A DNA stretch of 64,000 bases, from the NCBI GenBank assembly GCA_000310025.1, contig FN648539.1:20368-84367 (forward strand). The letters are read 5' to 3'. Under the pieces are notes generated by a model that saw only the letters and a program-made list of their open reading frames with translations, was not told the DNA's origin and did no database searches. Both the position numbers and the translations under genes were made by a program. Source of the stretch: Ectocarpus siliculosus. Lineage: Eukaryota; Sar; Phaeophyceae; Ectocarpales; Ectocarpaceae. Of this stretch, positions 1 to 64,000 are shown one piece after another; positions within the stretch are counted from its first letter, which is position 1; every line of letters begins with the position of its first letter.

Positions 1-3000
1 CGGCTCAGGAATTAGGTGCGACCCATGCGCTGGGAGGGGGGGGTGGCAGAATCTGCGGGTGTCAAACGTAACAAAGTACACAAAACAGAGTCACTCGCTC
101 GCCGGTTACCGCCACCATGGAAAGAGTACTGGCTTTTCAGAATATTCCCCTAACCAAGACAACATCGGAGTTGCACCGTGTGGCAGGCAAGAGGCCGCCT
201 GGATGATATTTTCCAAGAAGGGGAGAGCTCACGAGGAAGCGAGCAATGCATGCCCGCCTTTCCCGTCTGGTGGCTTGGCGGGCAGAGAGAAAAATGGCCC
301 CATGTGTTGGGAGGGTCGAACGAACAAACTATGAAAACAATTCCACGCACACTGGTCGTGTCACCTACATAAGCGTTCTCTCTCTGTGCGGTGGTTGTTG
401 GCGAATCGACCACAAAGACGAGTGTCGGGCACTCTTGCTCATCAGCCAGCTAGCCCGCGGGCGGGTTTCTTGTCGTTGAACTGATGTAGCAGCATCCTTC
501 TGTACCATATACCCGACCTGAGCAGCCTCGAAGCAGAAATCTTCCGGCGGGAGCCGCTCCGTTCTCACCACCCGCCTGTCCCCCCGGGCATCCACCGCCG
601 ACTCGCAGTACCTCGCCACTGTTGCCTCCGTCTCCTTCGACAGCCGGGGTCCGGGGAGCAGGAGCTCCAACGGCCTGATCGGTCGGACCGGAAGCACGAT
701 TGATCGGACAAGAGGGTCGACGGGCTCTGTTTTAACCGTCTGGTTGACCAAAACAACCAAAGAACGGGTGGGTGAGAACGCACAGATAGATAGATAGATC
801 AATGATATATAGAGAGTCACAAACAAGCCTTCAATGCTTTCCCGCGCGCTACCGCTTCCCCAGAAAAAGCGGTCAAGCGTGGGAATGAAGGCGGGAGCGC
901 GACAGACCGCACATCGTCATCGACATCTAACCCGTGTCTAGTTTCCAGTGGAGGGTGATCCGGAAAGGGGGGTCCTGTGAGCTGGCTGCCCAAGTACTGG
1001 ATTTCCACACGCCCGAAGAGGACCCTCGTGGAGACCTGGTCTTGTAGAACAATGCCAAATTTCTGCCGTAGGTGGGCTACAAATTTCTCATTCAAGTGCA
1101 AACAGTGCTTGTGTCGTGCGTCGTTTTCTCCCAGGTATATGACTGTGCAACAAAAGCCAATCACAGTGTTCACACATTTCGCCTGCTTGCGGACCTCCCG
1201 TATAACCCATATCCGTCATAAGCGACAGGAAGAAACATCAACTTTTCCCCTCCCCTCTGTCCCAAAACCAAAACACATGCCCCCCCCCCCCCCCCCCTTC
1301 CCCCGACCGACCTCAGATGTCTCAGCCGAGTGTGCAGCTCCTGACGCTGTCCCGAACCTTCCTCGAACGCATCGTGCACCACCTTCCCGGTCCTCACGTC
1401 CACGGCTATCAGACCCACCCGCACTCTCTCCACTTGCTTCTCCGCTCCACCGCCGCCGCCGTCGTTCAGGGCGATCGAGATGGAGAGCGGCTCCCCTTCG
1501 GTGCTGGCGCCGGGCGAGGCGTCTTCCTCGTACATGGACATGAGCCACTGCTCTGACCTGTCGAGGGGGGTTGATTTACGACTGTTCATGTCAAGCAGCG
1601 GCAGTCGAAACGAACAATCCCGGAGACAACGAAGGAGTCGCCCCGGGTTTGGAATCGTTGTGGAGGTCTGTATGGTCTTGAAAGGAACGAACGCTTCCGA
1701 CTTCCGACGGCCCCCCACGGGCGCGAAAAAATGACAACAAGGCACAACGGTTGGGGTAGTTGATACCGCCGGCAGACAGAGCTGCACTGGATGGGCGAAT
1801 CGCTATCGCGTATTCAAACCGTTTCAAATAAACGAGAGGCCTGCTGAGTCGAGGATTTCGAGAAGCAAGGTGCTTTCAATATCGTCCATGGGTGTAGCCT
1901 GCTTCAAACGGTAGACCCTCCCATCCCAAGAGAGCCGAGGGCGAGCGCTTTGGGCTGGCATTGCATTGCACCAAGCGGGAACCGCCGTGAGGTGCTCAGC
2001 GAGGCACACCAAGGGCGAGCCGCACGTCAAGAGGGGCCGCTAGCGAGGCGGGATTCGGCACTCTTGCTTGCTTTCATGACAGCAGACGACAAGCTTCGGA
2101 TGGCTCGATTACTGTCCGAGCTACTGTACGGCGGAGAGGGGGACCGGGGGCGTCCCCGTTGCTTCCCTGACCCCTTTGGTCATTGATCACGTATGCCCTT
2201 CGAGACAGAGCACTGCCGTTACTACACTGATCTCAAATCTTGATTAGAGACACGGCCAACATCAGGGGACATGTTGACGGTTATGCCCAAACACTTGTAG
2301 AAAGTGATTAACAAGTCTTCTCGCATTTCTCCCTTTGACGGCTATTCACATCGTGTTCACAGTGAAACGAAATTTTCTTAGCTATTCGCTGGTGCACCAA
2401 GCTCGACCATAGTTTTGGTACATGTATCTATTTTCCTAGCCTCTTCCATAAGGGCACCCCTTCTCCCCCCGTCTAAATGACGTTACCCAACTCTATGTCA
2501 GTTAACTCTTGTGCGTGAGACGGGTTAGCTTGTAGATGTCCCCTCCGCCCTCCCCCTGGTTCGCCACACAAACACAAAAGAAAGCCAGAAATTATCACAC
2601 CTTTCGTGATCAAGTTGGGGCAACGGCGCGTCCATATCCGCCTCGCTAGGAGGCTGAGGCTCTCCTGGCTGGTCGCTGTCCTCCGTGGCACCTCCTCCAC
2701 CCCCACCCCCTTTCCCGCCCTTCTTGCCCCAACCTCCTACCCGTCGCCAAGCTCCACCAATCTTCCTGAACGATCCCTGTCCCCCACTTTTCCCTGCATC
2801 GGTGCCACTTCTGCCGCCGGTACCGGTGTTGGAGCCCGAGGATGAAGGCATGAGGGCCTCCACGGCTCCCTCTACCCATGTAGCCTGTGGCCGCGAATGT
2901 CGTGGGATGAAAAAGGGGGAAGGTGAATTTTTCCACCATGCAAACACGACAACAAAACATGCATACAGCCCTGCCTACTTGAGGCAAGTTGAAACCTCGC

Positions 3001-6000
3001 CGAAACAGAGCGGGCTCCGATCACGTCACCGCAACTCAAATCGCAACCGTTAACGTTCCTAGCGGAAGATAACGAACGACAGAGCACGTGGAAAACACTC
3101 GGTAGACAAACGTGTTGTCACTGAGAGAAGAGTGTCTTGCACCGTGCGGATGGAATCAATGCAAAGCCTGAACGCCAACTACAGAACACCGCACAATGCA
3201 CACAAGCTACCCAGGTCACGTTTCAAGAACCCGACCTGTCACAAGCACCGAAACACGCACACGACAACAACCATGGTTGGCGATAAAAAGCCTCTCAAGC
3301 ACAGGAAGGCGACCCGCCACAAGCTTGTAAGCTAACCTCGGGACTGACTCGCCTGGGAGAAGACTGCGGCAAGCTCACGCTTGAAGGTGCCAGACTTCTT
3401 GCCTGTCTCCGTCAAACCGGCAGCCTTTAGCGCAGCGGACTCGGCTTGACGAACGACCCCAACCTAGTGGAACGCCGGTACATATCATGGAGTACGTCAC
3501 AACACGGAGACTCTACCGTAAGGCGGACAAAGGAGGGATGCAAGGTTTCGGGTATGGAACCGCTTGGTAGAAACGCCGCAACAGAAGACAGGGTGCCACG
3601 CCGCAACAAAGTGTTGACTGACCTCCTACGCCCCTTATGCCAAAAGGAGGCTTTGAGCGACAAATACCACCACCGCAGCTTCTGCACTCTGCCGAAATTG
3701 CCACACCAAACGACAAGCGAAATGCGAATGGTACCGTATGCGTGTGACACGATCGAAACACGGTGAGAGAGACAGGACTGACTCGCAGTTGGTTTCTTGC
3801 CTTGTATCCCGCGTCCACGAGCCTTCTGAGGTGTACAGCAAGGCGGAAAGTGGGCACGCTGGCCACCTGGAAGTTGTGGTCCATGTGTGCGTAGATGCGC
3901 AACACCTGCGCGAGAACGCGAAACAAAAAAACGGTCAGGCAGTGTGAGAGGGGGTTGACATGGTGTTAGTGAAATGCTGCTTTAGAGAGCAAAGGTCATT
4001 TTTATGCCTGCAAAAAAAAACGGAACCTTTGTGAAAAGGGAGAAGTGAAAAAGAAATGAAAACACAGCACAGCATCATCTGTAGCAAACAAACACCGCAC
4101 CGGGCGTCGGCGTGGTAGCTCAAGAGCATCATGATCGGTTGCTCGGCAGGACCTACAGTATACTTCTCATACACAAATCACGTTGGGCTCGGCCGACCCA
4201 GACAAAATCAAACGCCTACAACTTACTTTGGCCGCAGCTAGGGCATCGTCGCCGAAGAAGCGATATCTGTAGCCGCACTCCACCAGAAGCAGCACCCCGG
4301 GATGCTTCGCTTTCAGATCGACGACTTGTTGCTCCATGGGCGTCAGCTTCACCCTGGCAGCAGCAGCGGCGGCGGCCTTCCCCTTTCCGCGCGACGAAGA
4401 CGACGTCGCACCTCCTCCTGCCCCTGTTGTCGTACCCAACCCTCCACCCGGAGCACCGTTGTCACCGGTGCTGCTGTTCCCACCGCTACCCGCAGCAGCA
4501 ACGGAAGGGCCGTCGTCGCTGTCGTCGGGCAAGGCAGCCCTCAAGCCCGCCTGAAAATCCTTTCTTCTTCTCGCGTCCTCCTCGAGGTTAAAGCTGTCGG
4601 CGCTGAAAACCGCCGCAGACGACCCTCCTGAGCCTCGCCCGCCGCCAAATACCGCCAAGCGAGATGAGTTGCTGCTGCTGCTGCTGCTGTCATCAGGGTT
4701 ACCTTTGCTTGAACTATCGCCACCACGGGCGCGGCCACGTTCCCCACCTATCTCCTGGATTTCTTCCATGGCGCCATCCAAGGCTGCCGCCCCTCCTTCC
4801 TTACGCAAGGATACACAAGTGTCGCCGCCAGCGGGAGGCGGCTTAGATTGCCCAGGCGGCTTGTTGGCGGGCCGCTCTTGTTTCCCCCCGGCAGGCCGCT
4901 CCTTGTTCTTTCCGAGGCTGCTGCTGGATGTCGGCTTGTTGGATCCTTGCGCACCCGCTCCCGTACGCGGGCGCTTGGGGTTTCGCCCGATCGGCAAGTC
5001 TTCAAAATCCGATCCGTCGTCGTCGTCGCCAATCCCACCGCTCTTGCTGTTGGCATCGGCCTCTGAATCTGAACCGGAAATCTCGATTTCCTGTGCGAAA
5101 GGAAGTCACAGCGCCAAGCGGGCGCGTGCAAAGGGGGGCGGGGGTTGGGGCATCGACAACGTCTTATTGTGTTTGGTGGAGCTGCAGTCTGTTTCGAGAC
5201 AACCACGCTTTGGTAGTACGTGCGTTGGCCACCATTACACCATTAACGATACAGCTATCTGGATAGAAAGGATCACCTAGGTAAGCCTTCAATAGGAGTA
5301 TACAGTATTCCCGAAGAACCCGGATGTGTTCTCGGTTGAAACTCTCCACGAGACAATTGACGTGTGGTCCCCATGAGAACACGAGCAACCCGGTTGGGAA
5401 GGAGAGTTGATAATCCGTTCTTGGTGCAGGCAAGGGCGTGGAGCGTGGAAGGGTTCACGCTTGACGCGCACGGCGCATACCTCGCCAGCACCACTCTGTT
5501 GCGTGTCCCTGCAATCGGCTCGTGTCATGCTCCCCAGCCGAGACCACGGGGCTCGAGGTGCAACAACCCCAGATGGACAACACCACCCAGCACGCGAAAT
5601 AGGTTAATGTACACCTCCACACCAGCTTGGAACGTATGCAGGGCTATTGAACACCGATACAAGCGGTAGTGGGAAGACTGTAGCCGGTCTGCGAGTATCC
5701 CCGAGTGTTTTGGAAATAAACAAATATCTTCGAAAGACAGCGCAAGGCAGCGCGAGAGGTAGATACGACATCGGTGTGCCGTGAGGGGATAAAAGGAGAA
5801 GTGACGCTGAACCCGACAAACAAAACCAACCCATATCTACATCGTACATGACCCGCGTTCCAATACTTGTAACAGTCCTTTACTGAGCCGATGTTACCGG
5901 CACACTCTCTCTGCCACAACTTCATGTACATGGTAGTACCTGGCACTCATGCGTGCAACACGGTAGATGCAGCTTGTTTACTCTCCTTACCTCCCGAGCC

Positions 6001-7134
6001 GCCGTACCACCCACCACTTGATGACCCCCACACATCTCGCACGCTCGCTTTGCGGCTGGATTGTTGAACGTGCATTTGGGGCATTGCCAGTCGGCGCTGC
6101 GCCTAGTATCCCCGCCGGCTGAGGAAGAAGTCGCCTTCTTACGCTTCGCCGCGCTTGTCTCACGATAGCGGCTGCCTCCGGAAGCTGCGTCTCCTGGGCT
6201 GCCTGTCTGGGGACTCGCCTGGCGCTGCGGAAGAAAAACAACACATGCCTAGCTCAGGGAGCTACGCATCCACATTGTAGCCATTTCTGGTGCAAACACT
6301 TCGACTGGCTGTTGTCTTCGACGCTCTAATAGTACCGTTCGTAATTTGTGTCACGAGCCACACGCATGTTTGTCATTTGCGATATGGAATTGTGTCGAGC
6401 CGGAAGCAAACAGTGTATGGCCGAGCTGGCAGTGAATACATACGTGAATGTTATTGCTGTGTGTGGCGGTTGTTTTGGTCGGGGGCCAAGGTTGCGTGTC
6501 ACGTGTCATCGACGACGAACACACCTCAAGCAAGCGTGTTATTAATAGCCCCTTTTGTTGTTGACGACGGATTGCGTGAACTTTTGCTCATCTCAGTTTT
6601 TTTCGTGCAAAATAACAGCAGAGTATTTTGCCACAGTGCATTTTTGCCACAGGCGTATCCATGAAGTATCGCATCATGATACTCTGTACGCAAGTATACC
6701 ATACACAGCAGCACAGCAGTGCTGGTATTCGTTTGGTGGTCCGACGATGAATAAATTACACAACGATTATTGTATTGTAAGGAAAAATAAAGACACACAC
6801 ATAGCCTACATACACTCAGCAGGCTCTGGAACTTGAAAGGGACCGGTGTGAAGCAATCCTATGCATATTTTACTGTTGAAAACATGCTCTCCCCCGCCCC
6901 CTACACCTACTATACATTTCCACACGGTACGCCGGGTGCAATCGAGGGCGGGAGACTAGCCTGCCGCACCACTATTTTCAAAAATGGTGCATGTTGTTGT
7001 TCGTACATTATTCTCTGCATATGTTATTTCACCTTCACTTTCTCCTTCGCCGCCGGTTTTTTCGAGCTACCAGCTGGATCATCATTGGTATCCCCAGGCC
7101 TCTTGAAGTACTTCGAGAGAAACTGCTGAGACAT
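1..7134 (-). CDS. MSH3: DNA mismatch repair protein MSH3 (3' part outside window)
   Basis: MSH3 is the MutS homologue that pairs with MSH2 (MutS-beta) to bind insertion/deletion loops in the nucleus. Exons seen (minus strand): 7134-7033 (donor could be 7039), 6224-5991, 5090-4227, 3905-3801, 3463-3353, 2884-2601, 1557-1312, 674-518. All phases agree. Exon 1 starts [10 protein letters not shown], a PIP box (QxxLxxYF) for PCNA binding, as expected at an MSH3 N-terminus. Exon 2 encodes a RanBP2-type zinc finger (W-x-C-x2-C-x3-N-x6-C-x2-C). Exon 3 is a long acidic/Ser/Gly linker running into MutS domain I, with [10 protein letters not shown] in place of the Phe-x-Glu motif of MSH6, which is diagnostic of MSH3. 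The following exons carry [35 protein letters not shown], the connector domain and LELLLP. The lever, clamp and ATPase domains must lie left of position 1; I found no exon in 1-517. The introns after 3801 and 3353 have GC donors. Identity is secure; exon 1 and 2 membership rests on phase and on the PIP box. Confidence 0.93.
1280..1297. repeat. poly(C) tract in an MSH3 intron
   Basis: Run of 18 C just downstream (minus-strand sense) of the donor of MSH3 exon 1557-1312. Read on the coding strand it is a G-run inside the intron. Confidence 0.9.
1968..2030 (-). repeat. Degraded copy of the poly(C)-tailed short repeat (tentative)
   Basis: The stretch ACCAAGCG...CCGTGAGG.....CGAGGC.CA resembles, at roughly 70% by eye, the internal part of the short repeat at 41225-41431 and 50833-51038 (ACCAAGCGCGAAGCGCCGTG). 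It lies in an MSH3 intron and has no tail. It could be chance similarity. Confidence 0.3.
5991..6224 (-). other. RanBP2-type zinc finger exon of MSH3
   Basis: One 234-nt exon, phase 0 at both ends, with acceptor CCGCAG and donor GAG|GTAAGG. It encodes a Ser/Ala/Lys-rich stretch and then [20 protein letters not shown], continuing CGG. The four cysteines, the Trp and the Asn match the RanBP2 finger consensus. Such fingers bind ubiquitin or single-stranded RNA in other proteins; which applies here cannot be read from the sequence. Confidence 0.85.
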
Positions 7135-7433
7135 AGATACCTGTGCTGTCGGTGCAGGGTCGGGCACTGCACTGACTGCTGCTGGTGTCGAGCGACAAGC
7201 AACCCGGCGGGGGCTCGCAAATAAACAAGGCTGGAGAACAGGAGATACCCCCAAAAATCACACACGGGGAGGGGAGGGGCGGTCTCCGTCTGGGCCGTCT
7301 GTGACTGCTCGCTACTGCTGTGCTGTGCTGTGTGTGCCAGTGTTTGTTGTGCAGCAAGCCAGTTGGGCTGTCTGCGAGAGAGTGAACAGCTTGTCTCTCT
7401 TCCGCTGGAGCACGTGCAGCCCACCGGAGCAAG
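7135..7433. promoter_or_regulatory. Shared head-to-head promoter region, MSH3/MFAP1
   Basis: Only about 300 bp separate the predicted start codons of MSH3 (-) and MFAP1 (+), so both promoters and 5' UTRs must fit here or overlap. It contains a GC-rich block (about 7264-7290, GGGGAGGGGAGGGG) and no clear TATA box. Confidence 0.55.
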
Positions 7434-10400
7434 ATGAACTTTGGCAAGCGGGATCTTGGTCTGGTGCTCTCAGAGACTATCGGAGATGCCGATACCTTGC
7501 GCTTTACCAAGGACTCGAGGTGTGTACAAGGGTCTACGGGCACGGTAGATAACTGAGGGGACGTAACACCCAAGACTTCATCCCAGTCAACCGAGGATAG
7601 AAGGCGCCAAGTATTCGTATTGGGAGCTCGACTATCTCCTAGTTTCTTGGGAATACCCAACGAAGATGAAGTAAAAGCTGTGCTGTGTCTAACGAAGGTG
7701 TGTTGGCGGTCCCAAAACGTTGCGCAAAGGTACAGCAGTACATACCTCCTCTTGCATAGCTGTCGTGCTGCAAGGTGTATACATGCGTATGGCACAGACG
7801 GACGGGCATCTTCACAGCGCGACGCTGTAGCCAAGCCTCGTGTATTATTTGTTGGGCGCGTTTGATCTGCTGCTGTACAACGTTAGCTGTTCAAGTTAGA
7901 AGTCAAATCTGTTATTACACCGCATCCCGTCGTAGCAATGTCAGCAGTTAGCAAGGCAGCATGCCTCCGTCGCCAGTCCCGGCGGCTGTTTCCTACTTCT
8001 ACGTATACTATATATTTGTTGCTGTGCACGGCGGCCTCTGTGCTGCTGTCTGTAATACGTTCTTATTGACCACACTCCCGTTCAAGGGGCACCGCAGATG
8101 TACATGTTGTACAGCAGAACTATTACTGAAGAGAGATACCGCCAACGTTTGGGTGCACTTACTGTCTGGGACAGCAGTGTACGCAGGAAAATACTGCTTG
8201 CGCTATACTGTAACCATCATGAACCTCTCCGAATAAATGATCATTTCCCTTGCTGTTCCCCATATAGTCTACCAAGGTTGACGGCGTTGAGTTCATGTGT
8301 TCCCCTGACCCTTCCCTCTGAACGGTAGTGCTGTAGCCCGCCCCTGCAGTTTAGTTCACATTGCCTAATAAGCACTCTCCCAATCACATGAGCACTACGC
8401 TTTCTGCCTTATCTTCTTCCTCCTCCACCCTATGCATACGTCGCAATCGAGATCCCTACTCGAAAGTCATCAGTGTCACGGTGTACCTTTTTGGCATGGT
8501 CCATCGGTCGGGCAGTTTGAACACGTTCGTGTGTTTTCCCGCAACTACTGCCTGCCTGCGCATGCCCAACGGCTCTTCGCCGTCCACATCTTGCATCAAT
8601 GTTATCCCTTGCCGTCCTTCAACCGCGTCCTTTCAGCGAGCTGAGTGGCAAGCAAGAAACCTTCAAGCCCAAGCGAGACCCTTCCAGGAAAGTCCACATC
8701 CATCGCGCTGGCCAGCGTCCTGCGGGGGCCAACGATGAAGAGAAGGTGGAAGCGCCGCCTTCGAAGCCGAGGAAGGGCGAAAGCAGGGCAGCCCTGGAGC
8801 GTGCGCGCGCGAAGATTATGGAAGGTACTCTCCCGCCGAAAACATGATGGATAGATTGGTTGCATAGGTTGGGTGTAGCCAGGGCCGTAACATCGCCGAC
8901 GTAGAATGTCAGCAGCACGCCACCGCCGAAGATTCGCGGGTGGGCACTACGTTGTATAGAAACAGACGGAACGAAGGCCATCATCAATCTCAATCACACC
9001 AAGACGCGTTTCCATTCCTGCTCCCAACACATTGCGTCTCCTTCTTTGTGCCCTAGCATCAGATTTGAAATACCTCCCTCTCACGAAATAGACGGAACCT
9101 TGCGCGTGCTCGACTTGGTGCCGGACCAACTATACTGGTGACCCCACGTTGTCGTCGTGGTTTACCCGCGTTGTTCGTTGACCAATCATCCGCTTCGCAG
9201 AAGGCCGGCCGCGGTCAATCCGAGAAGCGCAAGTCCTTGACAGCGACAGCGACAGCGATGACAGTGGGCCTGTCTTCGGAGGTCGTTCGGATGATGAAGG
9301 TAAAAGTTTTTCAGTCCTTAGATGTACCGTACAGAAGTCTGGCTTGACTCTACCGGCGCACACGTCCTCCCGAAAAGTTACTCGGTTGCAGCTGGGTATT
9401 TCCCTTCACATTGCAAAGCAGTTCTGATTCAATCCACGCGTTGTTTTTCGGTAGCAATGCGAGTGAAATTTGGTTGTGTTGTTGTTGTTGTTGTCGTCGT
9501 CGTCGTTGTGTTGTCTTCACATTAAAAATATGATGTCGTTGATGAGCAGGGGTTCTATGCCTGGGTTTCTCGGCAGTCGCGAATCGTGCTGGGGTTGGTA
9601 CCCTCGACTGGGGAAGGGGGGGGTTCCACAGCGATCTGGAGTGGCTGACTTGTTGGATGCTGCAGAGAGCAAGAAAGTATCGTGCGCCAAACAAGTGGAG
9701 CATTTCAGGTGCACAGAGCGATTCATGTCAGCCTTGCATGGCGGCTAAATTTGTTCCTCTCGCGGATATCTTCTTTTTTTTGGTGGAGCAGCCGATGGGG
9801 ATGTGCCCTATCGCCCTACGGGGGAAGCTGCAGGAGCAGGGCAGGTGGAAGAGGATGAGGACGACGATGCCATTGCAGCTCGCCGGGCGCGCATCAGGGA
9901 GCGGCTAAGGGCCCGGCCAACCGAAGAGGCAGAGGTGCTGGAGGTGGAGCAGGACGAGATGGCCAAGTGAGGGAGGGCCTTGACTGAGTTGCTTGCATCT
10001 GCTACCCGATATCGACTTGATGAGAGGAGTGGACTTCTGCTTTGTGTTTCACCATCGTGAATGCCTGCTGTTTCCATGCTAGATTACGTAGGTCGATAGT
10101 TGGCTCGAAAAAGTGTCTTGCTGTCCTTGACGATATCAACATCAACATTGGACTCGTTGGTGCACCAGTCTTCCTAGTTGGTGCATCGATCAATCTTTTC
10201 CTAGAGGGAGATAGAGTGATCACGATATCGGTCCCGTGTCTGCACACGAGTCTGGTTCCCACGAGACACGAACATTCGTTAGCATGTTTCCCTGCGTTGC
10301 TTGATTTCGAACTTTACCGCCCGTCCCAGGCCTGATGAAGAGTCGGAATCGACGGAGTGGGAGACGGATACAGATGCGAGTGACGAGGAAGAAGGGGACG

Positions 10401-12935
10401 GTGAACAGGCACGTCCAATGCTTGCTCGCACTTTCGCGCGCAGATTGTTGCTGCACCACCACTACACCCAGATGCGAGCTTGTGCATCGTTTGGCAAGAG
10501 CTGTTGTCCATATGTGATGCCCGTAAAATGCCCATTTGTGATGTCAGTACTGGGAGATAATTTTCTTGCACGTCTCTGTCGCTGCCTCATTCCTGTTGGT
10601 CCCCGATTCCAGGTGCTGAAGCCCGTATTTGTTCCGAAGGCAAGACGAGAGACGGCCGTGGAAAGGGCCAGACTGGAAAAGGAAGAGAAGGAAAAAGAGC
10701 AGAAGAGGAATACAGAGAAGGTGACAGGCTGACTCAAGACGAGGTGTTTGCGGACGATAAAAGTCCGCACGCACTTGCTTTTTTCAGATGGCAGTAGAAA
10801 TCATGGTGCGAGAGAGAGAGAGAGAGCACGTCGGACTCTAGGGCCGCGAGCTGGTGTAAGCTGCATGTGAACATGTTTGTCGTGCACGATCTGTGGAGTC
10901 CCCTCACACTGTTTGCTGTGGTGCTGCAATCGACCACAGGAAAACCGGAAACGGGAGACGAGACAACTGGCCGCACAAGTAGTTCGGCGAGAGGAGGAGA
11001 TGACAGAAAACCACCTTGGCGACAACGAAAGCGAAGGCGACGCCCCAGACGACGATGACGACCTAGACGAGGTGTGACAGGATTATGATGATGAAAACCA
11101 CGCGCATCGGCGTGGCTTTCCTTTTGTTGCTTGTGGCGGCCCGGGCTGTAGACCCGTGTAAAGCCTTGTGCGATCTCCGTGTGGTTCAGCACCTGTCTCG
11201 CATCTGCTGTGAGAGCGGTAGAAGCGAAAAGAGGTCGAAGAGTCGCGTTTTGTCTCCGATATACGATATAACCGGAGGGGAGGTGTTGCTGCAGAGCCCA
11301 GCCTTGAACTACGGTTTGTTTGCTCCTTGAAGGTGCGGGGGCAAGGGGGTTCTCAGCGGAACCTCTTCGTTGCGGGCAGTTTCATGCACGCCCCTCTTGT
11401 TCCGTGGACGTCTGTGGGAAGCTACCGATGGGATAACTTATTGGTGCTAACGAAGTGCTTGGTTAAAAGCTTGATGCAGGGACAACTGAGATCAAGTTCG
11501 CTTGAGGAGGGTTTACGACTCACTCTCAGTCGCTTGCTTGCAGCGTTATGGCTCACACGACAACCCCTGTATCTGTGCTTGGGGTTCTCCTTGAACCTGC
11601 CCTTGAATTTTCGACTGTTGGGTGCGTTTTGTTGGCAATATATACACAGGAGCTGGCGTTCGAGGAATGGAAAGTTCGCGAGCTGAGCCGGGTTAGAAAA
11701 GAGAAGGAAGAGCGCGAAAGCGCGATTAAGGTGGGCCATGTTATTTGCGGTGCCAGATGTGTGTGCGTCTCATGCCATGCTTCCCTTGTCTGAAATAGCA
11801 GTGGGTAAACCAAAAGATGAGATAAATTCGCCGCTCCCACGCCATGGGTGAGGTAGTTCTTGCTGATTCGAGAGCTGCTCCACCTTGCACATTCAGGAGC
11901 GTGAGGACACCCTCAGGAGGCGGAACATGACGGATGATGAGCGCCGGATGGAGGACATGATGCTCGGGAAACACGTCGGGAAGGACAAAGGCACCATCAA
12001 GTTCATGCAAAAGTACTACCACAAGGGCGCCTTCTACATGGTGAGCAGTCTTGTTCCAAATTAACCGGTTGCACCCGGGCGGTGTTTTGTATCGTTGCTT
12101 CATTGTTACACTTCGCGTGCTTCGGAATGACGCGTAACGTTGCGCTCATCTTTCCAACTGGTGTCGAAACCGTAAATGTAGTGCTATAAGTTGAAGTTGG
12201 CAAGAACGCATGAGTGACGTGAATAGTTTAAGTTATCCAGCACATACGAGTGATAGAATTTCTAACTCGCTTCCTTATGCCAACGACGACCTTCTGGGTG
12301 TCGATGTGCTTGTTCTGTTCGAGTACGGCATCGTATTTTTGTTTTTTCCCGTGCCTCGGAACGCCCGCAATGACGCCCACAGTGATAGTCCATACAATTA
12401 CTCACATTTCTTTCTCCTCGACCTGACCTTGTCTGCCAGGACGACGACTCGCTCAAGGTGGAGGACGACGTGCGGCGGCGGAGCTACAACGAGCCAACCC
12501 TGGAAGACAAGTTCGACAAAACACAGATGCCGAAGCCTATGCAGGTGAGCCTGCCTCACTCTTGATTGTTCAACATCCCCATCCCCCTAGTTTAAATGTA
12601 GCGGTGTGATGTTCTGATCTGTCTTCCCAATGGTGTCAAATCCAACCGTTCGCAGACCCCGCAGAATCAGAGAGGCCCTGTGCGCTCGACCACAAGTCCC
12701 CTTGTCTCCTCAGATCTGATTTCGTTTTTTTGTTTTTTTCTCGCCTTGTCAGGTCAAAAACTTCGGGCGGTCCGGGCAGACCAAGTGGACTCACTTGGCC
12801 AACGAAGACACCACGCAGTGGGACTCGGCGTGGGCGCAAGAAACGCACGTGGCGACCAAAATGCAGCACAAAATGTCCGGGGTCGGGAACATCGACGCCG
12901 CTTTCAAGCGTCGAAAGAAGAAGAACCCGGAGTAG
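7434..12935 (+). CDS. MFAP1: MFAP1-family spliceosomal protein
   Basis: MFAP1 is a nuclear component of the spliceosomal B complex (tri-snRNP activation); the 'microfibrillar-associated' name is historical. Exons: 7434-7519, 8637-8824, 9201-9299, 9792-9966, 10330-10408, 10613-10720, 10940-11071, 11650-11730, 11897-12040, 12440-12544, 12753-12935. Total 1380 nt, 459 aa, phases consistent (human about 439 aa). Visible: [11 protein letters not shown] near the N-terminus, acidic DSDSDSDD and EEDEDDDA blocks, [12 protein letters not shown], long charged helices, [54 protein letters not shown], and the family C-terminus [20 protein letters not shown]...DSAW followed by a basic tail. Exon 1 ([14 protein letters not shown]) is the least certain; it was chosen because its donor phase (2) fits exon 2. 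The intron after 10408 needs a GC donor (CAG|GCACGT). Identity is very secure from exons 8-11. Confidence 0.95.
9476..9513. repeat. (GTT/GTC)n trinucleotide microsatellite in an MFAP1 intron
   Basis: GTTGTTGTTGTTGTCGTCGTCGTC-type run within the intron between exons 3 and 4. It produces long poly-Val or Asn/Gln shadow frames and is not coding. Confidence 0.85.
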
Positions 12936-14534
12936 TGAGGGTGGTGGTAGAGAACGACGAACTGCGTGCGCGTGTAGGGAGGAGGGTCTCTTGGTCGGGT
13001 ATTTTGTCGGGACGGCGTGGCTTCTTCTGCTGTCGCTGTAGAGTTGCTTGCGATCAACGCCAGCAGGTGTAACCCCATAGTCCCAGAGACGGAGTTCGTG
13101 TCAGCGCAAAGGCGCCACACGTGGCCCCTGCCAAAGGAGTCAGCATGGATCATTGTTTGACGGGCGTTTGACAAAGCAGACTCAAGGGTTTCCCCCATTA
13201 GTTGCTCTGCTCCGTTACAAAAACAAGCATGTTCTTTGGTTACAGATACCACCATCGGTGGTCATAGGCTTGCTTTACGTTTGCTTGACCCTATTCAGAA
13301 TTCACGACATGCACGACGCATGTACCCACCAAAGCAACACGAATACATGAAAGAAAAGTCTTCAATCGAGATCCTGACGTTACGAAAACACCTGCACTCT
13401 TTACAACTTGTAGCGGGGGGAGTAGTCAACTGGACAGTCCATGTCGTTCTTGTGAAACGTGCCCTCCGTTGACCATCTAGACAGGCATCGACTTGAACGC
13501 ACCGTACTCCGACATCCACCCCTCCATTGACCAAACATGTAGACGAACACCTACAGATATAACAGCGACATGCACGGCGACACAATCTCTTTTCTATCTC
13601 TGTTGGTGACACGATAGCGGTTGGTCCAACCCTCTCGCTTTTCTTGGGATCTACATATCATATCATACATGGAGGACGGGAAGAGTAGAGAGGTTCCGAG
13701 AACCAGTGTGACAAGGTCTAGCGACACATCTCCTCACAACCCCCTGTGGCAGTTTCAGCAATTTCAGAACTATGGCGGAACGCAGGTGGGACCCGGGCGC
13801 GTCGCTTTATCTACGTTGAAACACAACGAGTCTTCCCACAGCGCACGCTAGGGCTTCACCCTTGATACCGAAGAAAAACAAGGCGGGCTCCAGAGTCTGA
13901 CCGGGGCTACCCCCGGTCAGTTATCTAGACGAACAACCACACAGGTAAAAACGCACCTCACTTCGTTCCACACCACCAACAAAACCGTTACTCTATCAAG
14001 AAACAAGGCACTCCGTACGACGGTGGATTTGTAAGGCGTTTGGTCGAATACATCGAACAACGCCAATGCCCGCCCAAGGAGAACCACACGCCCGCGCGGG
14101 TGCTGAAAAATGCGCCTCTGACGAAATACGGTTCCAAACGCAACCAAGAAAACACACGACACTACTCTCACTGCAACTGGTGCCATCACGCACAAGGCAA
14201 CCAACCCACATCAATCAATCCACAGACAGCGAAATGTAAGATAGGTCTAAATCCAACGACAGGTAGGTGTCATGGCCCACAAGGCAAACCACATCAATCC
14301 ACAGACAGCGAAATATAAAATAGAATCAGTATCAAAACGACAGGCAGGGGGGTGAGCCTATCTCTGCGCAATCGAAGCACCACCATGGGATAAAACGACA
14401 CCACTCGTTTCAGCACAAGAACATCGAAGACGCTGCAGACTCAAGTGATTTGGAACCCACGCTTGGGTGTAGGTACAGCCCCGGTTCTGTGAGCGATGCA
14501 CGGTATGAGAACCATTGACTTTAGGCACATGCGT
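12936..14534. other. Convergent intergenic region, MFAP1 / gene A
   Basis: About 1.6 kb between two 3' ends. No coding signal is visible. It holds both 3' UTRs and, at its right end, the tandem repeat annotated separately. Confidence 0.6.
14188..14347. repeat. Two-copy tandem repeat, about 80-bp unit
   Basis: The first unit (from about 14191) and second (from about 14278) share CACAAGGCAA, CACATCAATC, CACAGACAGCGAAAT and ACGACAGG in the same order, with small indels (for example a doubled AATC in unit 1). Confidence 0.8.
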
Positions 14535-17500
14535 TTACTTGTCCGCCTGGGTGAGCGCTGCAGCCACCTGACGAAAAGGAGGACGCGGGGAGACGCTTGC
14601 ATCTTAGACTACAGTAGTCTGACAAGAGGAAACAGGCTTCAGGTTTGTGACGAAAATTCAGAGGGGGAGATGTTCATGTTAACATACACCGCTCACCCCA
14701 CGAGACAATAACCAAACAACCAAGAACCTGCCCGCAATATAACACGAATCGAAGTGATGGCGTCCGAAGGAAACAGCATTTAGTCTATTACAGACCTTCC
14801 AATTGTAACTGGTGTTTCCAACTATTGGTCGGCGACTGACAAGGCCGGCCGGCTCAAGAGAACGACGAGGGAATGGCTGGTCGGCCTGCCGTCACACGTT
14901 CAACATGCTGTATGTAGCATGTAACAACCTTCACCATGGCGCCAAACTTAGAGATGGCCCTGTAAAGGCGCCTAAAGGAGTAAATGACATGGACAACGCG
15001 GGTCGGTGGCGCGTAAGGGGTACATTCCTTGCCCGATTCGAAAGTGTACAAACCGTCATCCTCGGCCGTAAATATCGATTCACCACAAACAAAACACACG
15101 GTTGTGGGTGCCTAACAAAACAATACGCCGCGTGCCGAGATAAAATCTCCTCCATCACTTGGGTGGGCCGTGACCACTGCTCACCTCGAGCTCGAGTTGT
15201 TGGATCCTCAAATGTTGAGACAAGCATTCGTCCTCAAGTTTGGCCACTTCCACCTGTCGGTCACAGGAAGCGAGACACAGTTGGCATTCTCATCTCAGCA
15301 AAACCTTCCCCGCACGCAAACAATATGCGCGTGGCGGGTGCGTATGGTCAGCGCCGCAAGGAAGAAGAACTATCGTGCACATGATGGATTGAACCTTCAG
15401 ATGTGCAAGCGTAAAACAGAGGGATCAAATGGCGAGCACCCCATAGCAGAGCATTGTGACTAAAAGGCCCTTACCTCTTTCTGACGGGTGGGCTGCGCCA
15501 AGCCCCACCTCTTCGCGGTCCCTTCGATGTGTTGGCGCTTTCGGAAAACGGGCCCACAAGCGCTGGTGCTGGAGTCCCGTTCAGCATCGACCATGGAGTC
15601 TCCCGGGTTTCCCCAGCGTGGGATTCCTAGATCCCCTAGAATTCGGCCACGGTCTTCTTCGAGCATGTCCTGACTCACACCCAGTTCTTCAAGGGCTTTC
15701 AACCGCGACATTTGTTCCATGCTCAGACTCAACAGCCACTCGGCCTTCGTGCCCTGCGAAAACGAGAACGAGGGTCGGTCGTGATGAGAGGAAGAAACAA
15801 AGAGTTGGGCGACCCGCAACCAAGAGCTAAAGTTCACAACCGTTGAAGCCTCCTCGAGGGCAAGGCTGCTGTTGTTTCGGAGCCATCACGCCGCCACACA
15901 CACACACACGCACACACGCACACACGCAAGAGAGAGAGAGAGAGAGAGAGCGAGGGCAGCCATGCTATCAACGTCAGCATGTGCCTCCTACGAGCCTTGG
16001 CTTTGACACACTCAGACGATCGCCCGATGGTCTGCGGTTGCGAGGAGAGACCGTGTCACCTCCCGCTTGGTCGGGGGATTGTTCGTCTGGCGAACACTTT
16101 TTACAAGCGTGCCACAACTTGTCAGGCTACTTGTTTCTGGATGCGTGCACTACGGTTATTTTGGTGGCTCTCTAGTGGTTAACCTCCCACACCTACTATA
16201 ATACTTTAGTAGCAGGTTGTGGCTGTCTTCGATTCTCTCTCTGGAGGGTTTCTGTTCCTGCAATTTGCAGTGGAAAACGATAAGTTCCATTTCCATTCAG
16301 GGCGACGTTCAGCAGCAGCTCGACTTCACAGTCGACGAGGCAAACCCACGCTGAACGCTTCTCGCGATAAATACGAACACAAGTTCAATGTGAGGACAAA
16401 CAACAAGAACTGCAAGAGGTGAGGTGGGGCAAAAAAAAAGAACGTCCTCTTTGTGTGACCCCGGCTGATACCTCAAAATATACCCCGAAAAAGGGTGTGT
16501 AGACGGGGTCCAGACCCAATGGGACGTACACACAGAAGCTGACCTCCACGCCTCGTTTTGAAACAATCGTTAGGGCGTTAGGGCACAACACAAATATATC
16601 TGCATCGAGTGCTGTGAAGCTTTCCGTATGCATATGCCTATGGAGCCTTGGCTACACTTTGATAGATCTTTAGGACTAACCGATGTTGAACGTAGCAAGG
16701 CTAGGTTCCTCACGCGAGCAAGGCTAGGTTGCTCACCCCAACCAACCCTAACCCTAACCCTGACCCTGACCCTGACCCTAACCCTCACCCAAGGGCAACG
16801 CACGGCCTAGCGGCCGCGAACTGGGCGAGCACCCGGCGCAGCCGCGTGCTCGGAATGCGGAATGGGGAGAGGGCGCTGGAGAGGAATCGGCCGTTAGAAC
16901 CAACGCCAAACAACGCCCGACCAATCAGAAAGCGTTAGTCCTACAGATCTACCGTACTATTTATCAATGTGTAGACAAAACACGACCTACTACTACTGTT
17001 GTGACGATGCCTACGATATCAGAATCGACAGCGTAGGGGCTTTCGTGCGGGGCTACGCACTACCTGCCTGTATATCACACAATACATGACCCCAACGAGA
17101 GCAAATACGAACCGAGAGCAAGCGAGCGAATCGTGAACAAGAGAACCAGCAGTAGAATACCACAGCGCACTGCCTAAATGCGTCTACACGTCTACACAAA
17201 AAGTCCCGTTGGAGAGGGAAAGAAGGGCGGTGGCAGAGTGCTCGGCAACGCCACGCTAACGTACACCCAACTTGCAGTGTTGGAAACACCATGGACTGCA
17301 GCTAGCCCACACCACACGTGGTTTGCCTTCACCGATTGTTTTCTACTGTACGCAGTAGCTGAGATCTTGGCACAGGATTTCTGATATTTGGTGCGTGCGA
17401 GCTGGTGGAAGCAGCTCTTGTCATCTGCCATAATCGCCACGGAGCAATCACAAAAAACACCACCAGCAAATTGGGGTCGAAAGGAGGAAGAAACAAAAGC

Positions 17501-19521
17501 TGACCAGGATCATCGTTAACTACAACCCGCCCTAACTCACGAACGCCAAGCCCAAGGTCAGCGACCTGTACACCCACATCGCCTGGTGCACCCTGTCTTA
17601 CCAGTACCGCCGGCACGGATAATGCATGGATTGAGACCCAGGAACCATCGTGGTGTTGAAAACGACGTTTATTTAGAGAACAAGCACGCACACGGCCAGA
17701 GTCACGACACATTACATGCAGGTAGGTGATGATGAGTGCAAACGAACGTACGTGTGCACACCCGGATCCACGTGAGGCCTTGAACAGCAAAAAGACAATG
17801 TAAATAATAAATACTGCTACAAACCACCCCTCTTCACTACTGACTGATAACCTACAGGCATGTAGGGCACGCACGCAACTTGATGCACACACAGCAGCAT
17901 GACTCCACGGCGATTTGTCTATGCAGCTACATTGTCCCGGGTCCCGGGTCTCCCACGAACCAAATGAAGAACCGCTTCAACGGCGCAAACGCGGACAGAA
18001 CGCGGAAAGCGGGAGTTTGCGTTTCGAAAAAAGAGCCCGGGCGGGTGGAGACGGGCGGGCATGTACCACCAGCACTCTTAGCATCGAACATGCTGATGCA
18101 TAGTACTATAGTACTACCAATACTGCTGTTGTCACTGGATACTGCTGTTTGCAAAATACAACTATTCTATGCATACGCACACTCCATACTCAAAGCATTG
18201 TATTTTCAGGAATTGAATGTGTCTCTTCAGCTGTGTTTCTCACGAATGATAGTTCTAGAGGTTCTTGGTTTGTAGCAGGAAAGACGGACGACGGGTTTGT
18301 CCCCGCGGGCGGGAATAATAAGGCCGTTGCCCCTGGCATTTCGTTTGGGAAGGTATGCAACGGACTTCAATCTCGTATACGATAGTAAGTGTTCTTGCTC
18401 CGGCCGGCGGTACTGGGCCTTCGGTGCATGGCCTTTATTCACCACACCCGCCCGCTTAGTCCCGTCTCCGCCACGCAGTGCTCATCACACTACAGCCTTT
18501 GGATGTCATGCATATGTATTCTTACTATAAAACAAAAACGTGGTAATCATGGTACCCTGGATGCCCCCAGTATTGCATACCGACACCCATACATGCGGTA
18601 TAGTAGAGGTCGCGTGATGTGGTCTGCAACCACCGCCGTATTGACGTACACAGCAGTAGTTGGAACCTCCTTCCGGGCTAATTTATCTACAGGCGGTGGT
18701 GTCGAGCGGTCAAGCAACGACAACTAACTGCAGGCAAAAAGAGTAAAATAGTAAAATAGCGTGTTTTGCCGCGGAGCTCCATCGTGTCATCCACCACCCT
18801 CACAGGACCTCATCATATCTATACAACATACCTCGGGGATATTCATTGCCTCTCCGAAGATTCAGCATTGTAGAAAAAAATAAATATGTTTTCCCAGGAC
18901 GGCGCATTGCATGCAGAAAAGGGCCTTGGAATCGTACGTAGACATCATTCATTGCCCCCGGAGCGTGCAGCACAACGAGGCAGGGTCTTGCAAAGCCTTT
19001 CGGCAGGCATACCAACATCTCAATCAATAAAAACCGTTTGGCCGTTTGGGGTCGGTTTATTATTTCAAGATCTTTAAACTGAAGGGTCACCGGATCGGAA
19101 ATCTCCACCACGTCTAAAGAGTCATCATTTCGCGCAGCTTGCCACTGCCGCGCTGGCCGCCGCCGCCGCAGCTCGTTGGCTGGTTTTGCGAAGTGTGCAA
19201 AACAGCGATTATAAGGTAGCAACCTGTCGCGCGCGCATGGCACGGCGTGGTTGGCTAAATAGCTATTTCCATTTACATCCGTTTTTTGACGTTGCAAAGC
19301 ACCTGCCGCGCCTCAGGGTAAAGACGTTGCAGCAGACTACGAATGTCATGAGGTACATCACAGCAGTCAGCAATGAATCAATGATAAATCCTTACCTCGT
19401 TGTTCGTCCTCGGTCGAAGAAGCTCTGCCGCGAGACGGACATCCTCTTCTGTCACTCCAAGCTTCAGCAGCGCCTGGACACGCAGCACTTGTTGAGGTGT
19501 CGCACCAATGAACTTACCCAT
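14535..19521 (-). CDS. Gene A: unrecognised small protein, paralogue of gene B
   Basis: I do not recognise this family. Proposed exons (minus strand): 19521-19396, 19171-19091, 15753-15475, 15253-15185, 14567-14535. Total 588 nt, 195 aa, all junctions in phase. The start ATG gives MGKFIGATPQQVLRVQALLK, then LGVTEEDVRLAAELL; the frame stays open upstream into a Gly/Arg/Lys-rich stretch, so the N-terminus could be longer. Exon 3 holds EWLLSLSMEQMSRLKALEEL followed by GVSQDM, a second short helix-rich unit, then a linker and a basic patch (CGPVFRKRQ). Exon 4 is a short amphipathic helix, VEVAKLEDECLSQHLRIQQL. The last exon is 10 codons. No signal peptide or membrane segment. The same motifs in the same order recur in gene B, which supports real coding. 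Intron 2 is about 3.3 kb and carries a MITE-like element; extra exons there cannot be excluded. It shares a 366-bp divergent promoter with the coiled-coil gene. Confidence 0.6.
15896..15950. repeat. (CA)n-(GA)n compound microsatellite
   Basis: CACACA/CACACG repeats followed by a run of about ten GA units, just upstream (gene A sense) of the exon at 15753-15475. Confidence 0.9.
16663..16951. mobile_element. MITE-like element with 16-bp inverted termini and TA duplication
   Basis: Left end TA|GATCTTTAGGACTAAC (16663-16680); right end GTTAGTCCTACAGATC|TA (16934-16951). The ends are inverted copies with one mismatch over 16 bp, and a TA dinucleotide flanks both sides, as expected for Tc1/mariner-mobilised MITEs. 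The body is about 285 bp, non-coding, and contains a duplicated AGCAAGGCTAGGTT module and telomere-like repeats. It lies in gene A intron 2. Confidence 0.7.
16738..16792. repeat. Degenerate interstitial telomere-like repeat (CCCTAA/CCCTGA)n
   Basis: About eight hexamers: CCCTAACCCTAACCCTGACC and onward, with CCAACC and CCTCAC variants at the edges. The complement is TTAGGG/TCAGGG. Entirely inside the MITE-like element. Confidence 0.9.
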
Positions 19522-19887
19522 AATGAGCGGGGAAGCGGAAAAGTAGTTGGGTCGGTTGCCGTCCCGCTCGAGTGTGTGTGTGTTGCTTGTTGGTTGGTTG
19601 CGTCCAACGTGCACGAAGTCTACCTCACGACAGGTACCGGTTCGGGAACAGTCCTTGTCTGGGTCCCGCCGCCCTTCTCCGGTTCCAGCGTTTTCCGGCG
19701 TTTTCCGGCGTTTTCCGTGTTCCCGTGTTCCCGGGCCCGCCGCCATTCTCCTCTCTCCCCTCTCTGTCTGAGGAGATTTCTGTTACCCCTTGTCTCTTTC
19801 TGCCTCTCTCTCGCCTCGAGTGTTTGATTTGTATCCACGTTTTGTTACAAGCAAGCTGGCCTCTAGGATCTATCCCTCCGGTATGCT
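19522..19887. promoter_or_regulatory. Head-to-head promoter region, gene A / coiled-coil gene
   Basis: 366 bp between predicted start codons on opposite strands. It includes a GTTTTCCGGC minisatellite (19688-19732) and a CT-rich block (about 19748-19815) that could be a 5' UTR or core promoter element. Confidence 0.5.
19688..19732. repeat. Short minisatellite, GTTTTCCGGC and GTTCCC units
   Basis: Three tandem GTTTTCC(GGC) units followed by two GTTCCC units, in the divergent promoter region. Confidence 0.85.
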
Positions 19888-22800
19888 ATGGCGGTTCAAC
19901 ATGCCGCCGGTGAACACAAGACGAACACGCCCGGAAATGAAGATGGTGACGTAGCGACCGATCTCCACGTCGCCCTGCAAAATGTGCGTGTAGTGTATCC
20001 TACCTAGTACAAGTTCACCAGTGCAGTCGTCGCCAGGAGATTTTTTTTGTTTCGTGTGTCTTGTATTCTGTGCAAAACACTCGAGCCTGGTTCAACGTCA
20101 TGAAGAAAAAATAACTCAGCACGATAAGCAACAACGGTCCTCTATCAGGCTACAGCAGACCACGCGTAGACTTGCAGCAACAGCAGACCATGTGTAGACT
20201 ACACTCCCGGGTTTCGTACTGCTCTTTTGTAGGGGTCTGAGGATAGCTGCGTAAGGTGCACTGTTGCATGGAATGGTATTCCTGTACTCCTTCCTGTACA
20301 TGTAGTAAGAGTGTTTTGCGGCCCAGCGTCCGACGTACGTACGTAGTGGAGCAATGGACATACATGTAGTCTTCACTACAGTATGCCTTTTAACTGCCCT
20401 TTTCGAGTCTTTGGGGCTCCTTTGCCAAAATCCATTATCCATTCCATTGAAAATTGTAGTCTAGACCAGCACGTAGAAACGCTGCAATTTATCTACACAC
20501 CAGCCTAAAAATAAAAACTCCGAGATGGTGCATAGGTTTACACAACCGACATTCCTCTCCTTTGAATTCCTCGTAGCGTTTGATGCGTGGCCAGGAGGGT
20601 GAGTTAATTCGTAGGAGAAAAGTTTGTTGTCGTAGACCGAACAAACTGGCATTTATTGTGAACGGCAGACAATGGAGCATTGGTCTACGGGTGTAGTTGG
20701 GTCTTGTTGTGCCGCCCTGGGGGCGTGTTGGTTCGGATGCATCGGTCGGTTCGGTTTTCTGGGGGTGGTCCCAAGGAGAGAAAGGTCTCAAAGGCCTTCT
20801 CAATAAAGGTTATGCTGCCTCCTTGCCCGTGCAGCAAGAGTTTGATGGACGCGCATCCGCTGGATCCAAGGGCAGAGTGTTGAGGAATGTACAAAGAGTA
20901 AAGTATGCAACCCGCTTTGGAGGGTCACGCGAAATAGAAGGTCAGCAGCTAGCCATATCGAAGCTCGGACCTTACCTAGCAAACTTCAATTTTTTGTCAC
21001 AACGTCAAGCGATTTTACGGTCAGATTAGAGCCCTGATGTCTAGCGACTGTTGCAAGCTATTGTCCAACTCCGCCCTTCCGTCCCTCCGTCCCTCCGTAC
21101 CGTTGGGACAAAATGATATGCCTTGGTCACGGCAGGAGGCGCTCGAAGACCAGGTGCAAGCGTTTCAAGAAGCCCTCGAAGTCAAGGAAGAACGATTGAG
21201 AACAATCGCGGGGGAGTTGACGGCGGCACGAAGAGAGTTGGAGCGCGCGAAAAAAAGCGCCAAGTTCGATCTTGTCGCCGCGGAGGGTCGGACGAAAAAG
21301 CTTGGGATTCTCGAGCATACCGTTGCAACTCTCCGCCACGATCTTCACACTAATGTGGAGCGTAGGTAAGCGTATCTGCTTGGCCGGGAGGGGGGTAAAC
21401 GTGTATGAGACGGTCCCCCCCGAGGTGCAGCGGGGCGAGCAAATCTTCGTGGAAACATTCTGAATACCCAAGGGGAACAAGCTCCGGGCGAGGGGACTAC
21501 ATAGGCTAGGTATCATCCAAACGACCACAATTGGAGGAGCGGTAGGAGATCTGCCGAGATGGGGCGTACTCTTATGTTTTGCATGCCTTAGCGGTTAGAC
21601 CATTGACCACGCGTCCTCGAGAGGACGGAGCAATGTTCCCACAGGACCGATCACCGATGGCCAATCGTTCCTTCCTAGTTTGCCAAAGGTGACTCAAAAA
21701 TGTCTTCCCCAGTCTGTCTATCCTAACGATATCCCTTCCCGCCTTTTCAAACCACTTCCTACTCCCCGTACAGCTACCGTCCTCTCCTCTCTATTCCATG
21801 CCTCAAACATCTCCCTGTACGTCCCTTGCATTTTTCCCAGCTCAGTCATGTACACTTCGCTCTCCTCTTCGTACCACGAACATTCCGCGACTACATAAAC
21901 ACGGTCTTCGCATTCGAAGCCGCAATCACATTTGAACTTGTCGTCTTCGTCGTCTACCGTCCTATGTCTTCGTCGACGTTCTCGAAGGCCTATGTCCCCG
22001 GTCCTGAATTTGACCTTAAGCTTTGTCCCTGCATCCATTGGTCCATGTAGGTCTCCTTGAACCCTATTCCTTCTTTCAACATTCCGTACACTTCTAGACC
22101 CTCCTTATCCTTGGTTTCTTTCCTTAGATTCTGTTTTTCTCTCTCGGCACAAGCAACAGATATCTTCTCCTTGAACCCCTGTAGACCCTCCGTTTCCAGC
22201 GTTTCATCTTCGTCGATGTCTAACCCCTTCCATACGTCCTCTACAACCTTGACCCATTCCGTGGGTTGTCTACCCCTCTTTTTGTTTGCCTACTTCGCCT
22301 CCCATACTATTCTCGGCAACCTCTCCTCTCCCATCCCGCACATGCGATACTGCCATGTCAGCTTCCTTGCGTCTCTTCCCGACCGATCCCTGCCGAGATG
22401 GGGGTTCCAATTCATGTGCTACTGCGTTTTTCATGTCGATTTTTCGGGTGCTTTCCTCACGATGGGGGTGCCTCAAAAATCGTGTGCTTCGTGGCAACCT
22501 GCTCTTCTGCGAATAGCGTCTCTGTATGGGGTCTTCCACCGCCTTCATACCCATGTCCCGAGTCACCAGTTGATCGCGCATTCCTCCCTCTAGCACACAC
22601 AAAACCCGCCGCATGCCACTTGTATATGGCAGATGTACATTACCACAGTGAGTTGGTTGGGTTGAAAGCAGAAACATAGAAAATATGAAACATGGTACCT
22701 ATTGTAGCCAGCGATTTTTTCCTTGTTTTCTCCTGTGCTTCATCGTTAACTAGGAAATAATGTGTCAATTTTTTTACCATTTTCCGTTGCACTACACGTC

Positions 22801-25518
22801 GTCGAGAGAATCACATAAGCCAACAACTTCCTAGGATTGCCTTCCCGCCGGGCGTTACAACAAGTAGGCCACACGGCGACAAGTGATATAGATAGATAGG
22901 ATAGATAGATAGGATAGAGAAAGCATGCTTGAGCCACCTTCGGCAAAGGAGTACAATTGGCAATCGGCGATTGGTCCTGTGGGAACATTGCTTTGTCCTC
23001 TCGAGGACACGTGGTCAATGGTGTAACAACTAAGCATGCAAACATGAGTACGCCCCCCCCCGCCCCCCGCCCCCCGCGAGTTACATGGGGCCGATGTAAA
23101 ATCGATGTTTACGATCAAACATTAAGCCTCCCCACAATGACCCATAAATATGGTCGCGCCCTAGCTGCAGAAGGCCGATCAATATCCGCGGAGAATTGCT
23201 TCTCTCGACACGTCTCCCGTTCACAACCACGGCCATCTCCGTTTGCCGCCAGACAGAAGGTCGAAGAGAAGGTGGCAACACTAGAGCGCTCGTGGCAAAA
23301 CGAGCGCAGCCTTCGATTACAGGTGCGTAGAGGTATGGTACCTTAAAACGGCCGACCATAGATAGAATACAAGCACTAATGTGTGTTCTCTTTACTAGTA
23401 GTGCGTAGATGTAGTAGGTTCTCGACATTTGTAGTAACTGTAGCGGAGAACATCCGTACCAGTCTTTATCAGGAACACGTACATATTTGGGTGTGTACAG
23501 GTGCTAACCTATGATGGACTTCCTCGCACGTCTTCAAATTCTGTTTGCCGCTAGGACCTTCACCGGCACGATGCAATGTCATCAGATACGAAGCACGCAG
23601 AGAAAGTAGCCGAGGATGTTGAGGGAAGATGGCTAGAATCTGAGAAGAGGGCACAAGTTCTGGAGGTAAAGGTAAGAACAAACCAAACCTTGGTGCTATG
23701 CGTACCCCGGTGCGTTCCAAATGTCCTCAGATCCACTCATGACGTGGTATTCCGTAAGCGTTGCGTTTCACATGGCCACTCGACACCACAGATGGCAATT
23801 GTATTCGCACAAGACACGCACGGTGGAGTGTACAGCCAGACTTGCGCGTAGCGAGGCGAGACGCAGGAAAGAAGGCATGAGAAACAGAACGAGCTTTACC
23901 GCCGCCGCGTCCTTCTTGAAATAGTGACCTCTGGTGTTGTCATACGAAACGTTGGCGACTTCAGGAGTAGAACGAATATGAAGCAGGGTCATGTGGTTGA
24001 TATCCTTGCCTGCCCCTTAGAAATCCGCGCATGTCGCCTACCCCAGACCGTTTGGTCGCCTTACTTTCCGTAACGCAACGCTCGTACTTTTGCAGGTAGA
24101 ACAGAAAATACATGAGCTCGAATCCCAGTCCCGAGTCAACGCTGCACAGGCAGGCGAAATCGAGGCCCAAGCGGCCGAGATCGAGCTCCATAGGAAAGAG
24201 ATTTTCGACTTGAAACAGTGAGTGTACCGCCTGGTATCGTCGTTGCGGATTCTGCCTTTGATGAAAAATCTGACGACGTCTATCCCTCTGAATACATATT
24301 GTTTCGGGTACTCGACACGCGATACTGATCTTCGGGACTCTGGGGTTACGTGTATGTGTGTGTGATAGGGCGGTAGGGCGGCGCCCCCCCCGGTAGGGCA
24401 TCACGCTCTCTCCCGCCCTAATTCCCTTTACTCTACTCTAACGATGTTTATCAAGTGCCTGGGGTCAACCTCTTCCAAACGTACATTTCATCTTGCTCAA
24501 TTGTTTGCCCGGAATCGAAAGAGTGCTGCTTGCCAGAGAAGGGGAAATATCGACGGGATGCAGCACCGCCACCGACCTGAGACGCGAGTTGTCGCGCGTG
24601 AGAAGGGAATTTATCATGAGCACGTCCAACCGAAGCGAGCAACAAAGCGCGTTGCTCGGCAGCCGCAGGAGGGGGATCTCTAGCCAAAGACGGCGTCATC
24701 CTGACAGGGATTCATCGACGAAAGAGTTGATAGCCGGTGGTGGACACGACCTTTGTCGCAAAGAAAACTCGCGTGCCCTGCAGAAAGCTCGCGTTTCGTG
24801 GGATAACGTGTTCATGACGAAAGCAGACCAATCCGCCGAGACCGTAAGTGACCATCGCAACAGCAGTGGTTTGAACAAAAGTAACGCCCGAGAAATCGAG
24901 AAGCCAATCGTTCGGCACGTTCCACACTCAAGTCCTCCAGGTATGTCTGGGCTTGACAATAAATTTACGAAGAGTGCATCCTTCATTGTTGGTGCGCCCC
25001 TGTTGCTTTGTCGGAGCACGAAACGTTGTGCCGTGCGGTTGCTCGTGGGTTTTGTTAAACGCGCTCTAGACTGGTTTCTTACGGCAAACTAAAAGGGTAC
25101 AATTCTAGCATGTAGGTCTCACGGGCTAGTTAGAGCTACACTGACTGTCTCAAAACGGTTAAGAATCTAAATCTACCTCCAGGCAATGCATGGCCAGACT
25201 TGTGCTGATGTACGCGATGGGCGATTTACTATTTGTCTTGGTCACGTTTGCTTGCTTTCTGCAGTCGGCCGTGACACTACTTCTTCTGCCGACGCCAACC
25301 TCGATGGCACTGGGCGGAAAGAACAAACCCTGCAGCAGTCCAGACGTGGACACAAGCCAATCCCTCCACATTCGACCCTCCTCGTGGCGGGATCGCTCTT
25401 CATCGGAAAAGGACTCGGGGTGAAAAAGGCACCGACTGCGTTTTCGGGAGGATCAGCCAAAGACATATTGAAAAACATATTGGAGGGCTATGCACTACAG
25501 GAAGCAGAGAAAACATAA
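19888..25518 (+). CDS. Coiled-coil protein, function unknown
   Basis: Not assigned to a family. Proposed exons: 19888-19983, 20835-20888, 21136-21365, 23253-23322, 23594-23671, 24096-24217, 24537-24940, 25265-25518. Total 1308 nt, 435 aa, all phases consistent. Exon 1 reads MAVQHAAGEHKTNTP and on to LHVALQN; exons 1 and 2 are the weakest. Residues about 50-230 are heptad-rich coiled coil: ALEDQVQAFQEALEVKEERL, VEEKVATLERSWQNERSLRL, VEGRWLESEKRAQVLEVK, VEQKIHELESQSRVNAAQAG. Exon 7 is polar, basic and low-complexity. The last exon ends FSGGSAKDILKNILEGYALQ and then EAEKT, probably a short helix. No membrane segment or signal peptide. Such proteins are common in centrosomes, cilia and cytoskeleton; assignment to any of these would be a guess. 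Intron 3 (21366-23252) has collected two retrotransposon fragments. Confidence 0.65.
21551..22403 (-). mobile_element. Truncated non-LTR retrotransposon copy, reverse orientation
   Basis: 21565-22385 is close to the reverse complement of the 3' part of the element at 51039-52869, ending with the same GTACTCTTATG / GCATGCCTTAGCGGTTAGAC tail. The reading frame is broken. A 14-bp direct repeat CTGCCGAGATGGGG lies at both ends (21551-21564 and 22390-22403) and may be the target-site duplication. Weaker similarity to the element may continue past 22403, so a longer diverged copy is possible. Confidence 0.85.
22887..22918. repeat. GATA-type microsatellite
   Basis: ATAGATAGATAGGATAGATAGATAGGATAG pattern between two retrotransposon fragments; a shorter GATA run is at 785-803. 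Confidence 0.9.
22924..23078 (+). mobile_element. Short 3'-end fragment of the same retrotransposon, forward orientation
   Basis: Matches the last ~145 bp of the element ending at 52869: GAGCCACCTT.GGCAAAG, GGTCCTGTGGGAACA, TCCTCTCGAGGAC, GTGGTCAATGGT, GCATGCAAA, GAGTACG, then a C-rich tail (CCCCCCCCCG/CCCCCCG). It is severely 5'-truncated. It lies about 520 bp from the reverse copy in the same intron. Confidence 0.85.
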
Positions 25519-26122
25519 AAACATGAGTGTCACGGCTCCGCGCGGCGTGTCTATGAACGCCATCGCGTTCTGACAGCCTTGCCTGGGTGGCATGTGCTAG
25601 TTCGGTTGCCCGACTCGTCTAGCTCTTGTGTGATACAAAATGGCAGCATCCGACGGAGTTCGGCTGGAAAGGGTTGGATTGCGTTAGACAAGGTAAACTG
25701 CCAGAGTTCATGGGTTCGAATCCCCACAAATGCGGACCCGTGAGTGTTGACTCCCACAGAGAGGCGAAATCTCTTGGATTTGCGATGTTGAGCGATTTCT
25801 TGTTGGAACGAGAAAAAACAATTTTTTGGAGCTTCTCTTTGATGTCGCGCTCGAAGGCATCTACCCTCGCAGACAAAATATATACGAGTATTTTACTTCG
25901 CCAAGATTTGCGGTTCTTCTCAACCTCGCCCCACGGCTACTGTTGGGCCTAATACGACCACTATGCGCTAGCCAAATGCGCCTCCGTCAGAACCCTATGC
26001 AAAGGTACTCGGGTTTCGATTTGTAGCAGGGTTTGGTGTGTACCACGTCGGTTGTGACGACGGCTTGAGAGCAATGCTCAGCGTTTAGAGATATATTCCA
26101 TTTCACTAACGACGCGGCCGTG
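25519..26122. other. Convergent intergenic region, coiled-coil gene / APC4
   Basis: About 600 bp between two stop codons. No gene seen. A GGGTTCGAATCCCC motif at about 25711-25725 looks like a tRNA B box but has no tRNA around it. Confidence 0.6.
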
Positions 26123-29100
26123 TCATTCTCCCCCATCCTGTTCGTCATCTCCGTCCTCGTCCTCCTCGAGGTCGAACACTATCAAGTGCTTCGACGAACT
26201 CACGGCGCACGCTATCCCCCGCGCACCGGAGAGCGCTACAGCCACTCCCTTGGCATGTGCAGGCAGCTCTCTCGATCGACTGCTTAGCTCCGTCAGGTGG
26301 GGAGCGTCTGCACCCTGCCCGCGCGCCGCCCCTATCACATCCTTCGACCCCCCGCCCCCTCGTGCCTTCCGAGCCGGTGACGCCAAGCCGTGGTCGTCGA
26401 AGGAAGCGAGCGAGCCGACCTTCGTAAAGCCGAGCTCGTCTAGGTCGAGCAGATGGAGAGCCGTTGCCTGGTGTCGGTCTGCCACCGGTTCCAACACGAT
26501 CGCTAGCCTCCCCTCATTCTGCGTCGGAACTCCTGGCACGCTGCCGTAGAAGGCTACCTGCCTAACTTGGAAGCCCGGCGGAGACCTCACGCCCGTGACC
26601 CACATCGAATCCCGGGGGGCAACCGCGACGTTGGAGCCTTCGAGAGTTGGGAGCGGCGTTGGCACTACGGTCACCCACACCACGTCCAACCCCTTCCCGC
26701 CCCGTGTATTGTCTGGAACCACCGTGACCGCCACGACGCCTCCACTCTCTCTCCGATCTCGCTCGCCTACGTCTACACACCCGGCTGGGAGCTTATCGTG
26801 GAAGCCCATGCACGCGCGCATGGACACCAGCGGCGGAGCGCCCCCGGACGCTGCTGCTGCCGCCCTAGCAGCAGCCCTTGTCCTAATGAGGTCGCCAGCG
26901 CCCCCTTCAGAAGAAGGGCACAGCCTCGCGCAAGTTACGTTCGCCACGGCGCGGCTGAGTCTGTTTCGCGGGGCCTGGAAGACCTCCTCCACGGATGCCC
27001 CGAGGCGTTGTACCTGAGTCCAACAAAAAATCGCGGCAGCGATACGGTGAAAAAAAAGACCTGCTAGCCCAGCTTTACGTTGATTTCTCCTGAAGCGCGC
27101 GCTAGGGAAGAGAAGCCGAGAGAGAGAGAGGTAAACGTGAACGGGGGTCGACGGAGGCGTTACGACAGAGGAAGTCGACCTCACCTGCCCTCGTAATGTG
27201 CGGGATGCCAACACTGGATCCTCGGGTAGAACGACGAAGCGGTTCTTTTGATTTGGACCAGTCAAGGGCCCTCGAGCTGCGGGAGGCCCCTCCAGGGACT
27301 CTACTGGGTTCTCGTCCACAGCGAGCCCCGGAACGCGTGTACCAATCATTGACTCCACCTGGTAATCAGTCAAATATTTGACAATCACAGTTTGACGAGA
27401 TATTCGACAATGAGCTCGTACATAGGGCGGCATTGGGAGCTACAGTTCAAGCACGATCAGGGTTCAGCCCAAAGGGTCTCGAGATTTCGACACACAAAAA
27501 AAAAACGCTGCGTTGTGACGGTGAATTGAGATATCGCTGAACGTAAAACTACCAACCGCTTGACAGGTGCGAAACCTCGAGCGGCAATCGCGGCCACGTG
27601 CATATTCCAATCCAAGAAATCACGTTACCATCACCAAATTCGTACCATGTGCTATGGCATGTTAACACCGACAAAGACAGGTACCTCTCGAACCCGTGCA
27701 GCACCTCCACAATATCAACCCTCGGAAAACACCGGTGTACTGTACCAACACGGAAACAAACAAGGCGACTTCAACGCATTCGTTGCCCGCGCATCCTGGG
27801 CTGCCATACCACGAATTCGCAACAACTTACTCTGGAGCGGGGCGAAGCACCGGCTGCTGTCGATCTCGAGGAAAGGGAAGGCTTATCCGACGGCAAGGGT
27901 TCCCTCAAAATCGTCAGAACAGAGTTCGCCAAAGTCAGGCAGGGTGACGGGGGCTCGTGCTCCTCGGTGCCATCGGCAGAGTTGGAATCGGTCACAACCG
28001 GCGACATTTGTTCCAGCCAAAGCAAGAGAAAACGAAGACGCGAGCGGCTGGTCTGCACATCACGCAGCGTTTGCTCCACCTTGACACTGGGCGAAAAGAA
28101 GATTTGAGACGACACGGGAGCAGAGTTCAGACTCGGACATGTGCACGAAAACGCGCCTGTGCACGGACGGGGTGGTGTCTTGGAAACAAGCAATGGCGAG
28201 TACACGGCGGACGTTGAACATAGCAAGGAATTCGCGAGCGCAACCCTAACCCTATCACCGCACGCGTGGTACTCAACGTACTCTCGCACAATATTCGACT
28301 ACCCCCTTCACAGCGTTGTGGCTATTAACACTTAAACCGGCACCTGCAGACCGCCAGCACTACTCTACCGTCCTTGCTTACCACAGCATCTCGCAGTCCT
28401 TGAGAAATGCTTCGACCGGCGCCTGGCCGAGACCAAGCCCCCCATCGCCGTCCACGCCGCCCCCGCCTGTGCAAGCAATCACCAGCCGGTGAAGGTCGCA
28501 AGCTCGGAATAGCAAGGTTCGCGCCAGGAGAGACACGTCGCCTCGAAGCATCGCCTCCACCTGCACATTTTGTTGAATTCGCGCGCGGTGGGACCGAAGG
28601 AGGCGGTGTCCAAACTAATCATCGTGGTTTCTTCAGGCTAGGACCTCCCATCAAAGGCACTCTATTACCCTATTACACGAAGTAGCCTAATGGTGCGTGG
28701 GGAAAATAACGGTGGAGGGCACAAATGTGTCAAGTGCGTTGGCGGTACAAACCATGACGCTCTGGTTGGAATCTACTTGTAGGTTTGCCAGCGAGAAGCG
28801 GAGTCGTGACACCGCACACACGAGTACTTACCTGCCCTGTGCCGGTGTCGACAGCCTTCCGCATCCGAGCAAGTTGGACATGCGTCAGGCCTGTCGACAG
28901 GAACTGTGCGAGCGCAGCACTGGCATACCCACACGTCACCTGCAGAATAAAGTCCGGTGCCAAGTGAAGATCAAGCAAAGATGTCGTTTCGCTTTTCATT
29001 GTGCTTCTTCTTGGCATACTTGCGTCGATCCATTCCATCTTGGCGATACCTGACCTGCGGTTGCATCAACCTCTCCCCATCAATGACGTAAATTTTTCAT

Positions 29101-32100
29101 GAGACACACCGGGGTCATCATTAGCTTACTGGGTTAGCTGCCAAAAGTGTGGTGGTATGCCGAGCACGTATCACGGTTTGCCGATTGGCAGCGACAATGG
29201 AGTCCAGGTGTACGGGAACGCGCTGTCACGACTTGCGCATTCGTCGTAGCTACTCACAAGATGAATGAACTCGTCCTTGGCAGTGATATCTTTGTCATAG
29301 CCGAATCTCGGCAGCAGATCTTCCAGGTTCCTGTAAAAAAACGACAGAGACACAACATTGAAAAGGGCACCTCGGGAGTGAATCCACATGCCTCCATTGA
29401 AGATGGCCACGACTGCACGAGGTAACCGAGAGCAGAAGCGACGAAAGTGCTGACGCACGTGTGCCCATGTTCCTAAGAGCTACAAGGTGAACTCGATCTC
29501 TCCACTAGGGGTATACTAAAAAGCGGTTGGGTTTCCGCTGGAGACTTTCTTCGTGAAAACCAAACCCACCCATGTATTACCCTCAATCCTTCGCGCAGGG
29601 GTCCATTTGGCTGACAGGCGAGATCGACTTTCACACAGCCAGCCGCCCATCATGCCACATTACACTCCGCAACTCAGCACTAAATCGTGACCGACAAGCG
29701 TATGTAGATCAGGCCTGTCGTACTCGCAGTCTTCGAGCGAGCTTCCCATAAATAACGACAATCTCACCCGAGCTTGGTCTCTAGCGCCTGCAGGGTGCCC
29801 TTCCACAGCTGGGGCAACCGTGGCACGGACACCACCAGCCGCCCGATTACAGCCCTGAAAGCGGTGAACTGCATCGCCAGGGGCTTGAGCTCGTGGCGTT
29901 GACGCCAAAGCAGGGGGAGGTCCACCTGCCGTGTCGATCACCCGTCACACGCAGTCGGTCGTCTTAACTTAGAAGCTTGCAGGACGGGCGACCTTTGTAA
30001 CCTTATGGAAATCAGCAAAGATGGTGCACAAATACCTGCTGGGCAGTGGCGCAACTAGCACGGCGAAGCAAATATACCAGGTGTGCTGTTGCAGGCGGGT
30101 TAACGTACGACATGTTCCGCTGAGTTTCGTCACCTGGATAAGCTCGACTTGTCCGTCAAACTCCACAAGGGCAGTCAAAACGCTGAGGTCCGCGCTGAGA
30201 GTAAGCTGCAAGGGCCGCAACGCAGGCCCCGTGCCATCGATATCGACCTCACTCTCCGTCAGTCCAGAGAAACCAGCACCATCCTGACCCGGCGACCTTC
30301 GAAATCGTCTCTGGCGGGGGCTATCTACTCTTCCACCCCCGGAGGCTCGACCTTTGCCCTTCGTGGGTTTCCGGTGCGCCCTGAGGTCGATGGTTATGAG
30401 TCGATAAGCTCCACAGATGGAAAGCACAACAACTCCCGCGGAGTCTGCGCTCGCCAGAACGCTCACCGGGCGCTCCTTCATACCCTGTGGCGTTTCGACC
30501 ATCCAGCAACAAGGCGAACACCGCAAGGTTTCTGTGAAACACCAGTCTTGGAAGGGCAGCAGTGGGAACCTTGCCCGGACACGCAAAAGCCGTCAGGCAT
30601 GCTATAATAGGTCATGTCGCCCTGGTATGCTCACCACCAGCACAAAACAATGTTTGGTGTTTTCGGATCGAGCAAGCGAGAAAGCGGTTTCCTCACCTGA
30701 TTATCGCTGCAAAGCGGGAACACGAACAACGCGCATGTACACCAAGCTCGACGACTTTGCGATATCGACTCAAGTGTTCCTACAGGCAGCGACCAGTCTT
30801 TGCTGCACGCACACCGGTATGGTATCCACGCACCACACCTCTCGATCTAGTGAAGCTGCCTCAGTCGTTCGCACCTGTAGCAGCATGAAGCCGTCGTCTG
30901 CCTGCGAGCTGTACTCCGAGGAGCGGCCCGCAACCCCTCCACCAGGAGCTCCGTTGGCCCCAGGCAGCTGATCACATGGTCCCAGTACGTGCTCGCAGCG
31001 ATCGGCGTAGGCAGCCGCGACTTCCGCGAGTTGGTCGGCTTCCTCGTCGGCCCTTGAGCGGGCCGTACCATGACGAGGTTGCTGCGCTACCCACGTGAGG
31101 GCTGCAAGAGACCTTCCTTCGTGGAACGCCAGCGAGCATTCCTCAGCACCTGGAAAATCAAAGTGGACGCGGACCAGGTTATGGTTCGTTTAGTGCACAC
31201 GACCGTAGTGGCGCCCGGGTGCAGATCTACGAATCTATAACGAACGCCATGCATCGCAAACTACACTGTGCGTGGCTGTTGCAAGGCGTTCGCGCTCTAG
31301 CCGATGAAACGTCGAGCCCATACCCACAAATCGCATCCAAATGTGTGGCATCTCAAGATTAACGACTCAAGAATCAGCAGAAAAAAAAAATACTCCATGA
31401 TCTGGCACGTTATTGGGCAGTTCACACTTGCAGCTAGAACATCAACAAAACAGTTCAATGAATACCACCCACAAATACCTGTCTCAACGCCGAAGAGCTG
31501 AATGGTACCATCGGTGTACCCGACGGCCAGGGTCTTGCCGTTAGGGCTCCAGGTAACGCATGAGAACGTACGATTGCCCATATCCTCTTGAGTCAGCGTG
31601 AAACTTCGTTGCCAGCCCATGGTCCTGTTGATACAAATAACAACAGTTTCGAGCCCGTGAAAATACCACCAGAGTAACTGGCATGTCTCACGGAGGCAGA
31701 GCGCCGCGAAGTGCAAAATACTCCAGAACAGGTCGCTACAATTATTAGGAAAAATAAATACACACACACACACAGAAAGACTACCCGTTCGAGATATACC
31801 CACATTCGAACGGCAGCTATTTACTGCTGCTGTGCAGCGGTAGTTTTTTTGAATATTTCACCGCATTTTTCAAAGTGAACGGCCTTTGCCTTTGCCACAG
31901 CTGGGTCACAACCGCACGTTCGCCTTCCGAAGAGATACACATAGACAGGCTGCCGCTCTTCCAGAGCTCTTAGGTGCAATATGCAACTACAGACCGATGG
32001 CGGCCATCGGCGAGAGAGGGAGGCACCAGTTCATCACCTGTGCACGGAGAGCTGGCCATCAACGTGGAGTGAAGCCACCAAGTCCATCGTAGGGCACATG

Positions 32101-32165
32101 CACACCAACCGGCAGTGAAGCAGTTTCTCATGGATGATCGAGAAGTTCCGGCCTGCGGCCGCCAT
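26123..32165 (-). CDS. APC4: Anaphase-promoting complex subunit 4
   Basis: APC4 is a scaffold subunit of the APC/C ubiquitin ligase that links APC1/APC5 in the platform. Exons (minus strand): 32165-32038, 31624-31479, 31149-30875, 30484-30134, 29925-29768, 29330-29258, 28939-28832, 28560-28382, 28086-27831, one unresolved short exon near 27690-27755, 27358-27185, 27013-26123. Phases fit throughout except at the unresolved exon. Without it the protein is 912 aa (human about 808). The N-terminal WD40-like part has FSIIHEKLLHCRLVCMCPT, CVTWSPNGKTLAVGYTDGTI, SVLASADSAGVVVLSICG and LQLTLSADLSVLTALVEF. The central helical APC4 domain has HELKPLAMQFTAFRAVIGRL, KDEFIHLVTCGYASAALAQF and RLRFLLLWLEQMS. 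The C-terminus matches human APC4: GVAVALSGARGIACAVSSSK, then HLIVFDLEEDED and an acidic tail. Low-complexity insertions explain the extra length. Divergent from the FATP gene. Confidence 0.93.
31738..31803. repeat. Dispersed ~50-bp repeat, copy 1
   Basis: AGGAAAAATAAATACACACA, then AGA.A.ACTACCC.TTCGAG and ATATACCCACA. A matching copy is at 45518-45567, and a weaker start (GGAAAAATAAAGACACACAC) at about 6780-6799. It is in APC4 intron 1. Confidence 0.75.
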
Positions 32166-32939
32166 GACAGATAGTAGGATTCGTTCGTATGAGGTGAACA
32201 CGAGACGCGAGAGCGCGAGAGACACTCTTGCCGGCACTCTTCCCCAGGGGCCAGGGGCGTTTTGGAGAGACATTGCGTAGGCGGGAGGCGGGGCTGTTAC
32301 CAACAGTTCGGCGAGGGGGGGAAAAAAAGTGAAGGAGGCATGTGCATATGTGCATATAAGTAACACACAACACACCAGCAGTCTATACAACAGGCATAAA
32401 TACATTTACCCCCGGGGGGAAAGTGCGACCCATGGCGAGGTAGTTCGTGGCACTGCGATGCAAACTTGGCCTCGATGCTTCTATTGGCATGCTTTGTTGG
32501 GGCTGTATGCCTCCTCATCACCAGAGGCAGGAGAAACTTCTGCTGGCGAAACACCAAGCGCTTGTTTCGAAGGTATATTGCTGCATGTTGAGTGTGTACG
32601 ACTACAACATAGGAGTACCAGTACACAGTACAATATACAGTCTACAAGTGGGTAGACTACGTGGAGTTCCAATGGCTTGACAGCAGTTGGCGAACACTCT
32701 TGTGCGTCCGCACACCTCCCCTCTTGAGTTTTATTGCTCGAGTGTGAGTCCTCTTCTCTGATGGCGTCGTACGTGGTTCTCTGGGTGTAGAAAGAATGAT
32801 GTACGAAGAATTACTCTTTCCCTCTACCCACACTACTGTCTTAAAGATTTGTTGATCTGGTGTAAGACATGTCACGTCCTCTCGCTCTCGCCTGTCGCCA
32901 TTTTCTTGGAAAAGGGGGCAGTTTGACTTTCACCCCCAG
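32166..32939. promoter_or_regulatory. Head-to-head region, APC4 / FATP gene
   Basis: About 770 bp between the APC4 start codon and the first recognisable FATP exon. It probably also holds the undetected first FATP exon. No clear motif beyond purine- and G-rich stretches (about 32310-32335). Confidence 0.45.
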
Positions 32940-35900
32940 TTCACCTGGAATATCTGGGCTGCATTTGTTGATCTAAGCAAGGACACGCCCGTACAGTTTT
33001 CCTTTTGCTTTGAGGATAATCGCGCCCCTCTTCCTCTGTCCGTTCTGCGCCTCGACGACCGTTCATCCACGTACAGCGGTGGTCTCGCTGCCGTGGCTGT
33101 TCGAGATGCTTTAAGGTTCTGCAGTGATATCCTCATTCTAGTGAGGCTTTTACTTGTGCTGAAGGTCAAGGCCGCACGAGTCCGCGGCGTTGACTGGTGA
33201 GCGAAAGTTCAACTCCGAGAACTCCCCGCCTGAGCCAATAAGTCCGACTTCCTCCAAAAGCTTAATGTGCAAGTTGGCCGCACATCACACTCAGTTTCTA
33301 CAAAGCACTGGGCTCTACATTGGCGGCCAACCAAGCATGCTAGCAGACACAGTGATACGTTGGTGAACGTTTTATGCGTGACACGAGCTTCAAGATTGAG
33401 CCCTACAACTAGCGCCCCACATCGCAGGTAATCGCAACCTCGAAGTTAGGCCACGCCCTGCTTGACGATCCAGCCAGGTCTTGGTTCGGTGCATTATTTC
33501 TTGCTTTCCAGGAGTGTAGCAGACATGTTCGAGGAGATCCTCTATCGCCACGGCGACAAACCAGCAATCGTGGTGGCTGAAACGGGTTCATCTACCACTT
33601 ACACTCAGCTCGATCGAAGGTGGGTTGGGGTGGCAGCGGGGCGGCGACTAGACCTACAATTGGATGTGAGTGTTGAGTTTGGCCCATTGCCTTATTCCCC
33701 TTACCCCTCCTGTAGGCCGAAAAAGTTAACCGAAGGCCCCACCTGGGGGCTGGCAGAGGTTGCATGTCCTTCTAGTAGCAATTGTAGCCTAGATGACTCG
33801 TAGGGTGAACCCATGCAAGAGTATATCGCGTGACTCAACAACCGGTTTCTGTGGACGCCCATCGCCACAGGTCAAATCAGGTCGCCTACTGGGCTCTGAG
33901 CCAAGGCCTCCAGAAAGGAGACGTTGTCGCGCTGATCATGCCGTCGTGCCCTGACTACGGTAAGAGAAGAAAGGAGACGGGGAATGTGTTACACCTCCCG
34001 TTTGACCAGCTACTTGTAGACGAAAGTTGTGTGTCGCTGTTGGGGGCGACTACACCAGCTAGGTATTCGCACAACTCGGACCCAGATGCCCGTGGCGGGC
34101 ATGCAGGGCTGGGTTTTCCAACACGCAGCAAATGCTCACGTGGGCCTGGTTGTCTCAACCAGAAAGGGAAGGCTGGCAAATGTGCGCTACATTGATTGCA
34201 GGAGCCACGCCTTGTTAATGTTCCAAGGAGCAGCGTGAGGCGCGCCCCATCATAAATCATTTGTCAACGCTGTGGTGTAGCCTTTGTGCCGTATATTTAC
34301 AGCGCTGCCCTCCGCACCCGGTTCTCCTGCACAGTGGCCATTTGGCTAGGCATGGCGAAGGTTGGGGTGTGTACGGCCCTTGTCAACATCCACACCAAAG
34401 GCCCGGCGCTTGCACACGCAGTCCGGATCGCTCTTGAGCAGTCGAAGTCCCACACCCCGATCGTGGTGGTGGATAGAAGCCTTGCCGCACTGATGGATCC
34501 TGACGTCCTTGATGCGCTTCCTGAAACGGTGAGCAACAGGGTTGGGTATACTTGAATCAAATCTGTCGCATTGACCTGACGAACTTGAGGCGTACCCTGT
34601 CATATCGGGGCGAACGTAGCGAGCAACAAATGGGAGGCCGGTTGATGGTCTTTAGCTTGCTTGAATCGAATTTATAGTGTTGTACCCGTCGTGTACACGA
34701 CCTCCCGAGGTGGGTGCAGCATTCACGGCGAGGCATCTTTTGTGGCCAGGGGGTCGCACACAACGACGACTTTAAGAAAACCGTCCCAAACCGTCGATCC
34801 CCCGACGATGTCATGCCATTTCCCTGTTGGAGCCAACAGGTGCGTATCTGCGTGTACGGGGGAGAAGCAGAAGCTGGGGACATCTCACGAGATGATATGT
34901 GGTCACAGATAGCAACAATGAGTCAAGGCTCTGTCCCCGAGGGAAGTCGGCGGGGGATCATGTGAGGAGCGCAACAGGTAGTTGCTGGAGCACATTCTGT
35001 ACCTCGTGTGGCTATCGCTGAATCGCAGCTGGCTTTACGCTCCGTTGCGACAGGAAAGAAAACCCTGCACAACTGCTACGGTACGGTGAAGAAAAGACGA
35101 CGATCACTGACTTGAGCAGCCACTGATACCGTCTTTTGTCCTCCTTGTGGAGAACGAGTTGGGTCAGCAAGAGCCGTTTTATTTCGCGTGTAGGAGAATT
35201 GTACAGGGATACTGGCAACATGTACGGACGCTGCGTTGTCATCGATGTTCTTCGGACTTGTCCCTTGAACCCCTTTCTCTTTCCTACAGGTGGAACAGCC
35301 CATTGATTTACATCTACACCTCAGGCACCACCGGCCTACCCAAGGCTTCCAAAATCAGCCATCTGCGTTTCTTCTCCTCAGCTGTCATGTTCTCCGTAGC
35401 GACCAGACTGCGTTCTAACGACAGGTGCGGTATCGGCAAGCGCTTCTGTGGGTTTCGTGTCGTGCTAGATAAATGGGTTCCTCCTTTTTCCTGTTTAACC
35501 AACCTCCGAAGTACCTCTAAGCACCAGTCCAACAACTTGCATACGCCACCCATTCAGCCGCGGTTTCAACTGCCACCGAGAAATGCTCCAGTTGACAAAA
35601 CAATGTACATAATCCTTGGACTACAACGACTGTTGGTCGAGATGCGCGCCCCACGCAAGACCGGACGTCTAAACGGATCAAGGAAGACATGTTGTGATGG
35701 ACGGACAACGTTTCCGCACAACAAAAGCTTGTGACATTTCTGGTATCGATCACTACCATAATGCTTAGAAGCATGTAGCCCTCCTGGCCCCTGACTGAGG
35801 ATGTGGGTGGACTTTTCTTGGTGCACGTGGGCTTGATTCCTTTCTTTCAGGGTGTACTGCGCGCTGCCCCTCTACCATTCCTCCGGCGGCATGCTGGGCG

Positions 35901-38900
35901 TGGGTGGATGCTGGCGTGCTAGGTGTACCCTAGTTGTTCGCAGGCGCTTCAGCGTGCGGCACTTTTCGAGCGACTGCGTGGCGCACCGGTGCAGCGTTGT
36001 GCAGTACATTGGCGAGGTAGCAAGGTAAGCTGCCGAGGAGCAGGATGTAGACCAGTAGCTTACAGCAGTGTACTCGAAAAGCCGGCCGCATGTCCGAACT
36101 ACCGTGGTACAATCGTTCGTCCGCTGATTAGATTGTTTTTTCCACGTCGAAGAATACTTGTGAATCTATTGCTTGGAATGCGCCCATGACAGAGGGCACA
36201 GTCCCATTGAAGGTGGATTCGGGGGTATTCCTCGTAGAATATGGCGCACCGGACTGTCTCATCCTGCGCCGAGCACGTGGCGGGGTATTGTATGAAGAAG
36301 AAAAGGTGGCCTTCGGTACCCCGTCTCCTGGCTGCTTGGGCGTGTAGAATCCCCTTACATGTCACACCTTTGCCGAAATCCTTGAGGGTTGTGATCCTGG
36401 TCACACGAATACAGTAACATCTGCAAGCTCAGGAAGCCAGCTGGGAAGGACATAATTCGAGGCGTGCGAGGGCGTTTGCCTCGCATCTCGTACGTGCCAA
36501 CGGGGAAAAGGGTCATCAGAGCCAGCATGCCGAGCAGAGCTTGTGAGAATGCTTCGGTCGTACGGGCAAGGCCCGCTATTCAAGGTTTTGAGAAGCGTTC
36601 CTCCGGCTGATAACTTTTATTGTTCGGCACAAAGGCTGTTGGCTTTGTGAGGGGGCTTGGAACCGCGTCTCTCACAACGAAAATTTGTTGCATCCAACAC
36701 TGGGTAAGAGGCTCAAGGAACCCCGCGGTGTACGCAGGTACTTGGTGAATTCGAACGAGACAGATCTAGACCAGCAGTGCTCCATCAGGGTTGCCTTCGG
36801 GAATGGTCTAAGCCCTGACGTCTGGCGCCGCTTCCAGCAAAGGTGAAGTATGGTGACAGTAAAGGTATTGTAGTAGAGATATTTTTGCGTTTTGGATTTG
36901 GCAAGGCTGCTCCGAGGTGGGACATGAAACGCGTAACTTGCCTTCATCCCTGAGGATGTAGATGGTAGCCGAACACGGAGCGATTTGGCGTGTTGCAACC
37001 TGTGAGCCCTGAGCCACGTGGTTGCTACTTGACTTTCGGGTATGGAGTATGAGAGCTGCGGATGATGCTTTCCTAAATCATGGCGCTTTCGTTGGATCAT
37101 GGCGCCAATAAGGAGGCTTCTACAGACCGGTTATGTCGTTGCTTTTGTCGACCCTGCCTCTTGCCCACCTTCGTACGATACGCCCCATTGTGCCATTCGA
37201 CCCTACTTCGTTGATGTGTCCCACGAGGTGTGGAAGGTGTTCAAGACGACTATTTGTGCCCCGACTTGCCCTCATCCCATCAAAACGATGCGGCTGAACC
37301 ATGCTTGATCAACACCTAACCACCCGTTGGTGCTCACACTGTGGTTGCCAAGAGAGCTTCAAGCGATCACCGTGTTTCTTTGAATCGCAGGTACCACGTC
37401 CAGCGCATTTGTGAGTTTTATGCATCCACCGAGGGAAATGTGGCCATGGTCAATACTACAAGCAAAGTAGGGGCTGTGGGCGTTGTTCCGTGGTTTGCCG
37501 CAAAGCTCTACCCGACTCTCCTTCTGAAGATGGACCCCGGTGAGCGAAAAATGGCCATGACAACCCGATATGGGGATTTTGTGGAAGGGCCTGGCCCTGT
37601 CGCGGTTGCTGCTGCGGCGCTTGCTGGTTGGCGGCAAGTGTCATCATTGCGCCACATGCCACTTTTACGGAACAAACCACGTGCTTGTGCTTTCATTCTT
37701 TGCAGAGGGAGAGGAGTTGCTGCGAGACAGCCGAGGTCGCTGTGTGCCCTGCCAGCCTGGCGAAGTTGGTCAGCTAGTGGGGCTCATTAATGACCACGAC
37801 CCCGCCCGACGATTTGAGGGGTATACCGACTCAAAGGCCTCTGCGAAAAAGGTGAGCCGGTTCGGTCGTCAAGCAGTCGGTTTGTTCTTGGCACGAAACC
37901 AATCATGAAAAACTCGTTGCAAATAGAATCGAACTGTACAGAACGGGCCCGGAGATTAGTAACCCAAAAATCGGGTCGAGGCTCAGTTTCCTATTCATCG
38001 CCACTGTCGAGTAAAGGTTGTTGCATACCAGTGTTTAGTCGAGGATACACCGCTGAGCTGTCTTTCTGAACCCTAATTTCTTATTATTCGTGAAGATTTT
38101 GAGTCTCTGTTAACGAAATGCTTCTTAACTGCGGGCCCGTGCTGTATTGCTCATGACCATGCATTGGCCAGGTAGCGCCCTACTCTTGCCAAGTTAGTAC
38201 CTGTTCGACACGGCGGTGTGTTGTAAGCATCCTCGCCAGGCCGGGATTACGGCGGGTCATGCAGCACGCTAGATTTTCCTTCACACAACACACAAGTCTA
38301 GCTGAGACCAGATTTGCTCAATACTCACGATGACGTTGCCCTTGCCTAACCTCCTTCCCTTCAGATCGTGCGAGATGTCATGCTTCCCGGTGACCTCTAC
38401 TTCGCAAGTGGCGACTTACTTCGGAAGGACGCGTTTGGATTCTACTATTGGGTGGACCGGCTCGGAGACACTTTCAGGTTGATGGTGATGGATGGTGATG
38501 TTGACAGTGCTGTGCCACGCCTCTTGTCTCTGCTTGTTGCTCAAATGTGTCCGCACACTCCTGCGAGCCTAAGGCTATATTGACGTGTCTGCCCTGTCTG
38601 TCGTGCGGACCGGCTCTATCGCAGGTGGAAAGGAGAGAACGTGGCTACAACAGAGGTGGCCCACGTGATCTGTGGTTTCCCAGGAATTGCAGATGTGAAT
38701 GTTTACGGGGTTGAAGTCCCCGGGACAGAAGGGCGGGCTGGAATGGCGGCTATCGCGTTGAAAGAATCACGCCAAGCGGATGAACTCGACTGGAAGGTAG
38801 GCAGGCGTGCATGGGGTGAGACTATATATGGGGGCAATATTTAAGGTGCCATCGAGTGACTCGACTCTATGCTTGCACCATTCTACGTGGACCTACTTTG

Positions 38901-39854
38901 GCAACGATTCCCCTCCCTGGGCGAAGCTTTACCGCCTACCCGTTCACACAATGACCTCCCTGGTCAAAGCTAGCTGCAATACAAGGCCGTGGTGATCGTA
39001 ACTGTGTGCAGAGTGTAGAAGGGCTTGTTCGTGAGTGGTATACTGGTACATCATCTGCATGCCAGTATAGATGAAAGAACAAAGGGTTGGCTTGGCTCAG
39101 CCCCTCTCGCGCTGAAGTCGAAGGCATCCATCGCATAGCATGCATTCGGTCTGACCCCGGATCGCACTTCCTCAGTGAGTGGAGGAAACAAGACTTGTGG
39201 CAGAAACATGCTGGGGGTGACGTACTGCTCTCATACCTTTTTCGGGCAGAAGCGCCTGTTTTTGTGCGCACGATTGGCTTTACGTTCAAATAATTCGTTG
39301 TTAACAGCAAACGCGCATGGTTCCAGAGCAGGCCTTGTGTCACTGAATGGGCTGTTCTCGTGACGTGAGATGCCCGTCTCTTGTATCTTGCCGCTTGCTT
39401 ATTATTCTTCGCAGAGGTTTTTCCAGCACTTGAACAGGCACCTCCCAAGTTTTGCCCAACCACAATTCTTGCGGGTTGCGGCGATCTCGAGCTCGACCTC
39501 CCATATGACGACAACATTCAAGCGCATCAAGACTCAGCTCAGGAAGGTACGTTCCCAATACATACCCCGAGTTGTACAGCTGTGGAACTAGACGACCGTC
39601 GGAATGTTTATATTCATCCTAGTTTAGTGTAGGGATCAGGTAGAGTATTGCACGAACTGCTTCCTGTTCACATATGCATAAGCAAAAAATGAATGTTGCT
39701 ATGCACGTTGCAATCTGCCATTGCGCAGGAGGGTTTCGATCCTACAAATATTGAAGGAGAAGCCCTGCTACTTCGCGACGGCGTCGACAGGACATTCGTG
39801 CCTCTTTCGAGGCATTTGTACGAGGCGATCAGCGATGGCTCGTTACGCTTGTAG
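32940..39854 (+). CDS. FATP/SLC27-type very-long-chain acyl-CoA synthetase
   Basis: Members of this family adenylate and thioesterify (very-)long-chain fatty acids with CoA, usually at the ER, peroxisome or plasma membrane, and can drive fatty-acid uptake. Exons: 32940-33196 (acceptor tentative), 33512-33619, 33871-33959, 34335-34528, 34840-34961, 35290-35424, 35851-36016, 36709-36842 (acceptor tentative), 37391-37539, 37706-37851, 38365-38477, 38625-38796, 39415-39546, 39729-39854. All phases fit. No in-frame ATG starts the first exon listed, so a 5' exon is missing. Motifs: hydrophobic [15 protein letters not shown] near the N-terminus, [20 protein letters not shown], the AMP-binding signature [74 protein letters not shown], and the family hallmark [16 protein letters not shown] split by an intron. 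The C-terminal [20 protein letters not shown] replaces the usual D-x-TGTFK motif. Which paralogue (FATP1-6) cannot be told. Confidence 0.94.
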
Positions 39855-41224
39855 CTTCGTGCGCGTTCTACTGCCGTCCGATTTATTTTTTTTTCGTTAG
39901 AAAAGCTGCGTGTCAGCTCTGTACTCTACTAAAACTCCGGAGAATTAGTCGGAGTACGCGTTCGACTCGGTGGCAAGAAGAGCACAGGTATATGCTAGGA
40001 TGGTTGTGTTTCACCGAGCACGCCGACGCTTTGCCGACGTGGGCAAGCACGCAAGTGTTTGCAAAAGCTATCGTTTGTGCATATAGTCTTGGCATGGTGT
40101 TACGGTGTTGTCGGGCGCACCGTCGCACGACCTATGACTTCTCAATCAGGCGCCATGCCCACTGCAGTAAGATTTTCTCAACCTTGCGTACTTTTAGCCT
40201 CTAGGGAATAGTACCCTTCACGAAGTGGACCAAATAAACCTGCAAGCATGCTATTATAGGCTGACATTCAAACGGCTGGTCCCACGAAAAGAGTAAGGGT
40301 TGTGTGTGCGTACATCGCATTCCACACTAAACGAATACAAGAGCCTCCCCGTACCCCCCGTTATCCCCCGCACTTAAAACTGCTATCAACGAACACACTC
40401 GTCAGCTTGTCAACTTCTACTCTACGTACCACAATTCATAATAGGAAGCTGGGCTTTTAACCTCACGGCCTTAACCTTAAAGACCAATATTATGTCTTAC
40501 AACACAGCACCGAGGGCGCTCACGAAGGAGGAAAGAACACCAACTAACGCATCACCACAAGACAGCCCCACAAGGTCACACACAGGACAAAACTATCGCA
40601 GGCGTTCACGGCACGGGTGTGGTCGCCCGCAGACCAAAATACAACCCAATCACACACCGCACACCTTCCCTCCTGCAGCCCACACTATCAACTGAGACGG
40701 CCGCAGGTGATGTGCGTGCAATTGGTCAACAAACAGAAAACCCAAACAAAACAATTCAATACAAACCTCCCCATCCCGTACCTCTTGCGAAAAAAAATGT
40801 AAATGTGGGTACGTTTTCCATTTACCCCCGGCCCATACACGGGGGGGATACATTTTGTATGGTATAGGAGCAAAAGTTTGACGGCCAACCTGGTTAAAGG
40901 CGAACGTGAGAATCTCACGGTTGTGTTTACATGAGAGAGAGAAAAAAGTTATACCCCCCCGCCGCCCAGAACCCGTGGCTTGCATCAATCCGTGTACGAA
41001 TTGTGGATTATCGATCGACGACTTCTCGCCTCGTGGCGGGACCCTCACAAGAACCCAATGACATCGTCGAAACGCTCGGGTTCTCACTGCCCTCCTGAAC
41101 GCCCATCGTCATTGGCCGCGGGGCGAAAAGTGTACAAACTGGACCCATTTCACGAATCCGATGTGGACGACCTCGCGGAAAGTACAGCGAGCTGCGCGGA
41201 TCGCATCAGTGCGAACAGAGGCAC
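39855..41224. other. Convergent intergenic region, FATP gene / repeat
   Basis: About 1.4 kb with no coding signal on either strand; A/C-rich low-complexity stretches around 40500-40760 and a homopurine run before the G tract at 41225. Confidence 0.55.
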
Positions 41225-41431
41225 GGGGGGGGGGGGGTACTCATAATCGTGCATGCCGTAGTCGTTAGACCATTGACCTCGCATCCCTACGAAGCCGGGA
41301 CGGAGCACGCCGGGTTCTCGCCTGACCAGGCTCTCACATCACCAAGCGCGAAGCGCCGTGAGGTATTCGGCGAGTCGCATGAAGGGTGCGCTTCATCCTG
41401 CTAAGGGTGTTCGGCATCTTGTGCTTACTGC
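41225..41431 (-). mobile_element. Short poly(C)-tailed SINE-like element, reverse copy
   Basis: Reverse complement of 50833-51038 with about 90% identity by eye. Features shared in order: AAGCACAAGATGCCGAACAC, CCTTCATGCGACTCGCCGAA, a GGTCAATGGTCTAACGACTA block, GGCATGCACGA, GAGTA, then a C-run (seen here as G 41225-41237). No ORF of its own. Confidence 0.8.
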
Positions 41432-41775
41432 GTTGCGTACGGATGACAGCTGCGTATGACTTAATGTATATGGTGCTTTCACTTCCAGGGACAGTTGTAA
41501 GAATTGTGTAACTGCCTCGAGGGTGCTTGACCAATTTAACACAACGTGGTGCGATTATCCCCTTTGCATGGAGTGTGGGTTCTCGACCCCGCACAACATA
41601 ATCTACTCGACCACCATCATGGTTGCCGCAAAAAAAAAAAAGGCAAAAAAAAAGCGGTAACCTGGTTGCCGAGCTCACGAAGCAATCGGCTGGGCCCGCG
41701 TCACTAAATCAAGTCATGACGTTGGTGACTTTGGCATGAGAGTGGTGCAAAATAAACCTGCAATACTGCGGGAAG

Positions 41776-44700
41776 CTATCCTACCGATCGCTGCTCCTGC
41801 AATGTCACCAGCTGCATAAAGGTCGCTCCGGTTGGTTCCGACTCAAGGTGGTTAGACAACCTCGGTAGTACATTACGCACGGCCAACAACGAACCAAGAG
41901 TGATCGATCATCTAGTCAACGAAACACACGTGAGCGAAGGCGCCGACTTGCGTGACGGGCGTCAGTCCAATCCTCACGGAAACAGAAAACCAACGACCCC
42001 AAGCAAACACAAATCGTTGGACACCAAGCCGCGCGCACGTTCCAAGGTGCCCCCGCCGCTACTGCGTGGCCACTCGGGACGAAGGAGTGATTCTTGAGCC
42101 CTTCCGGTTGTGTCGACTTCACTCTCACCTGAGACTCAAGCTCCTGGATACGCGTCATTTGCGTGTGGCAGACTTCCTCCAGCTGCAGCACTCGCGACTT
42201 TCCGAATTAACGCATGAAGGCGCGCACCGAAAATTGAGCAGCAGGGGGCGGATCCCGCTCAGTTTGTGTCGAGGAATACCAAACTCATAAGTAGATATGA
42301 TCATGAAGACAACGCATATCACTTCTAATTTCCAGCAACTAACTGGCCGGGCGACTTCAGCACCTGAACTCCAACCATGGAAAGGCTGCCGTGAAGTGCT
42401 TGATTTGTATGCGATCCGATCATGGCACGGCACATTGGAGAAAGCGTTGCACTCTCGAGTTACCGACGGGACATGGGGTCTCTAGAGCAAAAAAAATAAA
42501 ACTGCTCCGCTCTAGCAGTTATTTGTCGGCGGGGAAATCTTAGGGCGGCATATATACCAGAGGGCCACGTCCCCAGGAGGCGGAGACGGAGGGGTTATTT
42601 CTTTGTTGGAAAAGTCACTGAGCGCAAGTGGTATGTATGCACATGTTGAATACAAACGGCACTCCAACGCCGAAATTCGAAAGATCGATAAATACAAAGA
42701 GGGACATAAAAAGTATTCCAAGATCACGATAGATATCGACGGGTCCATGTGTAATGCTAACTGCTGACCTTCATGCGCAATTATTTTCGTTCGATCATGC
42801 CGTCAACCGCTTGCGGACCTCAACAGGTATCGATCAGAACAAACAGAAACCCTTGTCGAATGACCGCTTCTTGTATGCATAGAGCATAGTGCAGTACACA
42901 AGGATGTCGGTCGAAACCATACCTATCGAAACAAAGACGATTCACAGCGATCGGGTGCACAATATTTTTTTATGGTCCTATGCGTCAGCGCCGACTCTGT
43001 CACCTACAATGCATTTTCACAAGAAGTCGAGAGCACGTTGTACTGCATAGCCGTCATTAACTGTTGGTATCTGGGGAAATTCTGCGCGGCGGTATGCATA
43101 CATATGTAGCTCTCAACAATGAGGCACTCCGTTGCTAAGACAATCCTCTAATCCTCTTCATCGGTATCCACTCCCGTTATCAAAGATCGCACAACATTCA
43201 TATCAGTACCACTGCCTAGAACATGATATGCTTACGATAAACCCCATGCCCGTTGTTAGGTTGCATTGACCGCTATGCGGGTACATAACAGAGGCGCACG
43301 TGTAACAATGTGTGCCCCGCTGGGTTGTTTTGGCTCACATTTGCAAAGGCTACCTCCCCGGGTAGTGTGGTTCCCAGTTCTTCGATCGATGACCGCCGCT
43401 TCTTGATGAAGAACCTACCGCACGTGTCCTCCGCCTCCTGACCAGCGCCACATTCCGACGCCCCCCCCCCCCTCCCGCCAGACCCGAGCTCGCCAAGTCG
43501 CCGTGACCTCTCCTCCTCCACCACAGCTTTGTAGAGAGGAGAGGAGACGAGAGGAGCAAGCAATTGTTCCGACATACAGACGAGGGAGGAGAAAATGACT
43601 TGACTAGTATTATCGATATAAAGTAGTAGACCGACGTCTACTGCCGTACCCGTGCATTACAGGAAATGCGTCTCTTTAAAGCTTTAGAGGAGGACTCTAC
43701 CTGAAACGTTCGCTCCTTCCACGCCACATTTCAAAATGAATCCACAGCAGGTATCCGTGGATAACGTGCTGGATTATTCGGCCATGAGGAGGATGTTCAC
43801 AACGTGTGTAACCCCAAGCCAATAGACTTTCGACGCACCATCACAACAAACAGCGGCGGCACCTCACAGGCCTCAACGAGACATTCATGTTCGTGTGACT
43901 TTTTACATCGAAAATTACTCCATTTTATTGGTACTGCTGCAGTCGCACGAAATGTTCGGGTTATATATCTTAGACACTCTTTTCTATAGATAGAGATGTG
44001 GAAGGTTGTGTTGTACAACCTGGTGTTTTGTCAGAACGATTAGAAAGATCAAAGGGGGCACCGTCGGTAAGAGATAATTGATAGGTAGGTATGTATAACG
44101 AAAGGAAAAGAAAAAGGAAAGCGATGCACCTTGCTCACAACAGAAGAAACATCTGAACGAAAGAGCAAGACAACAAGCAAACAAGAGGAGGAGTAGAAGA
44201 GAGACAGAGGAGGCAGAAGAAGGAAGCGAGTGTACGGAAGGGAGGAGACAGACAGAGAAAGAGAGCAAGAGCAACGTCGGTTCGTTATTTTTTCAACGTC
44301 GGCCGACCCGGCGCTTGAGCGCCGGGGCCGGGATCCTGCTGCCGAGCGCGGGGTGGACATGAGGAGGATGTTCACAACGTGCCTAACCCCAAGCCAATAG
44401 ATTTTCGACGCACCATCACAACAAACAGCGGCGGCACCTCACAGGCTTCAACGAGACATTCATGTTCGTCTGACTTTTTCCATCGAAAACTACTCCATTT
44501 TATTGGTACTGCTGCAGTCGTACGAAATGTTCGGGTTATATGTCTTAGGCTCTTTTCTATAGATAAGAGATGGACTCGTTGGGTCATACTGACAAAATAA
44601 AGCAAAAAAAACGCGACCGCCGTCATGCGCCACATTTGCGCGGAACGCACAACGGTTCTGGTACCTCCCTCAGCTTCACACAGCAGCCTTACACTGCTGT

Positions 44701-46553
44701 GTAATAAGAGATAAATGTACATAAGGGTAACGATGCTGAAGTTTGTGCGTGCCCAAAAGGCCTGCATACCGCCGATCGGAACCAACGCTAGCAGGGGACC
44801 AACCAACCAACACACCACAGAGTAAATGCACAGAAGACACGAGCAGTCACTCTTCAGAAACAAAGCACGGAAAAACCGCGGGGTTCTGTAGCAGGTTATG
44901 GCAAAGGGGCCGCAGAACGGAGAAGGATGATATTCCTCTGGGTACATATCACCTCAAGGATGTTTCTTTGTGAGGGGCAGGCAGGTCAACAGGGTTAGGT
45001 TCAGACCGGGACTCCAGAGACGGGAAGGTACCAGATACTGCCCAGTTAGATGCTCAACACAAACAAAACACAACAAAATCGCACTCGAGTACCCGAACTC
45101 GACAGCAGTGCAGCAGTAGCTGTGGGGTATTCTCGGGATGGGTTCAGGCGGGACACGAGTGCAGCCTATGAGCAGCTGGTTTCGGTCAAGCTGTTGAAGC
45201 AGGCTACAACTGTATGTATGTACGCCATTTTCTTGTCCCCTCTCTCACCTTCGGATATCCCCAACACCTGCAGCGCCTTGTGAAAGCTCATCTGTGCGTA
45301 TGTGACTCCCAGTAGCCATTCTTCCTTGGAGGGTGTCTGAGGACGTGGGATCACCGCACAAGGGTGGTCAAACCCGGGACAAACAAAGCGTGTCGGAAGA
45401 GTGTCACGTCCGATAAAAGATGGTACCTGCCTGTACGCATCAAGAGTATGTAACTATTCTTGGTAAAAGAACAAAGGTAGAGGCGTCAGCAGTCAGCAGC
45501 CCATACTACTCTTAAGGAATAATAAATACACACACAGAAATACTACCCATTCGAGATATACCCACAGTCTTCTTCAAAGGTGTACAGGGTTTAAGAACGA
45601 TTCAAGAGTACTCCGACTACAAGAATCAAATCGTCCGGTTTAGTGGACAACGAGAAAAAATGTGTTCCGCTGTTCCGCTGCATCTGGTGATCTCGGGTCA
45701 ATCGCCACATTCATACCAACGCGTAATGCAGATAGATGTCAACCATGCAAAGCGTCTCTGCTGTGGACTCCTGCTTATGCCCAAGTAGACTCGTTTAGTG
45801 GCGGTCGACCACAGCAAGGCATGTCGACGACTGATGACACCGGCAATGTCCATCTGAGCACACGCTGCTGCTGCTGTACATAGCCGCCCGACGTCACAAC
45901 GGAATATTTACCAGAGTGCGATGCTCGCGTCTGCATGTCTGCATACAATTGTGAGCGACCAAAGAACTAGAAATAACACGAACAGACGAGAGGACCAAAG
46001 ACTCTCAAGCACATGTCCTAGAACGCCGACATGGATCATCGAGGGCCCCTCAAGTAGGAAATCCGCTGTGTTTTACATGCTGTCAACCACCACGACGAGT
46101 ACCATAAACTCTAATCTCGCTTCGCCGCCTCTTCAACCAACCCTGCTGTCTTGTGACTAAAAAACGGAAGCCAATCTGTACGCTCACATTGTCCGCCCCT
46201 TCTGAACGTGACCCCATTAATCGCTCGGCAATCCGGACGTCCTCATCAGTAACTCCCAGCCTCAGCAGCGCCTGTGTGCGCAGCGCCTGCTTCTGTGTCA
46301 CCCCGAAATGCTTCACCATCACGTCCTGCTTCTCGTAGAGCGTGCTTATGTGAGGGGACTTCATTTGGGGAGAAAACGGCCGGCCATTCTGCTCCGGCTC
46401 CTCAGCGCCAGGCCCCACCTCATCAACGCCAGGAGTAGCGGCATCGCCTGCACCTGCACCATCCCCGACAGCGGCTCCTTTTAGACTCTGCAGGACGACG
46501 GGAGGTTCTTCTACGACAACACTCTCCAACACCACGGCGGAGGTGTCAACCAT
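41776..46553 (-). CDS. Gene B: unrecognised protein, diverged paralogue of gene A
   Basis: Exons (minus strand): 46553-46188, one not located, 45336-45249, 43526-43354, 42182-42129, 41811-41776. The located junctions are in phase. Exon 1 starts MVDTSAVVLESVVVEEPPVV, has an acidic Gly/Ala/Pro linker, then MVKHFGVTQKQALRTQALLR and LGVTDEDVRIAERLM, matching gene A exon 1. The third exon, EEWLLGVTYAQMSFHKALQV with LGISE, matches gene A EWLLSLSMEQMSRLKALEEL with GVS. The fourth (VVEEERSRRLGELG...CGRFFIKKRRSSIEELG) matches gene A CGPVFRKRQ in position. The fifth is an amphipathic helix, LEEVCHTQMTRIQELESQ. The last is 11 codons plus stop, like gene A. The start ATG is a guess; the frame stays open upstream of 46553 and further 5' exons are possible. 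Function unknown. The fourth exon contains a G homopolymer. Confidence 0.6.
43784..43996. repeat. Direct duplication, copy 1 (~213 bp)
   Basis: Starts ATGAGGAGGATGTTCACAAC and ends TTTTCTATAGATAG-AGATG. Well over 90% identical by eye to 44359-44570, offset 575 bp. Non-coding as far as seen; lies in a gene B intron. Confidence 0.9.
44307..44326. other. Perfect GC hairpin between the two duplicated units
   Basis: CCCGGCGCT-TG-AGCGCCGGG, a 9-bp stem with a 2-nt loop, in a GC-rich island (about 44295-44357) within otherwise purine/AT-rich sequence, immediately before copy 2. Confidence 0.8.
44359..44570. repeat. Direct duplication, copy 2 (~212 bp)
   Basis: Second copy of the 43784-43996 unit, with a few substitutions and a 3-4 bp deletion near the end (CTTAGACACTC versus CTTAGGCTC). 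Confidence 0.9.
45518..45567. repeat. Dispersed ~50-bp repeat, copy 2
   Basis: GGAATAATAAATACACACAC, AGAAATACTACCCATTCGAG and ATATACCCACAG; see copy 1 at 31738-31803. It lies in a gene B intron, about 180 bp upstream (gene sense) of the 45336-45249 exon. Confidence 0.75.
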
Positions 46554-47596
46554 CGTTGGGCCTGGGCGGTGCAACAAGAGAGTCGCGATCGCTCCCAACA
46601 CCTTTAGGTTGAGCTCGCTGTCAAAGGCACCGACAATGACTTTCCTCTCCTCGATGCGCGCGCGCCAGATAAACCAAGATATCTCTTGTTTCGCGGAACT
46701 TCTACCAAGCGCTCTCCACGCCGGTGCTGTTGGAGCGGGTGAGCATGCACGTGTGTCGCGAATGTATGCACGTGTATGTGTAGCCTCCCTGCTCGTGCTC
46801 GTGGCTCTGGTTGAGGGGAGACGCAGGTGCGACATGGAGTACCCCGCGTCCAAGAGACCCAGTATTGTCGGATCATGCGCAAGTGTAGCTAGCAGAGTGT
46901 ACACACGTACACACAGCAGCAGCAGGGACAGCCGTGGGACGCGTTGAACAGAGCCACAGGACTGAGGGCTGAGAGAGGGAGAGCAAGAAAACAAGGGGAT
47001 CCATTCCGCACCATTCCATTCCCTTTTCGGTCTGCCAAGGTTTGAGCCCTGTGCAGCTGAGTGTATCGAGAACGTGTAGGCGCAAGCTTTTGATATAGGC
47101 GGACAATCAAGCTTCCATCCAGCGCTTTGGCGCACGGACAGGCAGTGACTGCAGTGGACTTTCCCCTCTTGCTCTGGCTTCAACAACTGAAGATGGGCAA
47201 AAAGGAGCAGCTGGTGGTTATCTCGTTGGTTTCTGTGACAACTGTGGTGGTCGGTGAGTGTGGGTGAAGGATTCGCCTGTCTACTGCTGTACGTACAACT
47301 TTCGTTGCTTGTTTCAGGATTCCGGCACGTCCGATAGTTGGCCCAGTAATGTGAGGCACTTATGTGATGCACAGCCACAGCACAGTACAACGATACCTCC
47401 AAACATCATCACCGTGTCCTACTGCTGTACAGTATTCTCAGACGAGTTGCCAGGAGACGTACATCTAGACCGACAGGCTTGATCCTGTCAGATTGATTTT
47501 GGTCGTGGAATACAATATACAGAGCTTCGTATGTAGTAACAGTATGGCGGTAGATGTAGCGAACGAAAGAGCCTCTCCTCTCTGTCCGTGTCTTTT
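46554..47596. other. Region upstream of gene B
   Basis: A long minus-strand frame spans it, but its translation is low-complexity without recognisable motifs, and acceptor-like sites suggest introns. No gene can be supported beyond possible 5' exons or UTR of gene B. Two CTACTGCTGTAC motifs are at 47281 and 47419. Confidence 0.45.
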
Positions 47597-48512
47597 TTAT
47601 TACGTAGGTCAGTCGGTTGGTCGGGTTGTGTTGCGGGGTCGGGTTGGGTTGGGTTGGAGGTAGGGTGGGTTGGGTCGGTCGGTCGGTCGGTCGGTCGGGT
47701 NNNNNNNNNNNNNNNNNNNNNNNNNNNNNNNNNNNNNNNNNNNNNNNNNNNNNNNNNNNNNNNNNNNNNNNNNNNNNNNNNNNNNNNNNNNNNNNNNNNN
47801 AGGTTGGCATGGGTTGGGTAGGGAGAAGGTAGGGTTGTGTTTTGGGGTCGGATTGGGTAGGGGGTAGGGTGGGTTGGGTCGGTCGGTCGGTCGGTCGGGC
47901 GGTTGGGTTGTGTTCGTGTTTTGGGTTTTGGGTTGGGTTGGGTAGGGTAGCGTAGGGTGGTGTAGGGTATAGGGTTGGGTCGGTCGGGGGTTGGGTTGGC
48001 TGGGGTGGGTTTGGTCGATCGGTTGGTGGTCGGTCGATGGGTTAGGTTGTGTTTTGTGTTGGATTTGGTTGGGTAGGGTGGGGTGGGGTGGGTTTGGTCG
48101 GTCGATTGGTCGGGTTGTGTTTTGGGGTCGGGTCGGGGCGTGGGTTGGGTCGGTCGGTCGGTCGGTCGGTGCGTCGGTGGGTCTGTCGGTCATGTTGGTC
48201 GTTCAATCGGGTGGCCTGGCTGGGTACGGATTTCTTCGTGATCCCGCGGCTCCTGTGTGTCACTTCTATCTACATCATGTTTGTGGCGAAGTGATTAACG
48301 TCCATCATACTCGCCTTGTGCGTTCACCGGGTTGTGTCGGGGTCGGGGAGGGTAGGGTAGGGTAGGGTAGGGTTGGGTTAGGTTGGGTCGGGGAGGGTTG
48401 GGGCTGGGTTGGGGATGGGTCGCTGTCGCTTCGTCGTTCGTCGCCGTTGGGTTGGGTAGGGTGGGGTCGGGTTGGGTTGGGTTGGGGTTGGGTTGGGGTT
48501 GGGCCGCCTTCG
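47597..48512. repeat. G-rich strand-biased satellite, interrupted by an assembly gap
   Basis: Dense arrays of GGTTGGGT, (GGTC)n and GGGTAGGGTAGGGT words on the plus strand at 47597-47700, 47801-48200 and 48330-48510; almost no C-runs on the same strand. 47701-47800 is exactly 100 N, a placeholder gap. Part of 48200-48330 is ordinary sequence. Long cysteine- or proline-rich frames across it are artefacts. Confidence 0.9.
47701..47800. other. Assembly gap (100 N)
   Basis: 100 undetermined bases inside the G-rich satellite; the true length is unknown. Confidence 1.
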
Positions 48513-48763
48513 TCGATCGCGCCGCCGTCGCTTCGTCGATCGTCGCCATCGGTCGCCCTTGTTTAAGTATATAGGTGTGTCTGTCTTTATTACAATAGTA
48601 CCAGTATTACATAGCATCGACCGTGCTAACTGGCTGACCAATGAAAAGACGTCAGTCTCAGCGCGGTTGAAAACATGAAAACACAAAACACTAACTAAAT
48701 GAAAGCCATGACCCTGGGACCCCGTGAGGGGGCGGCATGGGGGAGGCTAAGCTATTCTCCGGA

Positions 48764-49159
48764 TTAAAGATAGAAACGATAGTAACAGAGCAACACTGCA
48801 CTACCAAGGCTGCTGCCTTGAACTCGAGTTCGTTTTGGAGTGCTTTCACCATCATCCTCCTTGATTTCATCACCATCACTCTCATCGTCATTTTTACGGC
48901 TATTTTTCGGCAGTTCTTCTCTAGCCCTGCGTCGATTGTTGTGGGGAAGGTTATCTAGATCGAAGATTTTGCTCTCTTCCACTCCATGCTTCTCTCCCCC
49001 ATTGCAATTTTGGTCGTTCCCTTGTCCTCCCGTTCCCGTTCCTCCTCCTTCGTCGCTACTAAACGAATTCCCGTCATTGCCATCATCATCGTCTTTGTCT
49101 GCACTTCTACTGAGATCCCAACCTATTGGTGTTTCACACGCAAGCAGAGACAAGGCCAT
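48764..49159 (-). CDS. Hypothetical acidic ORF, 131 aa
   Basis: Open frame from the ATG at 49159. Begins MALSLLACETPIGWDLSRSA, then Asp/Gly/Ser/Asn-rich, then KIFDLDNLPHNNRRRAREEL and a charged stretch. It looks more protein-like than its surroundings but matches nothing I know. It sits next to retrotransposon remains, so it could be a retroelement ORF1 piece or an exon of an undetected gene. Confidence 0.3.
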   Translation of the reverse strand: MALSLLACETPIGWDLSRSADKDDDDGNDGNSFSSDEGGGTGTGGQGNDQNCNGGEKHGVEESKIFDLDNLPHNNRRRAREELPKNSRKNDDESDGDEIKEDDGESTPKRTRVQGSSLGSAVLLCYYRFYL

Positions 49160-49163
49160 CTGA

Positions 49164-49319
49164 CACAGAAAAAGAGAGGAAAAAGAGCGACAAAGAGAAA
49201 AAAGAGAAAAAGAGAAAAAGAGAAAAAGAATAAAAGGAAACAAGAAGAAAAGAGAAAAGAAAACGAAAAAGAAAACGAAAAAAAAAAGAGCGAGGACAAA
49301 AAGAGACCAGGCCGAAAAT
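49164..49319. repeat. Polypurine tract (AAAAGAG/GAAAA)n
   Basis: About 155 bp of almost pure A/G on the plus strand, made of AAAAAGAG, GAGAAAAA and AAACGAAAA words. Confidence 0.9.
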
Positions 49320-49508
49320 AACAAGAAATAAGAGACAAAATAAGCCACACGGTGGAGAGACCACTAACGAACGAACAAGCACACACGCAAACATGGCCAC
49401 CAACCAGCGATACATGGTAATGGTACGTCATCACTAGTGGGGGGTTAGTGCAATGGTGCAGCGTTGGGGGGGGGGGAATTGGCTATAATATTTTCTATCC
49501 GGCACGTA

Positions 49509-50420
49509 TCACGCCACTCGGTCCGTCTCCTCTCGTTTACTTTCTTCCCTCGCCGTCTCCTCCGTCTCCTGCTCCCCTCCTGCCCCATTGGTTGTTGGCT
49601 TGTGGTCTCGTTTGAGCGCTTGTTGTCGGCTGGCCTCTTCTTCCTTCTTGTGCCAGGAGGTCATGAACCTCTCAGCTCCCTGCAGCACCGCCGCATGCCA
49701 GGGTACTCCCCCCTCCACCTTCGCGGCTTCCGTCCACTTTAACTTCGGTGCCGTGTCTTTCGGTACCGGGATTCCGAGACAACATGGATCGGTTTTCGTA
49801 GATCCGTGGTCGGCCCCGAATGCCTTCAGGTCGTCGAGCACACACTTCGACCAGTTCTGTTTCTGTCCCCCCCTACGTCGCTTCTCCCCCCCCGCCAGTT
49901 CGCCGAGCATCTGTCGTTTCGGGAGTCGCCCGTCCGACTGCCTTGCCAGTGCTCCCGCGAACAGTAGGCGTCGTTGTCGGATCGTGGCTTCAACGCTCTG
50001 GCATTCGACCCTCTTCAGCGTCTGGGCGTAGGAAAGCTGCCGGTAGGTGTCTTTTTTGCGCTTGTACCCGATAACTCAAAGGACCAGTATCGACCGCAGC
50101 GTCTGGTAGTGGCCGCTGGTGGTGACCGTGTCATTCAGCCGTACAGCAGTGCCTCCATCGCCTCCGCCTGGAGGAGGCGGATCTTGAGTCGGAATGGCGC
50201 TTTCGGTCTGTCAAAGAGCTCCCGACCATATCGCCTGAGGCACGCCGACGCTCCTCTGCTCCTGTAGTTGATCTCCCGGGTGAGGTCGCCATGTTCGTTG
50301 ACGAGGCCACCGAGGTACCGGAACTCGGTCGTTTGGGCGTATTTCTGTCCCGCGGCTTCGATGGTCAGCGGTGGAGGCCGCGGGGGCTGTTTGAACCAAG
50401 GGGGTGTACCTCTTTCTCTC
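49509..50420 (-). pseudogene. Degraded non-LTR retrotransposon, RT C-terminal region (second family)
   Basis: On the minus strand, TTEFRYLGGLVNEHGDLTRE (about 50340-50280), then RLKIRLLQAEAMEALLYG ending in a stop, then after frameshifts LGELAGGEKRRRGGQKQNWS and KCVLDDLKAFG (49905-49800). These match the segment after the RT palm/thumb of CR1/LINE-type elements (YLG box, 'LL.AEVMEALLYG', 'LFGEL..G.R..G....W...V..DL'). Frameshifts and stops show it is dead. It differs from the element at 51039-52869. Confidence 0.75.
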
Positions 50421-50832
50421 TGGCCCGTGATGCTGACTCCTAGTCTCAGTTATTACCTCGCATAGCGCGCAGAGGGAGCGGAGGACTCCAGAATATCTGT
50501 CGTTGATTTCTATTGACTTGCGGACCCCTCGGGGCCAGTTTATTTGAGCGTACCTTTTTATGGTAAGTTAGCCTGTGACCACGGGAATCGACCGCGTCAA
50601 GTGTTGGATCAGTACGGACATATGAACGTACTGGGTAGAGAGAGATCGGAACGGTTTTTAATGTGAAGACAACAACAACAACAACACCTATTGGCCGTGG
50701 TGGAAAATGGTCGATCAGTAGTCCATGACTCTTGAAAACATCACGAGTTCGCACCGACAGAAAACAAGCCAGCTCGAAAGTAAACGGTCTCCGAATCCTG
50801 TGTCTGCCTGTGTCTGTCTCTCTGTCTGTCTC

Positions 50833-51038
50833 TAAGCACAAGATGCCGAACACCCTTAGCAGGATGCAGCTCACCCTTCATGCGACTCGCCGAATACCTC
50901 ACGGCGCGTCGCGCTTGGTGATGTGAGAGCCTGGTCCAGTGAGAACCCGGCGTGCTCCGTCCCGGCTTTGTAGGGATGCGAGGTCAATGGTCTAACGACT
51001 ACGGCATGCACGACTATGAGTATCCCCCCCCCCCCCCC
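50833..51038 (+). mobile_element. Short poly(C)-tailed SINE-like element, forward copy
   Basis: About 205 bp from TAAGCACAAGATGCCGAACA to a run of 15 C (51024-51038). The same element is reversed at 41225-41431. Its last 50 bp resemble the 3' end of the neighbouring reverse-transcriptase element. It directly abuts that element at 51039. Confidence 0.8.
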
Positions 51039-52869
51039 TGTAAGCTGCTGAACGATAGGATAGTGGGAGTACTGGAGAAGAAACGTAGCATTAGTGAGGG
51101 CCAGGCAGGTTTCCGACAGAAGAGGGGGTGCGTAGACCACGCATTCACGGTAGGGAGAATCATCCAAGGTAGAAAGAGGGCGGGCAAGCGGACGTACTGC
51201 TTCTTCCTGGACGTGAAAAAGGCATACGATACCGTATGGAGAAATGGGCTGTGGAAACAATTGTCCAAGTACGGGATCAAGGGGAAAATGTGGAGGGTGC
51301 TGAAGAAGATGACAGAGTGTACGAAAAGCGCGGTCATGCTAGACGGAGAACTGTCTAAATTCTTCGACATTGAGCAAGGGGTCCCACAAGGTTGCACGAT
51401 GTCCCCAACATTGTTCCAGGTGTTCATCAACGATCTGTTGGAAGTCGTAGAGGCAGTCCGGAAGGGAGTAAAAGTAGGGGACACGGAAACTTCGGTGTCA
51501 GGAATGCTGTTTGCGGATGACTTTGTTGGTATGTCGGACACCCCTGAGGGACTGCAACTGCAAATTGACGCGGCGAAGAAGTTTGCTGATAAGTGGAGAT
51601 TGTCTGCCAACGTTACGAAGAGTGCCGTCATGGTATGCAACGAGGGCAGGGAGGAACCAGTAGAACATAGATGGAAGTGGGGGATCGAGGAGATTGCAGT
51701 AGTGGACCAGTACACATACCTGGGAGTAGAGATCGCAAAAGATTGCTCGTGGAATGCACACATGTCCAAGGTAGCGGAAAAGGGCAAAGCACGAGCAGGG
51801 AAGCTGCACCCAATACTCGCAAACCGGCACCTTGATACACGCATCAAACTGACGGTTTTGAAGAGCGTAATCGTACCGCCGCTGGAGTACGCCGGAGAAG
51901 TATGGGAAGGAAATAAGAAGGTAGTGAAAGAACTCGAGGCGGCGCAGATGAAAGCAGCGAAAATCATCCTAGGATGCTCCAAGCGCACAAGAAATGCAGC
52001 AGTCAGGGCAGAATTGGGGATCCAATCCCTACGGTCGGGAAGAGACGTAAGGAAGCTGACATGGCAGTACCGCATGTGCGGGATGGGAGAGGAGAGGTTG
52101 CCGAGAATAGTATGGGAGGCGAAGTGGGCAAACAAAAAGAGGGGTAGACAACCCACGGAATGGGTCAAGGTTGTAGAGGACGTATGGAAGGGATTGGACA
52201 TCGACGAAGATGAAACGCTGGAAACGGAGGGTCTACAGGGGTTCAAGAAGAAGATATCTGTTGCTTGTGCCGAGAGAGAAAAACAGAATCTAAGGAAAGA
52301 AACCAAGGATAAGGAGGGTCTAGAAGTGTACGGAATGTTGAAAGAAGGAATAGGGTTCAAGGATTACCTACATGGACCAATGGATGCAGGGACAAAGCTT
52401 AAGGTCAAATTCAGGACCGGGGACATAGGCCTTCGCGAACGTCGACGAAGACATAGGACGGTAGACGACGAAGACGACAAGTTCGAATGCGATTGCGGCT
52501 TCGAATGCGAAGACAGTGTTCATGTAGTCGCGGAATGTCCGTGGTACGAAAAGGAGAGGGAAGTGTACATGACCGAGCTGGGAAGAATACAAGGGACGTA
52601 CAGGGAGATGTTTGAGGCATGGAATAGAGAGGAGAGGACGGTAGCTGTACTGGGGAGTAGAAAGTGGTTTGAAAAAGCGGGAAGTGACATCGGTAGGATA
52701 GACAGACTAGGAAAGACATTTTTGAGCCACCTTTGGCAAAGTAGAAAGCAACGATTGACCATCGGTGATCGGTCCTGTGGGAACAATGCTCCGTCCTCTC
52801 GAGGACGCGTGGTCAATGGTCTAACCGCTAAGGCATGCAAAGCATAAGAGTACGCCCCCCCCCCCCCCC
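51039..52869 (+). mobile_element. Non-LTR retrotransposon, 5'-truncated, intact RT ORF
   Basis: An uninterrupted frame (about 600 codons, stop at 52845-52847) encodes a reverse transcriptase: EGQAGFRQKRGCVDHAF (before palm), LDVKKAYDTVWR (motif A Asp), GVPQGCTMSPTLFQVFINDL (motif B), GMLFADDFVGM (catalytic Asp pair), YTYLGVEI (thumb). The C-terminal part has a Cys/His cluster, CDCGFECEDSVHVVAECPWY. No endonuclease domain precedes the RT, so the copy is 5'-truncated, with its frame fused by chance to the upstream short element. The 3' end carries TCCTCTCGAGGAC, GGTCAATGGTCTAACC, GCATGCAAAGCATAAGAGTA and a 15-C tail (52855-52869). Two more fragments of it are in the coiled-coil gene. Confidence 0.93.
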
Positions 52870-53224
52870 TCCCTTCAAGAGGCTGCCTCTGTGCATTGAC
52901 GCCTTTTGCTCTCTGTCTTGCTTGCCGTGCGTTGTAGCATACGCGCACACGTCTCCCTTTTTCTTCTCTTCGTATCATATGTTAGGAATGTAAACTGACA
53001 ATGGTGTTTCTGGAGAGCTAGTGTTAAAAACCAGTCTGCGTGTGACAAACCGCTGCTGCTGTTGATGATCACCTCTTATGACAAACCCAAAAAAGGCGTC
53101 TGGCGTTCCAACAATATATTTCACCCACACAAGACGAAATCTGTGATGGGGTTACTCCAGTTAATATTCTCACCCACACGGCCATTACCGCAAAAGCATA
53201 AGTGCCCGCTACAGCAGTTAGCGC

Positions 53225-53915
53225 CCGCACTGAGGGTAGCGGTGGAGTAGGCAGATTTCCCCTTAAAAAAACAAGAAACGCCTACATGTCTGGTTTTTCC
53301 AAATTCCAACACCAGTACGAATCTATCATCGTGCAGCAAACGTCCGCTGCGGTCGCTGGTGTAGCAATGTTAGTAGCTAAAGATGTTGTGATACACGACA
53401 GATTAGGTGGGCGATTTTCCAAACGATCCTTTTATCATCGAGTTCGGCGAGCTACAATTGTACAAGCAGGATTTTTGAAGCTGCTGTGGGGTCCAATTTT
53501 CGATAACTTCAAGCGCATTTTCTTTGGCTAGACCTACATCTACATAACCGCAGGCATTCAAATCGACTAGGGCGACGAGTGGGATATGTGAGGGACGGAC
53601 TTCGCGGCCACACACACTCGCATCGGCGCTGATTCGCGCGGATTCTGTGTGCTTGAAGCGTTCGAAAACAGGACTGCAAAGTAGCTTCACATATCCTGCT
53701 TGTAGCTCACCGAAGCCGATGGTAAAGTTTCGCTTGGAAAATCGCGAACCGCTAATCTTTTTTGTGTCACGAGGGCTACAATCTTTGCTGTAAACTTTTA
53801 ACACCAGCGACCGCAGCGAACGGTTGCTGCACGATGGAGTTGGAAAACCAAGATAGCCAAGCACTGACGACGTTTTCAAGAGGAGGGATCTGCCAACTGC
53901 ACCGCGTCCTCAAGA
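53225..53915. repeat. Large imperfect inverted repeat (~270-bp arms)
   Basis: Left arm 53225-53520, right arm 53645-53915, spacer about 125 bp. Matching blocks, left versus complement of right: ATCGTGCAGCAA.CGT.CGCT, GCGGTCGCTGGTGT, CGATTTTCCAA.CGA, TTCGG.GAGCTACAA, AAGCAGGAT.T.TGAAGCT, TTTTCGA.....TTCAAGC. About 75% identity by eye. A minus-strand frame of 158 aa crosses the right arm and spacer; I do not recognise it. Confidence 0.8.
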
Positions 53916-55508
53916 ATTTTACGATCAACATTACGTTTGAGCATCACTTGTGAGCCCGGTTAAGAACCTCTGCACTAAAACCTACTGAGCGGCCATTTGT
54001 CGCAACCCTACATTCGGATCTAAGCACCCCAGCTTCGGCCACAACTACATAAAGGTTCTTTGTGCGGGCGCCAATCGTATGGAAAATGTTGTGTGCCGGC
54101 GACGCCGGAGTCGTGTCGCGATCATTCCAAGGATTGGCGAGGATCACCACCGCTATTGTGGAATGTGGAGTAGTTGTTTTGGAGCTTGTTCACCTGACAC
54201 TGTCGGAGAAACTATCCTGATGCCGGAACCGGATAACAAGCCCTGGAAGGCAATGCTGCCACCACCCCCCCCCCCCGTCACCACTGATGCTTGAAGGGAA
54301 TTTTGTGGACATTAATTGTCAGTGTTCGTGTAGCCCAACGACACAAGTCTGTTGGCACTCCGCCTTCACTGAGTGGAAGGTGATTCGCTCGCGATTTTAC
54401 CTGGCCCGTTCGAATCCGGCCAAAGAGTTGAGAGTTAAGAGACTAAAAGTTGCTCTTCGCTCTTCAGCTGACATTCCACATGCATACGAGATCATGATGC
54501 AGCAGATTTGACATTCGTTGTCACTTTCCAATCGCATACATATGCTCCTGCACCCTCGCCCGCCCGTTGTGTTTTTGCAAGGCTACACTCAGGTTTACCT
54601 TCCTTTTTTCAGCGACATGGCGGCAGACAGGAGAAAAAGAGTTCGTGATGGGACTCTGGGGGATGCTAGTAGGCCAGGAGGGCCAGGGTCAATGTGGAAT
54701 AATATCGATGACGCCGCGAAAAGGGGGAAGCGATAGTCGGAGCGGGCGAGAACCGGCGATCATGTTATAGTAGCTGTCACACGTTGAGACGGCATGATAT
54801 CTTGATGCGGCCGACATTTCAACGCTTTGTGGGCGCTGTACTTTATGGAGACCTTTTCAGGGACTTGTGTGGCCATTCTTTATAACGCGAACAGCTTGCT
54901 AGCATCTGCATGTGACAGGGTTGATAATCGAGTTGAGACCCCTGGCTTCTGTAAACTGCGCTAATCGTGCTTACAAGACGGAACCACACCGTGGTGGTAG
55001 AGTGGCCGACAGTTGACAAATGACGGCGACTAAAGAAAGTCGTACTTATGTCAGAACTGACGCAACGATCCCAAGCTGGTAGATTCCGTCTCTGCACCTC
55101 GGCCATGATTCGGTGCGCAAGTTGTGTTGGTCCTACACGGACGGCAGCCGAGGTCCCAAAGCACGCAGCCAACGTCTCAAAACATGTTGTGATGCGCAAG
55201 AATTCGTCCACAGTTCAATTTTGGACTACACTGCTGCGACCGCCTGGCGGACCTATGGCAACACTCTTTTTCCAGATACAAGAGCTCTTCCGAAGCGACA
55301 ACAAGACGCAACCACAGCGACAACCACAGGAGCATCACTTTTGAAGCGCGAGCGGGCATTTTACGTCCCCCCCATAATATTTTGTGTAAGTATCAAGAAG
55401 AGCATCACGTCAGAACTTCAAGACAAGACCACCGTGGAAACCGCTGCCTTTCCTCGCTGACCACTCGCCAAACCATGCAACAAGCCCACAACACCGAGCA
55501 AACGCTCG
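53916..55508. other. Region without a recognised gene
   Basis: Several open frames up to about 120 aa on both strands, none with family motifs. Contains a C-run at about 54261-54273. Confidence 0.5.
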
Positions 55509-58500
55509 TCAGTGTGCCCAAATCTTGATAGTCCGGTCCTTGCTGCCGGAGGCAACGGCAGATCCATCGGGAGACCAGTCGAGAGCATAAACTTCGTCGG
55601 CGTGCCCTGGAAGAGTCGCCTTCGCCCTGAGGTGCAATCGGCGTTAGGGGGATGGCTCGTGTGGGTGTGTTTCGTTTCATGGGCAGCATGTATGTGTGCT
55701 CAAGTGCCACGACCCTCATCAAGTAGCACACGCCATACTCAATCTCGACCTGTTATTATTGGCGTGGCATGCCCAGAGTGGGTTGCAGCGTTGCTGCAAG
55801 GGGCGACTAAGAGCCACGACCAGCTCAGAGGGCAGGAACGTCAATCGAAGGACACTAATCGCTGCTGAGAAAATCAGTTCAAGCCTCTGTTCTTTCAGCG
55901 CACAAAACTCTGGTTAAAACCTTTTACCTCTTGAGCGCGACCATTTCCCACAGCTTGACTGTGCTGTCCTTCGAGGCGCTAACGAGGAGCCGGCTGTCCG
56001 CAGACCACGCTACCTGGTACACCGCGCTCACGTGCCCGTTGAGCGTCGCGAGAAACGTGCCCGTGCGGCCGTCCCACACCTTGACCTTCTTATCAAACGA
56101 GGCGCTCGCGAAACGCCGTCCGTCCGGGCTGAAGGCCAGGTGATTCACCGGTTGCTGGTGGCCAGTCAGGCGCGCCAACGGCTTCTTGCCGTCAACTGGA
56201 TTCCAGAGGAAGAGCGTGAAGTCGTCGGAGCCTGATACCAATCGCTCGGGTTCCCCTCCCCTGTTGGCCAAAAGGTCAATCGATTACGAGGGGAACCTTT
56301 GAATGTAGGATGTAACCCTGTGAGCACGTTTGACCAACGCTTGAAGAACCGGCAAAATGGTTTCAAGAAATATTTTCAAGATTGTGATGCCTAAGAAAAA
56401 CACTCGAGACGATTCTTCAAGTTACCTTGCCAGATTGTAGCGTTCGAGAGCGACGGCTTGAGCCTCTTCTGGAGTAAACTTGGACACCGCTTTGAGCGCG
56501 CACTCCTCCTTTCCGAAAGGACCCGTCCGCAGTGCCGCCTCGCAGCTGAGGGCCAAGGTGTTGACCCGGTGGCCGTGCCCAACGAGCGTTCGAACCAAAA
56601 TTCCCAGCTTTCGGCCCTCACCCTCAACATTCCACACCTAAGCAGTCCCACGCGCACGTACGACGATAGATCCACCACGGGAACAGGCAACACAAAAGAG
56701 TTGTGTACACCGCCTTGTATGGCTTTCGTAATAAAACCTGCAGAAAAGCTCAAAACACGTTTACTTCAGCGGTGCAACTCGTGCATGCCCTCACTAAGCA
56801 TAGGACGAACTCGTACTCCCTGAAACCTTACAGCTGAATCCAACTTGTTGGGCATGTCGCACTACTCTGTTGAATTGAAGAAACACACAGGGCGTGCACA
56901 CATGTTGACAGATTCGCCGAACGGTGCCCAAGACTCCCAGGCTCACCTTAATCGTGCGATCCCGACTTGCGGAGTACAGCAACCCTTCCCCTCCCCAGAT
57001 GATTTTCTCGACGGAGTCGGCGTGTCCGGAGAGTGTAACTTCGCAGCGACCAGTCCGCGTATTCCAGATCTGTCAGAGCCGTAACAGAAGCACAGCGCGG
57101 AAAGCACCCTTCAAAGGAATGTCAGAGATACTACTGCTGCGCTACGCACAAGAGCCGGCGACACACTTACGCCTTGTCCGAAGATGCACACGCTCTTAGA
57201 ATGTGAAATTTAGAGGAACAATGAAGTCTTCGTCATCGAAACACGCCCTAACATAATTCCTCTCCACACTGACACGATCACGCGATAGATCATCAAAACC
57301 TTGATGAGGGCGTCTTTGGACGAACTGGCGAGCCGTTCCCCAGCGGAATTTCGATGCAAAGGTTCCCACGCGAGCGAGGTGACCCACTGCTTGTGCGCAG
57401 ACAGGGGTTGGCCCTGCTGCACCCCCTTCGAGGGGTCCCATAGCCGAATCTCGCCCTTCCTGTCCGCAGACGCGAAACGTTTCCCTGGCGAGCAAACCCA
57501 CAACAAAAATGAAACATGCAGCCATGGATAAGTACGGCGTTATGCGTTTCACATTCTGAACGGATAACAAAAACGATATCAAAACTGATGGCTGCACTAG
57601 GGAGACTAACGCGTCTTCGAGCCTCAAGGCGCACGACTCACCGTTTGGCGCCCACGCGGTGCAGAGGACATGGTGGCGATGCCCTCTACATGTGAAGCGA
57701 GGAAGGGATGTCTGCACGTCCCAAAACCTGCGGAGTTGATTGACAAGGGTGTGGGGGAAGCAGGGAGGAAGTACAAGTGGGGCGTCGCATGTCCAGGAAT
57801 TGTGTTGTCGTGCTACGGCGGTACGTACCGCGAGACGACCGGAGAGCAACCAAGACGCGAGATACATCGATTATACGCCAGGAGTGCCTTGAGTAAAAAA
57901 ACAAGAGCCACGATAGCTCCGACAAAACACCCAACTCCGGTTGAAGCGTTGAGAGTGCAAGCAGCGGCAGATCTACACAGAAAACGATACCATGGTACGG
58001 CATAGGCCCGACAGGCGTCGAACTCACCTGACGGTCATATCTCCGCCCCCGCTTGCAAGCATGGTTCCATCTGGGCTGTAGTTCACGTGGAGGACAGCCT
58101 CCGTGTGTCCAGGCATGGTGCTAGTGCAGCGCGTCACCGGCCGCACGCGGAACACCGCTAGCGGCTGGTACGACACACGCAGGACGGCCTCGGTCGAAAC
58201 CGCTGCGCCGCAAACGATAAATGGAAAGGATACATATAAAGGCGGATGGATTCATCAGTCTGGCTTGTGTAACGCTTCGCCTTCCTGTTTATTTCTAGGC
58301 AATCAATGCGTCGCAAGGTTTTCGTAAAGGACGCTCTGCTCTCCATCAAACGGTGTTGAGCGCGTACAAACACGATACCAAGCGGGTGGTGGCACGCTCA
58401 CCTAGCTCCGACACGGTTTGCTCTAGCGTCTCCATGACTTCGGCGTCATTCACGTAGAACGTGTACGGCACCTACCCGGAAGACATGTGCCGCAAAAAAG

Positions 58501-60637
58501 TGAACGACGGCAATGCAAAGTAGACGAATGAAAGAGCTCAACACACACACACAACGACATGGTACAAGATCGCCGATCCGTTGATAGTGCAAATGTCAAA
58601 TCTCCGCGCGGTGGCGCGCAAACGAGAAAAAATGATGTTACCAGCAACTGCTGTACAGTTACTATAATTCCGGGGCAACTGTTGATGAGTACCAGGTTAG
58701 GTCGAGCTGTGGGTTGTGGCGTGCTTGCATACAGGGTGCGCCATCACGAGGGTCGGCAAGATGCTCGCACAGCCCTGAACAACTCCATTAGGGGTGGATG
58801 GTACTTGACGCCAGCCGCATCGGACTCATGTAGAAGTACATGTATAGAGTAGCCACCATTGCAGCATCCGTCTGAAACGTATCTGTGAGTATGTGAGTGG
58901 GGGCTTTCCTCGCAAGTCGTACGCCTGGAGGATATCGCTGCAACTTACACAAATTAGCAGTCCGGCACTACGTCATGCTTGTATGCCCTTAGCTGGCTTC
59001 CCCGTGGACTCTCTACCTCGTACAACGACGAAACAAAATAAAGCGATGTGATTGGATTTGTCCTGCATGCGTGAAGGTACATAAAAATGGTGGACTTGAC
59101 GTCAGCCTAGAATCCTTGTCAACCACCGTATTAACTGCTGTCGCGTCGATAATCGAGGACCTTTGGCATGGATATTAGAGTGAGGAGAGGATGGCGTCGT
59201 AAAAAGGGGGTGGAAAAGGTAGGGGTACGAGGGGACATTTGATTTGGATTTTAGGCTGGAAGAGAGATACGTCGCAGTGTACGGTTTTCAAGCGCAGAAG
59301 CCAAGGTCCCTTAGTGTCATGGTATTTGAGCCCTAAGACTAAGATGCCAACAGATACACTGACACTTTTAGACATTCCGAGTTCGGATAAGCAGCAAACC
59401 ATTGGTCGTTAGCTGCAGCAAGCACTACACGATATCCTCGGTGTTGCTTGGGAGTGAGCGATAGCGAGCGACAGAGGTGGGATAAAAGAAAAGGAAGTTT
59501 GACTGAAACGGGTCCGTTAACCTTGAAACAGCAGTGGTCGGATCAGCTCCACACTGCAAACTCGTCGCATTGCGCACCTTATCCTTATTCTCCAGGAGCT
59601 GGTTCATGAGCTCCTCCATTTGCAGTACCGTCGAACCAAGTGGGACATCGATCTGTGGCCCCTTGTTCTCCCCCTCCAGTGTCGCAAACTGCACGATCAT
59701 AGACGAGGGCGTTCCTCCTTCGTCGCCTCCCTTCCCACGCGCTACGTCTTCAACATCATCGTCAGAATCTGCACCGAAATCAGGGACTGGTGCTGAGACC
59801 TGGCACAAACAAAAAAAAAGGTTTGAAAATGAAGGCATATCACCACGAAGTACAGCAGTCTAAAGTACAACCAGCAAGCATTCTAGTCGCCTCCGGTCCC
59901 ACCAACGAAAAACCGGCCAACCCCGCCCCATACTCCCTACTAAAACCAAGCTTATTATCCTCGCAAGAGGCTACTGAATCCCAAATGCCGGGTTCAGACT
60001 TCAATAGACGGCGCCTTGATGCGCAGACTTGGGACTTTCAATATGTGGGGGCCTGTGTGTGCCGCTGCTAATCTCTGGAAGCATACAATTGTATGCATAG
60101 AAGGTAAAGCAGCATGGCTTTGCACCAGCAAACTGCTGCAGTCTTAGAAAATATACAATACCGGTATAGAGAAAGACTGAGGTCGAGAGAATTGTACCCC
60201 GCTCGAAGGGATGTGTTGAAATCTTTGCAGTGAGTGGTGAGGGAAACGTGTCTCATCAACTGGACATCTGGACAAAGCGGAGGCTGGTCGACTGGTGACT
60301 ACTGCTGTACATCTACGCTGCGGAGGTTCCTTACAGTCCCGTGCTACCATTCAAATTAGCAATTCGTTAAAATGACGGTTCAAATTTCCGGTGTACCTCA
60401 GAGGCACCAAGTTGCCCAACATATACGCGCACAGGTCATCTGTATTCACCACGAGGCCTGTACTGGCGTCGTGTCGGAGACGGGCGAAGGCGTTGGCGGG
60501 ATGAAGCCTATGGGAAGACTCATGCGACGGATACATACAACAAGCGCGGCTTGATTTCCCGTCACCTGGTGTTCTTGAGCACTGCTCCTCGGTCGCTTAG
60601 TTCCTGCTTGCGGTGGTGGAGCAGTTAGAGATGCCAT
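55509..60637 (-). CDS. NLE1: Notchless homologue (ribosome assembly WD40 protein)
   Basis: NLE1 (yeast Rsa4) is a nucleolar/nuclear assembly factor of the 60S subunit; its N-terminal NLE domain binds the AAA-ATPase midasin (MDN1/Rea1). Exons (minus strand): 60637-60566, 59799-59578, 58471-58402, 58202-58028, 57727-57642, 57484-57300, 57069-56947, 56637-56426, 56260-55928, 55626-55509. Total 1596 nt, 531 aa, all phases consistent (human 485 aa). The N-terminal exon MASLTAPPPQAGTKRPRSSA and an acidic stretch precede the NLE domain: MIVQFATLEG, MEELMNQLLENKDK, VPYTFYVNDAEVMETLEQTV. The WD40 repeats follow: FRVRPVTRCTSTMPGHTEAV, FTCRGHRHHVLCTAWAPNG, GEIRLWDPSKG, WGGEGLLYSASRDRTIK, GHGHRVNTLALSCEAALRTG, RLVSGSDDFTLFLWNPVDGK, GHVSAVYQVAWSADSRLLVS and finally ASGSKDRTIKIWAH-stop. 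Conservation with NLE1 is strong in every repeat. The donor after 57300 (GTTTTG) is unusual. Confidence 0.96.
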
Positions 60638-62289
60638 TGATCTAGAAGAGCAGCGTACAACGCAAATGACCACGCCAGCAGGCCTAGTGGAACCTTCGGG
60701 CTACAGCAGTAGAGGGAGAAGTCTGCGGGGGGGGGGGCTGTGACGAGTGTGTCCCCGAAAAAAAGAAACGGCATGTACACAAAAATAAAAAACAAGGACG
60801 GGGGGCGCACACGTTGATGGCCCTGTGGTGCGCTGGTACGTACCTGCCTGTCTGCAACAGCATGCACAACAGCAGTAGTTCATCGCTGAGACTGCAAGAA
60901 AGGATCATTCATGCAGCTCGTTGAAAGTCGCTTCAAAGCGCATGTTCTGTGTCCTCGCTATTTGCGGGACGCGCCATCTAAGCATTAGCATTTACACCGC
61001 GGTGCAATGGTAATTTCTGTACATCTGAGGGCAAAAAGTGATGGTGGTGGTGTGGTCTGTTTGTGATGCGTAGCAGACTACAGATAGCGCCCGCAGTTAA
61101 GAAACATTCTGTTAAGAAAAAAAGGCTCAAGTTTTTACGAAAAATAAGAAAAAACACAGCTCAATCTCGGCCACAGCGAACGTAAGAAACGCGCCAGTAA
61201 GAAACAAACATTGATGGTGCGATACCCCCCCCATGACATAATCAAAATTCTTCGGTGCTCCCACCCCCCTACCTAGCTCAACAGAAGAAGCAGAGTGGTT
61301 GTTTTCGCGCCCCCCCCCTCGCCCCTGCTGTTCACTGTGCTGTATGTAATAGTACTGCCACACATCGCGGGCAACCACATGCTCTCTGCTGTTGTACGGG
61401 TTTGATGGCACTTTCCACCACCTCTCTTGAGGGCTTGATGAATGAAGTGGATTGATTGTCCTCAGAGATCAAGAGATAGGAATAAGAAAAACGAAGTACT
61501 TGTAAGGAATAAGAGAATCAGGAGGATGCGACAGTCCAAAGCAACAAGAAATGCCTTTTAAGAAAATGGATGACTTGGGCCGGTACTTCGACCCAAAATA
61601 AGGGATTGAAGCTCGACCCGATTTGGACGTTTCTTAACTGCGGGCGCTATCTGTACACGCGCGCGCGGGGGGGTGAAGGGGGCTGTTGAACCACCTGCAA
61701 GTTCCAAGCTTGCACACACTCTGCCTCGGCCCCGTGTTCCCTCTGGCCCTCTGATCACCTTCGGGTGTTACAGAGAAGCTTACAGTATTTATTTGTTGAA
61801 TCCTTCCACCCACCGATAGGCCAGTGCAAGAACAAGCCCGCAACACAGCACGAACACGACAATTAACTACGTACGTCGAAGCCTGTGGACTCATCGCGAG
61901 AGAGGGTGATACCTTGTCTCCGGCAGACTTCAAAATAATTTGCCCCGACTTAGAAATAAAACCAGTCACTACAGGAAGTCAAGATGTGCGGTCGGGACGG
62001 CGGCGGGCTTCGCCGCCAACGCCGCCGCCGATGTTCATTTTTTTTCCCGGCCAACAGAGCCAATTCTGAGACTGCCTATAGCATCATTTTTTTCTCTTCC
62101 ACGATTTGGGAGGTTTCTTCTACTCAATAAACACCAACCGACGCGGCAAGCGAGTGCACCTAGATGGCACACCACCGAAATTATCGAACGAGGCACGATC
62201 TGGGGTGTATAGCGGCTTAACGGTGATTCACAAGAAGAATGATATCCGTTCAACACGCCCTTCAAGGTTACATGCATCGTACTTTGAGT
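60638..62289. other. Region upstream of NLE1, no recognised gene
   Basis: Contains the NLE1 promoter side, G-runs (about 60728-60737) and C-runs (about 61225 and 61310). Frames on both strands up to about 110 aa lack motifs. Confidence 0.5.
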
Positions 62290-62470
62290 CTAAACGTACG
62301 TGTTCCGGTGCGTGCTATCGGACGCTGCACGGAGTGTCAAAATATCCTAGAAAAATGATCGGGAGCAACTTACAGGTATCCCACTAACGTACTTGTTCCG
62401 GTGCGTGCTATCGGACGTACGGAGTGGCACACGCACGAAGAAAACTGACTGGGAGCATCATACAGACATA
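62290..62470. repeat. Two-copy tandem repeat, ~93-bp unit
   Basis: Units start at 62290 (CTAAACGTACGTGTTCCGGT) and 62383 (CTAACGTACTTGTTCCGGTG), share GTTCCGGTGCGTGCTATCGG, ACGGAGTG, GGGAGCA and TACAG, and differ by small indels. Confidence 0.85.
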
Positions 62471-63119
62471 AACTCCACACAGCTACATCACATTGACATG
62501 CCCCGCGTGCTCGTCTACACTGCTTGCAATGGGTAAAGTAAATACGTTCAACGAATGCCCTTCGTACCAAATCACAAGACGACACAGTCCCATGGCCATG
62601 AAAAGCCCTCGCCCAACTGGGACCCTCCGATATTTCAAAGCTAGCTGCAGGATACGACTCGCCCTGCCCAAGATAGAGGCAACACTTGGAGGCGCACAAC
62701 ATACATACAAGATGCAACAGAGACGATGCACGCAGCGCCTCTGTATCGCACCCACGCGCAACAGATGCCAGCAGCCCGTGAAACGGACAAATGGGTCCCT
62801 TTGTTCCGCCTGAGCACCGTCAGGCTGCAGTGTTAATTGGGAACTGGAGCACCGAAAAACAAGCACGCGTAAAGGGAGTTCGAAGGGAAGCGCAAGGGTC
62901 AAACAAGATCCAAGAGCTGTTGGCGATATCGATATGCTAGGTAGGGTACCGGGACGGAAACACGCCTCACAGCACGCAAGCTTCAGGGGTACGCCCCTAG
63001 CGAGGAAAGTCTCCATATACTCCATATGCCGCGATTGACACTCCCCTCCCTTGCTAGAACGGCCCAGGATCCGGTACACAAAGACACACGAAGTTCGGTT
63101 TAAGCGCCACATTTTTTAC
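62471..63119. other. Region downstream of the hypothetical gene exons, nothing recognised
   Basis: A 209-aa minus-strand frame covers most of it but has no recognisable motif and an unusual Cys/Arg-rich composition. It may include further exons or the 3' UTR of the gene at 63120-63737. Confidence 0.35.
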
Positions 63120-63737
63120 CTTGTCGGAGAACCCTCACAAGCGCCACAATCAATCTCAATACACAGGTGATCACGACAAATTGCACATACATGCCGATGA
63201 CGAGACAACCGTCACGAAAATGACTCTCGTAATTCGGTGGTGTTTCGGCGAGAGACATTACCCCAAGATGTGCCCCGCTGATTAGTGACCGACTCGCGCT
63301 TTCAAAGTCCCATTGACGGCAGAGCATCGTAATGTGCGAAGTTGCAAGAACTACCGAAGTGCGCTCATACAGCAAAAGCGTCGCTGCATTGATCGTCAAT
63401 ATTCCGGTTTTGGTGTTCGGTAGGACCTGTACAAATGGTAGTGTGCGGTAGTTAGTACTCGTAAGAAGTTGGTCCCGAGAAGAAACCATGTGTAAGTCCC
63501 GCCCACGTTTCGTGAATACAAGCAACAACCGGGGTATTCTCGAGAAGACCCGCCTCAAAAGCACACCAAATGAATTTCTCCCGAAGTTCCGTGGGAAGGG
63601 CTACCACAGTACTTCAACTCAGGGGCAAAGGACAAGGTTAAAACACCACTTACATCCTGAAGCAGTGCCATTGTGGACACATGCAGCGCGCCAATGTCTG
63701 CCTCGTACTTATCTCGCTGCTTCTTGAGTTGCATAGC
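63120..63737 (-). CDS. Two exons of an unrecognised gene, possibly membrane-associated (partial)
   Basis: Exon 63737-63654 (AMQLKKQRDKYEADIGALHV, then STMALLQD) with acceptor CTCTGCAG and donor GAT|GTAAGT is phase 0 at both ends. Exon 63426-63120 (acceptor TTGTACAG, donor CAAG|GTAAAA) continues VLPNTKTGILTINAATLLLY, then ERTSVVLATS, and ends with a hydrophobic stretch DGCLVIGMYVQFVVITCVLR followed by LIVALVRV, a probable transmembrane segment. Upstream exons may lie beyond 64000 or before it. No family recognised. Confidence 0.45.
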
Positions 63738-64000
63738 CTGCAGAGAGAAGCATGCGATACTTTTCCGTCAGCCATTCTATTCTAACTCGACACGATTTTC
63801 AAGTATTCGTCGCCAACAATTTCTCCATCGTCGCAGCACATCGCATGACTTCACACGCCTGGATCGATCTGTTTCACCATCATCCGCATCGCAATAGCTC
63901 CTTGCCTACGTCGATCTCCACAAGCGTGGCAACAGGTCACAAAACATTTGACACAGCCTTATCCCAATCCGTCACGAACGTGCAAAACACGTTATCATGT

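Follow-up and report, generated by a model that had tools for sequence, protein, structure and literature searches.

The MSH3 gene of the brown alga Ectocarpus siliculosus carries an exon that encodes a complete four-cysteine zinc finger between the PIP box and MutS domain I. By sequence, this finger is an NZF of the NPL4 type, and we propose that, together with the PIP box, it makes MSH3 a reader of ubiquitinated PCNA that steers MutS-beta (MSH2-MSH3), a reading to which we assign a probability of about 0.5. The gene lies in a stretch of 64,000 nucleotides of contig FN648539.1 (C103), hereafter the window. Its features are listed in Table 1.

Table 1. Exons of the algal MSH3 gene and position of the finger (window coordinates; a slash marks a splice junction).
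Feature	Position	Strand	Content
MSH3 exon 1 (E1)	7134..7033	minus	ATG and PIP motif QQFLSKYF (residues 3-10, 7128-7105)
MSH3 exon 2 (E2)	6224..5991	minus	234 nt (78 codons), both ends in phase 0; NZF-type zinc finger
RanBP2/NZF finger	6092..6021	minus	Pfam match (G000:C103:26388-26459); Thr-Phe...Met patch
MSH3 exon 3 (E3)	5090..4227	minus	extended acidic/low-complexity linker leading into MutS domain I
MSH3 exon 4 (E4)	3905..3801	minus	MutS domain I; GC donor AAG/gcaaga
MSH3 exon 5 (E5)	3463..3353	minus	MutS domain I; GC donor CAG/gcgagt
MSH3 exon 6 (E6)	2884..2601	minus	last part of domain I; Gly-rich insert
MSH3 exon 7 (E7)	1557..1312	minus	MutS domain II, first part
MSH3 exon 8 (E8)	674..518	minus	MutS domain II; run of N beside the window, exons beyond E8 not seen

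The eight exons (E1-E8, 7134..518) join into a stop-free model of 701 codons with matched splice sites, in which E1, E2, and E3 are all in phase 0 and the E1 open frame holds a single Met. The first-pass annotation had placed a phase-0 exon with a four-Cys finger between the PIP-box exon and the MutS-I exon; its coordinates proved exact, and both junctions are in frame. A start of E8 at 739 was rejected because it breaks the frame; the start at 674 keeps the frame and brings MutS_II over the Pfam cut-off. The remainder of MSH3 was sought by eye among six-frame ORFs of C103:10368-12932, where nothing MSH3-like was recognized, and a MutS_V profile search of the genome gave no match on contig C103. 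The 7.4 kb adjoining the window (C103:12933-20367) consist of N.

The MutS part of the model matches human MSH3 over domains I and II with an E-value of 1.2e-46, versus 5.2e-6 for the best bacterial MutS. With this part as the query, no MSH6 or MSH2 chain was among the 24 sequences recovered at E <= 0.001. Pfam scores MutS_I at 84.9 bits and MutS_II at 30.7 bits in the model. Among window ORFs of at least 130 aa, Pfam covered 6 of 85, together with four stretches from other loci. Domain I is 52% identical to that of human MSH3 over a 127-column alignment, and the two proteins share its VECGY[RK]YRFFG stretch as well as domain II. The motif at the N-terminus of the algal protein fits Q-x-x-L-x-x-Y-F, which we take to be the PIP-box consensus, and is a putative PCNA binder as read from the sequence; human MSH3 likewise has an N-terminal PIP box. 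Unlike human MSH3, the algal protein has an NZF between the PIP box and domain I. The 44 PDB matches that the finger gave at E <= 10 include no MSH3 chain, though the set holds the 1137-residue human MSH3, and yeast MSH3 is not known to have an NZF between the PIP box and domain I. The gene model, Pfam, and PDB sequence matches support the MSH3 identity, PIP motif, and finger that had been read at first pass.

The E2 finger is complete over W-x-C-x2-C-x3-N-x6-C-x2-C, the RanBP2/NZF finger pattern, and reaches 31.8 bits against PF00641 (cut-off 27) at residues 79-102. The 13 best of its 44 PDB matches are ubiquitin-type NZFs from five proteins (HOIL-1L, HOIP, NPL4, TAB3, and TAB2), and the first RNA-type match, RBM5, stands at rank 14. 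Fingers of other kinds from the same genome served as controls: ZRANB2 was the top match of an RNA-type finger (3.4e-8), and Nup358 and Nup153 were the top matches of a Ran-type finger. In the MSH3 finger, T-F follows Cys2 (CTF) and E-M lies between Cys3 and Cys4 (CEMC). According to passages of PMC4386640, NPL4 contacts mono-ubiquitin through T590, F591, and M602, and TAB2 touches the proximal ubiquitin through E685. The MSH3 finger is like these four-Cys NZFs in having the T-F...M of NPL4 and a Glu where TAB2 has E685 (same passages); the host protein and the pathway are different. These data favor assignment of the MSH3 finger to the ubiquitin-binding, NPL4-type NZFs and predict that it binds ubiquitin. 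Of the ubiquitin- or RNA-binding module suggested earlier, the sequence favors the ubiquitin option: the 13 top PDB matches are of that type and the patch is intact, while the RNA- and Ran-type controls prefer their own kinds.

Across the genome, the T-F...M triad was found in 2 of 31 four-Cys finger cores, the MSH3 finger included; the cores came from 20 stretches drawn from 41 RanBP matches and had C-x2-C-x10-C-x2-C spacing, with L017 and L022 giving none. The other finger with this triad belongs to a gene with two UCH (ubiquitin-protease) matches, which score 23.8 and 15.2, both below the Pfam cut-off of 23.9. Near-variant patches elsewhere in the genome, S-F...M in L019 and T-Y...L in L008, were counted against ubiquitin reading. 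The same genome holds at least 150 matches to the EsV-1-7 repeat family, known for its expansion in brown algae, which fits the stramenopile origin guessed at first pass.

A finger of a ubiquitin-gripping kind lies close to a putative PCNA-gripping motif, and therefore MSH3 may recognize ubiquitin-tagged clamps. The finger would sit ~70 residues past the N-terminal PIP box, on a low-complexity tail before MutS domain I. In the proposed mechanism, the PIP box would hold PCNA while the finger would hold ubiquitin on the same clamp, at the lysine aligned with K164. MutS-beta would then be favored or retained where PCNA is ubiquitinated, that is, at stalled forks, post-replicative gaps, and template-switch sites, which give rise to loops and branched DNA. 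PCNA of this genome has CDKDG at the K164 site, placed in the human PCNA register, and the lysine is kept. ZRANB3, according to parts of PMC6356670 and PMC5481773, binds polyubiquitinated PCNA through PIP, APIM, and NZF. It thus has a PIP box and an NZF in one chain, as algal MSH3 does, and with the K164 equivalent kept, a comparable link to ubiquitinated PCNA is plausible by analogy. However, ZRANB3 belongs to the SNF2 ATPases and also has an HNH nuclease and an APIM motif (parts of PMC5481773), whereas the algal protein has MutS domains. Pfam over E1-E6 and E7-E8 detected no SNF2 ATPase core, with the finger, MutS_I, and MutS_II as the only matches above cut-off. Algal MSH3 is therefore not a ZRANB3, but it may work like the reader of ZRANB3. 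In yeast, MSH3 excess raised a SUMO-like K164 modification of PCNA, and ubiquitin was not detected, according to sections of PMC10711559; because that modification looked like SUMO, a link between ubiquitin and MutS-beta is not established elsewhere.

The finger could instead bind ubiquitin on a partner other than PCNA, such as histone H2A/H2B, FANCD2, or MSH2/MSH3 itself, and thereby tune the chromatin retention or turnover of MutS-beta, a lesser but serious possibility to which the same PDB matches, patch, and controls apply. In RYBP, it is the finger that reads H2A-ubiquitin. Foldseek entry titles describe RYBP, which has such a finger, as solved on H2A-ubiquitin nucleosomes. NPL4-type patches also take mono-ubiquitin without linkage choice, as passages of PMC4386640 describe. 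However, the finger lies ~70 residues from the PIP box, and the combination of PIP and NZF is the ubiquitinated-PCNA pairing in ZRANB3 (parts of PMC6356670).

Reading of ubiquitinated PCNA by MSH3 would involve E2, which is a genuine exon of the brown-alga gene and which we infer to be spliced in. Its acceptor (...tttttcttccgcag/CGC) is pyrimidine-rich, and its donor is GAG/gtaagg. The 1,942 bases that separate E1 from E3 would be expected to hold ~0.0002 PF00641 matches by chance, based on at least 19 over-cut-off matches in 189.5 Mb, the MSH3 finger itself included. The in-frame codon score of E2 is 0.143, whereas 96 overlapping 234-nt intron windows average -0.20 and reach at most 0.064. 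The test is weak: frame 2 of E2, with three stops, scores 0.155, and the training set took exon 8 with a wrong first boundary (739). The finger stretch alone scores -0.18, which is intron-like. From the upstream stop just above 6248 to the finger, the E2 frame has no ATG, and its only Met up to that point is the one inside the finger (CEMC); the finger therefore needs an upstream exon. E2 as a free-standing gene was rejected on the same ground, and E2 as plus-strand coding sequence was rejected because stops occur in all three plus-strand frames.

The model without E2, in which E1 is joined to E3, is likewise open and in phase 0, and therefore E2 could be a cassette exon. The E1 donor, AAG/gtgaaa, is weak, and an alternative phase-0 donor, AAA/gtgaag, lies 6 nt earlier. 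These features and the intron-like codon use of the finger stretch would suit an E2 that is seldom used or skipped, leaving most MSH3 protein without the finger. Such an outcome is improbable, however, given the pyrimidine-rich acceptor, the GTAAGG donor, the intact 78-codon frame, and a finger that exceeds the Pfam cut-off at so low a chance expectation.

We consider it quite unlikely that the finger, though folded, lacks a partner and is a drifting or structural remnant. It was seen in one genome only, and its flanks look low-complexity in sequence; against this, none of its zinc, Trp, Asn, or ubiquitin-patch positions has been lost, and T-F...M is kept in just 2 of the 31 fingers read. Comparison of folds returned a mixture of RanBP-type fingers: in Foldseek the Ran-binding Nup358 finger was the best match and Nup153 the next, with no E-value below 0.08, and in VIA-align the TAB2 NZF (Z 4.5, rmsd 1.2 A, 31 residues) tied with the MDM2 and Nup153 fingers, with NPL4 at Z 3.4. 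No function was therefore read from the fold. ZRANB2-type binding of single-stranded RNA or Nup153-type binding of Ran, which would tie MutS-beta to transcripts/R-loops or transport, is highly improbable: although the folds are nearly identical and RBM5 (0.015), ZRANB2 (0.032), and Nup153 (0.11) are among the weaker PDB matches, the MSH3 finger lacks both the L-V...S pattern of the genome's Nup-like fingers L004 and L005 and the G-N-V-N-W-x-R-R of its ZRANB2-like finger L014, having F-N-N-P-A-A-K in place of an N-V-N-W-x-R-R pattern that was drawn from L014 as a single example, with other RNA-binding modes possible.

The collections searched for relatives were prokaryotic and viral and gave no MSH3 relative; the null results are therefore silent on conservation in algae and on the gain in this lineage that was suggested at first pass. 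In viral_contigs, the MSH3 domain-I stretch gave 7 pattern stretches and exon 2 gave 43, none confirmed; an alga-human MSH3 alignment gave 37 stretches in genome_contigs and 30 in viral_contigs, with none confirmed in either. The single MSH3 protein searched against genome_contigs had 1 of 142 stretches confirmed; this match lies in a Clostridia MAG, covers query residues 49-86, and was taken as bacterial MutS. No published report of an MSH3 with a zf-RanBP or NZF finger was found in a literature search that left most subscription journals outside. Domain-architecture databases were likewise outside the search, and therefore protein databases may already contain the PIP-NZF-MutS architecture without its having been noticed.

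MSH6 offers a precedent for an extra N-terminal reader, PWWP in metazoa and Tudor in land plants, according to parts of PMC13305816 and PMC12292046. Like these, the algal finger is an extra reader module placed N-terminally in a MutS homologue; the MSH6 modules read histone marks, whereas the algal module is a ubiquitin-type finger and sits in MSH3. MSH6 of this genome has a PIP box and a Tudor-like domain. A tentative extension is that in brown algae MSH6 (PIP and Tudor-like) would read chromatin and MSH3 (PIP and NPL4-type NZF) would read ubiquitinated PCNA, coupling MutS-beta loop repair to the DNA-damage-tolerance state of the clamp. What directs MutS-beta to particular sites is a matter of current interest, because repeat expansion is driven by the loop and hairpin processing of this complex, which also bears on recombination and fork repair. 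The MSH3 tail with PIP and NZF is a small, portable construct for testing. If the proposed reading of ubiquitinated PCNA is true, this tail, with its PIP box and mono-ubiquitin-type NZF, would be a natural experiment in coupling mismatch repair to PCNA ubiquitination.

The MSH3 model comprises eight exons on the minus strand, giving 701 codons with a frame open throughout (see table). AG acceptors are present at all seven introns, and GT donors in all introns but 4 and 5. GC donors are apparent at these two consecutive introns, after exons 4 and 5. In a PDB sequence comparison, a query of domains I and II aligned with human MSH3 over two stretches (E 1.2e-46), versus 5.2e-6 for the best bacterial MutS match; no MSH6 or MSH2 chain appeared at E ≤ 0.001. 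Pfam scores MutS_I at 84.9 bits and, with exon 8 as tabulated, MutS_II at 30.7 bits (cut-off 25). On the window's contig, C103, MutS_V gave no match and domains III-V were not seen; 7,435 bases beside the window are N. This 7.4 kb run (C103:12933-20367), immediately left of the window, is the expected place of the remaining MSH3.

Exons of the MSH3 gene model (window positions)
Feature	Position	Strand
Exon 1	7134-7033	-
Exon 2 (finger)	6224-5991	-
Exon 3	5090-4227	-
Exon 4	3905-3801	-
Exon 5	3463-3353	-
Exon 6	2884-2601	-
Exon 7	1557-1312	-
Exon 8	674-518	-

The window is C103:20368-84367 of a 189.5 Mb, 492-contig assembly. A profile search found at least 150 EsV-1-7 repeats (PF19114) in this assembly (880 candidates; 150 of 150 scored over cut-off). 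The 14 prokaryotic genomes used as controls gave no match. The family is described as expanded in brown algae (PMC7457493), and the genome is accordingly read as that of a brown alga. A 634-aa open frame at 50943-52844 (+) carries an RVT_1 reverse transcriptase domain (105 bits) and is probably a retroelement.

The first-pass annotation placed exon 2 exactly: it is 234 nt long and in phase 0 on either side, its acceptor is rich in pyrimidines, and its donor reads GAG/GTAAGG. Exon 2 as the start of its own protein with an intact finger is ruled out, because no in-frame Met precedes the finger. The frame survives omission of exon 2, so its sequence makes a cassette exon possible. The chance of an over-cut-off Pfam finger match between exons 1 and 3 is about 0.0002. 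Codon use across the whole exon exceeds all 96 intron windows. The test is weak, however: those windows share bases with one another, the score of the finger portion by itself is low, and an equally high score comes from one frame that contains stops. We put the probability that exon 2 truly belongs to MSH3 transcripts at about 0.87.

The same annotation's RanBP2-type assignment agrees with a PF00641 match of 31.8 bits. Among 44 PDB matches, the best 13 are fingers of five proteins, HOIL-1L, HOIP, NPL4, TAB3, and TAB2; RBM5 ranks 14th (0.015), ZRANB2 17th (0.032), and none is an MSH3 chain. This ranking separates finger kinds, since control fingers from the same genome find their own kind first: ZRANB2 (3.4e-8) for an RNA-type finger, Nup358 and Nup153 for a Ran-type finger. 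The finger keeps Glu at the TAB2 E685 position and the Thr-Phe and Met through which NPL4 is described to bind mono-ubiquitin (PMC4386640). Among 31 four-Cys cores read in the window and 20 further stretches, 2 have the T-F...M pattern, and two more have the near-variants S-F...M and T-Y...L. The only other T-F...M finger among these 31 lies in a ubiquitin-protease-like gene (G000:C23:1503000-1508500). There UCH scores 23.8 bits in the finger's frame, marginally below the cut-off of 23.9, while an adjacent frame gives 15.2. A structural model of the finger, built with 17 fingers of this genome, has a mean pLDDT of 93-94 across residues 11-30 of 44 (78.8 overall). Foldseek places a Nup358 finger on top (E 0.085), and VIA-align the TAB2 NZF first (Z 4.5, rmsd 1.2 Å, 31 residues), tied with the MDM2 and Nup153 fingers; the predicted fold does not choose between functions. 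Its sequence suggests that the finger probably binds ubiquitin.

The PCNA gene (C2:1384868-1386092) reads ...TIACDKDGVNFSVSG... and retains the lysine at the site of human K164. HIRAN, a domain of HLTF and Rad5, has two over-cut-off matches in the genome, one within a long frame. A second PCNA-like gene (G000:C16:4453291-4453653) is a single 355-aa open frame, whereas the other has introns; as a guess, it may be of viral origin.

Most economically, the PIP motif would engage the clamp and the NZF-type finger clamp-borne ubiquitin in the manner of ZRANB3, which likewise combines both within one protein, its PIP holding PCNA and its NZF the ubiquitin (PMC6356670, PMC5481773). An NPL4-type patch, described as accepting mono-ubiquitin besides chains (PMC4386640), could let the MSH3 finger do the same. 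Together, the two elements would bring MutS-beta to, or keep it at, ubiquitinated PCNA. A point against this reading comes from yeast, where surplus Msh2-Msh3 increased a SUMO-like K164 modification on PCNA and ubiquitin was not detected (PMC10711559); we therefore found no direct precedent for the ubiquitin link. The odds that ubiquitinated PCNA is the target seem about even.

The genome's 17 MutS_V matches are grouped at five places, all of them on contigs other than C103, and no listed RanBP match lies within 240 kb of any of these places on the same contig. At the MSH6 locus on C2 (PDB MSH6 match, 4.2e-22), a candidate first exon (L026:1892-2320 (-), within G000:C2:2057000-2063000) encodes GQGTLFSFF and a Tudor-like stretch matching PDB 7de9 at 5.9e-10 and Pfam PF21743 at 23.5 bits, below the cut-off of 27.2. 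MSH6 thus appears to start with a PIP motif followed by a Tudor-like domain. A Tudor domain is described as distinctive of plant MSH6 (PMC12292046). Each of the two algal proteins, MSH6 and MSH3, therefore seems to have a PIP motif and then a different reader-like module.

No reader module in MSH3 was found in print in the openly licensed literature searched. MSH6 reader modules are already described, PWWP in metazoa and Tudor in land plants (PMC13305816, PMC12292046), whereas the alga's MSH3 has an NZF-type finger. The finger-bearing MSH3, seen in one genome, is a variation on this known reader-module theme of MutS homologues.
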